Source: Nitrospinaceae bacterium (GTDB lineage Bacteria > Nitrospinota_A > UBA7883 > JAJDBK01). From it: a stretch of DNA of 64,000 nucleotides. This document shows positions 1 to 64,000 of the stretch, in pieces. How positions within the stretch are numbered: the stretch's first letter is position 1; every line of letters starts with the position of its first letter. The position numbers and the translations under genes are program-made. Location of the stretch: positions 1 through 64,000 of the forward strand of contig JAJDBK010000043.1 of assembly GCA_029261405.1 (NCBI GenBank), read 5' to 3'. The notes under the pieces were generated by a model. It saw only the letters and a program-made list of their open reading frames with translations, searched no databases and had not been told where the DNA came from.

Positions 1-76
1 TGCGCGACAATCCTTGTTCCAAAACCAGTTTCACAGCCTCTGCTCGAAACTCCAGCGTATAAACTTCTCTTTTCAT
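1..76 (-). CDS. IS3-family transposase OrfA, N-terminal 25 residues only
   Basis: The minus strand encodes a start MKREVYTLEFRAEAVKLV followed by LEQGLSR. This is the typical beginning of the helix-turn-helix DNA-binding domain of IS3-family OrfA proteins. The ATG at 76 is preceded by GGGAGG at suitable spacing. The frame runs off the window edge, so the full protein and the frameshift-linked OrfB cannot be seen. Family assignment is confident because this N-terminal pattern is very characteristic; the IS subgroup is not resolved. Confidence 0.75.
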   Translation of the reverse strand, partial: MKREVYTLEFRAEAVKLVLEQGLSR

Positions 77-140
77 CTTCTTTACCTCCCAAGTGAATAG
101 TGTACCAATCGGAAGTGTCCACGGAACTCAGGATACCTCA
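1..140 (-). mobile_element. End of an IS3-family insertion sequence (partial, continues beyond the window)
   Basis: Reading leftwards, the element appears to begin at position 140 with TGAGGTATCC followed by CCTGAGTTCCGTGGACACT. This resembles the left terminal repeats of some IS3-family elements, which start with TGA and carry a CCTGG-like block ending in GACACT. A transposase OrfA start lies about 60 bases inside, with a good ribosome binding site. The other end, the second reading frame and any target duplication are outside the window, so the exact boundary is an inference from the repeat and from the broken gene next to it. Confidence 0.6.
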
Positions 141-298
141 AACTGGCGCGACACAGACGAACCAGACAGACAAGATGGCTCCAGGAATTTCCTCCGCCGC
201 ACGTCCATTGCTTCTACATCTTCGCGATTGATGATCGCTGGCTCTTCCATCTTCTTTGGCTTCTTGTGTTTTCCAGTAATCTGTACCATCTTTGACAT
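128..298 (-). pseudogene. Small gene of unknown function, apparently truncated by the IS insertion
   Basis: A minus-strand frame starts at the ATG at 298, with an AAGGAG ribosome binding site about 7 bases upstream, and runs 56 codons. It is rich in Lys, Arg and Glu in its first half. Its last three codons and stop lie inside the terminal repeat of the IS element, so the natural C-terminus has probably been cut off and replaced. The remainder could lie beyond the other end of the element, outside the window. I do not recognise the family. It could also be a complete small gene whose end happens to overlap the repeat, but the boundary coincidence favours truncation. Confidence 0.5.
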
Positions 299-323
299 CA
301 GTGGTCTCCTTCTCATGGTTTCT

Positions 324-346
324 CTTTAAGTATTCTCAACTTAAAG
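324..346. promoter_or_regulatory. Perfect 8-base inverted repeat upstream of the truncated gene
   Basis: CTTTAAGT and ACTTAAAG are separated by 7 bases. The dyad lies 26 bases upstream of the start at 298 on the minus strand, a good position for an operator. It is AT-rich and has no T-run, so a terminator is unlikely. No matching regulator is seen nearby. Confidence 0.35.
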
Positions 347-481
347 ATTTTCCAGAGAACGGAGGCCGCTTCCAGTTTCAACCAGCTTTGGCACACTCTC
401 ACTTTTCGAGTAGCCAGGATTATTCACTGCAAACTCTCATGAAAAATATGGGCCATTGATTTCTTCCCGCTCAGACACGGG

Positions 482-490
482 TGGTATACT
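482..490 (+). promoter_or_regulatory. Extended -10 promoter candidate for the porin gene
   Basis: TGG-TATACT matches an extended -10 element (TGnTATAAT-like). No good -35 box is seen at the usual distance. Initiation near 497 would give a leader of about 55 bases before the porin start. The rest of the 330-550 gap holds nothing else I can assign. Confidence 0.4.
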
Positions 491-552
491 CAGACCTTGC
501 AACTGACAGATAGTTGAACAAAAGGGTTTAACACCATGAGCGCATTGAATAA

Positions 553-1794
553 ATGAAGTCCCTTGCCCTGCTATTAAGCGCTGTATATCTACTCGTCCCG
601 GTCCCGGCGTCCTCTGGTAATATTCTGACTGCAGGCGAAGTAGATGGTGAAATCAGGACTGTCTACTATTCAAGAAGTAATGATGGGTTGCCATATTTTC
701 CTGAAGCCAAGGGGCTTGCTGTGGGTGGATACCTTGGTTTCACCTCCCATAAAAAAAACAACTTGTCGGTACGAGCCGCCCTATATACAAGCCAGGCGTT
801 ATACGGTGATGGTAATACATTATCAGCGACCAATCTGGTCAATGGTGAAGATGGTTATTATCTGTTAGGTAAGGCAAACATTCGTTATGATGATGGCATC
901 AACCAGATTATACTTGGGCGTCAGGAGATGATGACTCCCCTTGTTTATTCTGATGATGCGAGGGTTGTCAAGGATCTATTCAATGCGGTAAAGATCAGCA
1001 CACAAATTCTGCCTGAACATACATTTCATATGTTATATCTGGACTCCATGAGTGGCATGGATAACGGTCATGAGAAGAAAGACTGGATTAACATGTCCAA
1101 AACGCTGAACACATCTTACAACAATGGTATGTATGCGTTTGGTGTTGGAAACAGCAGTATAACAAATCTGAATACGTCAGCCTGGTATTATCTGATACCA
1201 GATACGGTGCGGATGATGTTTGCAGGGGTAAAATACGAAGATAATATCACCGATGATTTTTCCATTACATATGAAGCGCATTATTGGAATTCAAAATCCG
1301 GAAGCGATTATGAAAATGATTTATCCAAAATAATCGATTATGATTTCTCCGGTATCCGCGTCAGCGTCGATATTGACGACTTTACCTTGCAATTGGCTTT
1401 TGACCGAATGAGGAAAAAAGCGGGAAGTCAAACCATACACACCTACTTTGGAAATTATGCGGAGTATACTTATGGCTATTTATTAGGATCAGGAGTTTAC
1501 GGCGCAATCAGTACGAACGATCCTGATGATGACATGACCTCAATGAATGCCGCTAAATTAACAGCACAATATCACTTCAGTAATAACACCTTTTATATCG
1601 GTTATATTATGAACCAATCGGGTCATGAAAGTCTGCAAAGTGATCTGGATATTCTGGATGTCGCTCTGTTTATGGACTCTCCCTTCTCAACTGATCTATC
1701 CCTGGCTCTGATATATGAAAACTGGAATGCCGATGGCGCGAATTTCTTTATAGATAACCATCTTATTCGCGCAACGGTCAAGCATAGATTGTAA
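553..1794 (+). CDS. OprD-family outer-membrane porin
   Basis: The 413-residue protein has a signal peptide (hydrophobic core about residues 4-18, Ala-Ser-Ser-Gly near the cleavage point). It then shows alternating polar/hydrophobic beta-strand sequence rich in Tyr, Asn, Asp and Gly, typical of OprD-like channels that let small solutes cross the outer membrane. The mature start VDGEIRTVYYSR is a recognisable OprD feature, and the length is close to the usual 400-450. It ends in Leu rather than the common terminal Phe. The start is odd: the only Shine-Dalgarno-like sequence (AAAGGG) belongs to a six-codon frame at 536-556 whose stop overlaps this ATG. The real start may therefore be 536 with a frameshift, or the short frame may couple translation. 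Substrate cannot be predicted. Confidence 0.75.
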   Translation: MKSLALLLSAVYLLVPVPASSGNILTAGEVDGEIRTVYYSRSNDGLPYFPEAKGLAVGGYLGFTSHKKNNLSVRAALYTSQALYGDGNTLSATNLVNGEDGYYLLGKANIRYDDGINQIILGRQEMMTPLVYSDDARVVKDLFNAVKISTQILPEHTFHMLYLDSMSGMDNGHEKKDWINMSKTLNTSYNNGMYAFGVGNSSITNLNTSAWYYLIPDTVRMMFAGVKYEDNITDDFSITYEAHYWNSKSGSDYENDLSKIIDYDFSGIRVSVDIDDFTLQLAFDRMRKKAGSQTIHTYFGNYAEYTYGYLLGSGVYGAISTNDPDDDMTSMNAAKLTAQYHFSNNTFYIGYIMNQSGHESLQSDLDILDVALFMDSPFSTDLSLALIYENWNADGANFFIDNHLIRATVKHRL

Positions 1795-1873
1795 TTGTTA
1801 TTTTCGGGCAATGGTCTCGGCGCGCTCTATTCAATGGGATTGGAATAGGCTGTGAAAAGCTGGTATGATAGCG

Positions 1874-1907
1874 CTATTACCGGGGAAATAAGGGATAGTT
1901 TTTTTTT
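1874..1907 (+). terminator. Possible rho-independent terminator after the porin gene
   Basis: CTAT...ATAG arms with a partly paired CC/GG extension are followed by nine T residues (1899-1907). The stem is weak, so this is a tentative call based mainly on the T-run and its position 80 bases after the porin stop. The remaining 1795-1978 gap shows nothing else. Confidence 0.35.
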
Positions 1908-1978
1908 GCGCATCAATGAACAAATCACAGCACAACGCAATGGATCACCATGCATAAGCTTTAAAAAGCCGTCCTTGT

Positions 1979-3709
1979 TCATTCTTGCTGTTCCACCTGT
2001 TTCACCTTCAGCCCCCTCATTCGGTTGAGGGCGGCGGCGAATTCAAGGCTTCTGAACTGGGCCAGATCACCTGTAAGGTTCGCGTCAAGTACGTCCAATC
2101 CTCCCCGGTTGATCTCCTCGCTGATCTTCCCTGCAATTTGTTTTAGATTATTCGCGCCGTCCATATATTGTTTCGCAATCAGGATAGCTCTCCCGATCGC
2201 TTTTGTCTGGCCTGTTTCCACCAGCTGTTCAATGTCCACAAGATCAACGGTTGTCCTTCCGAAAAGGAGCCGCTGTGGATCAGGCGCCGCTACCCTGTGG
2301 TGTGCGTATTTGTTACGCGGGTCAAGCCCGTCTCCCACGGGAAAACGGGGCCTGGGGCATGCAAAAGTATTACCACCTTCCTGCGCTCTTTCCGACGTGA
2401 ACCGTTTGGCTATCTCTCTGGCTTCCACGGTAACGTCATATGGTTTAAATTCGGTCATCTGAATAACACAGTCGGCAACGCTCAAATAATCGCCAGACCC
2501 ACCCATTACCAGTATGGTCGAAATACCGTGGTCTTTATGGAGTTGTTTCACCTTATCCACATACGGGGTAATCGGTTCGTACTCCTTGGCGACAAGCTCT
2601 TGCATTCGTTTGTCACGGATCATGAAGTTTGTCGCGCAGGTATCCTCATCCATCACTATCACTTCGGCGCCAATCTCCATCGCCTCGGCGATAAAAGCGG
2701 CTTGAGACGTACTGCCACTGGCGTTAGTTGTGGAGAAAGAGGCGGTTGGCTCCCGAAACGGAATGTTGTTGATAAAAGCGGAGATGTCCGTGTTGGTAAC
2801 AGACCTGCCACTTGCGGCCCGTACTTTTACCGTTTCGGGGAGGGATACACAATACTCCCTTCCGTCTCCGGGAATATGGTTATAGATCCCCAGTTCCACC
2901 GCCTGAAGGAGTGTCGATTTACCATGGTAGCCGCCACCTACGATGAGTGTTACCCCTGAAGTAATTCCCATGCCGCTGATAACGCCCGCATTGGGAAGGG
3001 TGAAGCGCACCCGCAGGTTAGCGGGCGACTGAAACCGCACAACATTTGATCTGTCGAGGGGCTTTGCATCGACACCACTTCTTCTTGGAAGCAAGGCGCC
3101 ATCTGCGATAAAGGCTACCAATCGTGTGGAGCGAAGATTATCCCGGAGAAACCCGGCGTCTTCGGCTGTGTCGATATGCTGTTTCAGTATTTCGATGTCA
3201 AGAGTTTTGCAATAGAGTGAAGACTCTACAATCTGCGGTACCTCTTCAAACAACATCCGCCCGGCGGTTTTCGAATTAATCGATCTGCCCTCAGCAGGTA
3301 GTCCCATGGAGAATCTCGCCTCCACAAACTCGTCATTCACAATGATTGAGGTGCGTTCAAGGATCTCTTGTCCCGGCTTTGCAATGGAGATAACGCCGCT
3401 ATTACCTGTGCCCCGTATTCCTTTGTTAATCAATTCGCATTGCGAATGAAACCGTCGCGCCAGAAAGTCACGCAGAGCGATTTCCCTGACTTTGGTGGAG
3501 GTTAAATCAACGGGAAAACCAGCCTTTTCGCGGTCGATTCTGGCTCTGTAGACACCCGTGTTGGGAGGCGCATAAGGGTCTTTTGGAATCCTGTCGAGAT
3601 GCAGTTCGAAATGAGGGTATGACCACCCCCCTTTCAGCGACTGGTAAGCGGCGTAATCTTTCCCGTCAAGTCGTTGAAGTTGTTGTTTAAGTATTTCACA
3701 CGATTTCAT
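1979..3709 (-). CDS. Predicted ATPase of the ABC class (COG3044, ABC_ATPase family)
   Basis: At 576 residues this matches the usual length of the COG3044 family. The N-terminal third (KDYAAYQSLKGGWSYPHFEL) is the family-specific lead domain. The core carries a Walker A loop GGGYHGKST near residue 255 and a Walker B strand EVIVMDEDTCATNFM near 350. Family members are soluble ATPases related to ABC nucleotide-binding domains but without membrane partners; structural work on a trypanosome relative suggested RNA binding, so an RNA-related role is possible but not shown here. The gene stands alone on the minus strand. No clear ribosome binding site is seen upstream of the ATG at 3709. Confidence 0.85.
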   Translation of the reverse strand: MKSCEILKQQLQRLDGKDYAAYQSLKGGWSYPHFELHLDRIPKDPYAPPNTGVYRARIDREKAGFPVDLTSTKVREIALRDFLARRFHSQCELINKGIRGTGNSGVISIAKPGQEILERTSIIVNDEFVEARFSMGLPAEGRSINSKTAGRMLFEEVPQIVESSLYCKTLDIEILKQHIDTAEDAGFLRDNLRSTRLVAFIADGALLPRRSGVDAKPLDRSNVVRFQSPANLRVRFTLPNAGVISGMGITSGVTLIVGGGYHGKSTLLQAVELGIYNHIPGDGREYCVSLPETVKVRAASGRSVTNTDISAFINNIPFREPTASFSTTNASGSTSQAAFIAEAMEIGAEVIVMDEDTCATNFMIRDKRMQELVAKEYEPITPYVDKVKQLHKDHGISTILVMGGSGDYLSVADCVIQMTEFKPYDVTVEAREIAKRFTSERAQEGGNTFACPRPRFPVGDGLDPRNKYAHHRVAAPDPQRLLFGRTTVDLVDIEQLVETGQTKAIGRAILIAKQYMDGANNLKQIAGKISEEINRGGLDVLDANLTGDLAQFRSLEFAAALNRMRGLKVKQVEQQE

Positions 3710-3810
3710 ATTATAACTACAACTCTTTGTCCCATAATTACGATACCACCCTAAGTCTACTTCGATCCTTTTCGCTTGGCAAAGCCTTCCTCTCCAGGGG
3801 TTGGCTTACT

Positions 3811-3818
3811 GGTATAAT
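3811..3818 (+). promoter_or_regulatory. Extended -10 promoter candidate for the small zinc-binding protein
   Basis: GG-TATAAT preceded by T gives TGG-TATAAT, a full extended -10 with a consensus hexamer at 3813-3818. No -35 is obvious. Initiation near 3825 would give a leader of about 60 bases. It belongs to the same promoter style seen at 482, 9245, 26604 and 28300. Confidence 0.5.
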
Positions 3819-3885
3819 CCAGGCAGTTTCATGGTTACCAAAACTCTTCCTCTAAAGGCATTCAAATAAAATATGGAGACCTGGT

Positions 3886-4119
3886 ATGAAGTGCGTTCAT
3901 TGTGGAGCGACAGCGATGGTGATCGCCATCGACGCCGATTGTGATTTGAAACAACCTGTATGCGACAGCTGTACGAAAACTCACGATTATCGTGAGTGCG
4001 AGTTATGTAATTTTCAGTATGCCCCTTTGCACATGAGGATTGATGATGGCGATACCGCCACCTGTATCTATTGTACCGGGGAGAGAGATTTTCCTTTCTT
4101 TGAGGATGTGGATTACTGA
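3886..4119 (+). CDS. Small zinc-ribbon/treble-clef-like protein
   Basis: The 77-residue protein contains at least four CxxC pairs: CVHCG near residue 3, CDSCTKTH near 26, CELCNF near 40 and CIYC near 62. These could bind two zinc ions, and there is little other sequence. The acidic tail ends EDVDY. No known family is certain; small proteins of this kind occur as stand-alone zinc-finger adaptors. The start at 3886 has a purine-rich upstream stretch (ATGGAGACC) and an extended -10 promoter about 70 bases away. It precedes the YaiI-family gene by 69 bases, a gap that holds another TATACT sequence near 4159, so the two may be separately transcribed. Confidence 0.7.
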   Translation: MKCVHCGATAMVIAIDADCDLKQPVCDSCTKTHDYRECELCNFQYAPLHMRIDDGDTATCIYCTGERDFPFFEDVDY

Positions 4120-4188
4120 AAATGAACGCGATAAGAAAAAATATGGGGTGTCCCCTGATATACTCGACGTTTTTCAAATGGAGAAATT

Positions 4189-4653
4189 TTGAAGCTGACA
4201 CATATCTGGATCGACGCTGACGCCTGTCCAAAGACGGTCAAGGAGATGCTCTACCGCGCCGCCGAACGGATTGGGGTAAAGCTTATCCTGGTAGCCAACC
4301 AGCCGCTCTATACACCTCCATCTCCTCTCATAAGTTCGGTCATAGTCCCGGGCGGATTCGACGTGGCGGACGACTACATAGCCGATAACCTGCTTCCGGG
4401 TGATCTTGTCATAACCGCAGACATACCGCTCGCCGCCGCTGTGATCGAAAAAGGTGGTTTTGCGCTCAACCCACGAGGCGAACTATATACGACCGAGAAT
4501 ATCAGTGAGCGGCTCTCGGTGCGCGACTTCATGGCGGAATTAAGGAGCGGTGGTGTGGAAACAGGTGGCCCCCGGCCTTTGGGGAAGGGGGACCGGCAGG
4601 CGTTCGCCAATCAGCTTGATCGTTTTTTAAGCCAGCGAACAATTGTCAGTTAA
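4189..4653 (+). CDS. yaiI: YaiI/YqxD family protein (DUF188, UPF0178)
   Basis: The 154-residue protein begins [18 protein letters not shown], the signature of this family, and contains the family's [13 protein letters not shown] segment. The fold is related to PIN-like nucleases, with conserved aspartates in DADACP and TADIPLA, but no biochemical function is established for the family. The start is a TTG codon at 4189 with GGAG five bases upstream; no ATG lies closer to the conserved beginning. Length is normal for the family (about 150). Confidence 0.88.
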
Positions 4654-4771
4654 TTTCGGATTTTCAGTATTAACGGATACCTTGATCCGAAGGTGAAAAG
4701 TTATATTGCCTGAGAAGTGTGTCGAAGGTAAAATTAACCTAGTTCTTTTAAAAACCGGTGGGTTACATGCG

Positions 4772-7700
4772 ATGAAAGCGTTACCTGACCTTTTCCATCA
4801 TCGAAATCCTCCTCTCGTATCCGGTTTCCTTATCATCCCTGTTTTGCTTCTGTTTTTCCTTGTAGAAGATGTTCGAGCCGAGGACACTACAAAATTCAGG
4901 GAACTCTACTCGGAGGGGAAGGCCGAGGTGACCAGAAAGAACTACGATCATGCGCTCGATCTTTTTGACCATGCGCTTTTACTCAACCCCTACCATGCCG
5001 AATCTCTCAACTACAGGGGTTATTCGTTAATGCAAATGCGACACGACTCCGAGGCGTACCACGACTTTAGTTCTGCGATTGATATAAAACCTGGCTGGTG
5101 GAACCCTTACTACTCTCGCGGGAAGACTGCGATTCGTCTGGGAGATAATGTCCAGGCTGTAAAAGATCAGACAGCCGCTCTAAGGTATTACAAGTCGGGC
5201 AATCAAAAAATAATAGCCAATATCCTTCTATTCAGAGCCTTTGCGTTGAAAGAGCTTGAACGGTACGATGAAGCCATTGAAGATACGAAGGTTGCATTGA
5301 CCAACAATCCTACCCTTAAATTCGCATTGATAATTCAGGGAGAAGCCTGGCTGGGGAAAGGGGATATTGATAAATCGATAGAGTTATGCGACCAGGCCTT
5401 TACGTTGGCAAACGAAAGCTCTTCCGACAGCGCCAGGGCCGAGGTCATGACCCTTAGAGCTGACATTCTCACAGCCAAGGGCGCCTTTGAGGAGGCGTTG
5501 GCAAACTATAACAATGCCATAAAAATACTGCCCCGTTATGCCTGGGCCCTTTATGGGCGGGGCAGGCTTTTTGAGAGGACCGGTCAGCGTGAGCGGGCGT
5601 TGGCGGATATGCAGGCGGCCATGGATAAACATCCCGCCATTTCGAAATTTCGGGAAGCCTTCGTGTCGTTACAAAGAGGGATTACCGAACCGATGGCCCC
5701 GATCACCATCGGCGACTCCTTTGATCCTCAGCTCGAAGAGCCCCTTAAGCCTGAGCCAGTTTCACCTGCCACCGCCACCGTTATGGCTCATGTGAGTCTT
5801 GATGAAGGTGACGAATATGATGATGAGAGTCAGCTTACCGGTCCGGTTACGGCGCTGACTCCGATGGATCCCGGCGCCGCGCTGGCGCAAACGAAAATGG
5901 AAGAGCCGCAGGAACTATTGAGACCTGTAACACTGGACAAGAGGTGGACCGAATATCTGGAAGACCCGTGCCGGTCCGCAATCAATCCGAATGGCGCCCC
6001 TGACGAAGCCCTTACGCAGGAACCACCCTTGCCCCCTGTAGTTACCACACAACTGGGCAGATCAATCAACGCGCTGACCAAAACATATTGGGCCGGAGAG
6101 GTCTCCACAGCTCACCAGTCGATGCGGTTGCTCATTGGCCCCATGACACCGTACCAAAGGGCGGCTTTCGACACGATATGGGCGCCTCTGTTCGACTTCC
6201 CATCGGAGAGGGCCATGGCTTGGCTCCGACAGCTAAATCCGACGCTTGTCGAATTCCAGGCTGTGCAACAGGAGGTGGAGTCACTTCTGGAAGCGGGCGA
6301 GAAAGTCCGCTACGAGTCGGAGATGGCCGCCGCCTATGAAAATGAATGGGAAACCTCTACCGCCCTGATGCATGGAAAAACCATCGCCCAAAGACTCAGG
6401 ACGGCCCGGGAGCGGATGAACCGGGTTGTGTCCCTGATACAATCAATTGGACTTCCGCCAAATGTAAGTGAGGAAAAATGTCAGGCTCAAAACAGAGCCA
6501 AAGCGGCGGCGAAAGAGTTGAAGAAGCTCGTTTCGGAAAAATCGAAAACCTCCACATCAAAGGGGGCCACGTCAGTATGGCCCTCCGGCGCGGTATACTC
6601 CGGTCCCGACGCGCTTCCAGAATCGTTTTTCGAAGAGCTGAAAATATCCGCTGGAAAATCTTTGGAGCCACACTACAGCATCTATAAATCGATGGGGATA
6701 TGGAACTGGCTCAAGGGGTGGGATGAAGATCGGCCGCCGGTCTATAGTCGGTATGATTTTGACATTCGTGGCAACCTTCCAGCGTCGATACCAGGTATGT
6801 CGTATTATCTTCTGCCGCCAGCCCCTGAAGAATTAAAGGAAATGACATGGAATGGGGAACAGTTCAGTTTTGTGGTTGAGGATAAAACTTACGCATCTCA
6901 TCAATGTCCACCCCCTGGCGGTTATAACAATACCTCCCGGCGTGAAGTCAAAGGACGTATCTCGGTTGATGGCCGCCTTCTTGAAAATGTATCGGTCTCG
7001 AATGTGACCTTGAGTTGTATCTGCCTGAAAGGTCCAAGTTACAACGAATGCGAATCGTGGAAAAACGAACGAAAAGAGGGGTGGTACGCTTTGAAGGATG
7101 TGCCACTGGTCAAGGTGTGGCCGATAATGAACACTGTTTCACCCGAAACTATCGTCCTCGAATATGGAGTGAAGGGGAAGGGAGTTAAAAATCACATTAT
7201 CGATTTCGGTCCGGGTTCTCTGGATGCGCAACCGAAGGAGATGAACGAAATAACTGTAGCGATTATTCCGAGGTACAACGCCAAACTCTCCGACCCTCCA
7301 AAGGAAACCGCTCCGCCAGACGCACAAAAGAAGATCGCCCACCATAAAAACAACATCAAATGGCTCGAAGGTGATATAGCCAGATTGAAACAGACGCTGG
7401 CGAAAACCACCGACGAGGAGAGTCGTACATATCTCTACTACCAGATCACCTGCAAGACCTCCGATTTGCAGAGCGAAAAAGACGCTATAACCACCCTTGA
7501 GACTGGCGCCTACACCAGGACTCCCACCGCATGGGACTCTATGGTGAGGTTCCAGATGATGGCCCAAAACCGTAAGATGGCCGCAGAGATCAAAAAAGCG
7601 AAAGACAACCGAAACCGGCTGGAGCGGCTCATCGCATCTCTTCCGCCTGAGGATCGTTACCCGGTGCGGGACTGGATGGATCGCCAGCTTGCGGGGACTC

Positions 7701-9190
7701 CCTACGACATGAAGAAGCAGTCGGAGGTGGGGGCGATCATTGTGGAGCGGATAAAAGCCAGAAGCCAAAAGGAGCAGGCGAAAGCGGATGAGTCAGCCGC
7801 CTGGTCCCAGTTGGGTATCGACATCAGCAATAACTATCAGGAGGCGGCGGTCTACGCGATGTACGCGGCGCCATTCGTAGCAGGTGGCGGACCCCTTGCT
7901 ATCACTTACGGAATCACATCCGGAGGTGTTACAGGTTACGAAAAGGGGGGAGTTTCCGGAGCGGCAAAAGGCGCCGTTACGACAGCGGCCCGTTACTGGT
8001 CGCCAAAGATAGACTATATGATTACCGCCTACGAAGGGTATCAGGAGGGTGGGGTTGGAGGCGCTGTGACAAAGGTGGCCACAACGTATGTGAAGAGAAT
8101 GGTTACCCGGAAGGTCACCCAGGGCGTTTTGCGTTATCAGGCGAAAGCCCAGGCGGCTCAACGTCAGGCCAAGCTCAACGCCTGGCGCGACGCCCAACGG
8201 CGGGTCGATTTCAAGCGGGAGAGGGAATATGGCGGGGAGATGGTCAAACAACATCATGAAACCTATCAGGCTCTCCAGAACGCCAGACGGAGCGGGGCGC
8301 CAATCCAGCAGGTTAATCAGTTACGAACTCAACTTATGGATCAGACTGCGGCCATAAAACACCGTCCACATGCCAAGGGTTACCTCAAATTTTCCGCCTC
8401 ACCCGCCGAGCAGAGGGCTTATAACGCCACAGAACGGCTACACACCAAAGGGGTGGTCAATGAATTGCGCCGCGATCTGGCCGCGCAAGGCATCGACCCG
8501 AATACCTTGAGGTTCCGACCGATGCGCAACGCAGGCAATACAACACCCGGCATGGATCTTGATCTTGCCATGAACAGCACGACCGGTAACTACGTCATGC
8601 GTACAAACCCGCAAACCGGCATGGTGGAGCGTTTATCCATGTCCCAGGCCAACGCCCTTGTGCAGGATAGATTCAATAGGGTCTACGCTAACCGGTCAGG
8701 GGGACGATCAGCGGTAGAATCGTGGCAACAGGTGACCACCAGTTCCAACAAAGAGGCGTATCAGGACTGCAACTGGCTACGGATGAAACAGTTACATGAC
8801 CGAGGTATTGACCCACGTACAGTTCTGGATTCTGGATGGGCGGAACAGTCTGCCAGCGTGACCCAGCTCAAGGCGGACCATATGCGATCAGAAAAACTCA
8901 TGGGTAAAGATAACCAGAATTGGGAGATATACCGTGGGACCAGCAAGGATATTAACAGCAAGGTTCGCCCGTTACTGGAGCGAAGGATAATGGACGCCGC
9001 CACACCGTCAGAACGGGCGCAGAGGGTGAAAAAGTTGCAGTTCTACATGAAATTGAGCAACGCAATGCAGAAGGCAAACCACGATCCGGTGACCGCCGAC
9101 CGGGAGATAAAGAAGCTTACCGGCCTGCACACACTTGACGTTGTGTATATGACCACTGGCGCGTTGGAGTCGCTTGGCAAATGGAAATAG
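4772..9190 (+). CDS. Giant secreted TPR protein with unrecognised C-terminal region
   Basis: Starting at the ATG at 4772 the protein has 1,472 residues and a clear signal peptide: basic start, then LIIPVLLLFFLVEDVRA-ED. A TTG at 4706 would add 22 residues and hide the signal, so I prefer 4772. Residues about 40-320 are tetratricopeptide repeats (for example ALDLFDHALLLNPYHAESLNYRG). Residues about 320-420 are a Pro/Glu-rich linker, followed by helical sequence to about 640 and a beta-rich, cysteine-containing part (about 690-800). A coiled coil lies near 850-900 and a glycine-rich hydrophobic patch near 1025-1075. The last 390 residues match no family I know. A GMDLDLA stretch near residue 1258 faintly recalls the DhDh metal motif of nucleotidyltransferases. 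The architecture (secretion signal, repeats, linkers, hydrophobic patch, distinct tail) suggests a surface protein or effector-like polymorphic protein, which is inference. It stands alone. Confidence 0.7.
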   Translation: MKALPDLFHHRNPPLVSGFLIIPVLLLFFLVEDVRAEDTTKFRELYSEGKAEVTRKNYDHALDLFDHALLLNPYHAESLNYRGYSLMQMRHDSEAYHDFSSAIDIKPGWWNPYYSRGKTAIRLGDNVQAVKDQTAALRYYKSGNQKIIANILLFRAFALKELERYDEAIEDTKVALTNNPTLKFALIIQGEAWLGKGDIDKSIELCDQAFTLANESSSDSARAEVMTLRADILTAKGAFEEALANYNNAIKILPRYAWALYGRGRLFERTGQRERALADMQAAMDKHPAISKFREAFVSLQRGITEPMAPITIGDSFDPQLEEPLKPEPVSPATATVMAHVSLDEGDEYDDESQLTGPVTALTPMDPGAALAQTKMEEPQELLRPVTLDKRWTEYLEDPCRSAINPNGAPDEALTQEPPLPPVVTTQLGRSINALTKTYWAGEVSTAHQSMRLLIGPMTPYQRAAFDTIWAPLFDFPSERAMAWLRQLNPTLVEFQAVQQEVESLLEAGEKVRYESEMAAAYENEWETSTALMHGKTIAQRLRTARERMNRVVSLIQSIGLPPNVSEEKCQAQNRAKAAAKELKKLVSEKSKTSTSKGATSVWPSGAVYSGPDALPESFFEELKISAGKSLEPHYSIYKSMGIWNWLKGWDEDRPPVYSRYDFDIRGNLPASIPGMSYYLLPPAPEELKEMTWNGEQFSFVVEDKTYASHQCPPPGGYNNTSRREVKGRISVDGRLLENVSVSNVTLSCICLKGPSYNECESWKNERKEGWYALKDVPLVKVWPIMNTVSPETIVLEYGVKGKGVKNHIIDFGPGSLDAQPKEMNEITVAIIPRYNAKLSDPPKETAPPDAQKKIAHHKNNIKWLEGDIARLKQTLAKTTDEESRTYLYYQITCKTSDLQSEKDAITTLETGAYTRTPTAWDSMVRFQMMAQNRKMAAEIKKAKDNRNRLERLIASLPPEDRYPVRDWMDRQLAGTPYDMKKQSEVGAIIVERIKARSQKEQAKADESAAWSQLGIDISNNYQEAAVYAMYAAPFVAGGGPLAITYGITSGGVTGYEKGGVSGAAKGAVTTAARYWSPKIDYMITAYEGYQEGGVGGAVTKVATTYVKRMVTRKVTQGVLRYQAKAQAAQRQAKLNAWRDAQRRVDFKREREYGGEMVKQHHETYQALQNARRSGAPIQQVNQLRTQLMDQTAAIKHRPHAKGYLKFSASPAEQRAYNATERLHTKGVVNELRRDLAAQGIDPNTLRFRPMRNAGNTTPGMDLDLAMNSTTGNYVMRTNPQTGMVERLSMSQANALVQDRFNRVYANRSGGRSAVESWQQVTTSSNKEAYQDCNWLRMKQLHDRGIDPRTVLDSGWAEQSASVTQLKADHMRSEKLMGKDNQNWEIYRGTSKDINSKVRPLLERRIMDAATPSERAQRVKKLQFYMKLSNAMQKANHDPVTADREIKKLTGLHTLDVVYMTTGALESLGKWK

Positions 9191-9244
9191 CCTTGGAGTG
9201 ATCCAGACCTGATTCGGAATCGTATTGCGGGCGCAGGCTGATGT

Positions 9245-9253
9245 TGGTAGAAT
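9245..9253 (+). promoter_or_regulatory. Extended -10 promoter candidate for the peroxiredoxin-like gene
   Basis: TGG-TAGAAT lies 60 bases before the ATG at 9313. Only one hexamer base departs from TATAAT. No clear -35 is present. Confidence 0.4.
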
Positions 9254-9312
9254 GCCGCAAAGCCTATGGGGATAATCCTGAAAATTTCGATTAATTTGAG
9301 AGAAGAACTGAT

Positions 9313-9843
9313 ATGAGGCTCAAGGCAGGCGCCACCGCAAAATCTTTCACGAAAGAAGATATTTTCGGCGGCTCAGTCTCGCTTGAGCGGTACAGGGATC
9401 GAAGACTCCTTCTCTCATTCTACCGCTATGCCTCCTGTCCGCTATGCAATCTTCGGATTCACGAGCTTTCAAAACGGGCTCCCGTATGGAAGGAGAGAGG
9501 CATTGAAACCGTGGCGGTTTTCCAGTCACCCGTGGAGAGCGTCAGGCAATACGTTACCGGACGCCATGAAATACCCTTCTCCATAATCGCCGACCCTGAT
9601 CGGGAACTTTACAGACTTTATGGTGTGGAGGGTTCATGGGCGGGCTTCATGAAATCGATGGTAACAAGGGCTGGCGACGGGGTGTCAGCAATGCTCGGCA
9701 AGGGATATCCGCCTGGAAAGCTGGAGGGGGATATCGCCATGCTTCCCGCAGATTTTCTCATTGGACCTGACCTGATTATCGAAGAGGCTTATTACGGTTC
9801 TGATATCGGTGACCATTTGCCGATAGAGCGTATTGAAGCGTAA
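9313..9843 (+). CDS. Peroxiredoxin-like AhpC/TSA-family protein
   Basis: The 176-residue protein has the thioredoxin-fold start of AhpC/TSA proteins (LKAGATAKSFTKEDIFGGSVSL) and a redox motif YASCPLCNLRIHEL. The CPLC pair sits where peroxiredoxins and SelL-like proteins hold their catalytic Cys. It lacks a signal peptide and is probably cytoplasmic. The C-terminus IGPDLIIEEAYYGSDIGDH resembles other peroxiredoxin-like proteins of this CxxC type. Likely role: reduction of peroxides or protein disulfides; the substrate is not predictable. The ATG is preceded by GAGAAGAA. It converges on the XRE/S24 gene, with a 15-base gap. Confidence 0.75.
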   Translation: MRLKAGATAKSFTKEDIFGGSVSLERYRDRRLLLSFYRYASCPLCNLRIHELSKRAPVWKERGIETVAVFQSPVESVRQYVTGRHEIPFSIIADPDRELYRLYGVEGSWAGFMKSMVTRAGDGVSAMLGKGYPPGKLEGDIAMLPADFLIGPDLIIEEAYYGSDIGDHLPIERIEA

Positions 9844-9858
9844 GAACGATTGATCGCT

Positions 9859-10449
9859 CTACTTTTCAAGCGTTCGGCAATAACCTACAACTCGTCCGAT
9901 TACCTTAAAGGTTTCGATCTGTTCAACCTTTTCCGCCGGATATTTCGTGCTCAGCGGTATCAAGATAACTTCGTCGCCTGCCAGTAGAATCTTTCTGACT
10001 TTAACTCCGTTGCGCTTAATGGCAAGGTATGGGCCATCCTTTCGTTTCACATCTACAAGGGCTATATCTCCGGGAACCAGCAAAGGTTCCATCGAGTCGT
10101 CTTCGATCAGGATCTTCCTGTATCCGGATATCTTCTGATCCGGGTTGTCAAAAAAGCCCCAACCCCTTTTTTCGGTTTCAGGTCGATCCGCAAAGGTTTC
10201 TCTACGCGCCTCAACTGTCTGATAGATAACATGTTTTGTCTCAGGTTTTCTGTCTCCAGTGAGAAGATAGTCAAGAGAACTATCCAGAGTTGCCGCCAAG
10301 GCTATGGCTTGATTGACCGAAGGCTCTCTTTCGCCGGAGAGGTACCTGTAGATCTGGCTATGGTTGACGCCGACTTTAGAGGCAAGTTCCTTGCCGTTGA
10401 TTTTATTGATCTCCATAAGGTGGCGCAACCGGCCTTTAAAATCATGCAT
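9859..10449 (-). CDS. XRE-type repressor with C-terminal S24 (LexA/CI-like) domain
   Basis: The 196-residue protein has an N-terminal helix-turn-helix (ELASKVGVNHSQIYRYLSGE) at about residues 18-40. A C-terminal S24 fold has the nucleophile in EDDSMEPLLVPGD and a Lys candidate in VKVRKIL, both in the right places for the Ser/Lys dyad. No obvious Ala-Gly or Cys-Gly cleavage site is seen in the linker (about residues 70-115), so self-cleavage is uncertain. The start at 10449 has AGGA five bases upstream; an upstream ATG at 10476 would add nine residues. It is divergent from 10697, and the intergenic region holds promoters facing each other, so it probably controls itself and its neighbour. It may be a domesticated phage-type or stress regulator. 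Confidence 0.82.
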   Translation of the reverse strand: MHDFKGRLRHLMEINKINGKELASKVGVNHSQIYRYLSGEREPSVNQAIALAATLDSSLDYLLTGDRKPETKHVIYQTVEARRETFADRPETEKRGWGFFDNPDQKISGYRKILIEDDSMEPLLVPGDIALVDVKRKDGPYLAIKRNGVKVRKILLAGDEVILIPLSTKYPAEKVEQIETFKVIGRVVGYCRTLEK

Positions 10450-10482
10450 TGTTCCTGTAGATATCGTATGGCACATTTATGC

Positions 10483-10512
10483 TTGACAGAAAGTGCCTGC
10501 CGGGCATATTAT
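10483..10512 (+). promoter_or_regulatory. Near-consensus sigma-70 promoter, with dyad in the spacer
   Basis: TTGACA (10483-10488) and TATTAT (10507-10512) are separated by 18 bases. The spacer contains TGCC...GGCA, an imperfect dyad that could be an operator for the adjacent XRE/S24 repressor. It points toward the gene at 10697 and gives a leader of about 180 bases. Confidence 0.65.
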
Positions 10513-10528
10513 CGCGCCGTGGCGGAAT

Positions 10529-10534
10529 ATTATA
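10529..10534 (-). promoter_or_regulatory. Possible -10 box for the XRE/S24 gene
   Basis: On the minus strand TATAAT lies about 80 bases upstream of the repressor start. The -35 region is poor. If real, this promoter and the plus-strand one at 10483 transcribe through each other. Confidence 0.3.
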
Positions 10535-10557
10535 ACTTTTATTCAGTAAACAAAAGT

Positions 10558-10680
10558 ATGACGCAAATGTTGGAAAGAAAACAACAAACCCCGGATACGT
10601 TCGATTTATGGTATCAATATTCATGCCGGACATTATCTCATTATTTTCGCTTTTTGAAAAACTTCTGGCCGTTCTTTTAA
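10558..10680 (+). CDS. Possible 40-residue leader ORF before the 121-residue orphan
   Basis: The frame begins ATG ACG CAA ATG, encodes 40 residues rich in Tyr, Phe and Trp, ends at 10680, and lies wholly in the leader of the next gene, whose ribosome binding site (AAAGGAG) begins at its stop. No good Shine-Dalgarno precedes it. It could be a coupled leader peptide or chance. Confidence 0.22.
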   Translation: MTQMLERKQQTPDTFDLWYQYSCRTLSHYFRFLKNFWPFF

Positions 10681-10696
10681 AAAGGAGCCACTGTTA

Positions 10697-11062
10697 ATGA
10701 ATCCGGATCGTATATTAATACTGACCTTGGGAAAGTGTTTTGGGCATGATATGGACATTGACATCGATTATAAAGCGCTTTTAAAAGTCTACCTGATGTT
10801 AAGTGGTCGCGAGGTCATCACAGTTGAGGAGCGCAAGGAGAATCCTGGTCTCCTGTCCAGGAGTAAAAGGGCTGTTGGATTGGTAGATTGCACTACTCTC
10901 AGGCTAACTGTGTCGGGGCTGACAGCGTGTATAGAATGGACGGAAGAGGCGTTTTGCAGGATCAGAAAAGGTGAAATAGGGTACTTGCGCCCCATCCTGG
11001 AAGTTGAAGATGGTATTGTGACTGGAATAAGCTCGCTTTATGTTCAGCGGGGACTCTATTGA
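10697..11062 (+). CDS. Hypothetical protein divergent from the XRE/S24 repressor
   Basis: The 121-residue soluble protein starts at an ATG with AAAGGAGCC upstream. It has alternating strands and helices (RILILTLGKCFG, DYKALLKVYLML, LRLTVSGLTACIEW), no signal peptide, no membrane segment and no motif I recognise. A strong promoter lies 185 bases upstream next to a repressor gene, so it is likely the repressor's target. The REC-PilZ gene follows after 62 bases. Codon use looks like its neighbours. Function unknown. Confidence 0.65.
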   Translation: MNPDRILILTLGKCFGHDMDIDIDYKALLKVYLMLSGREVITVEERKENPGLLSRSKRAVGLVDCTTLRLTVSGLTACIEWTEEAFCRIRKGEIGYLRPILEVEDGIVTGISSLYVQRGLY

Positions 11063-11124
11063 CCTTAAGCCTGGCTATTGTTAGATTCAGGATGGATGTT
11101 AGTTGGATAAATAGGGGATAATTG

Positions 11125-11886
11125 ATGTTGAACTCGGATACGGTATTGGTGGTTCACGGGGCGACCAGTGTACGCCGTCATCTCGTAAATGCCATAAAAA
11201 CCCAGTTTGGTTGTCAGGAAGTGATCGAACTTGCTTCTGGTGAAGACGCCACAAGTGTTGTTCTGTCTGGAAAAAAGATCGACTGGGTATTCTACGACTG
11301 GGACTGCCATAACCAGTCAGATAAGGATTTCCTCGACGAGCTTCGGCAATCTGAATACGCCGAGAGTATAAGCCTGACGCTTATGATAGATCCCGACTGC
11401 GACGGTACCTGTATGCCGCATTCAACGGTCGGCCTTAATACGGAGTTTTTAAGAAAACCTTTTTCAATAAGCGAGTTTGTAAGCAAAGTTAAAGGGGTGT
11501 ATATAACCAAAGTCAGCAAAGCCTCCGGCAGGCATACTATCAGTGGAGAGAATCGGGTCACCGCCCATCTTGAGAGCGGCTATACTGTGGAATTGACCCT
11601 GATTGATGTTTCCAATAGCGGTTGTCAATTGAAAGTAGAGCGCCCGGAAAAACGGATTCTTGCTGTATACGACTCCGCCAGATTGGAGATAAGTTGCCCG
11701 GAGTCGATTCTTGAGGTCGATGCCGAGTTAATGCGAATAGAAAATGATAAAGACAGGAATAACGGAAAGAAATTCGTGAAAGTCGCTTTCCGGTTTACAA
11801 GTATTAGTGATGGAGATAAAAAAATCCTCAACAGGTTTGTTGAAAGCCTTGAAGAAGAGGAATCGCTGGACGAGTTGGTGGAGTAG
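11125..11886 (+). CDS. Response-regulator receiver domain fused to a PilZ domain
   Basis: Residues about 1-125 form a CheY-like receiver: VLVVHGATSVRRHLVNAI start, acceptor Asp in VFYDWDCHN, and the conserved Lys in EFLRKPFSI. Residues about 130-250 form a PilZ-like domain with NRVTAHLESGYTVELTLIDVSNSGCQL; the DxSxxG motif is present, but the preceding RxxxR is only partial, so c-di-GMP binding is uncertain. The acidic tail is EEEESLDELVE. I use the ATG at 11125 (GGGG upstream) rather than the TTG one codon earlier. The protein probably links a phosphorelay to c-di-GMP control of motility or surface behaviour. No kinase is adjacent. Confidence 0.8.
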   Translation: MLNSDTVLVVHGATSVRRHLVNAIKTQFGCQEVIELASGEDATSVVLSGKKIDWVFYDWDCHNQSDKDFLDELRQSEYAESISLTLMIDPDCDGTCMPHSTVGLNTEFLRKPFSISEFVSKVKGVYITKVSKASGRHTISGENRVTAHLESGYTVELTLIDVSNSGCQLKVERPEKRILAVYDSARLEISCPESILEVDAELMRIENDKDRNNGKKFVKVAFRFTSISDGDKKILNRFVESLEEEESLDELVE

Positions 11887-12040
11887 GCTGAATATCTCCT
11901 CTTAAGGTTCCCGAAACGGTTTTTGCGACATCATAAAGGTTTTACAAATGGTCAAGCGGGGTTAAAATACCGGGTGAATCATTTAAATATAAAGCGGAGC
12001 GTGTAAAGACGCATATTTGACGGTCCGCCAGGGAGTAGTA

Positions 12041-13318
12041 ATGAGTACGCAGTTAATTTACGCCAGAGACGGCAAGATAACCGATGTCATGGAGAAGACC
12101 GCCTCGGCGGAGAATGTCGATCCGACATTCATACGGGACGGAATTCTTGACGGGTCGATAGTTATAACGAAAAACAACCGTCGTCAAATCGACGGGCTGG
12201 CCATAGGCGCCGGGCTTAAAACAAAGGTCAACGCCAATATCGGTTCATCCCGGGACGATAGCGATCTTTCCGCCGAACTAAACAAGATGCGAATAGCTGT
12301 CTGCTCTGGAGCGGACACGATCATGGACCTTTCCACTGGTGGTGATATCAGCGGAATCCGTGAGAAGATTCTCGCCGAGTGTAATGTTCCGTTGGGAACT
12401 GTTCCTATTTATCAGGTGGCCGCAGAGAACGTGGCCGAGGATCGGAGCCTGCTCGATATGACCGGGGAGGATCTGTTCAAGGCGATTGAACATCATGGTC
12501 GTGATGGTGTCGATTTCATCACGGTTCATTGTGGTATAACCCGCGAATCGGTCCGCAGACTTAAAGAGGAGGGTCGTCTGCTCGATATCGTCAGCAGGGG
12601 AGGCGCCATCCACGCCAAATGGATCGAATACCACAAGGAGGAGAACCCGCTCTATTCGGAATACGACAAGCTCGTGGAGATTGCGCGGGAGTACGATATG
12701 ACCATCTCTTTGGGGGATGGTTTGAGGCCGGGATGTCTCGCCGACGCTACTGACCGGGCGCAGGTTCAGGAGACGATAATTTTAGGGGAGCTTGCGGCGC
12801 GGGCGAGGCGCGCCGGTGTCCAGGTGATGATCGAAGGTCCGGGGCATATGCCGCTTGATCAGATAGTCGCCAATATGAAACTTCAGAAGAGGCTCTGCAA
12901 TAACGCCCCTTTCTATGTACTCGGTCCGCTCGTTACGGATGTGGCGCCTGGGTACGACCATATAACAAACGCTATTGGTGGCGCTTTGGCGGCTTCAGCC
13001 GGAGCCGATTTTCTCTGTTATGTCACCCCTGCGGAGCATCTGCGCCTTCCTTCAATTGAAGATGTAAAAACCGGCGTGATCGCAACCCGGATCGCCGCCC
13101 ACGCCGCCGATATCGCCAAAGGTATTAAAGGCGCACGGGATTGGGACGACAATATGGCCAGAGCGAGAAAAAACCTCGACTGGGAAAAACAGTACAGTCT
13201 CTCTATCGATCCCGATATGGCAAGAGCGCGACGGGCGGAGACCAACCCGGAGGATGATAACGTTTGCACCATGTGCGCCGCCTTATGCTCCATCAAGACC
13301 GGAACGACAGATTTCTAG
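12041..13318 (+). CDS. thiC: Phosphomethylpyrimidine synthase ThiC (short form)
   Basis: The 425-residue protein converts aminoimidazole ribotide to hydroxymethylpyrimidine phosphate in thiamine synthesis, a non-canonical radical-SAM reaction. It contains family blocks KVNANIGSS, MDLSTGG, VGTVPIYQ-like (PLGTVPIYQVA), DFITVHCGI, SLGDGLRPG, MIEGPGHMP and the C-terminal cluster motif VCTMCAALCSIK, which binds 4Fe-4S. CxxCxxxC spacing is what I recall for short ThiC forms. The start is the ATG at 12041 with GGGAG upstream. No TPP riboswitch is visible in the 150-base leader, which is unusual for thiC. A paralogue, BzaF (5-hydroxybenzimidazole synthase), has very similar motifs and cannot be excluded by eye. 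rsmE overlaps its 3' end. Confidence 0.85.
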   Translation: MSTQLIYARDGKITDVMEKTASAENVDPTFIRDGILDGSIVITKNNRRQIDGLAIGAGLKTKVNANIGSSRDDSDLSAELNKMRIAVCSGADTIMDLSTGGDISGIREKILAECNVPLGTVPIYQVAAENVAEDRSLLDMTGEDLFKAIEHHGRDGVDFITVHCGITRESVRRLKEEGRLLDIVSRGGAIHAKWIEYHKEENPLYSEYDKLVEIAREYDMTISLGDGLRPGCLADATDRAQVQETIILGELAARARRAGVQVMIEGPGHMPLDQIVANMKLQKRLCNNAPFYVLGPLVTDVAPGYDHITNAIGGALAASAGADFLCYVTPAEHLRLPSIEDVKTGVIATRIAAHAADIAKGIKGARDWDDNMARARKNLDWEKQYSLSIDPDMARARRAETNPEDDNVCTMCAALCSIKTGTTDF

Positions 13319-14054
13319 TCGGCCTCATTTTATTGTCGGACCGGAGGCGGTAGCTGACACCGACAAAGGCGCGGTAGTAGAAATCTCCGGGAGTGACGCT
13401 CATCATATCAGGAACGTTCTACGGCTTAAACCAGGAGACCGGATCGATCTCTCCGCAGGCGCCAGAGGCAGGTTTTTGTGCTCCGTCAGTGAAATCGGCG
13501 CCGATTCTGTATCGGTTGAAATCATCGAAATGATCACTTTGGAGAAATCGAACCTGCCCCGCATATCACTTTGTCAGGCTGTTCTTAAAGGACACAAAAT
13601 GGACGACGCGATCAGAATGGCGTGTGAAATGGGAGTAGCGGAAATCCACCCCATGATTACAAGACGATGTGTCGTGAAACAGATAGACGCAGAAAAGCGC
13701 GGAAAGACCGAACGATGGAGGGCTATCGCTCACGCTGTCTGTAAACAGTCAAAATCCCATACCACGACCGAAATCAGGGAGGTAACGGGTTTGGCCGATG
13801 TTGTCACACTTGACGCCGGATTAAAAATCGTTTTCTGGGAAGAGGAGACGACACATCTTAAAACAGTTCTCAATAACCATTCATCGCCCGGCTCCATTCT
13901 GATTGTTGTGGGGCCGGAAGGTGGTTTTGGGGCCGATGAAATCGACCCTGCAAAATCAGCCGGGTGTGAAACCGCCTCACTCGGAAGTTCAATCCTGCGA
14001 GCGGAAACCGCGCCGGTGGCGGCGATATCCGCCATCAAGTACCATTATAGCTAA
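13254..14054 (+). CDS. rsmE: 16S rRNA m3U1498 methyltransferase RsmE
   Basis: RsmE methylates U1498 of 16S rRNA using S-adenosylmethionine and has a SPOUT fold. The N-terminal PUA-like part (RPHFIVGPEAV, HHIRNVLRLKPGDRI) is followed by the SPOUT part with CQAVLKGHKMD, the CEMGVAEIHPM block, VGPEGGFGADE and LGSSILRAETA. The last two are the classic cofactor-loop motifs. The only conventional start in frame is the ATG at 13254, which overlaps thiC by 65 bases and adds about 20 residues before the conserved beginning. A non-standard start (an ATT at 13311) is conceivable. Length with this start is 266, slightly above the usual 240-250. Confidence 0.85.
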   Translation: MITFAPCAPPYAPSRPERQISSRPHFIVGPEAVADTDKGAVVEISGSDAHHIRNVLRLKPGDRIDLSAGARGRFLCSVSEIGADSVSVEIIEMITLEKSNLPRISLCQAVLKGHKMDDAIRMACEMGVAEIHPMITRRCVVKQIDAEKRGKTERWRAIAHAVCKQSKSHTTTEIREVTGLADVVTLDAGLKIVFWEEETTHLKTVLNNHSSPGSILIVVGPEGGFGADEIDPAKSAGCETASLGSSILRAETAPVAAISAIKYHYS

Positions 14055-14068
14055 TCGGAAGTCTTTTT

Positions 14069-14761
14069 ATGCGTTATTGGATATCGATAATTGTCGCTGG
14101 AGTGTTTTTGGGGCTGATTGCCGGGCTTCTGCCATGGGGAGAGACCGAAAAACTATCTTTAGATGAGCTTTTCGGTTTGCCACGGTCTGTTCTGATAAAA
14201 AAAATCGACAAAATGCAGATTGAAGTTGTGCAACTGGTTGCCAAAAAGAGATATGACAAGGCGCTTGCAACCATTGGAACATTGATCGCCCTTAACCATC
14301 ACGACCAGTTCGCATATACACAGATGGCGAGGGTAGTGGAAGAGACCGGGCGTGAAAACTTCGAGGCCCTTTTCAGAAAAAGGCTGGGCCATATGGGCGA
14401 TTATATGGATCGTACTCTGGGGGCGGTCTATTACCACGCCGGTTTGCTTGGACCAGCGGGTGAATTGACGGAGCGGTTTGCAAAATCACATCCGGACGAC
14501 CTGCTTGCGAAATTCTATAAAGGCGCCCTTGCCAGAAGAAATGGCGACGATGTTACCGCCGAGCGATTGTTAAATGAAGTGATAAAGACGGAAGTCTCGT
14601 ATTACCACGCTTATGTGGAGTTGCAGGGGATTTATGAAAAGGCTGGCAATACCGACATGGAGGATAAAATGACAGGGCTGATTATAAAATACAATCCCGC
14701 TACAAACAGGGAAGGGGCCTGTTGCGGTCTGCCCAAACCCAAAAAAACTGAGAAGGGCTGA
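14069..14761 (+). CDS. Membrane-anchored TPR-like protein
   Basis: The 230-residue protein starts with one membrane segment (YWISIIVAGVFLGLIAGLLP, about residues 3-22). A mostly helical soluble part follows with TPR-like pairs: DKALATIGTLIALNHHDQFAYTQM, then LLAKFYKGALARRNGD. The tail holds a CCG motif. No enzyme motif is seen, so a scaffold or assembly role at the inner membrane is likely but not provable. It starts 14 bases after rsmE and is probably co-transcribed with thiC and rsmE. It converges on the tlpA-like gene with a 4-base gap. Confidence 0.65.
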   Translation: MRYWISIIVAGVFLGLIAGLLPWGETEKLSLDELFGLPRSVLIKKIDKMQIEVVQLVAKKRYDKALATIGTLIALNHHDQFAYTQMARVVEETGRENFEALFRKRLGHMGDYMDRTLGAVYYHAGLLGPAGELTERFAKSHPDDLLAKFYKGALARRNGDDVTAERLLNEVIKTEVSYYHAYVELQGIYEKAGNTDMEDKMTGLIIKYNPATNREGACCGLPKPKKTEKG

Positions 14762-14765
14762 TACT

Positions 14766-15254
14766 TTATTTCCCGATAATCGCCTTTATCGTGTCGAAAA
14801 GAATATCGTAATTCAGGCCACCTATATGGGAGGTGATAATGTTTCCGTCCTTGCCGATGAAAAAGGTGGTAGGCAGAGCCGCCACTTCGTACTGTTTTAC
14901 AAGGTCCCCTTTTTTATCGAGAACCTGCGGGAAATCGAGGGGGATTTTTTCTGCAAACCTGTCCACCGATTTGCTGGTCTGTTGATAGTTTACCCCCAGG
15001 ATCAGAACGTCGTTGTCCCTGAATTTTTCATTTGCTTCGTTGAGCAGTGGCATCTCATCTTTACACGGTCCGCACCAGGTGGCCCAGAAGTTTAAAACTA
15101 CGATCTTGCCTTTCAGGGACTCAAGCGACATTGTGCCGCCGCCATATTTTTCCAGGGTGAAACCGGGTGCGGGTCTGCCATCGAGCGACTCGGCCAGTGA
15201 AGTGACCGGAATCGTCAGTATCAACAAGGTTAATAACGCTGTGGCTCTTGTCAT
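14766..15254 (-). CDS. TlpA-like periplasmic thiol-disulfide oxidoreductase
   Basis: The 162-residue protein has a signal peptide (ALLTLLILTIPVTSLAES) and a thioredoxin fold with the active site NFWATWCGPCKDEMP. The KGKIVVLNFWA and GVNYQ motifs are typical of TlpA/ResA-like reductases working in the periplasm, for instance in cytochrome c maturation or disulfide reduction. The cis-proline region is ALPTTFFIGKDG. It is the last gene of the long minus-strand operon, 9 bases after the LbH protein, although its function does not obviously link to amino sugars. Confidence 0.85.
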   Translation of the reverse strand: MTRATALLTLLILTIPVTSLAESLDGRPAPGFTLEKYGGGTMSLESLKGKIVVLNFWATWCGPCKDEMPLLNEANEKFRDNDVLILGVNYQQTSKSVDRFAEKIPLDFPQVLDKKGDLVKQYEVAALPTTFFIGKDGNIITSHIGGLNYDILFDTIKAIIGK

Positions 15255-15263
15255 CGTAACTTC

Positions 15264-16034
15264 CTATTTCCTTATCACGCTTTTCGGTTCGTAAAACCCT
15301 TTCGGAATGACGCTGTTAGGATAGACCCAGCTTCCCACTCCGATACATGTAGCCGGACATGTGACGGTGTTGCACCCGATCTCGGAGTAATCACCGATTA
15401 TGGCGCCGAATTTTTTCAGGCCGGTGTCGATCTCCTTGCCGTCCGATCTTATCATGATCCTGTTTATCCTGTTTTCGTCCAGCTCTTCTCTGGTTCGGAA
15501 CTGCAGGTTGGCAAGTTTGGTTCCTGCGCCGAGGTTGACGTGACTTCCGATAATCGAATCGCCGATATACGCGAAATGCCCTGCCGCCGAATGGTCCATT
15601 ACGATAGAGTTTTTTATCTCCGTAACGTGGCCGATGACACTGTTATCGCCTACGATCACGTTACCCCGCATGTAGGCGCCTTGCCGTATTTCACAACTTT
15701 TACCGATAATGCACGGGGACTTTATAATGGCGCCCGCTTCGAGCATGGTCCCTTCGCCGATAAAAATGGCCGGGGGGAGCATGGTTTCTTCGGAGAGTAT
15801 GAAGGTCCGTTTAACCAGCAAGGATGTCTCCATGATCCTTCCCGACTCGTCGTTCAATGTGTCCAGAGAGCAATAGTCGGTGACTTCGCCCATTCCGGTT
15901 TCCACTATCGTTTTGAGGAAACCCTCAATAATAGTTGGGATCAAGGCTATCGCCGACCACGGATCGGGTCCCTCTCTTAACTTGTCGATGAATTTGAATT
16001 CGTTGTTTTCTACAAAATAATCGTCAATCTTCAT
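15264..16034 (-). CDS. Left-handed beta-helix acyltransferase-like protein
   Basis: The 256-residue protein starts at the ATG at 16034, overlapping the stop of the phosphohexomutase gene by ATGA. After an N-terminal part of about 80 residues come many hexapeptide repeats (IFIGEGTMLEAGAII, YIGDSIIGSHVNLGAGTK), giving a left-handed beta-helix. The LGAGTKLANLQF element and later AIIGDYSEIGCNTVT resemble the acetyltransferase half of archaeal-type GlmU proteins. There is no nucleotidyltransferase domain. In this operon (glmS, phosphohexomutase, two NTases) it probably acetylates glucosamine-1-phosphate or a related sugar. This is inferred from context, and the catalytic residues were not identified. 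Confidence 0.75.
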   Translation of the reverse strand: MKIDDYFVENNEFKFIDKLREGPDPWSAIALIPTIIEGFLKTIVETGMGEVTDYCSLDTLNDESGRIMETSLLVKRTFILSEETMLPPAIFIGEGTMLEAGAIIKSPCIIGKSCEIRQGAYMRGNVIVGDNSVIGHVTEIKNSIVMDHSAAGHFAYIGDSIIGSHVNLGAGTKLANLQFRTREELDENRINRIMIRSDGKEIDTGLKKFGAIIGDYSEIGCNTVTCPATCIGVGSWVYPNSVIPKGFYEPKSVIRK

Positions 16035-18049
16035 TGCGTTTCCTTGCGGATTGTTGAGAGGTACCATTTTCCGTATTCGGTCAGGAAAGCGCCGGGTGAC
16101 GCGGATGTGAGCAGACCCTGTTTGGTTCCCGATTCTATTAGAAGGCGTTCATAATCGGGCTGGTTCATACCACTCACAGCTATTTTGGGAGCGCCACCCG
16201 AATTGGCCTGTTCAAGAAGTTTCAGCTCCGCCACGGCGAACGGCTTTTTTTTATCTTTCATAAATGTGAGGAGGATTTTCTGTATTGTCATTCCGGCTGT
16301 CAAAAGTTTTTCGCTATCTTCTGCGGACCCTCGAAGAGTTACTCCGATCTTGTCTTCCGTACCCGATGGCCTGACGAAAATCGAAGCCGTGTGCAGACCG
16401 CCATCGATGATTTTCAGGTATAACATCTCTTTCTCCTCAGGCCGGGTCACGATCTCCACTGTTACATCGGGAAACAGGTTTTTTATGGCCGATTTGGCCC
16501 GCTTTTTCACTTCCGTCCAGGCTTGCGAGTTTTCAGACCAGAGGTTTTTGTCTATGTAATATACATACATCGTTTTCTTGAATCCGGCGGGATACGGATT
16601 CGTGATGGCCTCGATCCGCTCTTCAACAGATTTTATTAATCCGGGTTTGCCACCTTCAATTGCGGAGAATGTGTTGAGACAAGCCTTAAGGCCGTTTCCG
16701 GCGAACACCACTTTGTTACCCAGGAATCCGCACGTCACAGAGTGTCCACTCTCTTCGGCGCCGATCAGGAATGCGGGATCGCAGACGGTTGCGGGGTCAA
16801 GATTCGCCTCGTCAATAATTTTTTCGATAACGTCAGCGGATGGTGATGTCGAGTTTACGATTCTTTCTATCCTGTCCCATATTTCGGGCGGGGCGATCTT
16901 TTTGACCTGCGACAGGAAGGCTGTGAGCAGGATCCATTTGTCACCGACAGCCGTAATCTCCGTATTCATTCCGGTCTCTTTGATTCTCCCGGTCACACCA
17001 AGGTCGCTCTCCACGGTATTTACGAAAAGCCGATTTGCCGTCCCTTTATGGATCGCTGTATGAGCCGATATCTCATCGCCTGAAAGGATGGAGCATGTGT
17101 CGTTGAGCGGGTTATAATCGAGCCGGTAGAACCTGTCGCCATCTCCATCAAAAACAGCCCCGGTCAGAGTCTCTTCACCATTTACGAACTTGTCGGCTCT
17201 CTTTTTTGCGATATTAAAAAGTGTTTCAAGGGCGCTGTAGCCTGCGAAGCGACCCCCATGTTCCACCATTTGATGTTCAATGATATGCGCCCCCTCAAGG
17301 TCCGCCACACCCGACTTGACGTTGATATGGCTTCCTTTATCGCTTGCGTTGCATGTCACCACTTCCTTGAACCCGACCTTGTTCATTACCGCCGGAGCGA
17401 TCTCCCGCATGGCGCCATTGGCCGTGTCCAGCACGAGGGTAACGTTTTGGATTATAGAAGGGTCGTCTATCCAGCTGTTTTTCGGATCGAGGGAGAACCG
17501 CTCGAAAATATCAAACGCTTCTTCATGGCGGTCGTATCGTTTCCCCGAGGGCGCTATTTTCTCAAGGTCGCTCCAGTCGGTTTTACAAACAATCGCCGAC
17601 AGAGCGAAATCATCTCCGGGAAGCGGTTTTAATCCGCATCGTGTAAATATCTTTATCCCGTTGTGGAAGGCTGGATTGTGAGACGCCGTAATCATGGCGC
17701 CGACCGCACAACCGGTGGTATTCATATATACGGGAATTGCGGGGGTAGGGATAACACCGATGGTATCGACATCGATCCCACCTTTCAATGCGCCCCTGAC
17801 GGCCGATTCACGAAAAAGACCGGTTTCATCCCTGGGGTCCCAGCCGATGGTCATCCGGTCCCCTTGTTTCGCCATACCGGAATTGAAGAGCTGGCGAACC
17901 CTTGCGTATATGTAGAGTTCAAAAAATTGTTCGGTGAGAATGTTCTTTGATAGAAAAACCTCCTGGGGAGTCATTCCCGCCATAGAAGGATCGGTCGATA
18001 ACCTCGTTTCCCCCCTGATGCCGTCCGTACCCTGAAGACGTTTATTCAT
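16031..18049 (-). CDS. Phosphohexomutase (PGM/PMM superfamily), extended form
   Basis: All four superfamily motifs are visible: the phosphoserine loop ITASHNPAFHNG (Ser123), the metal loop FDGDGDRF, the sugar loop GAEESGH and the phosphate loop RPSGTEDKIG. At 672 residues it is 200 longer than GlmM or PMM. The extra length includes an insertion-rich middle and a C-terminal extension of about 85 residues ending in TEYGKWYLSTIRKETQ. Flanked by glmS and two sugar-1-phosphate nucleotidyltransferases, its likely job is glucosamine-6-phosphate to glucosamine-1-phosphate (a GlmM role). A hexose substrate remains possible. It starts 12 bases after glmS and ends with an ATGA overlap to the beta-helix gene. 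Confidence 0.85.
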   Translation of the reverse strand: MNKRLQGTDGIRGETRLSTDPSMAGMTPQEVFLSKNILTEQFFELYIYARVRQLFNSGMAKQGDRMTIGWDPRDETGLFRESAVRGALKGGIDVDTIGVIPTPAIPVYMNTTGCAVGAMITASHNPAFHNGIKIFTRCGLKPLPGDDFALSAIVCKTDWSDLEKIAPSGKRYDRHEEAFDIFERFSLDPKNSWIDDPSIIQNVTLVLDTANGAMREIAPAVMNKVGFKEVVTCNASDKGSHINVKSGVADLEGAHIIEHQMVEHGGRFAGYSALETLFNIAKKRADKFVNGEETLTGAVFDGDGDRFYRLDYNPLNDTCSILSGDEISAHTAIHKGTANRLFVNTVESDLGVTGRIKETGMNTEITAVGDKWILLTAFLSQVKKIAPPEIWDRIERIVNSTSPSADVIEKIIDEANLDPATVCDPAFLIGAEESGHSVTCGFLGNKVVFAGNGLKACLNTFSAIEGGKPGLIKSVEERIEAITNPYPAGFKKTMYVYYIDKNLWSENSQAWTEVKKRAKSAIKNLFPDVTVEIVTRPEEKEMLYLKIIDGGLHTASIFVRPSGTEDKIGVTLRGSAEDSEKLLTAGMTIQKILLTFMKDKKKPFAVAELKLLEQANSGGAPKIAVSGMNQPDYERLLIESGTKQGLLTSASPGAFLTEYGKWYLSTIRKETQ

Positions 18050-18061
18050 ACCAGACCTCGA

Positions 18062-19885
18062 TTACGCCACGGTGACAGACTTTGCCAGGGCTCTTGGTTT
18101 GTCGATGTTTCGTTTCAGTGTGGTGGCCGTATAGTAGGAGAGTAGCTGGGCGGCGATAAGCTCAACGAACGGGGCGATGAGGGGAGGCGCCTGGGGTAGG
18201 GATATGCAATCGGTGAACGGAAGCTCCCTGGCTTTTTTCGATTCGAATGTTATGCCCAGAACATAACCATCCCTGGCCTTGATCTCTTCGGCGGAGGAGA
18301 GGGCCAACTCGTACAACTCTTTCTCCTGTTCGGTCGGCATGAAGATAACAGAATTGAGGTCATCGTCGATAAGCGCGATGGTTCCGTGTTTTAGAAAACC
18401 GCTCGGCATTCCTTCGGCGTGAACGTAGGCCACCTCTTTCATCTTGAGCGCAGACTCACGGGCTACCGGATAATAACGGCCCCGCCCAAGAAACAGCCAG
18501 TGCCTGATATGGCTCTGCTCTTTTGCCACGTTGTGGATGAAACCCGATTTTTCGTTCACCACCTTGTCGATGATATCGGGCAGTTTGCGCAACTGGGACT
18601 GGTATGTTGAATACTGCCGCTTTGTTATGTTCTCCCGGAGCAGACCCACGCTTAATGCCAGTCGCGCCAGAAGGATCATCTGGGATAAGGCCGCCTTGGT
18701 GCTGATAACGCATATCTCAGGGCCAGAACCTTGCAACACCAGATGATCTACCAGTCGCGCCATGGATGAACCCATGACGTTGACAATAGCCGCAGTGGTG
18801 GCCCCGTTTTGCTTGGCGTATTTAAGCGCGCTTAACGTATCGTAGGTCTCACCCGACTGTGAGGTAGCCAGCACGATCGTATCCTTATCGACTTTCGACA
18901 GGAATTTAAACTCGTCGGATGAAACCAGATTGGGAGTAAAACCGGCGTATTCAGAAAAATAGTATTGTCCAAGCTGGGTCACATAGAAAGTTGTTCCCAC
19001 ACCTGTCAGCACCACCTGTTTTTTCCTGTCGATCTCGGAGGCCAGATCGTCGATCTGTTGCTGGTCGATGTCAAGGGCGCTGTGGACCACGCTCGGCTGT
19101 TCGTGGATCTCCTTTAACATGTAGTGTGGGTATCCACCCTTCTGGGCCATTTTGTGATCCCAGAGGATTCTCTGGATCGGCCTGCTTATCTCTTTTCTCG
19201 TGGTGATATTTTTTAACGAATAGCCGTTGTGGGTCACGATGGCGTATTCGTTATCCTCCATCACGATGGCGTTTTTCGTATAGGCTATAAACGCGTTGAA
19301 ATCCGAACCGATATAGTTTGCGTCATCTCCAAGACCTATAATCAGGGGACTTTCCATCCTGGCGCAATATATCTTGTCCGGCTCGTGCGGTGTTACGAGA
19401 GCGACGGCGTAGGCGCCTTCAAGCTCCTTTACCGCCAAAAGCAGAGCCTCCTCCACGGAACCTGTCTCCTTGAAATAATCCTCGATCAGGTGGACTATGA
19501 CTTCCGTATCGGTGGCGGATAGAAACGTGTGCCCCTTTTTTTTCAGCTTTGCGCGCAGGGTTGTATAGTTTGATATTATTCCGTTGTGTGTGATGGAGAA
19601 CTTTCCATCGCAAGAGGAGTGTGGATGGGCGTTTTCACGGGTTACACCACCGTGGGTTGCCCATCTGGTGTGGGCGATCCCTGTAAACCCCTGAAGATCG
19701 TCGAGCTGAACGCTCTCCCTTACCTCGTCCACGGACCCGATATCTTTCCTGACGATGGTTTTTGATTTTCCGTTAAGAATGGCCACTCCACACGAATCGT
19801 ATCCCCGGTATTCGAGGCTTTTGATAGAGTCGATCAGCCGAGACGATATCTCGTTATGGGATACAACTCCCGAAATTCCACACAT
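18062..19885 (-). CDS. glmS: Glutamine-fructose-6-phosphate aminotransferase GlmS
   Basis: GlmS makes glucosamine-6-phosphate from fructose-6-phosphate and glutamine. The ATG at 19885 places the nucleophile Cys as residue 2 (MCGISGVVSHNE), as required after Met removal; an upstream start at 19936 would bury it and is rejected. The glutaminase half shows RWATHGGVTRENAHPH and SDTEVIVHL-type motifs (SATDTEVIVHLIED). The isomerase half has two SIS domains (VLTGVGTTFYVTQLG, ATSQSGETYDTL) and ends AKSVTVA, the usual catalytic-loop C-terminus. The 607-residue length is normal. No glmS ribozyme is seen upstream: the gap to the preceding gene is 1 base. Confidence 0.93.
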   Translation of the reverse strand: MCGISGVVSHNEISSRLIDSIKSLEYRGYDSCGVAILNGKSKTIVRKDIGSVDEVRESVQLDDLQGFTGIAHTRWATHGGVTRENAHPHSSCDGKFSITHNGIISNYTTLRAKLKKKGHTFLSATDTEVIVHLIEDYFKETGSVEEALLLAVKELEGAYAVALVTPHEPDKIYCARMESPLIIGLGDDANYIGSDFNAFIAYTKNAIVMEDNEYAIVTHNGYSLKNITTRKEISRPIQRILWDHKMAQKGGYPHYMLKEIHEQPSVVHSALDIDQQQIDDLASEIDRKKQVVLTGVGTTFYVTQLGQYYFSEYAGFTPNLVSSDEFKFLSKVDKDTIVLATSQSGETYDTLSALKYAKQNGATTAAIVNVMGSSMARLVDHLVLQGSGPEICVISTKAALSQMILLARLALSVGLLRENITKRQYSTYQSQLRKLPDIIDKVVNEKSGFIHNVAKEQSHIRHWLFLGRGRYYPVARESALKMKEVAYVHAEGMPSGFLKHGTIALIDDDLNSVIFMPTEQEKELYELALSSAEEIKARDGYVLGITFESKKARELPFTDCISLPQAPPLIAPFVELIAAQLLSYYTATTLKRNIDKPRALAKSVTVA

Positions 19886-19886
19886 A

Positions 19887-21110
19887 CTATTTTTTAACGC
19901 TCCGCCCGGTTTTGTTAACCGACAGGTTGTGATCAATTTTGATTCCGGCGTCTATAATCGCGCCCGATTCAATGGTGTTGGAGGCTCCGATGATAGCGTT
20001 GTCGCCGATGAACGCTCCGAGTTTTGTCAAGCCTGATTCTGTCTTCTTTTTGTTGATTCTGACACTGATCTCACCATTATCCATGGTGTGATTTATGGTC
20101 ATGACACCGGCTCCGATATCTACATTTTCGCCTACCACGGAGTCGCCGATAAAACACATCCTTCCCACGATGACTTTAGGGAATAAAACACAGTTTTTCA
20201 TCTCGACGCTCTGTCCTATGACAGAGCCGGCGCCGATAGATGTATACGGCCTGATAAGGGCGTTGTGACCGATGAAACTGCCGGGGCCGATATACGAAGG
20301 CCCTTCAAGTACCGCGCCGGAACTTATCTCAGCCCCTTTGGCGATTCTTACCGGGCCTTTCACCGATGCGCCCTGCAACTTCACGCTTTCATGGATTTTC
20401 GCTGTAGACCAGGTGTCCATGATCGCTTTGTTGGCCGATAGAATATCCCATGGACGCGCCAGATCGAGCCAGTCATTCTCCCATATAGCCGCCTGTACCT
20501 TCTCTTTGGCGATCATGGTGGCAAGGGCTTTTTCCATGTTGGTGTCGTTTTTTTCCAGATAATCGAACAGTGAATAACCGACCACAAAAATACCGGACAG
20601 AACATAGTTTGCCAGACCTTCATTTTTGTCCGGTTTTTCAACAATTTTTGTTATCCGCGCCTCTTTCCCGAGGTAGACGTTGCCGTAGTTTTCGCTCGAT
20701 TTTGCGTGACTCACAGCGGCCGAAGGCCCGTTGTTAAGGCAGTGCGCCTGATAGGTGACGGAGAAGATGTTGGAGGTTGTCAAGGTGTCGGAATAGACCA
20801 TCATGAAACTCTCGTCAGGCGAGAACCATTTTTTCGCGCTCAGCGCCGCCGCTCCTATGCCGCCACTTTTCCCCTGATCGATAAAGTGGATGTTCATATC
20901 ACCGAACCGGTCTTTATCGATCCGTTCTTTCAGAACATCCCCCTTGTGACCTACCACCATGTTGATAGTGGTTATTCCGGCCGATTGCAACAGCCGAAGA
21001 GTATGGTCTATAACGTACTCACCAGCCACAGGTATCAGTGGCTTCGGACGGGTTGTGCAGAAGGGTACCATGTTGGCGCCACGTCCACCGGCTAATACGA
21101 GTGCTTTCAT
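19887..21110 (-). CDS. Sugar-1-phosphate nucleotidylyltransferase/acyltransferase, archaeal GlmU-like
   Basis: The 407-residue protein joins an N-terminal nucleotidyltransferase (start MKALVLAGGRGANMVPFC, then TRPKPLIPVAGEYVIDHTL) to a C-terminal left-handed beta-helix with hexapeptide repeats (AKGAEISSGAVLEGPSYIG). The block VDIGAGVMTINH, followed by LTKLGAFIGDNAIIGAS, resembles the bifunctional GlmU-like enzymes of archaea rather than enterobacterial GlmU. Likely activities: acetylation of glucosamine-1-phosphate and UTP- or dTTP-dependent uridylylation/thymidylylation. The loop GGRGAN, where GxGTRM is usual, departs from consensus. It sits directly upstream of glmS and 49 bases after the GlmU-like NTase. 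Confidence 0.8.
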   Translation of the reverse strand: MKALVLAGGRGANMVPFCTTRPKPLIPVAGEYVIDHTLRLLQSAGITTINMVVGHKGDVLKERIDKDRFGDMNIHFIDQGKSGGIGAAALSAKKWFSPDESFMMVYSDTLTTSNIFSVTYQAHCLNNGPSAAVSHAKSSENYGNVYLGKEARITKIVEKPDKNEGLANYVLSGIFVVGYSLFDYLEKNDTNMEKALATMIAKEKVQAAIWENDWLDLARPWDILSANKAIMDTWSTAKIHESVKLQGASVKGPVRIAKGAEISSGAVLEGPSYIGPGSFIGHNALIRPYTSIGAGSVIGQSVEMKNCVLFPKVIVGRMCFIGDSVVGENVDIGAGVMTINHTMDNGEISVRINKKKTESGLTKLGAFIGDNAIIGASNTIESGAIIDAGIKIDHNLSVNKTGRSVKK

Positions 21111-21159
21111 AATCCTGTCTTTGCTATTGTTATGAGCGGGACATTATACGGTCTAAGGC

Positions 21160-21900
21160 TCATCCCTGTACAGCCGTAAGGAGGATCTGTAAATCCTCCA
21201 TGGTGTTGGCGCCCATGACTTCAAATGGATTCTCCGTACCAATACCTGATACCTTGCGTCCCTCCTGAACAGCAAGCGCCACAAGGTCGGTCAGGTAATA
21301 TTCGTTCTGGGCGTTATCGTTATCTATCATTGCAAGCGCCCGGAACAGAAAAGATTTTTCGAACAGATAAATTCCGCTGTTTATCTCCCTGATCGTTTTC
21401 TGCTCGTCCGTAGCGTCTTTCATCTCGACAATAGCGATCACATCTCCGTCCTTGCGCACGATGCGTCCATACGATCCAGGATCTTCGAGGTCGCAGGTGA
21501 GCATGGTGATGGTCGCTTCCCCGGAGGTATGATGCGCTATCAGGCTTTTTAATGTTTCTTCCGTTATAAGGGGCGCGTCACCTGAGAGCACAAGGACAGA
21601 TCCGTCAAAACCCGCCAACTCCGATTCCGTCTGGGCGACGGCGTGCCCTGTTCCGAGTAGAGGCGCCTGGGTTACGAAAGTGATTTTTTCGGCGCCAAAC
21701 CGCTCAATCACCTTTTCTCGCCCGTGGCCTACTATTACCACAATTTCCGCAGGGGTGAGGGTTTTGGCTGTATCGAGAACGTATTCGAGCAGAGGTTTAC
21801 CGGCAAGCGGTACAAGAACCTTGGGCAGGTCGGATTTCATTCGTTTGCCGAGTCCAGCCGCCATGATTACCACAGCCAGGTTTTTACCTGCTCCGCTCAC
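21160..21900 (-). CDS. UDP-GlcNAc pyrophosphorylase domain protein (GlmU N-terminal half)
   Basis: Starting at the GTG at 21900 (GAGGAGAT upstream, GTGA overlap with thyX) the protein has 246 residues. It carries the GlmU-type nucleotidyltransferase signature VIMAAGLGKRMKSDLPKVLVPLAGKPLLEYV, which I split as AAGLGKRM and LPKVL. Further GlmU motifs are VTQAPLLGTGHAV, VLSGDAPLI and the EINSGIYLFE block. The acetyltransferase half of GlmU is absent. It probably transfers UMP to GlcNAc-1-phosphate, with acetylation done by a neighbouring beta-helix protein. An ORF start at 21957 exists but lies inside thyX and adds a non-homologous Arg-rich lead. Confidence 0.85.
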   Translation of the reverse strand: MSGAGKNLAVVIMAAGLGKRMKSDLPKVLVPLAGKPLLEYVLDTAKTLTPAEIVVIVGHGREKVIERFGAEKITFVTQAPLLGTGHAVAQTESELAGFDGSVLVLSGDAPLITEETLKSLIAHHTSGEATITMLTCDLEDPGSYGRIVRKDGDVIAIVEMKDATDEQKTIREINSGIYLFEKSFLFRALAMIDNDNAQNEYYLTDLVALAVQEGRKVSGIGTENPFEVMGANTMEDLQILLTAVQG

Positions 21901-22640
21901 GATATCTCCTCGAACGGACCTGCGCCCTCCTCGAAAGCGGACCAGATGATCGGCCATCCTTTTTTTACTATCCTCGCCATGATAACAGCGTAATCTCGAA
22001 TCTCCTTCTGGGCGTCGGAGGCAAGGCGCAAGGAGAAGTAGTGGAGCATGTTGCGCATATCTATAGACCAGACAATCTGGGTATAGGCCGATACCGGCAG
22101 GACGACCCTGGCCTGTTCTCTTGCAACGCCCAGCTCAATAAGGTCTTTATAGGTTGTAAAAGCCTCCCTGTTAACCTGCGAGATCAGGTCTCTTGCTCTG
22201 CTCGAAGTCTCGTCGTCGAGGGGGTTACCGCTCATCTGTTTGTTGGTTTTGCCCTGGCCCCGCACATCCCCCGGTTGAGGTGTATAAAAAAGATCGGGGC
22301 ATTCGGTGTACCTGAAAGACCATTCGTTAAGGGAGGCGGTCCTGTGCCGCACATGTTGACGCATGACGAAAATGGGGAGCCTTATACGGAAAGTCAGCGC
22401 CACCATCTCGAAAGGGGATGTGTGCCGGTCGTTCCAGAGCCTTCTTATCAACCTGCGATCCGCCTCTTCGTTTTTCCCGTCGCTTCCCTGATACGAGGTT
22501 CTGGCCGCTCTGGCCACAGTTCTGTCGGAGCCGATATAGTCTACAAGTTCGATTTCGCCCAACTCATGGACGGTATGGACAACTCCCAACTCCTCTTCGG
22601 CGCCTGCGCTTATTACCCGCGAGGTCTCATTCTTGTTCAT
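21897..22640 (-). CDS. thyX: Flavin-dependent thymidylate synthase ThyX
   Basis: ThyX makes dTMP from dUMP using FADH2 and methylene-tetrahydrofolate. The ThyX signature RHRTASLNEWSFRY (RHRxxSxNExSxRY) is complete. Other family features include ARTSYQGS, HTSPFEMVALTFR and LPVSAYTQIVWSID with the conserved substrate-binding Arg/Ser region. The 247-residue length is normal. It is linked to downstream genes by a GTGA overlap and follows the DUF3047 gene after 15 bases. No thyA is seen here. Confidence 0.95.
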   Translation of the reverse strand: MNKNETSRVISAGAEEELGVVHTVHELGEIELVDYIGSDRTVARAARTSYQGSDGKNEEADRRLIRRLWNDRHTSPFEMVALTFRIRLPIFVMRQHVRHRTASLNEWSFRYTECPDLFYTPQPGDVRGQGKTNKQMSGNPLDDETSSRARDLISQVNREAFTTYKDLIELGVAREQARVVLPVSAYTQIVWSIDMRNMLHYFSLRLASDAQKEIRDYAVIMARIVKKGWPIIWSAFEEGAGPFEEIS

Positions 22641-22655
22641 CGGTCACGATCACAT

Positions 22656-23381
22656 TCAGTTATAGATGAAAGATATGTCACGATACCAGGCCCGCGCCTT
22701 GCCGTGAGTGTTATCGGTGTCGGTCATTATACCTATACCGGAGATTTTATGCGGTGGTTCCACGCCAAAAGTTTTCAGATAGTCAGCCTTGATGTCGATA
22801 CTCTCCCAAACCCATTCCCCGGCCCGATTGTCACCCGACTGTAACGCTATTATCATCGAGTCTCCGGTATACGCGCTCGGAGTGAACTCCCCTTTGGCAA
22901 GTTTGTTGGCCCAGACATAGTTTAAAGCGGAGTGGGGCGGGTACTCCCCCTTGAGGAGCTTGATCGCCGCGTATTTCAGCCTGGTCCATTGCGAGGCCGA
23001 ATCGGGGTCATACTCGAACGCCACATAGACTCTGGCGGGAAAATCATCCCCATTTTTCGTACTGGCGTCCCCCTCCTTGAGGGTTTTTTCAATTTTCCAG
23101 CGCCACCTCAACTTTGTTCCTTTGGTGGGTACAGAAACATCACACACCAGCCCCGACGCTCCGTTATCCGATTCGGCGTAAACAGTATCCTCTTCCACCA
23201 GCTTGTATGTCGTGTGTCTCTTGATACCGGAAAATGTCACATCTCTCCATCCGACTGGAATGCCGTTTACGGAGTTGTTTGTATCGAAGGGTGGAATCGT
23301 GTCGTGTAAAACTTCCTGAGCGTATATTGAACCGGCTGAAAGGATGGAACCGAGCAGTATCAACCTAACTGTTTGTTGCAC
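22656..23381 (-). CDS. DUF3047 family secreted protein
   Basis: The 241-residue protein has a signal peptide (LILLGSILSAGSIYAQE). The body is beta-rich with RWRWKIEKTLKEGDASTKNGDD, ARVYVAFEYD and the family hallmark VWANKLAKGEF, all of which I associate with DUF3047. It also carries IGIMTDTDNT near the end. It is predicted to be periplasmic or surface-exposed; no function is established for the family. It overlaps gltX by 17 bases, so translation is coupled. Confidence 0.8.
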   Translation of the reverse strand: MQQTVRLILLGSILSAGSIYAQEVLHDTIPPFDTNNSVNGIPVGWRDVTFSGIKRHTTYKLVEEDTVYAESDNGASGLVCDVSVPTKGTKLRWRWKIEKTLKEGDASTKNGDDFPARVYVAFEYDPDSASQWTRLKYAAIKLLKGEYPPHSALNYVWANKLAKGEFTPSAYTGDSMIIALQSGDNRAGEWVWESIDIKADYLKTFGVEPPHKISGIGIMTDTDNTHGKARAWYRDISFIYN

Positions 23382-24771
23382 AATGAGCGGCGCCGGTACG
23401 GATTCGCATTACAGATCTCTCTTTTCCGAGCTTCGCCATCACTTCAAACAGGCCGGGACTGACAGTTCCGCCGGTGAGGCATACCCGTACCGGCTGGGCC
23501 AAAACTTTCAATTTTAATTCGTGGCTTTCAAGCAGAGCCGTAAATGCGACTTCGATGGCCGACTCATCTGAAAAATCGACCTTCTCAAGGTTATCGGCCA
23601 GCTCTTCAAGCAGAGTGGACGTTTCCGGTTTTAGAAACTTTTTTGCCGCTTTCTCCTCAAACTCCACCGTCTCAACCAGAAAACAGGATGCGCTTTTAGC
23701 AAGCTCAATGAGGGTTCTGTTTCTCGGTTTTAACATGGCCAGAAGGGGTGTTACCTGACTTTCTTTACACGATATACCGTCAGAGTTCAACCGCTCGGTC
23801 ACTAACGGAGAAAGCTCCTCGTCGGCAACGGTCTTGATATATTCCGAATTCAACCAGACCATCTTCTCTTCGTCGAACCGGGAGGCCGATTTGCTGACGG
23901 AATCGAGGTCGAAAAGTTCTTTTAACTCTTTTATAGTGAAAACTTCCTGGTCGCCGTGACTCCAACCGAGTCGAACCATGTAGTTCACGAATGCGTCGGG
24001 CAAAATTCCCTTTTCGTGGTAATCGAGAACCGACAAGGCGCCATGCCGTTTCGATAACCGTCCGCCATCTTTGCCTAAAATCATCGATACATGGGCGAAC
24101 GCCGGAACTTTTTGACCGAGGGCGTTATAGATAACAACCTGTCTCGGTGTGTTTGAGAGATGGTCATCGCCGCGGATTACATGGGTGATACGCATGTCGG
24201 AATCATCGACCACCACGCAGAAGTTGTATGTCGGCGTACCATCGGACCGGGCGATAATCATGTCGTCGATCTCGGCGTTATCGAAAGATATCGTTCCTCG
24301 CAACAGATCGTTGATGAGAGTTTTTCCGGTCTCCGGGCTTTTGAACCGGATGACAAATGGGGCATCGCAATCGGCGCCGATCCCCCTTTGACGACAGGTC
24401 CCGTCGTATTTCGGTTTTCCCCCCGCCTTCATCACCGCTTGTCGTTTGGCGTCAAGCTCCTCTTTGGAACAGACACATCTGTATGCGTCCCCCTGTTCCA
24501 GAAGCTGGTCTATGTTTTTCTGGTAAATCCCGCTTCGTTCCGTCTGCCTGAAGGGGCCTTCGTCGAAATCGATATTCAGCCATTTCATCGCTTCCAGAAT
24601 CTGGTCGATAGACTCTTCTGTGGAGCGCTCCTGGTCTGTGTCTTCGATTCTCAAGATAAACGAACCACCATGTCTGCGGGCGAAGAGCCAGTTGAATATG
24701 GCTGTCCGCGCTCCACCGATATGGAGGAAGCCTGTGGGGCTGGGGGCGAATCGGGTTCTGACTTCGGTCAT
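23365..24771 (-). CDS. gltX: Glutamyl-tRNA synthetase GltX
   Basis: This class I synthetase has the HIGH-type motif APSPTGFLHIGGART at the N-terminus and the KMSKS-type motif GGRLSKRHGA near residue 240. The zinc-site region has only partial Cys content (CVCSKEELDAKR, later TCRQRG), which is common in many bacteria. The 468-residue length is normal. Because gatCA is present in the window, this enzyme may also mischarge tRNA-Gln with Glu; that is inference from pathway knowledge. It starts directly after the aspS stop. Confidence 0.95.
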   Translation of the reverse strand: MTEVRTRFAPSPTGFLHIGGARTAIFNWLFARRHGGSFILRIEDTDQERSTEESIDQILEAMKWLNIDFDEGPFRQTERSGIYQKNIDQLLEQGDAYRCVCSKEELDAKRQAVMKAGGKPKYDGTCRQRGIGADCDAPFVIRFKSPETGKTLINDLLRGTISFDNAEIDDMIIARSDGTPTYNFCVVVDDSDMRITHVIRGDDHLSNTPRQVVIYNALGQKVPAFAHVSMILGKDGGRLSKRHGALSVLDYHEKGILPDAFVNYMVRLGWSHGDQEVFTIKELKELFDLDSVSKSASRFDEEKMVWLNSEYIKTVADEELSPLVTERLNSDGISCKESQVTPLLAMLKPRNRTLIELAKSASCFLVETVEFEEKAAKKFLKPETSTLLEELADNLEKVDFSDESAIEVAFTALLESHELKLKVLAQPVRVCLTGGTVSPGLFEVMAKLGKERSVMRIRTGAAHCATNS

Positions 24772-26547
24772 TTAACTCAAGTCCCGTTTAAGGCCAAGTT
24801 CGCGCAGTTGTTTTTTCTCTACCGCTGAAGGGGCGTCTGTGAGAGGGCAGAGAGCTTTCTGGGTCTTCGGAAAAGCTATGACATCCCGGATCGAGTCGGA
24901 ACCTGTGAGCAGGGCCGCTATCCTGTCGAGGCCGAATGCGATGCCCCCGTGAGGAGGGGCGCCATATTCGAGGGCGTCGAGCAGGAAACCGAACTTGGCC
25001 CTCGCCTCTTCATCGTTTATATCGAGGAGGCCAAAAATTTTGCTCTGCATATCGCTATTGTGAATACGGATTGAACCACCGCCGATCTCAGCGCCATTCA
25101 AGGCGAGATCGTAAGCCCTCGACCGCACTTTTGTCGGCTCCGTTTCGAGCAGGTCGGTGTCTGCTGTAAGTGGGGCGGTAAAGGGGTGGTGCAAGGCTAC
25201 ATGCCGTTTAGCCTCTTTGTCATATTCGAGCAGGGGAAAATGGGTTACCCATACGAAATTGAATTCATCCTTGTTGATAAGTTCAAGACGTTTGGCCAGA
25301 CTTACCCGCAACGCGCCGAGGGTGTCGAAAGCCACGTTGACTTTATCGGCGACGAAGATCATCAGGTCACCAGCGTTTGCGCCGGTTTTCTCTTTTATGG
25401 CGTCAAGGGTTTCAGGCGTAAAGAATTTCGTTATCGGCGACTGGAATCCCTCTTCTGTCACCTTGATCCATGCAAGCCCTTTGGCGCCGTATATCTTCGC
25501 CTCTTCGGTCAGGTTATCAAGATCCTTGCGTGAAAAGGAGGCGCATCCAGGTACGGCGATTCCACGAACGGTACCGCCACTCTCAACCGCTCCGGTAAAA
25601 ACTTTGAATTCGCTTTTGCCCGCCAGGTCCGATAGATCGGAAAGCTCCATGCCAAAGCGCAGGTCGGGAGCGTCTTTCCCGAACCGGTTCATCGACTCGT
25701 CGTAGGTTATACGAGGGAAGGGCGTTTCCAGCTTTTTACCAAGAGTCGACTCGAATATTGCCGATACCATCTCTTCGCAGATCGACTGAATGGTTTCTTC
25801 GTCGGCGAAGGATAGCTCCATGTCGATCTGGGTAAACTCTGGCTGACGGTCAGCCCGCAGGTCTTCGTCCCGGAAACATTTTACTATCTGAAAATACCTG
25901 TCAACCCCCGCCACCATCAGCATCTGCTTGAATAGTTGAGGTGATTGCGGCAGAGCGAAGAAGTGTCCCTGATTGACCCTGCTCGGCACGAGGTAGTCTC
26001 TGGCGCCTTCCGGGGTCGATTTTGTAAGGGCGGGGGTTTCCACCTCCAGAAATTCGTGGGAGTCGAGGAAACTTCGCACCGTAGTGGTTATCTTGTGGCG
26101 CAAGATAAGGTTTTTAAGGAGTGGACCCCTGCGCATTTCGAGGTATCGGTATTTTAATCGCAACGCTTCTGACGGCGCTTCATCTTCGTCGATTACGAAA
26201 GGTGGCGTTTTGGATGTGTTGAGGATCCGAGCCTTCTCCGCATATACCTCAATGGCGCCGGTTGACAGTTTTTCGTTAACGGTCCCTTCCGGTCTCAAGG
26301 AGACTTTCCCCTCAATCCGCAGAACGAATTCGGCTCGCAGGGTATGCGCTATATCGTGGGACGAAGAGTCGATCTGGGGGTTGAGCGCGACCTGGGTGAT
26401 CCCGTACCGGTCCCACAAATCGATGAAGACCAATCCACCATGGTCACGCCGTTTTCTTACCCAACCGGTTAATACAACCTGATCGCCGCTGTTTTCTTTT
26501 CGCAGTTCACCGCAGGTATGCGTTCTGCCACTATCTGTTTTGTTCAC
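24772..26547 (-). CDS. aspS: Aspartyl-tRNA synthetase AspS, non-discriminating type likely
   Basis: This bacterial-type class II synthetase has 591 residues: an anticodon-binding OB domain ([21 protein letters not shown]), motif 2 [20 protein letters not shown], the bacterial GAD insertion and motif 3 [27 protein letters not shown]. The OB domain has DHGG where discriminating enzymes such as that of E. coli have DLGS/DLGG. His at this position is typical of non-discriminating AspRS, which charges both tRNA-Asp and tRNA-Asn. Together with gatC and gatA in the same window this predicts amidotransferase-based Asn-tRNA formation. It is the first gene of the long minus-strand operon. Confidence 0.93.
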
Positions 26548-26570
26548 TTTAGCCTTAAAAAAAAGTGGCG

Positions 26571-26579
26571 ATTATAACA
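26571..26579 (-). promoter_or_regulatory. Extended -10 promoter of the aspS operon
   Basis: On the minus strand the site reads TGT-TATAAT, a perfect extended -10. Initiation would be near 26564, giving a leader of under 20 bases before the aspS ATG. A -35 box is not obvious. Confidence 0.55.
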
Positions 26580-26603
26580 CACAGATTCTTTTGCCAGATT
26601 CGA

Positions 26604-26612
26604 TGGTATAGT
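26604..26612 (+). promoter_or_regulatory. Extended -10 promoter for the 26644 gene
   Basis: TGG-TATAGT lies 32 bases before the ATG at 26644 and matches the extended -10 style seen elsewhere in the window. It is divergent from the aspS promoter. Confidence 0.45.
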
Positions 26613-26643
26613 ATTCGCTGTCATTTTGGATAAAGAAAGACGA

Positions 26644-26856
26644 ATGGACAATACACTTCTTGCCTTGGGGCTGTTTGTTATCGGGTTTACCTTCACCGTT
26701 CTTTTTCCCGCCTCGACCCAGAGGAACTGGAAAGAGATGGGGCATAAACCGCAAGCCGGGGATACCATGTTAAGAATGATGCGGGTTTTCGGGGTCGTTA
26801 TCATGCTGGTCGCTCTTTTTGTCTCATCCGGAATCTTTGCGCCGGTCGGGAAATGA
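26644..26856 (+). CDS. Small two-pass membrane protein
   Basis: The 70-residue protein has two hydrophobic segments, LLALGLFVIGFTFTVLFPA (about residues 5-23) and VFGVVIMLVALFVSSGIFA (about 48-66), joined by a polar loop with a Trp and several charges. No known family. The ATG at 26644 follows AAAGA; a TTG at 26626 is an alternative giving six more residues. Its stop overlaps the start of the sugar reductase by ATGA, so the two are translated together, and it may serve the same envelope pathway. Confidence 0.65.
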   Translation: MDNTLLALGLFVIGFTFTVLFPASTQRNWKEMGHKPQAGDTMLRMMRVFGVVIMLVALFVSSGIFAPVGK

Positions 26857-27800
26857 AGATACTTATAACCGGGGTTTCAGGTTTTGTCGGAAGGTGTCTG
26901 GCGGTTGAGCTTGCCAGGGATGCGAACGTTCAGATCGTAGGAACATATCTACATAATCGACCTTCCGACGATTTCCCGGGGAGATCGGTGAAAATCGATA
27001 TAAGCGACAGCGAAGAAGTCTCCGCCCTTATCAAAGAGACGGCTCCAGACGAAATTTACCACCTTTCCGCCATCTCCTTTATGCCGGACGCTGAGAAAGA
27101 CAGGTCGAGAGCTTTCGGGATCAACGTAACAGGCGGCCTTAACCTCCTTGAGGCCGTATCAAAACATGCTCCGAACGCAAAGGTTTTGTATACAAGCACT
27201 TCGGAGGTATACGGCAAGGTCGCCCCATCGGAAAATCCCCTTGTCGAATCGAGAAACCCCGCTCCGGCCACTTTCTACGCCGCTTCAAAACAGTGTCTGG
27301 AGCTGATCTGCCAGCAGTACGCGCAAAAACCGGGTCTTCATATAGTAATCGCCAGACCTTTTAACCATATCGGGCCGGGCCAGAGCGAGAAATTCGCGGC
27401 GCCAGCCTTTGCCATGCAGATAGCCAGGATCGAGGCCGGTCTTATGGAACCTGTCATCACCACAGGGAACCTCGACGCCGAACGCGATTTTTCCGATGTC
27501 AGGGATGTGGTCAGAGCGTATCCCGCTATGCTGAGGCAAGGTGAAAAGGGGGGGGTATATAACGTATGTTCAGGGGTTCCGACGAAAGTTGGCGCTATTC
27601 TTCAGATACTTAGAGAGATGTCTACCGTTATCAATATCGCTCATGAACTCGACCCTGACAGAATGCGTCCATCTGAAAATCCGAAAATATCTGGTTCGTT
27701 TGAAAAGCTGACCTCCCTGACAGGATGGTCCCCCTCTATCAAGCTTGAAACCACTCTCTCCGACCTGCTGGACGAGTGCAGGGGCAAAATCGCAGGTTGA
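26853..27800 (+). CDS. NAD(P)-dependent sugar reductase/epimerase, GDP-6-deoxy-mannose reductase-like
   Basis: The 315-residue extended short-chain dehydrogenase has the dinucleotide loop ITGVSGFVGRCL, the catalytic YAASK (Tyr/Lys) and the upstream TSTSEVYG. The blocks ARPFNHIGPGQSEKF and DVRDVVRAY are typical of GDP-4-keto-6-deoxy-D-mannose reductase (Rmd) and its close relatives. DPDRMRPSENP near the C-terminus also fits that branch. It probably makes GDP-D-rhamnose for surface polysaccharide. Other GDP- or dTDP-sugar reductases are possible, and no GDP-mannose dehydratase is seen in the window. Confidence 0.8.
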   Translation: MKILITGVSGFVGRCLAVELARDANVQIVGTYLHNRPSDDFPGRSVKIDISDSEEVSALIKETAPDEIYHLSAISFMPDAEKDRSRAFGINVTGGLNLLEAVSKHAPNAKVLYTSTSEVYGKVAPSENPLVESRNPAPATFYAASKQCLELICQQYAQKPGLHIVIARPFNHIGPGQSEKFAAPAFAMQIARIEAGLMEPVITTGNLDAERDFSDVRDVVRAYPAMLRQGEKGGVYNVCSGVPTKVGAILQILREMSTVINIAHELDPDRMRPSENPKISGSFEKLTSLTGWSPSIKLETTLSDLLDECRGKIAG

Positions 27801-27880
27801 TAAAAGGTCGTTTAACGGTTAGACTGAAAAGATAACATAAAGACAAATACTTATATCAGTGGAATAGGAGATTCGCAAAG

Positions 27881-28207
27881 ATGGCGGGTAACGTAATGGA
27901 GTTTACCGATGCGAACTTTGAAGAAGAAGTTGTAAAATCGGACAAGTTGACAATAGTCGATTTCTGGGCGGAATGGTGCCAGCCGTGCAAGATGATCGCC
28001 CCGGCCATCGCTGAACTGGCTGATGAATACGAGGGGAAAGTGAAAATGGGCAAGCTGAACGTAGATGATCATAACGCATCCGCCACACAGTTTAGTATCC
28101 GTTCAATACCGACCATCCTCTTCTTTAAAAACGGGGAAATTGCAAAGCAGGTGGTTGGAGTCCGTTCCAAGGCCGAGCTTAAGGAAATTATTGACTCGAA
28201 CGTCTAG
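27881..28207 (+). CDS. trxA: Thioredoxin with a CQPC active site
   Basis: The 108-residue thioredoxin has normal length and fold: FTDANFEEEVVKS, IVDFWAEWCQPCKMIAP, the cis-proline motif RSIPTILFFKNGE and VGVRSKAELKE. The active site is WCQPC where canonical thioredoxin has WCGPC; the two Cys remain, so redox activity is expected with possibly altered potential. It is cytoplasmic. The ATG at 27881 has AGGAG upstream. A strong terminator follows at once. Confidence 0.92.
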   Translation: MAGNVMEFTDANFEEEVVKSDKLTIVDFWAEWCQPCKMIAPAIAELADEYEGKVKMGKLNVDDHNASATQFSIRSIPTILFFKNGEIAKQVVGVRSKAELKEIIDSNV

Positions 28208-28220
28208 TTTCAAAACTTGC

Positions 28221-28263
28221 GCCCGATCCGGCTTGCTTTAGCGCCGGATCGGGCTTTTTTTTT
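28221..28263 (+). terminator. Strong rho-independent terminator after the thioredoxin gene
   Basis: A perfect 12-base stem (GCCCGATCCGGC/GCCGGATCGGGC) with a 10-base loop is followed by nine T residues. It ends the plus-strand unit beginning at 26644. Confidence 0.93.
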
Positions 28264-28299
28264 GCCGACTGAAACCACACGAAGTGACTCCATCCCGCA

Positions 28300-28308
28300 T
28301 GGTAGAAT
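28300..28308 (+). promoter_or_regulatory. Extended -10 promoter candidate before the decayed kinase gene
   Basis: TGG-TAGAAT, identical in core to the site at 9245, lies 33 bases before the ATG at 28341. It appears intact although the gene behind it is broken. Confidence 0.4.
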
Positions 28309-28340
28309 GAAAATCGGGATTTCAATTCAATCGGTTTGGC

Positions 28341-29108
28341 AATGAAACGATATATTTTGGGCGCGGCCATTCTTACAGTGATCATAACCTGTGTCCTTGT
28401 GGGGTTTGGGAGTTTGTCCTCGGTTCACGGCTAGGTGAGGTCATAAATGTTCATGGACCAGAGGGGGAGTTGTTCGCCGAGAAACTGGAGAGTGTCGTTG
28501 TAGCGACCCTGCCGGTAGCGCTGGCTCTTGTCGTTCCGACCATTATCGCCATAAAAGCTGAGGAAAAACGAGCCAAACTGACTCTTCAACATCTATCTCT
28601 CATCGATAACCTGCCAGACACCTTTTACCGTACCGATTTAGAGGGGAACATCATATGGATGTCCCCCGCCCACGAAAAGATGTTCGGCTGGAAACACGGT
28701 GAGGTTATCGGGAAAAAAATGTCGGAATTCTATTACGACCCGACCGATAGGGAGAAGTTTGTGCAAGCCATGAGAGAGACCGGAGGGGACGTAAAGAACT
28801 TGCAAAGAAGGATTTTGACGGCAGGATAGAGGCGATTACCGCTATAGGGCAATATACGCGCCTCGCTTTGGAGAAGGGGGTTACTCTGGTGAATGAAGTT
28901 CCGGAAAATACCAGATTTTTCGCCGATCCCTATCTTTTTGTGGAGGTTTAAAAAAACCTTATATCCAATTCGGTAAAGTTCTGTAGCGAGGGGGCTCGGT
29001 CTGATTTTGCGCCGTAACATTGTAGAGGCGCACGGAGGCGCTCTCTCATTTGAATCGGTGGCTGGTGGCGGAGCTGTTGTCCACTCTTTCTGGTCAGACC
29101 GGGCGTAG
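28341..29108 (+). pseudogene. Decayed membrane PAS-domain sensor histidine kinase
   Basis: Pieces of one kinase lie in order but in different frames. A signal/membrane start (AAILTVIITCVLVGFG) hits a stop at 28431-28433. A shifted frame then carries a second membrane helix and a PAS domain (DNLPDTFYRTDLEGNIIWMS) to a stop near 28829. After another shift come FADPYLFVEV and, beyond a TAA, KNLISNSVKFCSEG, the N box of an ATPase domain. A last shift gives GLGLILRRNIVEAHGGALSF, the G2 region. The phosphoacceptor helix and the G1 box are missing, so both frameshifts and deletions occurred. The protein cannot be functional as a kinase; only the PAS fragment (about 119 codons from 28470) could still be made. 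Confidence 0.82.
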
Positions 29109-29175
29109 TTGAATATGGCTTGCCCTTGGCCAGAAAAAGGGCTAACTTTATACTGACTCCAATAATAAATTTCTA

Positions 29176-31389
29176 ATGGGCGAAGAAATATTCATGCCTT
29201 ATATAGCCAGAGCCGTTACAGCCGTAAATGTCAGCCTCAAAAAGCTGTTCCTGGCATCTAACAAAGATCAACTTTTATCGGAAACGTGTGCCGCTATAAC
29301 CGACGCCGGATACATTTCAGCGTGGGTCGGGTTGCTCGACCCGAACGATAACGAGAGTTTTCAGTCGATAGCCCAGTCCGGCTTTGCTGAAGGGACAGAA
29401 GAAATAGTAGCCAGTTTCATGGAAAAAGGCGCCGAGCCTCTGAAGGAGGTGAATACGGCTCTGAAGACGGGTAACCCTCAACGATCATATTCTACACCGG
29501 AGTCGGACAGGTTTAAGTTGGCCGATACCAATAGTGGTTACAACGCATCTCTCTCTATTCCGTTGATATCGTCAGGGCAGGTAGTGGGTGTGCTGGTGGT
29601 TTGCGCTTCGGAGCAGGAGTCTTTCAGCGAAACGGAGGAGCGTATCCTGAGCGGGATATCGCAAACCGTTGCCAATGTTCTTGACGCCATGGAAATGAAG
29701 GCGCCTGCGACTATAAGTGGATCGGTGGCAGAGCTGGTTTTTAAAAATTCGACCAACGGAATAATGATCTCCGACAATGAAGGCGTTATCAAAAGGGTGA
29801 ACCACGCTTTTTTTAAATTGACAGGTGTAAGTTCCAGGGAGGCCACAGGGAAATATTGGGAAGATGTCCTGTGGGGGCATCGTGAAGAGGAGCGGATAGA
29901 GGCTATCAATGTCTCCCTGACGGATATCGACAGGTGGAGTGGGGGACTTTGGATAAGGCGAAAGGATGGTGAGGCGCTGAAGGTCAACCTTGATATCGAA
30001 AAATCCGGGGAAGATGGGGGAACGCTTGTCTCCTCGATTACCGATGTTTTCTCCAGCAAAAACGCCGCAGATGAAATAAGGCGCCAGGCGCATTACGATT
30101 CCCTCACTGGGCTTGCAGGCAAATCGCTGTTTATGAACCAGTTGAAACAGGGTTTGGCCCGCGCAAGGAGGAGCAGTGGCGTTCTGGCTGTTCTGTTTCT
30201 CGACCTCGACAATTTCAAGGTGGTGAACGAAAGCTTAAGCCACGAGGCTGGTGACGAACTTTTGAAAGAAGTGGCCGATCGCCTCACCCAATGTGTGAGG
30301 GAAGTCGATACTGTGGCGCGTCTTGGCGGGGATGAGTTCATGGTTATTCTCGAAAATCTCACCAACAAATACGATGTTACCGTGGTGGCGAGAAAAATAA
30401 TCAAATCCCTGGCCTTGCCGATTACCGTGGAGAGCGAGGAGGTTTTTATTACCGTCAGCCTCGGCATGACAATCTATCCGGACGATGGTGGCGACGAGAA
30501 AGAACTGACCCGAAACGCCGAGCTTGCCATGTATAGTGCCAAGGATATGGGGAAGAACAACTTCCAGATCTACGATGGCGCCATGAACGAAAAGGCGATA
30601 AAACGTCTACATCTTGAAAAGAGACTCAGGCGCGCCGTTGAGCGAGGGGAACTGGTCGATTATTACCAACCAAAGGTCGATCTTCTCTCCAACCGGGTTA
30701 TGGGGATGGAAGCGCTTGTGCGTTGGCGTCAGGATGACGGGACGATGGCTTCACCTGTGGACTTTATTCCCTTGGCCGAAGAGACCGGCCTCATCGTAGG
30801 CATGGATGAATGGATGCTCTCGGCTGTTTGCGAATTCATTCGGGAGTTAGACGATATCAACCTGGATACTTTTGAAATATCCCTCAGCGTATCGGTCAAC
30901 CTGTCGGCCATGCTGTTGGAGAAGAAAGATCTTGTCGCCACCATCGAAAACAACGTCGCGGAATGGGGGTTGAAACCGTCGCAGGTGGAGCTTGAAGTGA
31001 CCGAAAGCTCGGTCATAAAACATATGGAACTTGCGGTAGAAACATTGGGAAGGCTCAGGGAGAAGGGTTTTAATATCTCCATGGACGATTTCGGTACAGG
31101 TTATTCTTCGTTGAGTTACCTTACCAAACTGCCTATTAACGTTCTGAAGATCGACAGGGCGTTTGTTATCGACCTGCCTGCCAGTAAAAACGCCCAGGCC
31201 GTGGCAAGGGCCATCGTCTCAATGTCGCACGAACTCGGGATCAAGGTTATCGCCGAAGGGGTGGAGACATTGGAGCAACTCGAATTTCTGCGAGGAATAG
31301 GCTGTAACGCAATTCAGGGTTATTATTTCAGCCCACCAGTGCCGAAGGATCAGATGATCCAGATGTTAAGAGATCAAAAACACCTGTAA
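29176..31389 (+). CDS. GAF-PAS-GGDEF-EAL cyclic-di-GMP enzyme
   Basis: The 737-residue cytoplasmic protein has an N-terminal GAF domain (about residues 15-170), a PAS domain (about 180-290, LVFKNSTNGIMISDNEGVI), GGDEF (about 300-470) and EAL (about 480-735). The cyclase site RLGGDEF is intact, with an inhibitory I-site REVD five residues before it. The phosphodiesterase site has GMEALVRW, ELEVTESSV, MDDFGTGYSSL and KIDRAFV. Both activities therefore appear possible, with product inhibition of the cyclase. No membrane segment is seen. It likely controls the motile/sessile switch together with the PilZ protein and flagellar genes elsewhere in the window. Confidence 0.93.
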   Translation: MGEEIFMPYIARAVTAVNVSLKKLFLASNKDQLLSETCAAITDAGYISAWVGLLDPNDNESFQSIAQSGFAEGTEEIVASFMEKGAEPLKEVNTALKTGNPQRSYSTPESDRFKLADTNSGYNASLSIPLISSGQVVGVLVVCASEQESFSETEERILSGISQTVANVLDAMEMKAPATISGSVAELVFKNSTNGIMISDNEGVIKRVNHAFFKLTGVSSREATGKYWEDVLWGHREEERIEAINVSLTDIDRWSGGLWIRRKDGEALKVNLDIEKSGEDGGTLVSSITDVFSSKNAADEIRRQAHYDSLTGLAGKSLFMNQLKQGLARARRSSGVLAVLFLDLDNFKVVNESLSHEAGDELLKEVADRLTQCVREVDTVARLGGDEFMVILENLTNKYDVTVVARKIIKSLALPITVESEEVFITVSLGMTIYPDDGGDEKELTRNAELAMYSAKDMGKNNFQIYDGAMNEKAIKRLHLEKRLRRAVERGELVDYYQPKVDLLSNRVMGMEALVRWRQDDGTMASPVDFIPLAEETGLIVGMDEWMLSAVCEFIRELDDINLDTFEISLSVSVNLSAMLLEKKDLVATIENNVAEWGLKPSQVELEVTESSVIKHMELAVETLGRLREKGFNISMDDFGTGYSSLSYLTKLPINVLKIDRAFVIDLPASKNAQAVARAIVSMSHELGIKVIAEGVETLEQLEFLRGIGCNAIQGYYFSPPVPKDQMIQMLRDQKHL

Positions 31390-31395
31390 TCCACA

Positions 31396-32022
31396 CTATT
31401 TCGCCCTGTATTTTTCGCTGATCTCCTCCGGGTTCAAGCCCAGCGCTTTGGCGTACGATTTAATAAATCCTTTCATAAATACAGGCGCTGGAAAGCTGTT
31501 TTTGTCCTCCCGCTCAATAGCGTCGAGATACGCCTTTTTCACTTTTGTCTTCTCCGATATCTCTTCTAAGGTTGCGCCTTTAGCTTCGCGGATATTGCGA
31601 AGGTGGGCGCCTGTAATGACACCCTGATTCGATACGTCGCCTGATCGCTCCTCCACCCCTTTTTTCTTCTCCCGGCGGGTCTGTTTCGCTCCTGTCACAG
31701 GTGGATTTAGGGGTAAGGGGGACAACTCTTTCCTTAGTTCAAGCCCCTTGGCGAACTCATCCTTTTTCGCTTCGTCGGTCAATCCGAGAGTAGTAGTCTG
31801 ATAGGCGTTTCTATCTTCGACAGTTTTGAGAGTCTCGTAACCGGCCTGAATCCTGTTCAGGATCGACCTGCGTTCAGTAGCGGATATGGCGCCGTAGCTC
31901 GCCATGGAACTGGCGCTATAGATGGTCATCAGGCAGAGGTATGCGTTTTCAACATCCTTGTCGTTACAGTCGAAGGTCAGATTCAAAATTTCGTAGAAAT
32001 CAAGCTCGTCGAAACTTCTCAT
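31396..32022 (-). CDS. J-like domain plus RodZ-type HTH protein
   Basis: The 208-residue protein has an N-terminal helical part (FYEILNLTFDCNDKDVENAY, ending TLKTVEDRNAYQ) that looks like a J-domain but lacks the HPD motif. A polar linker (about residues 90-130) follows, then a C-terminal RodZ-like helix-turn-helix (LRNIREAKGATLEEISEKTKV, ending MKGFIKSYAKALGLNPEEI). There is no membrane segment, unlike RodZ. The gene overlaps the preceding MinD-like gene by 4 bases, so they likely act together; similar pairs occur in deltaproteobacteria, from memory. The role is unknown, possibly pole or cell-surface organisation. Confidence 0.72.
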   Translation of the reverse strand: MRSFDELDFYEILNLTFDCNDKDVENAYLCLMTIYSASSMASYGAISATERRSILNRIQAGYETLKTVEDRNAYQTTTLGLTDEAKKDEFAKGLELRKELSPLPLNPPVTGAKQTRREKKKGVEERSGDVSNQGVITGAHLRNIREAKGATLEEISEKTKVKKAYLDAIEREDKNSFPAPVFMKGFIKSYAKALGLNPEEISEKYRAK

Positions 32023-32909
32023 CGAAACCCCATCAGTCTGAATTTACTGACTCCAGCGCTACTATCCGAGTTTCGCAGTAGTTTGTCGAGGATCAGGGAA
32101 AAACAGGCTGTTGTTTCTGTGTCCGGGTATTCGTTTACAAAGAGACGATTGTTTCTTGTGGAGTTTGCGACCCGCTCGTCTGAGGATATGTAGCCGAGAT
32201 ATTCGGTGTGGAACCCGTAAAACTTGCTGATGACTTCGCATATGGATGGCCCAAGAGCCTGATCATTATGGTCCTTTACCTGATTGACCAGAAGTTTAAT
32301 ATCCTTGTCAAAAGTCTCCTGTTCGATTCGGGCGCCTGCATCCGGGTCTTCCGCCGCGATTTTTTCCCTTATGGATTTGATTGCGCTTACAGGCGAGATC
32401 TCCATGTCGTACAGAATTGAAGATACTTCCATGAACTTTTCTTCGCCAATTATTCGTCGTAACTTTACCGCCGTCAGTTCCCTTAAAAAACGATAGACAA
32501 GTTCGATCGAGGCGGGTTCCGGTGTGGTAATAAGCACGGGCTGGTCCGCTCTGATAAAGTCTTCCATGTTTTTTTCGAGCAGGCCGGGGGCGAAATCGAG
32601 AGTAATGAAGTCGTACTCCGGTTTTTCTCTCTGAAGCAACTTGTGCAACGGTTCTCTTCCAAAACAAAAGGAGACAAATGAGAGCTTCCTGACAGATGTT
32701 TTACAGGGGCTTTTTTGCGGCGATTCTTCCCCGAACGCCGAATGCAGGTTGGGTGTCAGGACATCTGCGTCACAAGCCAGGGTGTGGCGCCCTTTAGAGG
32801 AGAGAAGCGCGCTTAAACCTGCTGTGAGGAAGGTTTTCCCCACTCCCCCTTTCGGTCCGGCAAAGGCCCAGATTACGGTGTTCCGTTTTCTACCCGGACT
32901 TTTAAACAT
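32019..32909 (-). CDS. MinD/ParA-like deviant Walker ATPase
   Basis: The 296-residue protein has the deviant Walker A loop GPKGGVGKTFLTAGLSALL and switch-like strands (ACDADVLTPNLHSAF, FITLDFAPG, then ITTPEPASIELVYRFLREL). It has the helical insertion and VNQVKDHNDQ block of the FlhG/MinD-like group. It could position flagella, pili or other polar structures by ATP-driven membrane or DNA association. It lacks an obvious C-terminal amphipathic targeting helix. It is paired with the HTH protein through a 4-base overlap. Not close enough to name as FlhG. Confidence 0.8.
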   Translation of the reverse strand: MFKSPGRKRNTVIWAFAGPKGGVGKTFLTAGLSALLSSKGRHTLACDADVLTPNLHSAFGEESPQKSPCKTSVRKLSFVSFCFGREPLHKLLQREKPEYDFITLDFAPGLLEKNMEDFIRADQPVLITTPEPASIELVYRFLRELTAVKLRRIIGEEKFMEVSSILYDMEISPVSAIKSIREKIAAEDPDAGARIEQETFDKDIKLLVNQVKDHNDQALGPSICEVISKFYGFHTEYLGYISSDERVANSTRNNRLFVNEYPDTETTACFSLILDKLLRNSDSSAGVSKFRLMGFR

Positions 32910-33009
32910 AGTTAGGTGGCCTGTATAATATGCGTTATAGTAGTGCGCCCCATGATACGGTATTGCTAATAAAAATCCAACTTTATCAGCGCTGACTTAA
33001 GGAAGATCA

Positions 33010-34185
33010 ATGTCCAAACCGTTCGACTCTACAACCAGGGTAGCTTTAGCGCCCAACGGGGAGGCTCCTGTGATTCTGGCGGTGGATGATGATGATTCGA
33101 ATCTCCATTTACTCAAAAGACCCATGACCAAGGAGGGGTACCGGTTACTGTTGGCCGATAGCGGCCCCAAAGCGCTGGAAATTCTCCTTTCAGAGCGGGT
33201 CGATCTGGTTCTCCTCGACTGGATGATGCCTGTAATGAGCGGTATAGAACTGTGCGAAAAGATCAGGTCTACAGACCGGATATGTCACATTCCAGTAATA
33301 ATGGTCACCGCCAGAACTTCAACGGAAGATCTCTCCACGGCCCTTGAGGCTGGCGCCAGCGATTTTATCCGTAAACCGGTTGACCGACAGGAGTTAAAGG
33401 CCAGAGTCAGAGCCGGATTGCGGGAATATTTTGTCAGAATGCAGCTTGCCGCCGCAAACGAGAGGTTAAGTGAGCTTAACAGAATGAAGAACGATTTCCT
33501 CTCGGTAGCCTCTCATGATCTCCGTTCCCCCCTGACCGCCATCTACGGTTTCGCCACGGCGATCCTTGACGGTTCTGTAGGGGAGAAGCCGTCGGCAAAA
33601 CAGGTTCATCCTCTTGAAATAATACGCAAGTCCGCCACACGACAACTCAAGCTGATAGATAGTCTGCTCGATATCGCGAGAATCGAGGCCGGTTCCTTTA
33701 ACCTCGAAAGGGGGGAGATAAACCTGAATAAGGTGGTGAGAGAATGTGTAGACTCGATGATGTCAATCGCCACCATGAAGCGGGTGGAGATGACTTTTGT
33801 TGCGCCGGAAGAGGAGATAACCATTTTTGCCGATGACGCAAAGCTCTCCCAGGTGTTTAATAACCTTATCAGCAACGCTGTAAAGTTCACACCGTCTGGA
33901 GGAGCCGTGACCCTGACTCTTTCCCGGGGGGGAGGCGGTGACGTTACGGTTTCTGTTCGTGATACGGGTGTCGGTATCTCGCATGATAAGATCGAAGACG
34001 TATTCGGCAGGTTTTCGGACGCTCAAAGAACCGGAACAGCCGGAGAGAAGGGAACCGGTCTCGGACTATCGATAGTGAAAAATGTAGTTGAACTTCACGG
34101 TGGCGGTATGCGTTTGGAGAGTGCCCTCGGGAAAGGGAGCTGTTTTTTCGTTACCCTGCCTTGCCACGATCGGAAGCTGGTTTAA
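33010..34185 (+). CDS. Receiver-histidine kinase hybrid (cytoplasmic)
   Basis: Domain order is receiver (about residues 20-140: ILAVDDDDSN, acceptor Asp in LVLLDWMMPVMSG, RKPVDRQEL), then HisKA (FLSVASHDLRSPLTAI, about 160-230) and a HATPase (NLISNAVKFTPSGG, DTGVGISHDKI, GTGLGLSIVKN). All boxes are intact. There is no membrane segment, so it senses through its receiver or a partner protein. The output partner is not adjacent. It is followed by the DUF748 gene after 4 bases, so the pair may be co-expressed. The ATG at 33010 has AAGGAAG upstream. Confidence 0.92.
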   Translation: MSKPFDSTTRVALAPNGEAPVILAVDDDDSNLHLLKRPMTKEGYRLLLADSGPKALEILLSERVDLVLLDWMMPVMSGIELCEKIRSTDRICHIPVIMVTARTSTEDLSTALEAGASDFIRKPVDRQELKARVRAGLREYFVRMQLAAANERLSELNRMKNDFLSVASHDLRSPLTAIYGFATAILDGSVGEKPSAKQVHPLEIIRKSATRQLKLIDSLLDIARIEAGSFNLERGEINLNKVVRECVDSMMSIATMKRVEMTFVAPEEEITIFADDAKLSQVFNNLISNAVKFTPSGGAVTLTLSRGGGGDVTVSVRDTGVGISHDKIEDVFGRFSDAQRTGTAGEKGTGLGLSIVKNVVELHGGGMRLESALGKGSCFFVTLPCHDRKLV

Positions 34186-34189
34186 ATAG

Positions 34190-37100
34190 ATGAACGAACA
34201 AGAGAGCGTACCTGAAAATAAGATCGACAAAGAGAAAGAAAAGTCAGCTACCATCGCCAAACCGGGGAAAAAGAGGAGGTGGTCACGCTTTGTATCCGGG
34301 GTAATCCTTTTGGCGGTTATCACCCTTTGGGTTCTGCCGTATGGGATCGGCTATGGTGTCAAGTGGGCCATTGAAACCAACGGCGCAGACTATGCGCTGG
34401 TCGATGATGTCGATTTCAACCCGTTTACCGGTGAACTGACCTTCCATAATCTTCAGGTGATAGCGGCGGGGAGGCGACTGCTGGGTGTTTCGGAGGCCCA
34501 TGTAACCTTCTCATGGATGCCGTTGTTTGAGCGCAAGTTTATTATTGAGCGGCTGGCTCTTCATGGTATCGACGCAACTGTTGAACGCCTGAAAGACGAC
34601 ACTTATCGAGGTGTACCAGCCTCTCCGGGCCAAAGTGATCAGGCCAAGGCTAAAGCGCCTGCGGAAAAACCGAATACGTTAAGCTGGGGTGTGGGAGTAA
34701 AAGCGTTCTATACCCGTGGCGTAACATTCAAATATGTCGAAAACAAGATCAGGACGACAATAAGCCTCGACTCCGGGAGAATAAGCGAGCTGGCTTCTTT
34801 TAAACCGGACTGGTCGTCGGTGGTGGATCTTGTGGGGAGGGTTAACGGTTCTCCTTTTGTCGTTAAAGCCGATCTTATTCCGTTCGCCGAAGGGCCAAAA
34901 GCTACGATCAATCTGAGCGTAAGGAATCTTGACTTATCGCCATTCGAGGAATTCGCCAAGCCGGGGCTATCCCGGTTGAGTGGATTCGCCGACGTTAACA
35001 TAACGCTTGATGTTACCTACAATGAAAGCGATGGCATACATCTGACCCAGAGCGGGAAAATCGGATTGCGCGACACCCTTATAAGTAATGACTCGATGAA
35101 GTTCACCCAGAAGAATTTCACTTTGTCGAGCAAGGCCGAATACAAAACGCTTGAGGGTATAGAGAGAATCAACCTGTCGGGGCTACTGGAGTCAAACGGG
35201 ATATCCGCCGAACATACAGCCTCTACGTTGACCAACGAAAAACTCTCTCTTGATTTTAATATCGACCTGGACAAATACAGCAACGGGAAACTGGTTATAA
35301 CGAAAAAGGGGAAACTCGTTCTTGAAGGTTTGTCGGCAAAAGATGATCGATTTGATGTTGAGGAGAAAAAACTTGTCTGGGACGGTGTGGTTCAGGCCAA
35401 AATTCCGGGATCGGATGGCGGTGATAAAGATGTGTCGATAACCGGACTGCTGGCAAGCTCCGGGTTTTCCGCTACCGGCGAAAACGGCTCCCTTTTACTA
35501 AACAATGACACAGCCTCCCTTGCCCTGAACCTGAAAGCCACCGCCACTACCGATGGCGCCCTAAGCCTGACCCAGAAGGGAATTCTCTCTATTGGCGAGA
35601 CATCAGCCATCAGTGACGGTAGGGATTTTTCCATGAAGACATTGAACTGGGATGGTTCCGTAAACGCAACCATCGCTGGAGAGGAAGGGGCGAAAAAAGT
35701 AGCCGTTAAAGGAAAAGTGGATGGTGGCGGTCTTGGAGCGTACCTGCCCGATGTTGAGAAGCTTCGCGCTGGTGTGGATGAGCTGTCGCTTGATCTCGAC
35801 CTTGATATGTCCCAGGAGAGCGATGGCGTAACCACGCTCCACCAGAAGGGTCGATTGCAGTTTGCTGGCGTGGAAGGGGAGAACGTAGCCGCGAAAATCA
35901 ACCCATCCCTGCTCTACTGGGACGGGGATATAAACCTTGAAACCGCAGGGGATGAGACTGCGCCCGAAGTTAAAGCTGTGGGAAGACTCGGTAGTGAAAA
36001 TTTAGCCGCTAAATATCATGAAGACAGCGCGAGTTATAAGGAGATGGTGTTCGATGGTGAGTTTGCTCATGGCTTAGCTGGCGTTGAGGTTACGGGCGAT
36101 CTGTTCGTAAAGGAAATTGGCGGTGAGAAACCGGGGGTGACCGGCCCTTCTTCGGTCGATACGGTCACTCTCTTCGGAATCAACGTGACACCAGAGCGTG
36201 AAGTGAAAATCACCGAAATCAATCTGGACAAGGTGAACGTGACCGATGTCACCGGCGATGAGAAGACCGGGACGAAAAAAGAACCATTGTTTGCGCTTGC
36301 GACAGCAAAAATAGCGAATCTCAAGTTTGCACAGGATGAAGGTCTCTATATCGAATCGGTCGGCTTGAGCGACGTAAAAGGACGGACGGTTCACAAGGCG
36401 GCTCCAGCAAAACCTCTGGAGGGTGAAAATGCACCTGCGCCGGAGGCAAAACCTGAAGAAAAAACTCCCGGCGGGCTGGCTGTCCGAATAGGGGATTTTA
36501 CAATTACAGGAGATAGCCATTTCGGATTTACCGATGAGAGTGTCACACCGGTCTATAAGGAGACGTTTTATATATCGACTGCCCAGTTAGAAGATATCGA
36601 TAGCTCCAACATTAAACAAGTGAGCGAATTTGTTTTAAAGGGCAAGATCGGCAAATATTCGACACTCGATCTTAAAGGGGACATAAAACCTTTCGCGAAA
36701 GATTTGTCCCTCAACCTTACAGGGAAAATAAACGGCCTCGACCTTCCGCCCCTATCGTCCTTCACGGTGAAAACTTTGGGTTACGACCTGACAAGTGGTC
36801 ATATGAACACCGATATTGATCTTAAGGTAGATGAAGGCCAACTGAAGGGGGATCTTAAGCTCCTGCTCAACAACCTCGAAGTCAATCCGGTGGACGAGGA
36901 ACTTATGAAAAGGCTGTCGGCCCACTTAACCATGCCTCTGGACGCCGCTTTATCGACCCTGAAGGATAACGACAACAACATAACGCTGACCTTGCCGTTC
37001 AAAGGGGATATCAATGATCCACAGTTCGACTTAAGCGATGTTATCAACACCGCCATGGGGAAGGCGATGCAGGCGGGGGCCATCAGTTATCTGAAATATG

Positions 37101-37576
37101 TCTTCCAGCCTTATGGAACCATGATTACAGTGGCGCAGTTTGTTGGAGAGGAACTCGCCAGGGTGAGGCTTGACCCCGTCTTGTTCAATCCTGCGGTGTC
37201 CGGTTTAAGCTCTGGGAATTTAAAGTATCTGGAGAAGCTTGGTACCCTTATGAAGGAGAGAAAGGAACTGCGGATAAAGGTTTGTGGTTACGCCACGGCG
37301 GCTGACCGGAAAGTGTTTGAAGAGCGTGCGATGCAAAAGTTCTCCGTTACGCCGACCGTGCCTACGAACGGTGGGAAGAGCGCCACTGAAGCGCCACCCG
37401 CGTCACCACCTGCGATAACTGACGAAGAGTTGCTTTCAATTGCGAACCAGCGTTCAACGATAATCAAGGATCATCTCGTGGAAAAATACGGGATCAAAGC
37501 CGAACGTCTTTTCCTGTGCAACCCGGTTATCGACAAGAGTAAAGAGGGTGAACCGAGAGTGGACCTCGAAATCTAA
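34190..37576 (+). CDS. DUF748 (AsmA-like) inner-membrane-anchored periplasmic protein
   Basis: The 1,128-residue protein starts with a charged cytoplasmic tail and one membrane segment (FVSGVILLAVITLWVLPYGIGY, about residues 37-58). The block DDVDFNPFTGELTFHNLQV is characteristic of DUF748. The middle (about residues 270-625) is built of tandem repeats of about 90 residues, seen as WDG starts exactly 90 codons apart at 35378, 35648 and 35918. The C-terminal part (FNPAVSGLSSGNLKYLEKLG through LRIKVCGYATAADRK) is the OmpA-like end found in the family. AsmA-like proteins bridge the envelope and are linked to lipid transport; for DUF748 this is by analogy. Ends overlapping the 3' end of the SGNH gene by 4 bases, convergently. 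Confidence 0.85.
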   Translation: MNEQESVPENKIDKEKEKSATIAKPGKKRRWSRFVSGVILLAVITLWVLPYGIGYGVKWAIETNGADYALVDDVDFNPFTGELTFHNLQVIAAGRRLLGVSEAHVTFSWMPLFERKFIIERLALHGIDATVERLKDDTYRGVPASPGQSDQAKAKAPAEKPNTLSWGVGVKAFYTRGVTFKYVENKIRTTISLDSGRISELASFKPDWSSVVDLVGRVNGSPFVVKADLIPFAEGPKATINLSVRNLDLSPFEEFAKPGLSRLSGFADVNITLDVTYNESDGIHLTQSGKIGLRDTLISNDSMKFTQKNFTLSSKAEYKTLEGIERINLSGLLESNGISAEHTASTLTNEKLSLDFNIDLDKYSNGKLVITKKGKLVLEGLSAKDDRFDVEEKKLVWDGVVQAKIPGSDGGDKDVSITGLLASSGFSATGENGSLLLNNDTASLALNLKATATTDGALSLTQKGILSIGETSAISDGRDFSMKTLNWDGSVNATIAGEEGAKKVAVKGKVDGGGLGAYLPDVEKLRAGVDELSLDLDLDMSQESDGVTTLHQKGRLQFAGVEGENVAAKINPSLLYWDGDINLETAGDETAPEVKAVGRLGSENLAAKYHEDSASYKEMVFDGEFAHGLAGVEVTGDLFVKEIGGEKPGVTGPSSVDTVTLFGINVTPEREVKITEINLDKVNVTDVTGDEKTGTKKEPLFALATAKIANLKFAQDEGLYIESVGLSDVKGRTVHKAAPAKPLEGENAPAPEAKPEEKTPGGLAVRIGDFTITGDSHFGFTDESVTPVYKETFYISTAQLEDIDSSNIKQVSEFVLKGKIGKYSTLDLKGDIKPFAKDLSLNLTGKINGLDLPPLSSFTVKTLGYDLTSGHMNTDIDLKVDEGQLKGDLKLLLNNLEVNPVDEELMKRLSAHLTMPLDAALSTLKDNDNNITLTLPFKGDINDPQFDLSDVINTAMGKAMQAGAISYLKYVFQPYGTMITVAQFVGEELARVRLDPVLFNPAVSGLSSGNLKYLEKLGTLMKERKELRIKVCGYATAADRKVFEERAMQKFSVTPTVPTNGGKSATEAPPASPPAITDEELLSIANQRSTIIKDHLVEKYGIKAERLFLCNPVIDKSKEGEPRVDLEI
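34990..36060 (+). repeat. Protein-level tandem repeats of about 90 residues inside the DUF748 gene
   Basis: The conserved element (T/H)QKGxLxxxG recurs as HLTQSGKIGL, VITKKGKLVL, SLTQKGILSI and TLHQKGRLQF, and WDG recurs three times with 270-base spacing. DNA identity between copies is low, so the duplication is old. Outer limits are approximate. Confidence 0.7.
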
Positions 37577-38796
37577 AGCAGGTTGTTGCTGGTCAGAAAG
37601 TTGTAATACGACCGTGCGATTACCCGGTTACCCTTCGCCGAGACGTGACCGTGGTAGAACGATTGTATATCCTCCAGCGATTCCGCCCTGGCTGTCAGTC
37701 CGTCGAGCGCATTGAACAGAATGTAATTCTTCGCCTTGCAATAATCGACGATTATCTGCAAATTCTCCGGGTTCTCATTCTGGGTGAACCGGTGGATGGC
37801 ATTGTCAAGAGTGGGAATCAACGTGATGATCGGTGTGGCTCCTTTCGCCGCTGACTCCTCTACAAACCTGTCGAAAATGGCGAACATGATTTTTGCGTAT
37901 TCCGATTTCCACAAGGTTACACGGTCCATAGGTCTTGGTACCATGTCATCGATACTTTTTCCATTCTTAGCGTAGATGACTTCGAGCCAGAAGTAGCGGT
38001 TGAAGAATATTCGTGTGTAGGGGAAAGAAAATGATGGGTATCCTTTCAGGTTAAACCAATAATCGTCTTTACCTATCTGTTTCAGGAACTTTGGATCGGT
38101 CAGTTTTACCATTTCGTCCCTGCTCCTGATCGGATTATCGACAAGATTAAGGTCACCCTCGCTGGTAAGTGTAAACTTCGGTTTTGTCATCGGTCCTGCG
38201 GTTCTTGGCCAGTAGAATTTGCGATAAACGTTTACAACCCGACAGATGTTCTCGCCGATGAGTCCAAGGGATACAAGTTTTGTATTTACTTTCGTGTAGT
38301 CCTTTGAAAACTTCAGGTAGGCCTGATCGGAGCCGTATCCGCCTACACCGAAGTTATAGACGTTTTTGCCAACGTATTCTGACAGATAGTGTTGCCACGT
38401 CTCCCCATCTTTCACCTGGTCACAATGGGTGAAGGAGTCTCCGAACGTTGCCATCAGGTCTTCGCCATACTCTTTTAATCGTGGCCGCTCCCCGAACCTG
38501 GTTCTGTAACTGCTGTCCCAGCCAAGGTCACGATCCCACGCTTTGGCAAGTTTCGGGATAATTTCTTTTGGAGCGAGGTAATTTTCTGTGTCGGCAAATG
38601 TGAACCGCTCTTTTGTCGCATGAAAAAATATCGCGCTACAGATTTCCACAGCCGAAAGGAGCAGGGTTGCCATAATCAGAAAGAAGGAGAAAGTTTTTAT
38701 TCCCGACCTGTTCCTGACCAGGATGATCCTGAAACGCAAACAGGTGTTGAGAAGGAAACAATCGAATTTTCTGGAGAGAATCGAAATGGTGGTCAA
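37573..38796 (-). CDS. Membrane-anchored SGNH/GDSL-like hydrolase or acyltransferase
   Basis: From a TTG at 38796 (TTGA overlap with the lectin gene) the protein has 407 residues; an ATG at 38673 is an alternative. A membrane segment (FSFFLIMATLLLSAVEICSAIF) precedes an SGNH-like fold. Block I is ATFGDSFTHCDQVKDG (Ser nucleophile), followed by NFGVGGYGSDQAYLKF (Gly), GLIGENICR (block III-like, Asn) and YHGHVSAKGNRVIA (block V, His). These are the expected catalytic features. Proteins of this type modify or de-acylate polysaccharides at the cell surface. Substrate unknown; the lectin partner suggests a glycan. Confidence 0.75.
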   Translation of the reverse strand: MTTISILSRKFDCFLLNTCLRFRIILVRNRSGIKTFSFFLIMATLLLSAVEICSAIFFHATKERFTFADTENYLAPKEIIPKLAKAWDRDLGWDSSYRTRFGERPRLKEYGEDLMATFGDSFTHCDQVKDGETWQHYLSEYVGKNVYNFGVGGYGSDQAYLKFSKDYTKVNTKLVSLGLIGENICRVVNVYRKFYWPRTAGPMTKPKFTLTSEGDLNLVDNPIRSRDEMVKLTDPKFLKQIGKDDYWFNLKGYPSFSFPYTRIFFNRYFWLEVIYAKNGKSIDDMVPRPMDRVTLWKSEYAKIMFAIFDRFVEESAAKGATPIITLIPTLDNAIHRFTQNENPENLQIIVDYCKAKNYILFNALDGLTARAESLEDIQSFYHGHVSAKGNRVIARSYYNFLTSNNLL

Positions 38797-39662
38797 CCGG
38801 CAAATTCCGCTATGTAGGCTTGCAACTTGTAATTTCCACTGTTGGAGATCCACTTGTTGCCCTGAAAGAGGTTTATCCTGTTGTTTTCATCACTCTTATC
38901 GCTTGACGGATGTCCATCGGCCCAGTTGTCGAAAGTTATAGGTTCACCATCGACCCAGACCCACCCTGTATCTTTGTCGGGGCTTCTTGACCCGCCTATC
39001 CAGGGGCCAAGGCTGTAGGGTCCGTGTTTAGACCAGTAACGGTCCTCGCCATCGACAAGCCGGTATATAAAATCGCTTTCGGCAACGCTTGAAATGGTGG
39101 CAAGGGTTCCGCCCAGTTTTTGCGAGGACACTACCGCCTCATCCCAGGTTACGCCGTTTTCCACTTCGATAACCTTGTAATAGTGACCGTTACCCCCTTT
39201 TTCAGGGGACCAGTAGTTTAAGTTGGAGGAGAGCCTTGCTCGTTTTGCCATCTCTTCGGTCGATTTTTCTATCCTGAGAAGCGATTCGCCGGTCTGACCG
39301 AGAATGTCGTCAAAAAGGGGTTTCATCCGCATGACAATGTTGTCCGCCGATGCGTGGGAGGGAGTCATGAAAGTTGTCAGTCCGAAAATCAACATCATTA
39401 CAAGCGCAAGGGCTAAAACTCCTGCGGTTACGGTCGAAATAAGGTTTTTGCCAGTAACCGATCGTGATGGCTCCGGGTATGGCAGACCAGCTTCGTCAAG
39501 TTTATTCAGCAGTTTATCTTTTTCGGAGGAGAGCTGTTCGAAGGCGGTATTAAGGTCTTTGTCGTGAACGATAATGCCCAGTTCTCGCGCAAACAGGTAA
39601 TATTCACCCTTATTACGCAAAAGTGTATAGGCGTAGTTGGTAACAGGTTTTTTATCAGACAT
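38793..39662 (-). CDS. Membrane-anchored C-type lectin-like domain protein
   Basis: The 289-residue protein has a cytoplasmic N-terminus of about 70 residues with a coiled stretch (FEQLSSEKDKLLNKLDEA). One membrane helix follows (LISTVTAGVLALALVMMLIFGL, about residues 75-96), then a short coiled linker and a C-type lectin-like domain (about 150-289). The lectin part shows YKVIEVENGVTWDEAVVSSQKLGGTL (split as TWDEAVVSSQKLGGTLATI), the motif LGPWIGGSR, GWVWVDGEPITFDNW and the C-terminal YIAEFAG. It probably binds glycan on the outer face of the inner membrane. It is co-translated with the SGNH protein. Confidence 0.8.
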   Translation of the reverse strand: MSDKKPVTNYAYTLLRNKGEYYLFARELGIIVHDKDLNTAFEQLSSEKDKLLNKLDEAGLPYPEPSRSVTGKNLISTVTAGVLALALVMMLIFGLTTFMTPSHASADNIVMRMKPLFDDILGQTGESLLRIEKSTEEMAKRARLSSNLNYWSPEKGGNGHYYKVIEVENGVTWDEAVVSSQKLGGTLATISSVAESDFIYRLVDGEDRYWSKHGPYSLGPWIGGSRSPDKDTGWVWVDGEPITFDNWADGHPSSDKSDENNRINLFQGNKWISNSGNYKLQAYIAEFAG

Positions 39663-39770
39663 ACCACAATCTCATTTTAACCACCGATGGCATTATGCTT
39701 CTACTCATATTGTGTGTCAACAAATCCCGCCAGGTAGAGGCTCAATTATTTTGTAAATCGGCAATTGGGG

Positions 39771-39776
39771 TATAAT
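39771..39776 (+). promoter_or_regulatory. TATAAT -10 box for the scpA operon
   Basis: A consensus TATAAT preceded by GGGG lies 28 bases before the scpA ATG at 39805. The expected start near 39783 leaves a short leader and excludes the upstream in-frame start at 39775. Confidence 0.5.
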
Positions 39777-39804
39777 GCTCGTTTTCCAAAAAATCTGTGG
39801 AGTC

Positions 39805-40581
39805 ATGCCGTACAAGGTAAAACTGGATGTTTTCGAGGGTCCGCTCGATCTTCTCCTTCATCTTATCAAGGAGAACGAGGTGGAGATCTACGACATCCCC
39901 ATCGCGCTTATCACTGAACAGTACCTCGAATATATGGAGCTGATGCAACACCTGAACCTTGAGCTTGCAGGTGATTACCTCTTGATGGCTTCCACCCTTG
40001 CATACCTGAAATCAAAGACTCTTCTGCCGAAACATGAGATCGAAGACGAACTAGCCGAGGATGAAGGGGTCGATCCGCATGAAGAGCTTGTGCATAAACT
40101 GGTCGAATACAAAAAGTTCAAGGAAGCGGCCTTGTCGCTAAAGGAACGTGAGCTTGACCAGTCCCAGGTCTTTACGAGAATCCCCTCCCAGTCCGATCAG
40201 CCAGGATCGTCCGACCTTTTGGTTGAAGTAAGTGTTTTCGAGCTTTTAAAATCTTTGCAGAAAATCCTGGACAGGATAGGGGAGAAGGGGAAAAGATTCA
40301 CGGTAACCTTGGAAGAGATATCGGTTACCGACAAACTGAACGAGTTGATGGAACGGCTCGAATCGACCGATTATGTGACGTTCGATTCCCTTTTTGAAGA
40401 CATTCGAACAAGTGGGGAGATCGTAGCCACCTTTCTGGCCATGTTAGAGTTGCTCAAGCTAAGACTCGTAAAGGCCCATCAGGCCGGAATCGGTGGCGAG
40501 ATATTAATATACAAAATTGTCGAGGATAACCCGAAACAGATTGAGTCCGAGTTCGACACCAAGGATAATGACGGAGATTAA
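39805..40581 (+). CDS. scpA: Segregation and condensation protein A
   Basis: ScpA is the kleisin that, with ScpB, closes the SMC ring in chromosome condensation. The family start YKVKLDVFEGPLDLLLHLI is clear, followed by EVEIYDIPIALITEQYLEYM and YLLMASTLAYLKSKTLLP. The C-terminal winged-helix part (TFLAMLELLKLRLVKAHQ) is also typical. I use the ATG at 39805 (258 residues), because the conserved part begins immediately and the promoter lies just upstream; the ribosome binding site is weak. scpB starts three bases after its stop. Confidence 0.93.
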   Translation: MPYKVKLDVFEGPLDLLLHLIKENEVEIYDIPIALITEQYLEYMELMQHLNLELAGDYLLMASTLAYLKSKTLLPKHEIEDELAEDEGVDPHEELVHKLVEYKKFKEAALSLKERELDQSQVFTRIPSQSDQPGSSDLLVEVSVFELLKSLQKILDRIGEKGKRFTVTLEEISVTDKLNELMERLESTDYVTFDSLFEDIRTSGEIVATFLAMLELLKLRLVKAHQAGIGGEILIYKIVEDNPKQIESEFDTKDNDGD

Positions 40582-40584
40582 AAG

Positions 40585-41346
40585 TTGGAAAACGACGAGA
40601 TAAAGGGGGTAATCGAAAATATTCTTTTCGTGTCGGACACACCGGTTACCCTGGAAAGTTTTACACAGCTTTTCGATGGAACCATAACTTCTGGAGAGAT
40701 AACCGACGCCCTTGAGGAATTAAAATCTGACTACGAGTCGCGAAGCCTTGCCATAACCGAGGTGGCCGAAGGTTTTCGGATTGAGACCAGACCCGATTAC
40801 GCCATATGGGTGACCCGGTTCTTCAAGATGGAACGGGGCCAGAAACTCGGCAGGGCGGCCCTTGAGGCGCTTGCCATTGCCGCCTACCGTCAACCGATTA
40901 CCAAGGCGGAGGTGGACGATATCCGTGGTGTCGATTCGGGCGGCGCCATGAGAGGTCTGGTAGATAAAAACCTTATCAAGTCGATGGGACGCCGGAAAAC
41001 GCCCGGAAAACCGATGATGTACGGTACGACAAAACGGTTTCTCGAATATTTCGGACTGGCAAAGCTCTCCGACCTGCCGACCATGGACGAATTCGAAAAA
41101 GAGATGGCCTCGGCGTTCCCGGAGGATACGCAGGAGTCGATGGTATTTAATGATGAAAACGAAGAATCTATCGGCGAGCTTGACCCCGAAACTTCTTTGG
41201 ATGATAAAGAGATAAACGAAGGCGATAAAATTGAAACAACACCCGGCCCGGAAACCGACACGAACCCGGAAACCGACATCGAAATCAACTCCGGCGCGGA
41301 CACCGAAACCGGTACGGACAATGACCGGGGAAATCCGGATTCATAA
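40585..41346 (+). CDS. scpB: Segregation and condensation protein B
   Basis: ScpB is the paired winged-helix partner of ScpA. Typical stretches are IENILFVSDTPVTLESFTQLF, which I read as ENILFVSDTPVTLESF, then IETRPDYAIWV, LEALAIAAYRQPITKAEVDDIRG (split as ALAIAAYRQPITKAEVDDIRG less one) and LVDKNLIKSMGRRKTPGKP. The start is TTG at 40585 with GGAG upstream. The last 80 residues are an acidic, Thr/Glu/Asp-rich low-complexity tail (ETDTNPETDIEIN), which is not part of the conserved fold and overlaps rluB in another frame. Confidence 0.93.
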   Translation: MENDEIKGVIENILFVSDTPVTLESFTQLFDGTITSGEITDALEELKSDYESRSLAITEVAEGFRIETRPDYAIWVTRFFKMERGQKLGRAALEALAIAAYRQPITKAEVDDIRGVDSGGAMRGLVDKNLIKSMGRRKTPGKPMMYGTTKRFLEYFGLAKLSDLPTMDEFEKEMASAFPEDTQESMVFNDENEESIGELDPETSLDDKEINEGDKIETTPGPETDTNPETDIEINSGADTETGTDNDRGNPDS

Positions 41347-42091
41347 GATCCTTTCAAGGGCGGGTTTATGCTCCTTGAGAGAAGCCGAACGTCTTGTAGC
41401 CGAAGGAAGGGTTACAGTAAACGGCGCCATTGTCAGCGGAAAAGGGGCGTCCGCCGACCCTGACAAAGACAGGATAGTGGTCGATGGTAAAAAGGTCGGC
41501 TCGAAGGCGCCGCACGTCTATATGATGATGAACAAACCGAAAGGTTATGTAACCACACGGTCTGACGAAAAGGGCCGAAAAACAGTTATGGACCTCCTTC
41601 CACCCGGATATCAGCATCTCTACCCGGTGGGCCGGCTAGATATGATGAGCGAAGGACTTCTCCTTTTTACCAACGATGGGGATTTTACCCAGGCTTTAAT
41701 GGCGCCTAAAAAGGAGGTCGAGCGGGTTTATAAGGTGAAATACCGAAATCCGATAGATGATAAAACCATGAAAAAAATGATCTCCGGGATTACTGTCGAT
41801 AATGAAAAACTGAAGGTGAAATCGATCCGGGTCGAGGTGAAAGCTACCGGCGCTCACCGGGCGAAAGTAATCCTGACCGAAGGAAAAAACAGGCATATCC
41901 GTCGCCTCTTCGAGACCCTGGGGCATCCTGTCCAGAAACTCAAACGTATAGCTGTCGGCCCCGTAACCATCGGTGACCTGAAACCGGGGGAGCTAAAACA
42001 TATACCCGTGGAGCTTGTGAACAAGGTCAAGAAGAGTTCGGGCCATGGTTTTACACGAACAAAAAGAGATACGAGCGGAAAAAAAGAGTGA
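41321..42091 (+). CDS. rluB: 23S rRNA pseudouridine synthase RluB-type
   Basis: The 256-residue protein has an S4 RNA-binding domain (IRIHKILSRAGLCSLREAERLV) followed by the RsuA/RluB catalytic part. The catalytic Asp lies in YPVGRLDMMSEGLLLFTNDG, and the end carries LTEGKNRHIRRLFETLGHPV. It is expected to modify uridine 2605 (E. coli numbering) of 23S rRNA. The ATG at 41321 begins exactly at the S4 domain; the longer ORF from 41231 encodes a basic, Pro/Thr-rich lead inside scpB and is rejected as the start. Overlaps scpB by 26 bases. Confidence 0.9.
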   Translation: MTGEIRIHKILSRAGLCSLREAERLVAEGRVTVNGAIVSGKGASADPDKDRIVVDGKKVGSKAPHVYMMMNKPKGYVTTRSDEKGRKTVMDLLPPGYQHLYPVGRLDMMSEGLLLFTNDGDFTQALMAPKKEVERVYKVKYRNPIDDKTMKKMISGITVDNEKLKVKSIRVEVKATGAHRAKVILTEGKNRHIRRLFETLGHPVQKLKRIAVGPVTIGDLKPGELKHIPVELVNKVKKSSGHGFTRTKRDTSGKKE

Positions 42092-43119
42092 AACCGACTT
42101 TCGCCTCCGCGCCGACGAGGATTGATCTTGTCGGCGGAACCCTCGATATCTGGCCGCTGAACCTCTTTTTCGACGAGCCGGTTACGCTCAACATGGCGAT
42201 ATCTATCAGGGCCATGGCGAAAGTTACTCCCAGGAAAGATGGTGTAATCAGCTTGTCCAGTCGGGACACAGGCGCAAGTGTTGAGTTCCAGAATAGGTCT
42301 ATGATAAAGCACAACCACTCTCTGGCTCTTTTAAGCCGACTGGTGGAGCATTTTGTCGATGACGACAGTGGACTTTCTGTGACCACATTTTCAGAAGCCC
42401 CCAAAGGCGCGGGGTTGGCCGGGTCATCGGCGCTTAATGTGGCGCTTAGCTCAGCTCTGGCAAGGTCGTCGAGCAGGAGGATATCGGGTCGAGGATTAAT
42501 CGATGTGGCCAAGGATATTGAGGCGGCCCTTCTGGGAGTTCCTACCGGTTTGCAGGATTACGGGGCGGCTGTCTACGGATCGGTCAACGCTTTTCATTTT
42601 CCGCCGGGTGGAATGAGACGCGAGAAGATAGGTGGTGTCGGAAAAACCCTCGAGAAAATAATACTGCTCTTCTATTCAGGCCAGACACGCAACTCCGGCA
42701 TAAACAACTGGGAGATTTTTACGCGGATTGTCGAAAAGGAGAAAGACACGCATAGGAAATTCCGGAAGATCGCCGATTATTCACAACAGGCTCTAGGCGC
42801 CTTGAGGTCGGGTGATATTGATAAATTCGTCAAGGCCGTAAACGGGGAGTGGAGGGTGAGAAGCTCGTTATTTCCATCAATATCCACCCCTGTGATTGAC
42901 AAGGCGATAACCGCTGGGGAAGAGGCGGGGGGTATCGGCGCCAGGATCTGTGGCGCTGGTGGTGGTGGATGTTTTTTCGTTATCTGCGACCCGACCGACA
43001 GGGGGAAGGTTACCGCCGCCGTGACCGCTGAAGGGCCGGTACATCTCCCTTATAAACTTTCAGGTTCCGGTCTCGGTTATAATGGGCGAGATAATTTAAA
43101 CGAGGTCAACGGAGCGTGA
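42088..43119 (+). CDS. GHMP-family sugar kinase
   Basis: The 343-residue kinase starts at GTG 42088 (GTGA overlap with rluB). Motif 1 is APTRIDLVGGTLDIWPL, the ATP loop is PKGAGLAGSSALNVALSSA, and motif 3 is RICGAGGGGCFFVI. This combination belongs to the GHMP kinases near the heptose/fucose/galactose kinases. The sugar substrate cannot be told. It sits between rluB and the macro-domain gene with overlaps on both sides, an unusual position for a sugar kinase. If it feeds heptose or another nucleotide sugar into the envelope, partner genes must be elsewhere. Confidence 0.82.
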   Translation: MKPTFASAPTRIDLVGGTLDIWPLNLFFDEPVTLNMAISIRAMAKVTPRKDGVISLSSRDTGASVEFQNRSMIKHNHSLALLSRLVEHFVDDDSGLSVTTFSEAPKGAGLAGSSALNVALSSALARSSSRRISGRGLIDVAKDIEAALLGVPTGLQDYGAAVYGSVNAFHFPPGGMRREKIGGVGKTLEKIILLFYSGQTRNSGINNWEIFTRIVEKEKDTHRKFRKIADYSQQALGALRSGDIDKFVKAVNGEWRVRSSLFPSISTPVIDKAITAGEEAGGIGARICGAGGGGCFFVICDPTDRGKVTAAVTAEGPVHLPYKLSGSGLGYNGRDNLNEVNGA

Positions 43120-43643
43120 CACAAGGGATTATCGACCTAATCAAAGGGGATATTACAAAAGTCGAGGCGGACGCCATAGTCAACCCCTCGAACAGTTCCC
43201 TTCTCCTTGGCGCTGGAGTCTCCGGCGCTATCAATCTTGCCGGTGGCCCCTCAATCCAGTCTGAAATGAACAAATTGGGTCATTGCCCTGTAGGTGGCGC
43301 GGTGATAACATCAGCAGGAAATCTTCCCGCAAGGTTTGTCATCCATGCGGTCGGGCCTCGTATGGGAGAGGGGGCCGAGGATGCAAAACTGCTCGGCGCG
43401 ACTCTGCAGTCCCTTGCCCGCGCCGAAGAAGAGAATCTTGCTTCCATCGTCTTTCCAGCTATATCGACAGGTATTTTTGGATTTCCGCTGGATCGGTGCG
43501 CCAGAATAATGCTTACCGCCTCCATTGAACATTTATCGAGTGACAAACCGGGGAGCCTTGAGCGAATTATCTTCTGTCTCTGGGGCGATGAAGCGTACAC
43601 TACTTTCAGGGAGACCCTTGAGATATTAAACCTTAGTCCGTAA
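43116..43643 (+). CDS. Macro-domain protein (ADP-ribose/O-acetyl-ADP-ribose binding)
   Basis: The 175-residue protein is almost only a macro domain. IIDLIKGDITKVEADAIVNPSNSSLLLGAGV, read as GDITKVEADAIVNPSN then LLLGAGVSGAI, gives the ADP-ribose binding loops. Later blocks are HAVGPRMGEG and IVFPAISTGIFGFP. Such proteins bind or hydrolyse ADP-ribose derivatives or reverse ADP-ribosylation. It starts at GTG 43116 with a GTGA overlap to the GHMP kinase, so the two are stoichiometrically linked. No ADP-ribosyltransferase is seen in the window. Confidence 0.88.
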   Translation: MTQGIIDLIKGDITKVEADAIVNPSNSSLLLGAGVSGAINLAGGPSIQSEMNKLGHCPVGGAVITSAGNLPARFVIHAVGPRMGEGAEDAKLLGATLQSLARAEEENLASIVFPAISTGIFGFPLDRCARIMLTASIEHLSSDKPGSLERIIFCLWGDEAYTTFRETLEILNLSP

Positions 43644-43678
43644 AAATCCATCAGAATCAGTAAATTACAGGAGTTATC

Positions 43679-44317
43679 ATGAAACGATCTACATTTACGT
43701 TCCTAGCGCTGTTGTTAATTGTTCCCGGCGTAGCCTTCGCCGATCAGATAGAAGATCTCATGCGCACGGCTGGGGAGGGTAACACCACCAAAGTACGGAG
43801 CCTCCTTGACGGTGGCACAAGCGTAAACTCCAGGGGGAGTGGCGGCATGACCGCCATCATGCACGCATCTGAAGGCGGGAAGCCGGAGATGATGAAACTG
43901 CTGATAAGGTCTGGCGCCGACCCCCACGCGATGGACGACAAAGGTTATACGGCATTGATGTACGCCGCCGAAAAGGGGAACCCCATTGCGGTTAACGTGT
44001 TGCTCGACGCGAAGGTTCGGGCTGACGCGCTGAATCATGGCGCTCAGATGCTGGCGGCGAAAAGGGGTAATCCGAGCGCTCTGGAGGTTTTGTTGCGATA
44101 CCATGCCGATCCCAACGCGCGGGATGGGCAATCGTGGACCGCATTGATGTACGCTTCAAAAGGGGGGCATATCAGGGCCGTAGATCAACTGCTTAAACAT
44201 GGAGCTAATCCACATCTGAAAAACCATAGCGGCTACAGCGCCCTCGATTACGCCGTGAGCAATAATCGAAATGACGTTGCGAACATGTTAAGGGAAGCCA
44301 TGGCGAAAAAACGGTAG
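43679..44317 (+). CDS. Secreted ankyrin-repeat protein
   Basis: The 212-residue protein has a signal peptide (FLALLLIVPGVAFADQ) and about five ankyrin repeats: EGNTTKVRSLLDGGTSVNSR, GGKPEMMKLLIRSGADPHAM, KGNPIAVNVLLDAKVRADAL, RGNPSALEVLLRYHADPNAR and GGHIRAVDQLLKHGANPHLK. It is probably a periplasmic binding module; bacterial ankyrins of this type can accompany catalases or other enzymes, but no partner is clear here. It follows the macro gene by 35 bases, with TACAGGAG upstream of the ATG. Confidence 0.9.
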   Translation: MKRSTFTFLALLLIVPGVAFADQIEDLMRTAGEGNTTKVRSLLDGGTSVNSRGSGGMTAIMHASEGGKPEMMKLLIRSGADPHAMDDKGYTALMYAAEKGNPIAVNVLLDAKVRADALNHGAQMLAAKRGNPSALEVLLRYHADPNARDGQSWTALMYASKGGHIRAVDQLLKHGANPHLKNHSGYSALDYAVSNNRNDVANMLREAMAKKR

Positions 44318-44414
44318 GAGTCTGTTGGGCTTGGGGGTTCGTTGCATATTGCCCATTGGTTGGCGTTCTCTTTCAAGCCGGATGTGACAGTTCCATGTCT
44401 TGACCTCTTTTCTC

Positions 44415-44443
44415 TTGTCATTGTCGGCTTGGTCTCATAGAAT
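44415..44443 (+). promoter_or_regulatory. Sigma-70 promoter for the 23-residue ORF/gatCA operon
   Basis: TTGTCA (44415-44420) and TAGAAT (44438-44443) are separated by exactly 17 bases. Initiation near 44450 leaves about 40 bases before the small ORF. The rest of the 44318-44490 gap shows nothing else. Confidence 0.6.
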
Positions 44444-44490
44444 TACTGATTGGTTGATAATAGAAACGCACTTTGAAGGAGTGATGAACA

Positions 44491-44562
44491 ATGGCAAGTA
44501 GCACAAAAAAAAAGAAAGCCAGAAGGCGTTGGAAAAGCAAAAAGGCGAGCCACAGAAGATAG
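44491..44562 (+). CDS. Very small, highly basic protein (23 residues) preceding gatC
   Basis: The ATG at 44491 has AAGGAG at good spacing (GAAGGAGTGATGAACA). The peptide starts MASSTKKKKARRRWKSKK and ends ASHRR; 14 of 23 residues are Lys, Arg or His. Its stop TAG is immediately followed by the gatC ATG (TAGATG), so they are coupled. Very small basic peptides occur as accessory ribosomal proteins (such as bTHX or bS22) or RNA binders; this one matches neither sequence as I recall them. It could also be a leader peptide. The run of nine A residues (about 44505-44513) is a possible slippage site. Confidence 0.5.
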   Translation: MASSTKKKKARRRWKSKKASHRR

Positions 44563-44853
44563 ATGTCCCTTACCGAAGAGGATGTCAGGAGGGTAGCCAC
44601 TCTCGCGAGACTTGAGCTGTCGGTCGAAGAGACGCAGAAGTTTCGCGGTCAGTTATCCTCGATCATAGATTATATAGGCCAGCTTAACGAGCTTGATACA
44701 AACGACGTTGAACCTACGTCCCACGCCCTGGACTTGAAAAACGCTTTCCGGGAAGACGTGTGCGAGCGCAAATTCGACAAGGAATCGTGGAAGAGTAACG
44801 CCCCCCAGACAGGTCATGGTCACTTTCGGGTTCCCCGTGTGATTGAGGAATAA
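44563..44853 (+). CDS. gatC: Aspartyl/glutamyl-tRNA amidotransferase subunit C
   Basis: GatC links GatA and GatB in the tRNA-dependent amidotransferase that turns Asp-tRNA-Asn or Glu-tRNA-Gln into the correct aminoacyl-tRNA. The 96-residue protein has typical blocks VRRVATLARLELSVEETQKF, DYIGQLNELDTNDVEPTSHA and HGHFRVPRVIEE. The start follows the stop of the 23-residue ORF directly. gatA begins three bases after its stop. Confidence 0.93.
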   Translation: MSLTEEDVRRVATLARLELSVEETQKFRGQLSSIIDYIGQLNELDTNDVEPTSHALDLKNAFREDVCERKFDKESWKSNAPQTGHGHFRVPRVIEE

Positions 44854-44856
44854 TTC

Positions 44857-46320
44857 ATGACCGATCTTTGCGCTCTTACCATCCACGAACTGGCCGAACG
44901 GCTCGATTCTGACGCCACAACAAGCGTTCTTGCTACAACAGCATATCTGTCACGTATCGAAAATCTTGATGGAAAAATAAACTCATACATAACTGTGGAT
45001 CGCGAGGGCGCCCTCGCTCAGGCGGTCTGCGCGGACGAACAACGAAAAAACGGAGCTACAGGCCCACTCCTGGGAGTTCCTCTGGCGTTAAAAGATCTGA
45101 TAGCAACAAGTTCCATGAGGACCACCTGTGGCTCCAGAATGCTTGAGGGTTTCACTCCGCCCTACGATTCGTTCGTGACAAAAAAACTGAAAGAAGCTGG
45201 CGCCGTTATTCTTGGCAAGACCAGCATGGACGAATTCGCCATGGGCTCCTCTACCGAGACGAACTATTTCGGTGTTACCAGAAACCCGTGGAACCTTGAA
45301 AAAATACCGGGTGGATCTTCCGGAGGATCGGCGGCGGCGGTTTCAGCCGACCTTTGCGCAGGATCGTTGGGATCGGACACCGGAGGCTCTATTCGTCAAC
45401 CGGCCGGTTTATGTGGTGTGGTCGGATTAAAACCTACATACGGCAGGGTCTCACGGTTTGGCCTTGTGGCGTTTGCCTCCTCCCTGGACCAGATCGGCCC
45501 GATGACCAAGGACGCTTTCGACTCCGCAATTATTCTAAACGCCATCGCGGGTCACGATCCCATGGACTCGACAAGCGCGAAAGTTCCGGTCACAGATTAC
45601 ACCTCGGATATCGGTAAAGGGGTGGGCGGTCTCACCATCGGTGTGCCATCGGAGTATTTTACGGACGGTCTCGACAAGGAAGTGGAGAGCGCCGTAAGAC
45701 AAACCATATCGAACCTCGAAAAAGAAGGGGCCACTATCAAGGAAATCTCTCTCCCTCATACAAAATACGCAGTCCCGACCTATTATGTCCTGGCTCCGGC
45801 AGAAGCAAGCTCCAACCTCGCCCGTTACGATGGAGTAAAGTACGGGTTCCGCGCCGATGGGGCGGAAAACCTTATGGAGATGTACTGCAAAACCAGAAGT
45901 GAAGGTTTCGGCGCCGAGGTCAAAAGGCGGATAATGCTAGGAACATACGCCCTCTCCTCCGGGTATTACGACGCATATTACCTGAAAGCCCAAAAAGTCA
46001 GAACATTGATAAAAAGAGATTTTGTCGAAGCGTTCAAGGATGTTGATGTATTGATGGCTCCAACCTCTCCGGAACCGGCCTTTTCCATAGATGAGCATAT
46101 TGACGATCCTCTCACCATGTACCTTTCTGATATACTTACCATCAACGGCAATCTGGCGGGAATTCCGGGTGTCTCGGTTCCTTGCGGACTGACATCTTCC
46201 GGGCTACCTATCGGGGTTCAGTTGCTGGGCGATTATTTTTGCGAATCGACCCTTCTAAGGGTTGCTAGCGCTGTTGAGTCGGTAAGCGACATGTCGGGTA
46301 AAAAACCGGGACTTGTTTAA
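44857..46320 (+). CDS. gatA: Aspartyl/glutamyl-tRNA amidotransferase subunit A
   Basis: The 487-residue amidase-signature enzyme supplies ammonia from glutamine. The catalytic Lys lies in GVPLALKDLIAT, the Ser-cis-Ser in KIPGGSSGGSAAAVSA, and the nucleophile region GSDTGGSIRQPAG is intact. The C-terminus (GIPGVSVPCGLTSSGLPIGVQLLG) is typical. gatB is not in the window. Consistent with the non-discriminating-type AspRS 20 kb away. Confidence 0.95.
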   Translation: MTDLCALTIHELAERLDSDATTSVLATTAYLSRIENLDGKINSYITVDREGALAQAVCADEQRKNGATGPLLGVPLALKDLIATSSMRTTCGSRMLEGFTPPYDSFVTKKLKEAGAVILGKTSMDEFAMGSSTETNYFGVTRNPWNLEKIPGGSSGGSAAAVSADLCAGSLGSDTGGSIRQPAGLCGVVGLKPTYGRVSRFGLVAFASSLDQIGPMTKDAFDSAIILNAIAGHDPMDSTSAKVPVTDYTSDIGKGVGGLTIGVPSEYFTDGLDKEVESAVRQTISNLEKEGATIKEISLPHTKYAVPTYYVLAPAEASSNLARYDGVKYGFRADGAENLMEMYCKTRSEGFGAEVKRRIMLGTYALSSGYYDAYYLKAQKVRTLIKRDFVEAFKDVDVLMAPTSPEPAFSIDEHIDDPLTMYLSDILTINGNLAGIPGVSVPCGLTSSGLPIGVQLLGDYFCESTLLRVASAVESVSDMSGKKPGLV

Positions 46321-46338
46321 CTATTCAATTTAACTGGT

Positions 46339-47115
46339 ATGGGAATGAGCGCTCTGGTCTCGTTCGGTATAACCGATCCAGGTTTGAAAAGAACGAATAA
46401 CGAAGATTCCATCTACACCAATAATAGCGAGGGTTTATTCGTTCTCTCAGACGGTATGGGTGGTCACCTCGGAGGTGAGGTGGCAAGCAAGATAACCGTG
46501 GACGTGGTCAGCGAGTCCCTTCTTGACCGTAGCTTTTCAGGAAACGTATCTGAAGAGGATAAAAAGCATCTCGAAGGCGAAACCGGCGACCGTAGAAATA
46601 TCAGGGCGGCCATAATCCTGGCCGACAGAAAAATAAAACTCGATTCGGCCAATAACAGCGATCTGTCCGGCATGGGTTCGACCATAGACGCTCTCGTCAT
46701 AAAGAACGGTAACGCATACATAGGTCATGTTGGTGACAGCAGGGTCTACAGGCTCCGGGATAACAAACTTGAGCAGGCGACAGAAGACCATTCGGTTTAT
46801 AACGAACTTATCAAAAAATACGGCATATCCTCAGCGGACGCCATCTCAAGCGGATACTCCCATCGAGTGACAAACGCCCTCGGTTACCTTAATGAAAGCG
46901 CCCTTGATGTGCTGGAGGCGAAGGTCGAGAAGGGGGATCTTTTTCTGCTATGCTCCGACGGGCTTACAGACGTTGCCGATAACGACACAATCGAGGATAT
47001 CCTTATCCGGTATGACGGTGACCCGGAAACTACCGCTTTAGAGCTTGTGAATACGGCAAAAGAGGGTGGAGGACCCGATAACATATCGGTGATTTTAGTC
47101 TCTGTGCAAGGATAG
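46339..47115 (+). CDS. PP2C-type serine/threonine protein phosphatase
   Basis: The 258-residue protein has all metal-binding motifs of bacterial PP2C (PrpC/Stp): TNNEDSIYTN, FVLSDGMGGHLGGEVAS, AYIGHVGDSRVYRL, ATEDHSVYNEL, LLCSDGLTD and GGPDNISVILV. It is cytoplasmic and probably reverses phosphorylation by Ser/Thr kinases; no kinase partner is adjacent. The start at 46339 (or the second ATG at 46345) has no strong ribosome binding site. It starts 18 bases after gatA. Confidence 0.9.
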   Translation: MGMSALVSFGITDPGLKRTNNEDSIYTNNSEGLFVLSDGMGGHLGGEVASKITVDVVSESLLDRSFSGNVSEEDKKHLEGETGDRRNIRAAIILADRKIKLDSANNSDLSGMGSTIDALVIKNGNAYIGHVGDSRVYRLRDNKLEQATEDHSVYNELIKKYGISSADAISSGYSHRVTNALGYLNESALDVLEAKVEKGDLFLLCSDGLTDVADNDTIEDILIRYDGDPETTALELVNTAKEGGGPDNISVILVSVQG

Positions 47116-47258
47116 CCTTTTTATTTGCAGGCTTTAACAGGAAATCCCGGATAACTCTATTATGGTGTCAGTCCCGAATTCCTGAACACATATTGTGGCG
47201 CTGTCATAAATGCGATTGATCGAATATGCAATGGGTTGATGAAAAAGGATAAACACAT

Positions 47259-48803
47259 ATGAAGAAATTTTCAGGTGTTGTTTCTTCTGCGGCTCCTGAG
47301 GCAAGTGAAAGCGGGGCTGAAATTCTCAGAGAGGGGGGTAACGCTATTGACGCCGCCGTGGCTGTCTCCTTGGCGCTGGGGGTGACCGAACCTGCAGGAT
47401 CGGGTCTTGGTGGGCAGGCCTCCTTTATTGTTCAGAAACAAAACAATGTTCCATTTGCAATCAACGGGACATCACTCTCCCCCGCCGCTACTCCCAAAGA
47501 TATTCATGTATCACAACTCTCCGGCCACTGCGCCTCCACTGTGCCGAGTATCGTCAAGACATTGGATTTTGTGTGGAAACATTATGGTAGCGGTAATATC
47601 CCCTGGAAAAGGCTTGTTGAGCCTTCCGTCAGATATGCTAAAAACGGCTACACTATGGGTCCATTCCGACGAAAAGCTCTTTTGCGCAATGAAAACCGTA
47701 TTATTATAAACAAAATGATAATGCAACTGCTTCTGGAGCCGGATGGGTCGGTTCCGAAAGTGGGTTCTGTAGTCTATAGTCCGGTATTGGGGGAGACGTT
47801 GCAAAGGCTTGGCGACCTTGGCGCCGATGATTTTTACACTGGCGATATTGCGAAAGAAATAGCTCGCGATATGAAGGAACATGGTGGTCTGATAACCTGT
47901 GAAGACCTTAGACAGGTAAAACCCCCTCGCGTCCTTCCCGCTCTTTGCTCCAAATATAAGTCCTGGACTGTGGCCTCCCTTCCGCCTCCAGCCTCTGGAT
48001 GGGCGGTGATAATGGGACTCAATATTCTTGAAAACGCTCCTGATGACATAATGAAAAAGGAATCCCCCCAACGGTTGTACTGGCTGTTACAGGCTATGGA
48101 GGCTCTGCGTCGTCAGCGAGTGTATAAACCTGTTCGGGATCTGGTAAATTACGAGGACACTGTCAGCAAATTAATCAGCAAGGAAAAGGCAAGAAAAATC
48201 ACAAACTCTGTTATGAACCCCGGATCAGGGGAGACAACACATTTTTCTATTGTTGATAAAGATGGCATGGCGGTTGGCGTCACACAAAGCCTGAACTCAT
48301 ATTACGGCGCAATGTGCGCCAGCCCAAACCTTGGATTCATGTACAATAATTACATGACAGAATTCGTTTCCGCATCAAGGCTCAACCCTTTTGCGTTGCG
48401 GGCAGGCGCCATGCCTTACTCATATATGAGCGCATGTATTCTATCAAGAAACAGCAAACCGGCTCTGGTGTTGGGTAGCCCCGCCAACGACCGTATCATT
48501 TCGGCGGTGATCCAGGTTATCAGCGCCTGGGTTGATATGGGAATTGGAATTGAAAACGCCGTAAAAGCCCCTCGTTGTCATGTAGCCGGCGAGGAGGAAG
48601 TCATGTTTGAGAAAATAAATGACAATATGGACACCCTGCTCTTTCTTGAACACAAGGGATGGACCCCATATACTCCGCTGTCAAGTCTGTTCGCCGGAGA
48701 CCTGAATCCCTATTTTGGTGGTGTTCATGCCATTGCAAATGACAATAACAGGTGGGTTGGAGCGGCGGATCCACGCAGAGACGGCAGTGTCATATATGTA
48801 TAA
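47259..48803 (+). CDS. Gamma-glutamyltransferase-like protein without signal peptide
   Basis: The 514-residue protein follows the Ggt family: GVVSSAAPEASESGAEILREGGNAIDAAVA (split as SAAPEASESGAEILREGGN), VTEPAGSGLGG and the autocleavage/nucleophile site GSGETTHFSIVDKDGMAVGV (the Thr after GE). Later, VLGSPANDRII occupies the oxyanion region. It is shorter than E. coli Ggt (580) and has no signal peptide, so it would be cytoplasmic. The small subunit region and catalytic Thr appear intact, but some of the substrate Arg/Asp sites could not be checked. It follows a 143-base gap with no convincing promoter; AAGGA precedes the ATG. Confidence 0.8.
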   Translation: MKKFSGVVSSAAPEASESGAEILREGGNAIDAAVAVSLALGVTEPAGSGLGGQASFIVQKQNNVPFAINGTSLSPAATPKDIHVSQLSGHCASTVPSIVKTLDFVWKHYGSGNIPWKRLVEPSVRYAKNGYTMGPFRRKALLRNENRIIINKMIMQLLLEPDGSVPKVGSVVYSPVLGETLQRLGDLGADDFYTGDIAKEIARDMKEHGGLITCEDLRQVKPPRVLPALCSKYKSWTVASLPPPASGWAVIMGLNILENAPDDIMKKESPQRLYWLLQAMEALRRQRVYKPVRDLVNYEDTVSKLISKEKARKITNSVMNPGSGETTHFSIVDKDGMAVGVTQSLNSYYGAMCASPNLGFMYNNYMTEFVSASRLNPFALRAGAMPYSYMSACILSRNSKPALVLGSPANDRIISAVIQVISAWVDMGIGIENAVKAPRCHVAGEEEVMFEKINDNMDTLLFLEHKGWTPYTPLSSLFAGDLNPYFGGVHAIANDNNRWVGAADPRRDGSVIYV

Positions 48804-48870
48804 ACCAGCTCCGGCAGGCCCCCGGACTCTGGAAGAAGCAGGGGGTCCGAATCGAAATAGCGGGGAATCG

Positions 48871-49482
48871 TTATTTCTTCTTGACCAGCCCTTCCGATAT
48901 TTTTGAGGCCAGTTTGGCTTCTGTTACAGCAAGGATTTTTCCGGCCGAACGCTCTTTCATGACCGACATCATACGGATGACTATTCTTATGTCCATTTGC
49001 GCTATCAGGCCCGCCGCCGTACCCGGTGGCATTGAGGCGTACGTTTTTGCGAGCTTGCCTATCGCCTTCTCTTCAAGATCGTTTCTAAGTTTGATATTGT
49101 CATCTATCTTTGCCTGCAACGATTTTAGTTCATCGAGCTGTTTTTCGATATCACCGCTTAGCGCGTTGAGCCGCTCTTCACGTTGATCGAGTTCTTTCTC
49201 CCTGGTGTCCAGCTCATTTGCCCGTTTCCCAACGTCTTTTAATATCTCCATCCTGAAACTCTCTTTATCGAGTTCTTTTGGCTCCGAAGCGAATGGTTTC
49301 TCCGCAGAACCCTGCAATTCGTCGGGGGATGTAGCTTCATTTTCCTGAGCGAACGCATTTTCCGTTTCACCCAGTCCCGTGAATGAGAGGGGCAGGTCGA
49401 ACAGGACGATTACCAGTATAAGTCCTGTAAGGGCGGCGCCCGATATTACCGTCGGTTTGCGGAGGACCTCTCTGTCAGGCAC
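48871..49482 (-). CDS. motE: MotE-like flagellar protein
   Basis: The 203-residue protein has one membrane segment (VISGAALTGLILVIVLFDLPL, about residues 12-32) and a long coiled coil (ELDTREKELDQREERLNAL, IEKQLDELKSLQAKI). A C-terminal MgtE_N-like helical part (LAKTYASMPPGTAAGLIAQMDIRI, less than 20 shown as YASMPPGTAAGLIAQM) matches the MotE chaperone family, which supports MotC/PomAB-type stators in some bacteria. It is last in the flagellar operon, overlapping fliJ by 8 bases. Confidence 0.75.
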   Translation of the reverse strand: MPDREVLRKPTVISGAALTGLILVIVLFDLPLSFTGLGETENAFAQENEATSPDELQGSAEKPFASEPKELDKESFRMEILKDVGKRANELDTREKELDQREERLNALSGDIEKQLDELKSLQAKIDDNIKLRNDLEEKAIGKLAKTYASMPPGTAAGLIAQMDIRIVIRMMSVMKERSAGKILAVTEAKLASKISEGLVKKK

Positions 49483-49924
49483 TGTTCCGTTTCTCCGGTT
49501 TGTAGCGCATAAGATTTATGTCGTCAGCTTCGATCCGTTCTTTTCTGTTAACTTCCGTGGTATACCTCTCTTCGAGCTGGTCCCGGTGCAACTCCAGAAT
49601 CCGTTTTTTTTTGGTCGCCTCGGTCAGCTTTTCTCTCTCCATCTGAACGATAACGGCGACATCCTCCACCTGTCTGGTACTGTCGCTTATATCGACTACA
49701 ACCCCTTTGTAGTAGTTGTCGTAAAGCTCCATGATGGCAGGGTCGGTAATATGTTCAAGTTCCGCTGTAAGGTGGTCTGTTATCTCGGTTCGTCTCTCTT
49801 CTAGTGAGTGTACCATTCCGAGTTTCTCGTAGTAGCTTCGATTGGCCATAGCCAGGGAACGTTGCTGATTATCTTCCATCGACTTTCGGTATTTCAGCAA
49901 GGTTGCCAACCTGTATTGGAACAT
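49475..49924 (-). CDS. fliJ: Flagellar export protein FliJ
   Basis: The 149-residue protein is almost entirely coiled coil, starting FQYRLATLLKYRKSMEDNQQ and continuing with heptad-like Leu/Arg/Glu patterns. FliJ sits in the centre of the FliI ATPase ring of the flagellar type III export machine. Sequence is poorly conserved in this family, so the call relies on length, coiled coil, starting pattern and position directly after fliI (5 bases). Confidence 0.85.
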   Translation of the reverse strand: MFQYRLATLLKYRKSMEDNQQRSLAMANRSYYEKLGMVHSLEERRTEITDHLTAELEHITDPAIMELYDNYYKGVVVDISDSTRQVEDVAVIVQMEREKLTEATKKKRILELHRDQLEERYTTEVNRKERIEADDINLMRYKPEKRNSA

Positions 49925-49929
49925 TGATG

Positions 49930-51249
49930 TTACTCCAGGGCCTTGCTCAAAGCCATGGCGGTAGAATTTATATCGGAGCGTTCATCAAGGTTCTGTCTCA
50001 GGAATGCGTTCATGCCATCAATCTTCGCCATGGCGTTATCGATTCGTGGATTTGATCCCGCCACATACGCCCCGATATTTATAAGATCCTCCGATTCTCT
50101 GTAAGTAGAATAAACCTCCCTGAATTTCGTTGCCAGAGCCTGGTACGCCTGGGGAGTCACATCTACCATTACCCTGCTGATAGAATCGAGTATGTCGATG
50201 GCCGGATAGTGTCCCATTGACGCGAGTTTTCTCGACAATATGACATGACCATCGAGTACCGCTCTTGAAGCGTCGGCTATCGGGTCCGTCAGATCGTCTC
50301 CTTCCACAAGCACGGTGTACAGACCGGTGATGGACCCATCACCGCCACATGTGCCGGCTCTCTCAAGGAGGCGGGGCAGGGCGGCGAAGACAGATGGTGT
50401 GTAACCTTTCGATGCGGGAGGCTCACCCACCGATAGCCCGATCTCTCTTTGCGCCATGGAGAACCTGGTAAGGGAGTCCATCATGAACAGAACGTTTTTC
50501 CCTTTATCGCGGAAATACTCCGCTATAGCCATGGAGAGATGTGCGCCCCGCACTCTTATGAGGGGAGGCTGGTCGGAAGTCACGACAACTACCACAGAAC
50601 GTTTAAGCCCCTCCTCTCCCAGAGAACCCTCTACGAACTCGCGCAATTCCCTGCCACGTTCACCAATGAGTGATACGACATTGATATCCGAATTTGAGTA
50701 TTTTGCCATCATTCCGAGCAGAGCCGATTTACCGACACCCGCTCCTGCCATTATGCCGATTCTTTGTCCCATTCCTACGGTCAGTAGGCCGTTCATGGCC
50801 CTGATCCCCAGGTCGAGCGGCTGTACGATCCTCTTTCTTTGCATCGGGTTGAGCGGTTCGGCGTATAAAGAACGCTCCTCCTTGCACTGGAGGGGGGCTT
50901 TCCCGTCGATCGGGTTTCCTGTTCCGTCAATGACACGACCAAGGAGTGTGTCGTCCACATGAACGGTCGCCGACTCACTCTGAACAGCTATATGGCAACC
51001 GGGCGCAACTCCTCTCAGCTCTCCGAGCGGCATCATCAATATACGATTGTCACTGAATCCGACAACTTCGGCCAGGACCGGTGGATAAGTCGGGTCTTTG
51101 GGAAAAATATGGCAGATACCACCAACGGATAGGTCGGGACCGATCCCCTCGACTACAAGACCAACTATTCGCGCTACCTTGCCGGAGATCTTTATGGGAC
51201 GACTCTTTGACAAGGCTTCGTTGTATTTAGCGAAATTTACCAGACCCAT
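49930..51249 (-). CDS. fliI: Flagellum-specific ATPase FliI
   Basis: The 439-residue ATPase powers flagellar protein export. It has the Walker A GIMAGAGVGKSALLGM, the FliI/InvC signature GERGREVREF-like block (GERGRELREFVEGSLG), and the Walker B ending MMDSLTRFSMAQREIGLSVGEPP, read here as DSLTRFSMAQREIGL. Length and motifs are normal. It starts 19 bases after fliH. Confidence 0.95.
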   Translation of the reverse strand: MGLVNFAKYNEALSKSRPIKISGKVARIVGLVVEGIGPDLSVGGICHIFPKDPTYPPVLAEVVGFSDNRILMMPLGELRGVAPGCHIAVQSESATVHVDDTLLGRVIDGTGNPIDGKAPLQCKEERSLYAEPLNPMQRKRIVQPLDLGIRAMNGLLTVGMGQRIGIMAGAGVGKSALLGMMAKYSNSDINVVSLIGERGRELREFVEGSLGEEGLKRSVVVVVTSDQPPLIRVRGAHLSMAIAEYFRDKGKNVLFMMDSLTRFSMAQREIGLSVGEPPASKGYTPSVFAALPRLLERAGTCGGDGSITGLYTVLVEGDDLTDPIADASRAVLDGHVILSRKLASMGHYPAIDILDSISRVMVDVTPQAYQALATKFREVYSTYRESEDLINIGAYVAGSNPRIDNAMAKIDGMNAFLRQNLDERSDINSTAMALSKALE

Positions 51250-51268
51250 TTTTTTACCACTCCGATTC

Positions 51269-52027
51269 CTACTCCGACGCGCGTCGGAAAGTTTCCCGGA
51301 CCGATTCTAGCTGGGTCTCCAGCCGGGCGTCGATTGATCCGATGTTCGTCTCAACAACGCAACCGCCTCGCGTGATAAAACCGTCTGTCTGGAAAGTGAC
51401 GTTATTAATGTCCTCAACCTCACGAGCCAGGTTTTCACGGGTCTTTTCGGCCTCCGCAAGATCTTCCGGGTTGACGCGGACGTTCATTTTTTCGCGCGAC
51501 TGCAAATGAGATATGGCTCTCTTTATTACCGGCTGAACCAGTTCAGGTTTAGCCTCTAGCTCAATTCCGATGACTGTACGGGCGACTGCGATAACAAGAT
51601 CAATCATCTCTTTTTCCGACTGCTCATAAAATTTGGTGCGGATACTGGTGATCTCCTCAAGAGCTTTCGTGAAAGCGGCTACAGCAGGCGCCAGCTCGTT
51701 TTGCGCGGCAGTGCGACCGGTGTTATGGCCCTCCTCGAAACCCGCTTCCTTTGAGCTTTGGGTAATGGAGTTGGCGTTTTGAGTAGCCTCTTTTACGATT
51801 CTTTCCGCTTCTATGGCGGCTCGATTCAAAATCTCATGATTTCTTAAACCGCCTTTAAAATCGAAGTCGAATCCGCCCGGAACAAATTCCTGTCTTTGGC
51901 TTCCCATATGCTCCGGGACAAACGGCGGTGGTGTGTAAGGCGCCACCGGGGTAGGATCGGCAAAATCGGGTAATTTGTATTCTTGCACCGAGCCTTGGGC
52001 GTCTTCCCGCAACAGAATGTCAGACAA
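51269..52027 (-). CDS. fliH: Flagellar assembly protein FliH
   Basis: FliH regulates FliI and carries it to the export gate. The protein has an N-terminal variable region with a Pro-rich piece (VAPYTPPPFVPEHMG), a central helical part (NRAAIEAERIVKEATQNANS) and the FliH/YscL C-terminal fold (LVIAVARTVIGIELEAKPEL, AISHLQSREKMNVRVNPED). I prefer the TTG at 52027, since GGAGGAG lies at good spacing before it; a GTG at 52042 would put the ribosome binding site inside the gene. It overlaps fliG by 8 bases. Confidence 0.85.
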   Translation of the reverse strand: MSDILLREDAQGSVQEYKLPDFADPTPVAPYTPPPFVPEHMGSQRQEFVPGGFDFDFKGGLRNHEILNRAAIEAERIVKEATQNANSITQSSKEAGFEEGHNTGRTAAQNELAPAVAAFTKALEEITSIRTKFYEQSEKEMIDLVIAVARTVIGIELEAKPELVQPVIKRAISHLQSREKMNVRVNPEDLAEAEKTRENLAREVEDINNVTFQTDGFITRGGCVVETNIGSIDARLETQLESVRETFRRASE

Positions 52028-53042
52028 GTTCTTCTCCTCCACCCGCGAGAACGATCTTTCCTTCGTCCTCGAGCTGTTTTACCACTCGTAAAACAGTTTG
52101 TTGCGACTTTTCTACATCCGATATCTTGACCGGACCCATAGCTTCGAGATCCTCTTTCATCATCAGCGCCGCTCTTTCCGACATGTTGGCGAATATCTTC
52201 TCTCTTAACGGGTCGCTGGCCGTTTTCAGGGCCAGAAGCAGATCGTTGGAGTCGACTTCCTTCAGGATGGTCTGCATTCCCCGGTCGTCCACCTTGATAA
52301 GATCCTCGAAGACGAACATCAGTTTTCTTATATTTTCAGCAAGCTCCGGGTTAAGTGAGTCGATTTCGTTAAGCACCACCCCCTCCGTAGCCCGGTCCAT
52401 GTTGTTGACGATCTCAGCTACGGCTTCGAGGCCGCCTATCTGGCTCCCCTCCATGGCGCCAGCGGAACGGAACTCGTAAGCCAAGGCTTCATCAAGGTCC
52501 TTTATGATTTGCGGTGAGATACGTTCCAACGTACCGACCCTGTAGGTTACTTCGGCCTGGAATTTTTCGGGGAGATCCTTGATAACCTCCGCCGCATGCT
52601 GGGGGTCGAGATGCGCCAGAATAATGGCGCAGGTCTGGGGATGTTCGTTCTTCAGAAAGCTGGAGATGGTTTTCGCCTCCAGATTCCGGACCGCCTCCAG
52701 GCCGCCACCCAAAGTATCGTCGCCACCATCGCTGACACGATCAAGCATTCTCAAGGCCGCTTCGGGGGGGAGGGAGGCTTCCAGAACTTTTTTCAGGTAG
52801 TCCTTTCCGCCCATGACAGCGCCACCCTGCCCAGAATCGATTATATCTATAAACTCTTCGATGACAGCTTCCACGATGTCGTGGGAGACAGTCCCCATAT
52901 TTGTCATGTAACTCGAAATTTTGTGAATGTCATTCTCTTCGAGTTCGGACAGGACTGTGGCCGCCATCTCGTCACCAACGGCGACAAGTATAGTGGCCAC
53001 TTTTTCCAGGCCGGACATCATATTTCGGTTATCAAGCGCCAT
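52020..53042 (-). CDS. fliG: Flagellar motor switch protein FliG
   Basis: The 340-residue FliG couples stator to rotor and sets rotation direction. Typical sequences are ATILVAVGDEMAATVLSEL, LKNEHPQTCAIILAHLDPQHA (split, EHPQTCAIILAHLDP), FVFEDLIKVDDRGMQTILKEV (core DRGMQTILKEVD) and LREKIFANMSERAALMMKED. Length is normal. It lies directly after fliF, as in most flagellar operons. Confidence 0.95.
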   Translation of the reverse strand: MALDNRNMMSGLEKVATILVAVGDEMAATVLSELEENDIHKISSYMTNMGTVSHDIVEAVIEEFIDIIDSGQGGAVMGGKDYLKKVLEASLPPEAALRMLDRVSDGGDDTLGGGLEAVRNLEAKTISSFLKNEHPQTCAIILAHLDPQHAAEVIKDLPEKFQAEVTYRVGTLERISPQIIKDLDEALAYEFRSAGAMEGSQIGGLEAVAEIVNNMDRATEGVVLNEIDSLNPELAENIRKLMFVFEDLIKVDDRGMQTILKEVDSNDLLLALKTASDPLREKIFANMSERAALMMKEDLEAMGPVKISDVEKSQQTVLRVVKQLEDEGKIVLAGGGEELV

Positions 53043-53079
53043 TTATTAAACTCCAGCCTCTCTTCTTCCTGTATTCATT

Positions 53080-54675
53080 TTAACGCCTCGCTCGCAACCA
53101 ATCACGCATAATATCGGCGATAAGCGCAGGGTCTTCACCTATGAGCAGTTTTAACCTGGTCTTGCTGTCCATGGCCGAGTCCTCCTCATGTTGCTTGCCA
53201 AGCTGGCTCTCCATCTCCTCTACGGTCTGGGGGAAGGATCGTAATACTTCCATATCCTTTGAGGAGGCCGTGATCCATCCGATCAGCGGCCTTATCAGGA
53301 AGATAAAAAGAGCGATTACCAAACCCGCTATACCGGCGTATTTCGCAATTTCGGTATAGAGTTGGCTCTGTTCAGTAGCCTTGGAGGCTTCTATATCCAT
53401 GTCCATTTGCGATGTGTCGAAAGCGGCTGATTCGATCACTATCTGATCGCCCCTTTTAAGGTCAACACCCGCAGCGGTCGTTACAAGGCTTTTCAGCTGG
53501 TTAAGCTCGGTTGCGGAACGGGGTGAGAACTCCTTTACGCCGGTCGTGTCCCCATCCTTGACAGCGTACTTACCATCAACAACAACCGCTATGGAGAGTT
53601 TCCTCACCGCCCCGATCGGTTCGACCACATGGGAGATCACCTCGTTTATCTCGTAATTGATCGTCTCCTGGTTGGAGGAATTGGAAGCCGGTTTGCCGGA
53701 GCTATCCCTGGCGCCTTCCGCTCCGGGAACGTTGCTCTGTACGCCTACCACACCGGAAGGACCGGTTTCTCCTGTCGATTTCTGTTCGTTTCTTTGCTCC
53801 GAACGGGCCACCTGGCTGTTCGGATCGAAGGTCTTTTCGGTTTTTTCGACACGTCGGAAGTTAAGCTCCGCAGAGACCCTGGCGACAACCTTGCCGAACC
53901 CCACGATGCTCTCGAGCATGGAGGTGATGCGTTGCTCCATCTTCTTTTCCAGGTTGGTCTTATGCTCCATCTGGGTTGAAGAGAGGCGAGCCATCTCGTC
54001 ACTCTCTTCGCCGCCGTAAAGGACACGCCCTGAAACGTCTACGACGGTGACTCCCTCCGGTCGTAATCCTTCGACACTGGAGGATATGAGATGAACAATT
54101 CCCATGACCTGCTCTTTTGAAAGCTGACGACGCGACGCCATTCTAAGGGCTACTGACGCGCTCGCTTTGTTCTGATCTTTAGAGAAGAGGCGACGCTCCG
54201 GTTTGGCTATATGAACACGGCTCGATTTTATTTCGGTGAACTGGTTGATCGTTCTTTCAAGCTCACCCTGGAGCGCCCGCTGAAAATTAAGCTTCTGCAC
54301 GAAGTCGGTCATTCCGAAGACGGAATCATCAAAGATCTCATAACCTACCGATCCACCGGTTGGAAGCCCGGCGGTGGCCAGTTTTAGTCGCTGATTGTGG
54401 ACATGCTGGGCTGGAACCAGAATCGTAGCGCCGTTCTGCTCAAGTCTGTAAGGAACGTTGTCACCGGTCAGCGCGTCTGTTATCGCGGACGCGTCTTTTG
54501 CCTCCAGCCCTGAGAATAGAACCTGATAGTCCGGTTTCCCGGAAAAATAAGCCACGCCCAGTATGGCTCCCATCGTGATCACGCCGACCATCGCTATGGC
54601 CACCTTGCGACCTATGGAGATCTCGCTAAAGGCGGTTTGCAGTTCCAGAAATACTTTTTGCAGGTTGTCCAGCAT
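53080..54675 (-). CDS. fliF: Flagellar MS-ring protein FliF
   Basis: The 531-residue MS-ring protein has two membrane segments (AIAMVGVITMGAILGVAYFS, and YAGIAGLVIALFIFLIRPLI near residue 445) flanking the large ring-building part. The latter includes YQVLFSGLEAKDASAITDAL, LERTINQFTEIKSSRVHIAKPER (core INQFTEIKSSRVHIA) and VSHVVEPIGAVRKLSIAVV. It precedes fliG. Normally fliE lies just upstream; here only 56 bases separate fliF from flgC. Confidence 0.95.
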   Translation of the reverse strand: MLDNLQKVFLELQTAFSEISIGRKVAIAMVGVITMGAILGVAYFSGKPDYQVLFSGLEAKDASAITDALTGDNVPYRLEQNGATILVPAQHVHNQRLKLATAGLPTGGSVGYEIFDDSVFGMTDFVQKLNFQRALQGELERTINQFTEIKSSRVHIAKPERRLFSKDQNKASASVALRMASRRQLSKEQVMGIVHLISSSVEGLRPEGVTVVDVSGRVLYGGEESDEMARLSSTQMEHKTNLEKKMEQRITSMLESIVGFGKVVARVSAELNFRRVEKTEKTFDPNSQVARSEQRNEQKSTGETGPSGVVGVQSNVPGAEGARDSSGKPASNSSNQETINYEINEVISHVVEPIGAVRKLSIAVVVDGKYAVKDGDTTGVKEFSPRSATELNQLKSLVTTAAGVDLKRGDQIVIESAAFDTSQMDMDIEASKATEQSQLYTEIAKYAGIAGLVIALFIFLIRPLIGWITASSKDMEVLRSFPQTVEEMESQLGKQHEEDSAMDSKTRLKLLIGEDPALIADIMRDWLRARR

Positions 54676-54731
54676 TGTCCTTGCCTGGTGTTATGTTTGT
54701 TAGGTTATTGTTTTAGCTGAAGTTATTGTCG

Positions 54732-55163
54732 CTACCTGGCGCCAATCTCAAGAGCCCTTTGAGCCATGGTTTTGATGGTATTGATTGAAGTGGCGTTCGC
54801 TTCGTAAGCTCTGGAGGCGTTTATCATATCTACCATCTCTTCTATGACGTTGACGTTTGGCATTGCCACATATCCACGGTCATCGGAGTCGGGGTGGGAA
54901 GGATCGTAAACCAGTCGGGGCGGGGTTTTATCATCTTCGATCCCAACTACCTTGACTTCCTTCAAACTCTCTCCGAGTTTGTTTCCGAAAGAGCCGTTTT
55001 CCACAGGCGACGCTGTTGCGACCACGGATTTTTTCCGGTACGGTCCACCTTCCGGTGTTCTGGTGGTTTCTGCGTTGGCAAGGTTGGAGGAGATTACATT
55101 CATCCTCGTCCTTTGCAGGGAGAGGCCACTGCCTCCGATCTTCATAGCGGTAAAAAGATCCAT
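54732..55163 (-). CDS. flgC: Flagellar basal-body rod protein FlgC
   Basis: The 143-residue proximal rod protein carries the rod N-terminal domain (SGLSLQRTRMNVISSNLANA, then ETTRTPEGGPYRKK) and the rod C-terminal motif with MPNVNVIEEMVDMINASRAYEAN, read here as NVIEEMVDMINASRAYEAN. It lies 25 bases after flgB in the normal order. Confidence 0.95.
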   Translation of the reverse strand: MDLFTAMKIGGSGLSLQRTRMNVISSNLANAETTRTPEGGPYRKKSVVATASPVENGSFGNKLGESLKEVKVVGIEDDKTPPRLVYDPSHPDSDDRGYVAMPNVNVIEEMVDMINASRAYEANATSINTIKTMAQRALEIGAR

Positions 55164-55188
55164 TTTCTACTCCTTCTTTACCTTACGT

Positions 55189-55596
55189 TCACTTTCCACC
55201 ACCTTTTATAGCGGAGAAAATAGAGTCCAGCTTTTTGTTGAATGCGGTGGTTAACGTAGCGTAATTCAATGAATTGGCCGCGCTTTTACCGAACTGATCT
55301 TCCAGATCGACACTGTTCCCATCCAGCTTTTCCTGCGACAGGGAGACTGTGTAACTCTCCTTGAGGCCGTAAAGACCCTTACCTCTCGTCGGCATATGCC
55401 CCGGATTGGTTTCGCGCATCGCAAAGCCTGTACCCATCAGATCCCTCAGATTTTTTTCAAACTTGACCTCAACCTGTTTGTAACCGGGAGTCGTGGCGTT
55501 GGCCAGGTTGGCGGCGATAGCGTTTTGACGCGCAACCATGCCATCCAACGCTTTTTGCGTATATCCGAACTGACTTATCTTATATATGTCGCTCAT
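55189..55596 (-). CDS. flgB: Flagellar basal-body rod protein FlgB
   Basis: The 135-residue rod protein has the N-terminal signature QNAIAANLANATTPGYKQVE and a C-terminal helical part (NYATLTTAFNKKLDSIFSAI). It is first in the operon, 56 bases from a sigma-54 promoter, with GTGGTGAT before the ATG. Length and motifs are normal. Confidence 0.95.
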   Translation of the reverse strand: MSDIYKISQFGYTQKALDGMVARQNAIAANLANATTPGYKQVEVKFEKNLRDLMGTGFAMRETNPGHMPTRGKGLYGLKESYTVSLSQEKLDGNSVDLEDQFGKSAANSLNYATLTTAFNKKLDSIFSAIKGGGK

Positions 55597-55651
55597 ATCA
55601 CCACTTTTCCACCGTCAAAATTCCGGCGCTATTCGCCTTGACCGTAGATAG

Positions 55652-55667
55652 AGCAATGGCTGTGCCA
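55652..55667 (-). promoter_or_regulatory. Sigma-54 promoter of the flgB operon
   Basis: On the minus strand the sequence is TGGCAC-N5-TTGCT, a complete match to the -24/-12 consensus (TGGCAC-N5-TTGCW). Expected initiation near 55640 gives a leader of about 45 bases. It predicts control by RpoN and an enhancer-binding activator such as FlrC/FleQ-type, not seen in the window. Confidence 0.82.
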
Positions 55668-55687
55668 AAAAATGGGCGGCCCCGATA

Positions 55688-55696
55688 TGTTATACT
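55688..55696 (+). promoter_or_regulatory. Extended -10 promoter candidate for ftsY
   Basis: TGT-TATACT lies 31 bases before the ftsY ATG and 20 bases beyond the divergent sigma-54 site. No -35 box is seen. Confidence 0.5.
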
Positions 55697-55726
55697 CCCC
55701 AAAAATCAAACAGACGGCTTGGAATA

Positions 55727-56911
55727 ATGGTATTCGGTTTTTTTGAAAAGAAAAAAGTTGAGACGGATGACGTTTCCGAAGAGGAAAACCTCGATGTCGA
55801 ACCGGCTGAGCATGATCCGGAAGAGATCGAACGCCCGGTCGTTAGTATTGAAGAACTCGATACTGAGCCGATAACGGAAAATTACCTTCAGCCCCAACAA
55901 TCGGTCAAAGAGCCGGGTCCGCCCGAATCGCTCGACATCGAACCGGCGGACGACGACGCTGAACTGGATGAGGGGGAAAAGAGAGGTTTCTTTGGACGGC
56001 TCGTTTCCGGCATGTCCAGAACGCGAAAAAACCTCAACGACGGGTTTGATCGGCTTATCGGGGCTCATGCGCGGCTTGATGACGAGTTCATGGAGGAACT
56101 GGAGGAAGTTCTCCTGTCAGCCGATATCGGTATTGACATCACCATGAGAATTGTCGAGGAACTACGCATAGACGTAAAAAAGAACCTCCTTAAAGATACG
56201 TCTGAAGTTATTGAGTTTGTTAAAAAGAAGCTGATTCAGATTGTCGCGGGAGATTCAGCCGGGATTCAGCCGGTAGCCGGTGTCAAACCGTGGGTGATCC
56301 TTGTGATCGGTGTCAACGGATCGGGAAAAACAACCACTATCGGCAAAATGACAGCAAAATTCGCCGGGGAGGGAAAATCTGTCCTTCTCGCCGCCGGAGA
56401 CACTTTCAGGGCCGCCGCAATTGAACAACTGGAGATTTGGGCAAAACGATCCGGCGCCGATTTTGTCAGGCATCAGGCGGGCTCCGATCCGTCCGCTGTG
56501 GTATTTGACGCTGTGAAAGCGGCCAAGGCTCGTAATCACGACATAGTGATAGCCGATACGGCTGGAAGGTTGCACAACAAGGCGAACCTGATGGCGGAAC
56601 TTGCGAAGACAAAAAAAATAATGGAGAGGGAGATTCCTGGCGCTCCCCACGAGACTCTACTGGTACTCGACGCTACAACAGGTCAGAACGCCGTAAACCA
56701 GGCCAGGATTTTTAGCGAATCGATCGGTATTACAGGGTTAATACTGACCAAGCTCGACGGTACCGCCAAAGGTGGGGTTGTCATCTCCATTATGGACAAG
56801 CTTGGAATCCCTGTGAAAATGATCGGAGTGGGGGAGGGTAAGGATGACCTGCGTCCTTTCGATCCGGCCCAGTTCATTGAGGCGCTCTTCCCTGACACAT
56901 CCAGCGATTAG
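55727..56911 (+). CDS. ftsY: Signal recognition particle receptor FtsY
   Basis: The 394-residue SRP receptor GTPase targets membrane proteins. The N-terminal acidic A region (about residues 1-85, rich in Glu/Asp) is followed by the N domain (LDDEFMEELEEVLLSADIGI) and the G domain with VIGVNGSGKTTTIGKMTAKF, AAGDTFRAAAIEQLEIWAKR, IADTAGRLHNKANLMAELAK (split) and LTKLDGTAKGGVV. All GTPase motifs are intact. The start ATG lies 30 bases after a TGTTATACT promoter. It ends overlapping ogt by 4 bases, tail to tail. Confidence 0.95.
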   Translation: MVFGFFEKKKVETDDVSEEENLDVEPAEHDPEEIERPVVSIEELDTEPITENYLQPQQSVKEPGPPESLDIEPADDDAELDEGEKRGFFGRLVSGMSRTRKNLNDGFDRLIGAHARLDDEFMEELEEVLLSADIGIDITMRIVEELRIDVKKNLLKDTSEVIEFVKKKLIQIVAGDSAGIQPVAGVKPWVILVIGVNGSGKTTTIGKMTAKFAGEGKSVLLAAGDTFRAAAIEQLEIWAKRSGADFVRHQAGSDPSAVVFDAVKAAKARNHDIVIADTAGRLHNKANLMAELAKTKKIMEREIPGAPHETLLVLDATTGQNAVNQARIFSESIGITGLILTKLDGTAKGGVVISIMDKLGIPVKMIGVGEGKDDLRPFDPAQFIEALFPDTSSD

Positions 56912-57435
56912 CCATTGCTTTCGAGCCGTAACATCTTTTCCTTGAGCGTTACGCCTCCGGGAGCCGTGAACCCTCCCAAAGAGCCATCACCCCTTGTTAC
57001 CCGGTGACATGGAATAAGGAGCGGAATAAGGTTTCGCGACATGATGTTCCCGACCGCCCGGCCCGCGCCATCTTTTCCAGCCATTCGGGCAAGCTGGCCG
57101 TATGTCACGGTTTTGCCCCAACCGACTTTCATCAGCTCCGAATAGACTTTTCCGGCGAAGTCAGAACAGGTCCATAACTTTAGCTTATGGTTAAAATTGA
57201 CGCTTTTACCGTCAAAATAATCTACCAGTTGTTTCGCCAGGGTTTCATCGACAATATTCTCGTGGTTGGACCATTGTGCGATCTCTCTTTTCAGACCTTT
57301 CAGGGCAAGCCCCGGCAACCAGACTCTGGCGACCAACTTCTCGCAGAATCCCACGGCCATGTAACCAGGTTTTGTTTTGACGATCATGGCGCCACGTTTT
57401 TGACTTGGCACACTAGTTGCTTTGTCTGTTCGCAT
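56908..57435 (-). CDS. ogt: Methylated-DNA-protein cysteine methyltransferase
   Basis: The protein repairs O6-alkylguanine by transferring the alkyl group to its own Cys. The active site LLIPCHRVTRGDGSLGGF (PCHRV) is intact and is preceded by VTYGQLARMAGKDGAGRAVG and the Asn of GNIMSRN. The ATG at 57435 gives 175 residues. The family fold begins near residue 17 (MIVKTKPGYM), so the ATG at 57387 is a fair alternative, and the longer start overlaps a plus-strand sigma-54 site at 57406. Suicide enzyme, cytoplasmic. Confidence 0.9.
   Translation of the reverse strand: MRTDKATSVPSQKRGAMIVKTKPGYMAVGFCEKLVARVWLPGLALKGLKREIAQWSNHENIVDETLAKQLVDYFDGKSVNFNHKLKLWTCSDFAGKVYSELMKVGWGKTVTYGQLARMAGKDGAGRAVGNIMSRNLIPLLIPCHRVTRGDGSLGGFTAPGGVTLKEKMLRLESNG
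57406..57421 (+). promoter_or_regulatory. Second sigma-54 promoter, facing the 58-residue gene
   Basis: TGGCAC-N5-TTGCT again matches the consensus fully on the plus strand. Expected initiation near 57433 is about 45 bases before the start codon at 57479. It lies inside the first codons of ogt if ogt starts at 57435. Confidence 0.7.
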
Positions 57436-57478
57436 AACGTCTTTTTGACAGTAGATATTGTGGTAAGGAGATAATGAA

Positions 57479-57655
57479 ATGCCTCATAATAAAAGCGGTC
57501 TGCCGTTTAACGAATGGCTTGACTCTTTGAAAAAACAGATCAATAGTGAAGTAGCCGACGAGGTTTTACTCTCTCGTTACGACGAGGTTTCACGATTCAG
57601 AATGTTGTACGATAGAGGACACACTCCAGAGTTCACACTCTCCTTGCTCTTCTGA
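57479..57655 (+). CDS. 58-residue orphan protein, probably sigma-54 controlled
   Basis: The frame starts at the ATG at 57479 with AAGGAG about 8 bases upstream, and encodes a soluble, charged, helical protein (NEWLDSLKKQINSEVADEVL, RYDEVSRFRMLYDRGHTPEF) ending LSLLF. I recognise no family. Its perfect sigma-54 promoter is one of only two in the window, the other driving the flagellar operon 1.8 kb away. It may therefore belong to the motility or nitrogen regulon, but this is inference. Codon use looks genuine: the start, ribosome binding site and frame all fit. Confidence 0.68.
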   Translation: MPHNKSGLPFNEWLDSLKKQINSEVADEVLLSRYDEVSRFRMLYDRGHTPEFTLSLLF

Positions 57656-57674
57656 TAACGTAACACGCGAAATA

Positions 57675-58418
57675 CTATTTTTCAGATTTCAGAGCTTTTA
57701 TGACCGTTTCAAAGTTCTCAATTGGTACGGCGCCACGAACCAGAACACCGTTTATAACAAACGACGGGGTTCCGGTAATTCCGACTTTTTTCGCGTCCTC
57801 AATGTCTGAGTCGATCTTTTTACCGAACTCTATATTGTTGAGCTCTTTTTGGAATGTGTCGATGTCAAGTTCCAGCTCTTTAGCGTAGGTAACAAAAAGC
57901 TCCTTCTCGTTACCCTTCGACCAGGTTGCCTGGTTTTCCATCAATTTCTTCTTATACTCCTGGAATTTACCCTGTTTGTCAGCCGCCATAGCGGCAATGG
58001 CCGCAGGTCTGGCTTTGGCGTGAAAACCGAGGGGCATATGCTTGAATACCAGCCTGACATCCCCTTTATATTTTGCCATTAGCTGCTGTATCGTCGATTG
58101 TGATCTGGCGCAGTAGGGGCACTGGAAGTCGGAGAACTCTATAATAGTCAAACTTGCGTTTTCCGGTCCGAAAACGGGCGAGCCTTCAATGGGAACTTCA
58201 AAACGGCTACCCAGAGATTGTTTCAGTTTTTCCGAATCATTTATCTTTCGTTGTTTCTCCTGATACGACCTTAACGATTCCATGATGACTTCGGGGTGAT
58301 TCTTTATATACTCTTCTACAACAGACTCGATTTCGCTCCTCTCCGCCGAGAAGGACGTATTGCCGGTTATGATGATGAATGAGAATATAAAAACGCCGAA
58401 AAAACGATAAAAGTTCAA
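57675..58418 (-). CDS. DsbA-family periplasmic thiol oxidoreductase
   Basis: The 247-residue protein has a signal peptide (FFGVFIFSFIIITGNTSFSAE), an N-terminal helical extension (SVVEEYIKNHPEVIMESLRS) and a DsbA-like thioredoxin fold. The active site is IIEFSDFQCPYCARSQ (CPYC), with the cis-proline loop VGITGTPSFVINGVLVRGAV near the C-terminus. It probably oxidises or isomerises disulfides in secreted proteins; a DsbB/VKOR partner is not adjacent. The start is the ATG at 58418. Confidence 0.9.
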   Translation of the reverse strand: MNFYRFFGVFIFSFIIITGNTSFSAERSEIESVVEEYIKNHPEVIMESLRSYQEKQRKINDSEKLKQSLGSRFEVPIEGSPVFGPENASLTIIEFSDFQCPYCARSQSTIQQLMAKYKGDVRLVFKHMPLGFHAKARPAAIAAMAADKQGKFQEYKKKLMENQATWSKGNEKELFVTYAKELELDIDTFQKELNNIEFGKKIDSDIEDAKKVGITGTPSFVINGVLVRGAVPIENFETVIKALKSEK

Positions 58419-58496
58419 TGTAAACTCCGGGATGAAAAGTTCATATTATACACGTAGCAAGAACATTCTCCAATTGGAAGGAGAAAATGAAACGCA

Positions 58497-58952
58497 ATGA
58501 GAAGATCGGAAAAAGCCGTTACTGACGAGCTGAAGATACTGGAAATAATCGGGAAGGCCCCGGTATGTTTCCTTGGACTCTCCGATGACGATATGCCATA
58601 TGTCGTTCCCCTGAATTTTGGTTTCGAGGGGAAAACACTCTATGCGCATTGCGCGCTGGAAGGGAAGAAACTCGATATTATCAGACGTAATAACAGGATA
58701 TGTGTGGCTATCGTCGGTGAAGAGATGGTTTGCGGGGCGGAAAAGGCGTGTAAATGGGATTCAAGGTACGAGTCTGTAATGATTTTTGGCGCCGCCTACA
58801 TCGTCGAGGATGTCGCGGAAAAAGTGAAAGGGCTGAAAATCCTTATGAAACACTACTCAAACCGGAACTATGAACTAACAGAAAGTATGGTGTCGGCGGT
58901 TGCGGTAATCAGGGTTGACGTGGAGAGTATCACCGGAAAGAGATCGATATAG
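58497..58952 (+). CDS. Pyridoxamine 5'-phosphate oxidase-related (NimA-like) flavin protein
   Basis: The 151-residue protein has a split-barrel FMN-binding fold. The start MRRSEKAVTDELKILEIIG, the strand VCFLGLSDDDMPYVVPLNFG, the block YAHCALEGKKLDII and ICVAIVGEEM are typical of the NimA/PNPOx-like group. Members reduce nitroimidazoles or bind FMN or heme in stress responses. The natural substrate is unknown. The His of YAHCA is where NimA-type proteins hold a cofactor ligand. The ATG at 58497 begins 17 bases after GGAG. Confidence 0.82.
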   Translation: MRRSEKAVTDELKILEIIGKAPVCFLGLSDDDMPYVVPLNFGFEGKTLYAHCALEGKKLDIIRRNNRICVAIVGEEMVCGAEKACKWDSRYESVMIFGAAYIVEDVAEKVKGLKILMKHYSNRNYELTESMVSAVAVIRVDVESITGKRSI

Positions 58953-58976
58953 ATGCAATGGCCGACAGGCCGGATG

Positions 58977-59375
58977 TTACTGGACGGCCACGCCGATATC
59001 CATAATACCGTTTTTCTGGCATAACCCCATGACCTTGACGACCTTTCCGAAATCGAGCCTTTTATCCGCCCGGATCACCGCTGATCGTTTCTTCTTTTTT
59101 TTGTCACTTTGCTTGAGGATTTCGGCCAGCGCATCTACTGAAACACTTTCACCGTTAACATAAACAGCGCCCTTTTCCGTCATCTCTATTTCATATACTT
59201 TTACGTTCTCCATAACCGCCCCGGCGTCCGACTCCGGGAGCTGGATATCCATCTTCCGGGTGAAGTCCACAAAAGCCGTTGAGACCATAAAGAAGATCAG
59301 CAGGAGGAATACTACATCGATAAGGGGAGTAAGAGACAGGGAGTAGTCCTCCTCCTCCTTACGGTTGAACTTCAT
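58977..59375 (-). CDS. exbD: ExbD/TolR-type biopolymer transport protein
   Basis: The 132-residue protein has a short cytoplasmic N-terminus, one membrane helix with the functional Asp (LTPLIDVVFLLLIFFMVSTAF, Asp near residue 19) and a periplasmic domain (IEMTEKGAVYVNGESVSVDA). Its proton channel partner gene overlaps it by 17 bases. The pair energises TonB-type or Tol-type transport; tonB is not in the window, so Tol, Ton and other motors cannot be told apart. Confidence 0.88.
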   Translation of the reverse strand: MKFNRKEEEDYSLSLTPLIDVVFLLLIFFMVSTAFVDFTRKMDIQLPESDAGAVMENVKVYEIEMTEKGAVYVNGESVSVDALAEILKQSDKKKKKRSAVIRADKRLDFGKVVKVMGLCQKNGIMDIGVAVQ

Positions 59376-60141
59376 GGTCTGGTTTTTCCGGAGGCGGTTT
59401 TTGGATGTTCCCTTTTGATTTCTGTATCTCGTCTATCATCCATATGGAGACCTCTTCCATTTCGAATACGAGCTTGTCCGCCTTGCCTTTGAAATAGTGG
59501 TATGCGGCCAGGCAGGGTATACCGACAAGGAGTCCGGCCGCAGTGGTGACAAGAGCTTCTGAAATGCCCGCCGCCACAAGCCCGGGATTACCGGTTCCCG
59601 ATTCGGAGATGACGTTAAACGCCTTTATCATACCGATAACAGTACCGAGCAGGCCCAGCATCGGTGTAAGGTTTCCAAGCACGCCCAGACCCCGCAGGTT
59701 GGCCTGAAGCTTCGTGGCCTCGTGCGCTCCAGCCGTTTCGATAGCTCGCTCCATTTCCAGAATGCCATACCCCGACCGCATCAGGCCGGATTTTATAATC
59801 CGCGATATGGTAAGGGATTCAAACCCGGTGTAGAGTTTTAGAGCCTGCGAAAAATCCTTCTTTTTAGCCAGGGTTTCTAGGTAGTGCAGGTAATCGGAGT
59901 TTATGACATTTTTGTGGCGCAAACGCCATCCTAGTTCCATCGATATGCCTACCGCCACTATGGAACAGATAAGGATTGGCCACATGACGAGGCCCCCTTT
60001 CTCGAAAAGGGAGATCATCCATGCGCTTCCTCCACTGTTGACATCTGACATTGCCATTACCGGTGTAGATACGGCGGTCAGCGTTAATGTCAAAACGGCG
60101 ATTCTTGTCATTGGTGAAGCGCCGGAACGTTCTTTTTTCAT
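59359..60141 (-). CDS. exbB: ExbB/TolQ/MotA-type proton channel protein
   Basis: Starting at the ATG at 60141, the protein has a secretory-like start (IAVLTLTLTAVSTPVMAMS), three membrane segments (including KGGLVMWPILICSIVAVGIS) and the ExbB family core with LGVLGNLTPMLGLLGTVIGM, which I read as GNLTPMLGLLGTVIGMIKAF. The Thr/Pro of LTPMLGLLGTVIG forms the proton pathway. A later ATG at 60111 is possible. It forms an inner-membrane motor with the overlapping ExbD. Confidence 0.88.
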   Translation of the reverse strand: MKKERSGASPMTRIAVLTLTLTAVSTPVMAMSDVNSGGSAWMISLFEKGGLVMWPILICSIVAVGISMELGWRLRHKNVINSDYLHYLETLAKKKDFSQALKLYTGFESLTISRIIKSGLMRSGYGILEMERAIETAGAHEATKLQANLRGLGVLGNLTPMLGLLGTVIGMIKAFNVISESGTGNPGLVAAGISEALVTTAAGLLVGIPCLAAYHYFKGKADKLVFEMEEVSIWMIDEIQKSKGNIQKPPPEKPDHEVQP

Positions 60142-60206
60142 CGTAATTTTTTTCTTCGCATCGTTACAGTTATACCATAAGCTGTACCCGCTTATGGCTT
60201 TGCTTG

Positions 60207-61910
60207 TCACGCCGTAGCGTTACCTTCCACAGGGAACCTTACCGTAAAAAGGGCTCCGGCTGAAGGTTCGGAGACAACGCTGATTTTGGCCCTGTGAGAG
60301 CTTGCGATCTTCTGACATATGGCAAGCCCAAGACCGGTGCCGTTTATTTTGGACGTGTAGAAGGGGTCGAATATTTTCTCCATATCACCAGACCCGATCC
60401 CCTTGCCGGTGTCCGATATTTTTATATAGACGTAGCCCCGTTCGTTCCTGATATCTGATTGGGAGTCGTCGTGAGTGTCGGAGCTGTAGTGTGCCGATAC
60501 ACCCAGCTTACCCTCACCAGCCATGGCGTCGATGGCGTTTACACACAGGTTCCAGATTATCTGCCGTATCTGCTCCGGGTCTCCATGGATGTATAGATTT
60601 TTTTCGATACTTTCAACCAAAACGACTTTCCCGGAAAGTTTCGGATCCGATTTAAGCAAGAATAACGTGTCGTTTAAAATGGCAGTCAAATCTACTTTCA
60701 CCGGAATTATGTTGTCGGGCGCTGAGTATTGCAGAAATCGGGTTATTGTGCTGTTGAGTCTCTCAACTTCCCGATTGATAATCACCATAAGCCTTTTGCC
60801 ACTATCGTCAAGATATGGGTCGATATCGGCGCTTAACATCTGGATACATCCGCTCAACGAACCGAGAGGATTCCTTATCTCATGAGCCACACCGGCTACC
60901 ATCCTCCCGATGGAAGCGAGCCTTTCGGCGTTGGCGACCCTTCTTTCCATCTTTTTGAGGTGGGTAATATCCTGGAATACCACTATCGCGCCCTGCGTGG
61001 CGCCCCCGGTAACGAACTGGCTGACAGTCATGGAAAGATCTACGTTCACACCATCTTTTTTCTTGTACACCCAGTTAAACTGGGTCTGGGGAGTGTTGCC
61101 AATTTCGTGATCCTGAAGGTAACTTGAAATCCTCGGAAACTGCAGGGTTTTGTCTATCTTCGTTTTTTCTAATTCGCTCTTATCCAAACCCAGAATCGTT
61201 TCCGCCGCCCTGTTGTGCGAAAGAATTGAAAGATCAAAATCGACGGCCAGAAAGCCGGAACCCATGTTCTTGAGAACGTTTTCATGGAACGCCTGCAATA
61301 AGGTGAAGTCTTCGCTGGCCTTGACCAGGCGCCGGTCGCTTGTTCGAAGCAGGTCCGCCAGATAGCCGGAGAGGTACGCCACCAGATAAAAGAGGGCGAT
61401 ATTGATAAGGGTCGTAACGAGATAATAACGAAAACTCTGAGGGGGGGAGGAGGCGAGAAACGCGGTATGCGGGTGGATAATTTCGTAAAGTTCCAGATTG
61501 AGGCTCAAACCATACAGTACGCTTGAGAGCGAGGCCACATAGAAAGCGGCGCGTTTATCCAGCAGTATCGCCCCGGCGAAGATCACAAGAATATACATGA
61601 ACGAAAACGGGGAGGAGACACCACCTGTGTAGTAGATAATCGAGGTGACTAACAGAGTGTCCAGGACGAGTTGGAGTAGCGAGAACCGCCGCAGGTTGAT
61701 GTCGAACTTAAGTGCGATGGCGTAGATTATGGTGAGGCCATAAGCCGTTGCCACAGGGATGAGCGCCTGGAGGTACCTCGCAGGGCTGATATGGCCTACC
61801 TGATAGAAGACCACCAGCCCCATGAAGAACGAAATGACCGCCAGCCTTGCGGCCAGGAAGACTTTCGTCCGCTGGTACATGACCGATTTAATGGTTGCCT
61901 TTTCGATCAT
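60207..61910 (-). CDS. PilS-like membrane sensor histidine kinase
   Basis: The 567-residue kinase has about six membrane segments (residues about 15-200), a PAS domain (VLKNMGSGFLAVDFDLSILSHN region, about 220-330), HisKA (VAGVAHEIRNPLGSLSGCIQ, phospho-His) and HATPase (NLCVNAIDAM, ISDTGKGIGSGDMEKIFDPF, GTGLGLAICQKI). The six-helix front end plus PAS is the PilS/NtrB-like arrangement, and pilC lies upstream. A PilR-type sigma-54 activator should be the partner but is not in the window; note two sigma-54 promoters nearby. Confidence 0.85.
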   Translation of the reverse strand: MIEKATIKSVMYQRTKVFLAARLAVISFFMGLVVFYQVGHISPARYLQALIPVATAYGLTIIYAIALKFDINLRRFSLLQLVLDTLLVTSIIYYTGGVSSPFSFMYILVIFAGAILLDKRAAFYVASLSSVLYGLSLNLELYEIIHPHTAFLASSPPQSFRYYLVTTLINIALFYLVAYLSGYLADLLRTSDRRLVKASEDFTLLQAFHENVLKNMGSGFLAVDFDLSILSHNRAAETILGLDKSELEKTKIDKTLQFPRISSYLQDHEIGNTPQTQFNWVYKKKDGVNVDLSMTVSQFVTGGATQGAIVVFQDITHLKKMERRVANAERLASIGRMVAGVAHEIRNPLGSLSGCIQMLSADIDPYLDDSGKRLMVIINREVERLNSTITRFLQYSAPDNIIPVKVDLTAILNDTLFLLKSDPKLSGKVVLVESIEKNLYIHGDPEQIRQIIWNLCVNAIDAMAGEGKLGVSAHYSSDTHDDSQSDIRNERGYVYIKISDTGKGIGSGDMEKIFDPFYTSKINGTGLGLAICQKIASSHRAKISVVSEPSAGALFTVRFPVEGNATA

Positions 61911-61988
61911 TTCCTACACCCGACCATCGAGTATGTCATATGTGAGCGCATCTGTAACAGAAGGTAGAATAATATCCACCTTGAGTTA

Positions 61989-63179
61989 TTACATCACGTC
62001 ACCCATGGAGAAGATCGGCATGTACATAGCCACAACAACGAAACCGACCACTACGCCGAGAAATACCATGAGCATCGGTTCGAGCATTGATGTCAAGCCG
62101 TCCACAGCTGTATCGACCTCCTGATCGTAGAAGTCGGCGATTTTGTTCATCATATCGTCCAGGGCGCCTGTCTGTTCTCCAACTTCTATCATAGAAACGA
62201 CCATGGTCGGGAATACACCCTGTTGCCTTAACGGATCTGAGAGTCCTTTTCCCTGTTTGATATCGTCTATGACATCCAGAACGGCAAGTTCAATAACTTT
62301 TTGCCCGGAGGTTCTCGCTGTGATGTTCAGCCCGTCGATTATCGGGACACCGGAGGAGATCAGCGTACCCATGGTCCTGGTGAATTTGGCGACGGCGACT
62401 TTCTGGATAAGGGGGCCGAAAACAGGCGCCCGGATCAGCATCCTGTCTGTAAGGATATGCCCCTGTTCGGTTTTCCTGATATATGAGATCAGCATGATAA
62501 TGCCGACGGGCATAAGGAAAACAATATACCAGTAGTTGATAACAATGTCTGACGCCCCGATGACTACTGCTGTGGGCCAGGGCAAAGCCTTGCCGGCGCT
62601 ACTGAACATCTCTCCGAACATCGGAATAACGAAAACCAGCAGGAAAACAATAACTGTAAAGGCGACGGAGACGATGATGGCGGGATATACCATGGCGGCC
62701 TTGACTTTACCTTTAAGGGCCATGGCTTTTTCCATGTAATCGGCCAGTCGAATGAGGATCTTGTCGAGGATACCCCCTATCTCGCCAGCCTCAATCATGT
62801 TTGTATACAACTCGTCAAAAATCTGGGGGTGGCGGCGTAAAGAGTCGGCGAATGTTTCACCAGATTCAACTTTCGACCTGATATCGTTGATGGTTCTGGC
62901 GAATCCCTTGTGGTCGGACGAGTTGGCGAGAATAGTAAGGCATTGTACCAGAGGTAGTCCGGCGCCTATCATCGTTGCGAACTGACGGGTGAAAATGACC
63001 ACGTCTTTTTGAGTGGGACCAGATTCAAAAAGGACTACCTCTTTCGGTTTGGCTTTTACCGACTTGAATTTTATATGTTGCCGACTCAGGATTGTTTTCG
63101 CAGCTTCAAGCGAATCGGCTTCAAGTTCGGCGGTCTGCGATCCCATTTTTGTTTCGTAGGTATATTTGAAGACAGGCAT
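61989..63179 (-). CDS. pilC: Type IV pilus inner-membrane platform protein PilC/GspF family
   Basis: The 396-residue protein has two T2SSF domains with the repeated pattern FTRQFATMIGAGLPLVQCL and FTRTMGTLISSGVPIIDGL, three membrane segments (including AMVYPAIIVSVAFTVIVFLL), and MVYPAIIV and VVVGFVVVAMYMPIF. The start VFKYTYETKMGSQTAELEAD fits PilC. It is the inner-membrane core on which the pilus ATPases work. pilB and pilT may lie upstream, beyond the window. Confidence 0.9.
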   Translation of the reverse strand: MPVFKYTYETKMGSQTAELEADSLEAAKTILSRQHIKFKSVKAKPKEVVLFESGPTQKDVVIFTRQFATMIGAGLPLVQCLTILANSSDHKGFARTINDIRSKVESGETFADSLRRHPQIFDELYTNMIEAGEIGGILDKILIRLADYMEKAMALKGKVKAAMVYPAIIVSVAFTVIVFLLVFVIPMFGEMFSSAGKALPWPTAVVIGASDIVINYWYIVFLMPVGIIMLISYIRKTEQGHILTDRMLIRAPVFGPLIQKVAVAKFTRTMGTLISSGVPIIDGLNITARTSGQKVIELAVLDVIDDIKQGKGLSDPLRQQGVFPTMVVSMIEVGEQTGALDDMMNKIADFYDQEVDTAVDGLTSMLEPMLMVFLGVVVGFVVVAMYMPIFSMGDVM

Positions 63180-63199
63180 ATCCGTTTATCCTTTTCCGG

Positions 63200-63934
63200 T
63201 CAGATTTTTGTTTCTTTGCCGGTTTCGACAAGCGTTCTGTTGAACAGCGCGTAAAAGTTCTCGTAATCTTTCAGAGCTTTTTTGAGAATCAGTTCAAAGT
63301 TCTGAAAATCATCTGCGTTCATGACCATGTTTACGCTTTTGGCGAAGGCGGTCATGTTGTCGAGGGTCCTGAAGTTTTTCCCTATGACCACTACGAAAAA
63401 CTTTCTTCGTATATCCATTGTCATAGGTTCTATCGATTTCAAGATGGGATTATTTACCGGGTCGGAGCCTTCGAAACGCTCATTGATTATCACGATGTCG
63501 TACCGGTTGAACGCCATCTTTTTCAGCGCTTCATCGCACGTCTTTACGGTGGAGACGGCGTACTCCATTTTTTTCAGTACCGGGGCGATCCGGTCAAGGT
63601 TATCCTCATCGGCCACCAGCGCTCTTTTGGCGCCCTCCTCGAGCATATCCATCTCATTTTCAAGGGAGGTGGTGATGGCGGCAAGCTTACTTGTATCTTC
63701 TGCGGCGGGGGGGAGGATAACGTTACGGGTTTCGTCGAGAGGCTGGGACGCCGGGGTTGTATCGGGCACACCTGAAAACTCTGGCAGACCGGGGCCACTG
63801 GGAGGATTGGTCCATTTTCTGACGGTGATGGGGTTTTTGCATCCGGGACATTTGAAGGTGAGATCCTTGCCATCGGGGATCTTCTCGTCCGGAACACTTA
63901 TCGTTTTCTTACAGCTTTCACAGGTAACTTTCAT
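63200..63934 (-). CDS. Zinc-ribbon protein with degenerate receiver domain
   Basis: The 244-residue protein starts with an MJ0042-type zinc ribbon (CESCKKTISV, then CPGCKNPITV). A Pro-rich linker follows (about residues 45-75), and then a response-regulator-like fold (RALVADEDNLDRIAPVLKKM, and CDEALKKMAFNRYDIVIIN). The usual phosphoacceptor position in DIVIINERF has Asn/Glu instead of Asp, so it is a pseudo-receiver that should not be phosphorylated in the normal way. Between pilC and the end of another gene, it may regulate pilus or surface functions through protein contact. The Cys sets suggest zinc binding. Confidence 0.78.
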   Translation of the reverse strand: MKVTCESCKKTISVPDEKIPDGKDLTFKCPGCKNPITVRKWTNPPSGPGLPEFSGVPDTTPASQPLDETRNVILPPAAEDTSKLAAITTSLENEMDMLEEGAKRALVADEDNLDRIAPVLKKMEYAVSTVKTCDEALKKMAFNRYDIVIINERFEGSDPVNNPILKSIEPMTMDIRRKFFVVVIGKNFRTLDNMTAFAKSVNMVMNADDFQNFELILKKALKDYENFYALFNRTLVETGKETKI

Positions 63935-63943
63935 CCGTTTATA

Positions 63944-64000
63944 TTACCTTCTTCTTCTTTTAAAACCGGACAACGATTTTTCGGCGTCCTGATCCATCGA
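63944..64000 (-). CDS. C-terminal end of an upstream gene (19 codons, partial)
   Basis: The minus strand shows an open frame ending in MDQDAEKSLSGFKRRRR and a TAA stop at 63944-63946, 10 bases before the zinc-ribbon gene start. The rest lies beyond the window. The short basic tail does not identify the family; a pilus gene is possible from context. Frame is chosen only because it is open. Confidence 0.4.
   Translation of the reverse strand, partial: SMDQDAEKSLSGFKRRRR

Follow-up and report, generated by a model that had tools for sequence, protein, structure and literature searches.

A conserved 23-codon gene preceding gatC in a Nitrospinaceae bacterium may encode a distant relative of ribosomal protein bL37

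Does the very short open reading frame that ends where gatC begins encode a protein and, if so, does that protein act on gatC or elsewhere? The frame lies in a 64,000-nucleotide stretch of contig JAJDBK010000043.1, hereafter the window, from a host genome of 3.27 Mb that is 99.5% complete. A preliminary description had suggested either an accessory ribosomal or RNA-binding peptide, or a translation-sensing leader; the analysis reported here supports that interpretation in part.

The frame preceding gatC and its conservation

The features of the locus are as follows.

44415..44443, + strand: promoter-like sequence TTGTCA-N17-TAGAAT (TTGTCA at 44415-44420, a 17-nt spacer, TAGAAT at 44438-44443)
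44476..44481, + strand: Shine-Dalgarno sequence AAGGAG, 9 nt 5′ of the ATG at 44491
44491..44562, + strand: basic-peptide gene, W-type, bL37-like but outside the defined bL37 models (coding 44491-44559, stop codon TAG 44560-44562)
44563..44853, + strand: gatC (TIGR00135), its ATG at 44563 abutting the peptide stop codon with no gap
44857..46320, + strand: gatA (TIGR00132), next in the same operon

The promoter-like hexamers with their spacing, the AAGGAG site and the contact between the stop codon and the gatC ATG were all found where the preliminary description had placed them. The promoter-like site, which was assessed on the window sequence alone, matches the consensus at 10 of 12 positions and was found once, compared with 0.3 ± 0.6 times in shuffled sequences; taken alone, such a match is weak evidence and unremarkable. 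The identity of gatC is given by TIGR00135 at 95.1 bits (cut-off, 47.1). The 23-codon peptide, MASSTKKKKARRRWKSKKASHRR, contains 7 Lys, 5 Arg and 1 His and has no acidic residues, which makes 13 basic residues rather than the 14 counted previously. The gene 5′ of the peptide (window 43679-44317, + strand) encodes a 212-residue ankyrin-repeat protein whose N-terminus, judged by eye, resembles a signal peptide; in most relatives this position is taken by other genes.

Searches of 24 phylum genomes, first with the peptide as query and later with a 19-orthologue profile, recovered it in 20. gatC was also found in 20 genomes, and in 19 of these the peptide lay directly 5′ of it, so that the frame proves to be conserved at the very place in relatives where the preliminary description had proposed to look. 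In G023, which belongs to another class of the phylum, gatC was present and the peptide was not found, while neither was found in G003, G009 and G019. Throughout one order, and in another family of its class, the gene retains 22 to 26 codons and its start codon, Shine-Dalgarno sequence and stop codon; the 19 complete orthologues have 22 to 26 residues, 11 to 14 of them Lys or Arg, and a Shine-Dalgarno-like 4-mer precedes the peptide in all 20 orthologous loci. The first in-frame gatC start lies −4 to +13 nt from the end of the peptide stop codon (19 loci), and the linkage to gatC is constant in both carrier groups of the phylum. The genes 5′ of the peptide differ among most phylum genomes, and the conserved unit is therefore the peptide with gatC.

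In one further locus (L043 of G022, 1501-2010, + strand), the peptide frame does not end after codon 23 but reads into unrelated sequence, and no gatC was found, which probably reflects an assembly end or a chimera. A contig scan matched 142 stretches, two of which were confirmed; two of the peptide's carriers are contigs with the deposited names Nitrospirae bacterium Dive96_bin1.228 and HyVt-426.

With merely 23 codons, the frame is below the usual limits of gene finders and might have been open by chance or decaying. To set against this, codon comparison of 20 orthologues (190 pairs) gave a mean pS of 0.88 and a mean pN of 0.17 in the peptide frame (pN/pS, 0.197), with pN lower than pS in every one of the 190 pairs. 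The other two frames, compared on 17 of the 20 sequences, gave pN/pS values of 1.6 and 1.2 and no such pattern. Seven residues (S3, T5, K7, R13, W14, K17 and H21) are invariant in the 20 orthologues, and R13 is encoded by six different Arg codons. Moreover, each of the 19 complete phylum peptides scored above its own 1000 shuffles (0 of 19,000 shuffles reached the originals). Conservation in 20 of 24 genomes, a Shine-Dalgarno-like sequence in 20 of 20 loci and purifying selection in all pairs thus place the frame far above chance. This conservation test, together with the preserved length and signals, rules out a chance or decaying frame; lack of conservation, which the preliminary description had named as the observation that would speak against it, was not what we found. 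The 23-codon frame is almost certainly a real gene.

Relatives outside the phylum and the question of a gatC leader

A profile built from the phylum only (A1) was run on 385 genomes and matched, at E ≤ 0.1, the 20 phylum genomes and 13 sequences outside the phylum. Four of the latter, in G254, G050, G273 and G303, are short ORFs that have a start codon and share the core (E = 8e-5, 7e-4, 2e-3 and 5e-3, respectively). Six others (L083-L088) were inspected and judged to be chance matches; the remaining three lay above E 0.07. A second round, with the four relatives added, recovered G054, G166, G080, G284, G147 and G230 at E values of 9e-6 to 8e-4; matches of profile A3 were counted at E up to 0.001, and about 0.3 second-round matches would be expected by chance at that threshold over the 361 genomes outside the phylum. 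The core of the outside relatives is approximately KLRWRSKKANHGxxP. In the phylum of G303, the peptide was present in 12 of 14 genomes at E ≤ 6e-8. Conversely, when a profile of 18 non-phylum sequences was run against the 2283 six-frame segments of the window, the window peptide was the sole match (E = 8e-4, scaled to genome size).

In L120 (G230, about 1494-1575, + strand), a TGA codon occupies exactly the position of the invariant Trp (MSKRKRRGKLK-stop-RSKKANHGRKPNLG). Three long frames near this locus have no in-frame TGA, so that a reassigned code is unsupported; sequencing error, decay or recoding may account for the codon.

Neighbours of the outside relatives, assigned by Pfam for ten proteins, were EF-G and YebC in G254, GroEL and Lon in G273, PfkB and HIT in G050, prs in G147 and G284, and H+-pyrophosphatase in G054; for one neighbour protein in G166 no Pfam family was found. 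gatC was not among these ten proteins. Inspection of 14 of the 57 gatC matches outside the phylum, and of the gatC of G023 within it, revealed no related frame before gatC. Since W-type relatives elsewhere adjoin other genes, the role of the peptide is not tied to gatC. In G147 (L119) and G284 (L118), which represent two different families, the peptide gene is convergent with one for ribose-phosphate pyrophosphokinase, which makes this a second neighbourhood common to more than one carrier.

These data bear on the proposal that the frame is a regulatory leader in which the Lys/Arg run, or the nascent basic peptide, slows ribosomes and thereby sets gatC translation. Polybasic stretches are able to slow ribosomes, and the short distance between the peptide stop and the gatC start in the 19 loci favours translational coupling. 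Synonymous codons, however, vary freely at the conserved Lys/Arg positions; Trp, Ala, Ser/Thr and His are conserved as well; and relatives with the same core adjoin unrelated genes, gatC being a neighbour only within the phylum. In addition, the RNA fold, computed on the window sequence only, is nothing special (z = −0.84), and the frame has no series of Gln or Asn codons with which the products of GatCAB might be sensed. The leader half of the preliminary description is thus not supported, and we regard a leader function as improbable.

The link to bL37 and its limits

What, then, does the peptide resemble? The peptide itself, the phylum members and the phylum profile gave nothing convincing against PDB, Pfam and NCBIfam; a match of 3 of 19 members to DUF3545 (E = 0.75) was noise. 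A broader profile, A6, was composed of 26 sequences with no bL37 included. Among 177,635 PDB sequences, it had six matches at E ≤ 10, all with marginal E values. Five are bL37 forms of mycobacterial or Cutibacterium origin (E = 0.041 to 1.9), one of which bears the deposited name 'peptide'; the sixth is mL102, a ciliate protein of the mitochondrial large subunit. A smaller profile (A4) returned the same six. When the 26 members of A6 were compared with 18,950 NCBIfam models by hmmscan, the only models touched were the two for bL37, the mycobacterial one by 10 members and the planctomycete one by 9, the best at E = 0.004, with scores under both curated cut-offs. Profile-profile comparison of A6 with four bL37 sequences gave 87% probability. 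In shuffle tests with the wider W-type profile, three actinobacterial bL37 sequences each scored above 2000 of 2000 shuffles and a planctomycete bL37 above 1999 of 2000.

The phylum's own sequences do not match bL37 beyond chance: with the phylum-only profile, 234 to 397 of 2000 shuffles scored as well as actinobacterial bL37, and profile-profile comparison gave 1.6%. The link is therefore a transitive one, from the window peptide to its W-type relatives and from these to bL37, in which each step is supported and the two ends would be joined only indirectly. Nor did the window peptide match either of the bL37 models (NF047428, cut-off 30 bits; NF047429, cut-off 40 bits). No genome of its phylum exceeded the NF047429 cut-off (289 genomes searched), and that of NF047428 was exceeded in none of 14 genomes, G000 and G001 included. 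The ANHGKRP end is invariant in four aligned bL37 sequences and absent from most of the window's phylum, where most peptides keep A-(S/T)-H and then stop or continue without GKRP. We call the peptide bL37-like, and leave it outside the defined bL37 models, because it falls below the curated cut-offs and does not carry the ANHGKRP end.

The peptide might instead be some other RNA- or DNA-binding micro-protein, such as an accessory that binds tRNA or GatCAB, a nucleoid peptide or a factor that associates with the ribosome but is not bL37; its likeness to bL37 would then come only from a shared richness in basic residues and a short KKANH-like motif. The constant gatC linkage in both carrier groups and the chance-level direct match of the phylum peptides to bL37 would agree with this. 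On the other hand, relatives elsewhere are not beside gatC, the wider profile singles out bL37 and mL102 in the whole PDB set, and composition-matched shuffles fall short of the real scores, and we therefore consider such a micro-protein unlikely. Of the readings in the preliminary description, that of an accessory ribosomal or RNA-binding peptide gains support from the conservation of the frame and from its indirect link to bL37, a 50S protein. Overall, with a probability of roughly two in three, the peptide is an unannotated protein of the large ribosomal subunit that would be distantly related to bL37.

The fact that bL37 lies next to the uL30 site raised the idea that the peptide replaces uL30. 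None of the 24 genomes from the window's phylum had a uL30 match (PF00327), compared with 13 of 14 control genomes; over the set of 385 genomes, 220 had one. Among outside W-type carriers, G054, G080, G166, G254 and G303 had a match and G050, G147, G230, G273 and G284 were absent from the matches; with carriers split 5 to 5, replacement of uL30 is no rule, and the peptide has no general link to a uL30 substitution.

Proposed role and comparison with known systems

bL37 is described as having 24 residues, folded into an N-terminal helix and a C-terminal loop, and as sitting in a pocket formed by H39, H40, the H41/H42 joint, H72 and H89 (PMC5876184), beneath the tip of 5S rRNA (PMC10085706). By analogy, we infer ribosome binding, the pocket and the effect of the peptide as follows. 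With a strong Shine-Dalgarno site of its own to direct translation, the first gene of the gatC-gatA operon would yield a peptide whose basic N-terminal part forms a short helix and whose (K/R)A(S/N)H tail forms a loop. The peptide would enter the 23S pocket (H39-H42, H72, H89) beneath the 5S rRNA tip, where it may neutralise phosphates and stabilise the pocket region near the peptidyl-transferase centre. Its position before gatC would then provide co-expression and probably translational coupling, and would not reflect its function.

The descriptions of bL37 cited above state that it exists only in high-G+C actinobacteria (PMC5876184) or call it Actinobacterium-specific (PMC10085706), and NCBIfam adds a planctomycete model (NF047429). 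A literature search on bL37 in Planctomycetes found no paper, nor did one on bTHX as a small basic ribosomal protein; a search on gatC with a small ORF and a ribosomal protein found, by title, none on this peptide. It is conceivable, if on balance somewhat doubtful, that one old large-subunit family across several bacterial phyla unites the W-type peptides with mL102 and with the bL37 of actinobacteria and planctomycetes, and that the pocket at the 5S tip serves bacterial ribosomes as a general socket that varies between lineages; the bacterial members would have been overlooked because they are only 22 to 34 residues long, and frames of such length are easily missed. A W-type relative that is fixed in the greater part of this phylum and occurs in one other phylum or more would make the protein lists of many bacterial ribosomes incomplete, with the missing protein beside the peptidyl-transferase centre, where antibiotics act. 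The peptide offers a named sequence for fitting into unassigned density.

Among known proteins, bL37 of Mycobacterium and Cutibacterium (NF047428; PDB 5o60, 7kgb, 8crx) is, like the peptide, very basic and encoded by a stand-alone tiny gene. It has 24 residues compared with 22 to 26 in the phylum peptides, and shares with the window peptide a Lys-rich stretch followed by A(N/S)H. The W-type peptides differ from it by three to four extra residues around the invariant Trp, and those of the window's phylum do not have the GKRPN end. The planctomycete bL37 (NF047429; for example, L089) has a KKANHG(K/S)(R/K)P core in common with the W-type relatives of other phyla, but it carries a long C-terminal basic tail and no Trp, and the W-type peptides are below its 40-bit cut-off.

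bTHX (TIGR04560) is likewise tiny and basic, and the Thermus protein has one Trp; the TIGR04560 cut-off was reached in 0 of 24 phylum genomes, and Thermus THX scored within its own shuffles against the W-type profile, so that this identity was rejected. In Borrelia, an N-terminal extension of uL30 is reported to occupy the bL37 pocket (PMC10618245), although, unlike the peptide, it is part of a larger protein.

The Tetrahymena mitoribosomal protein mL102 (PDB 6z1p, chain AQ) carries at residues 68-79 the sequence KKANHGARPCSS, which matches the W-type/bL37 core (E = 0.16), and is possibly a mitochondrial bL37. It is described as extending downwards out of the gap that separates the central protuberance from the L7/L12 stalk (PMC7326499), which would place it near the bL37 pocket region.

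Finally, CLaSP of Coxiella burnetii is reported to be a 22-residue basic peptide whose gene lies one base after nusB and which occupies the 5S/23S cleft that also holds bL37; its authors describe no substantial identity to bL37 and consider that it is possibly convergent (PMC13392368). CLaSP, encoded beside nusB, is therefore a close precedent for a tiny basic peptide beside a translation-related gene.
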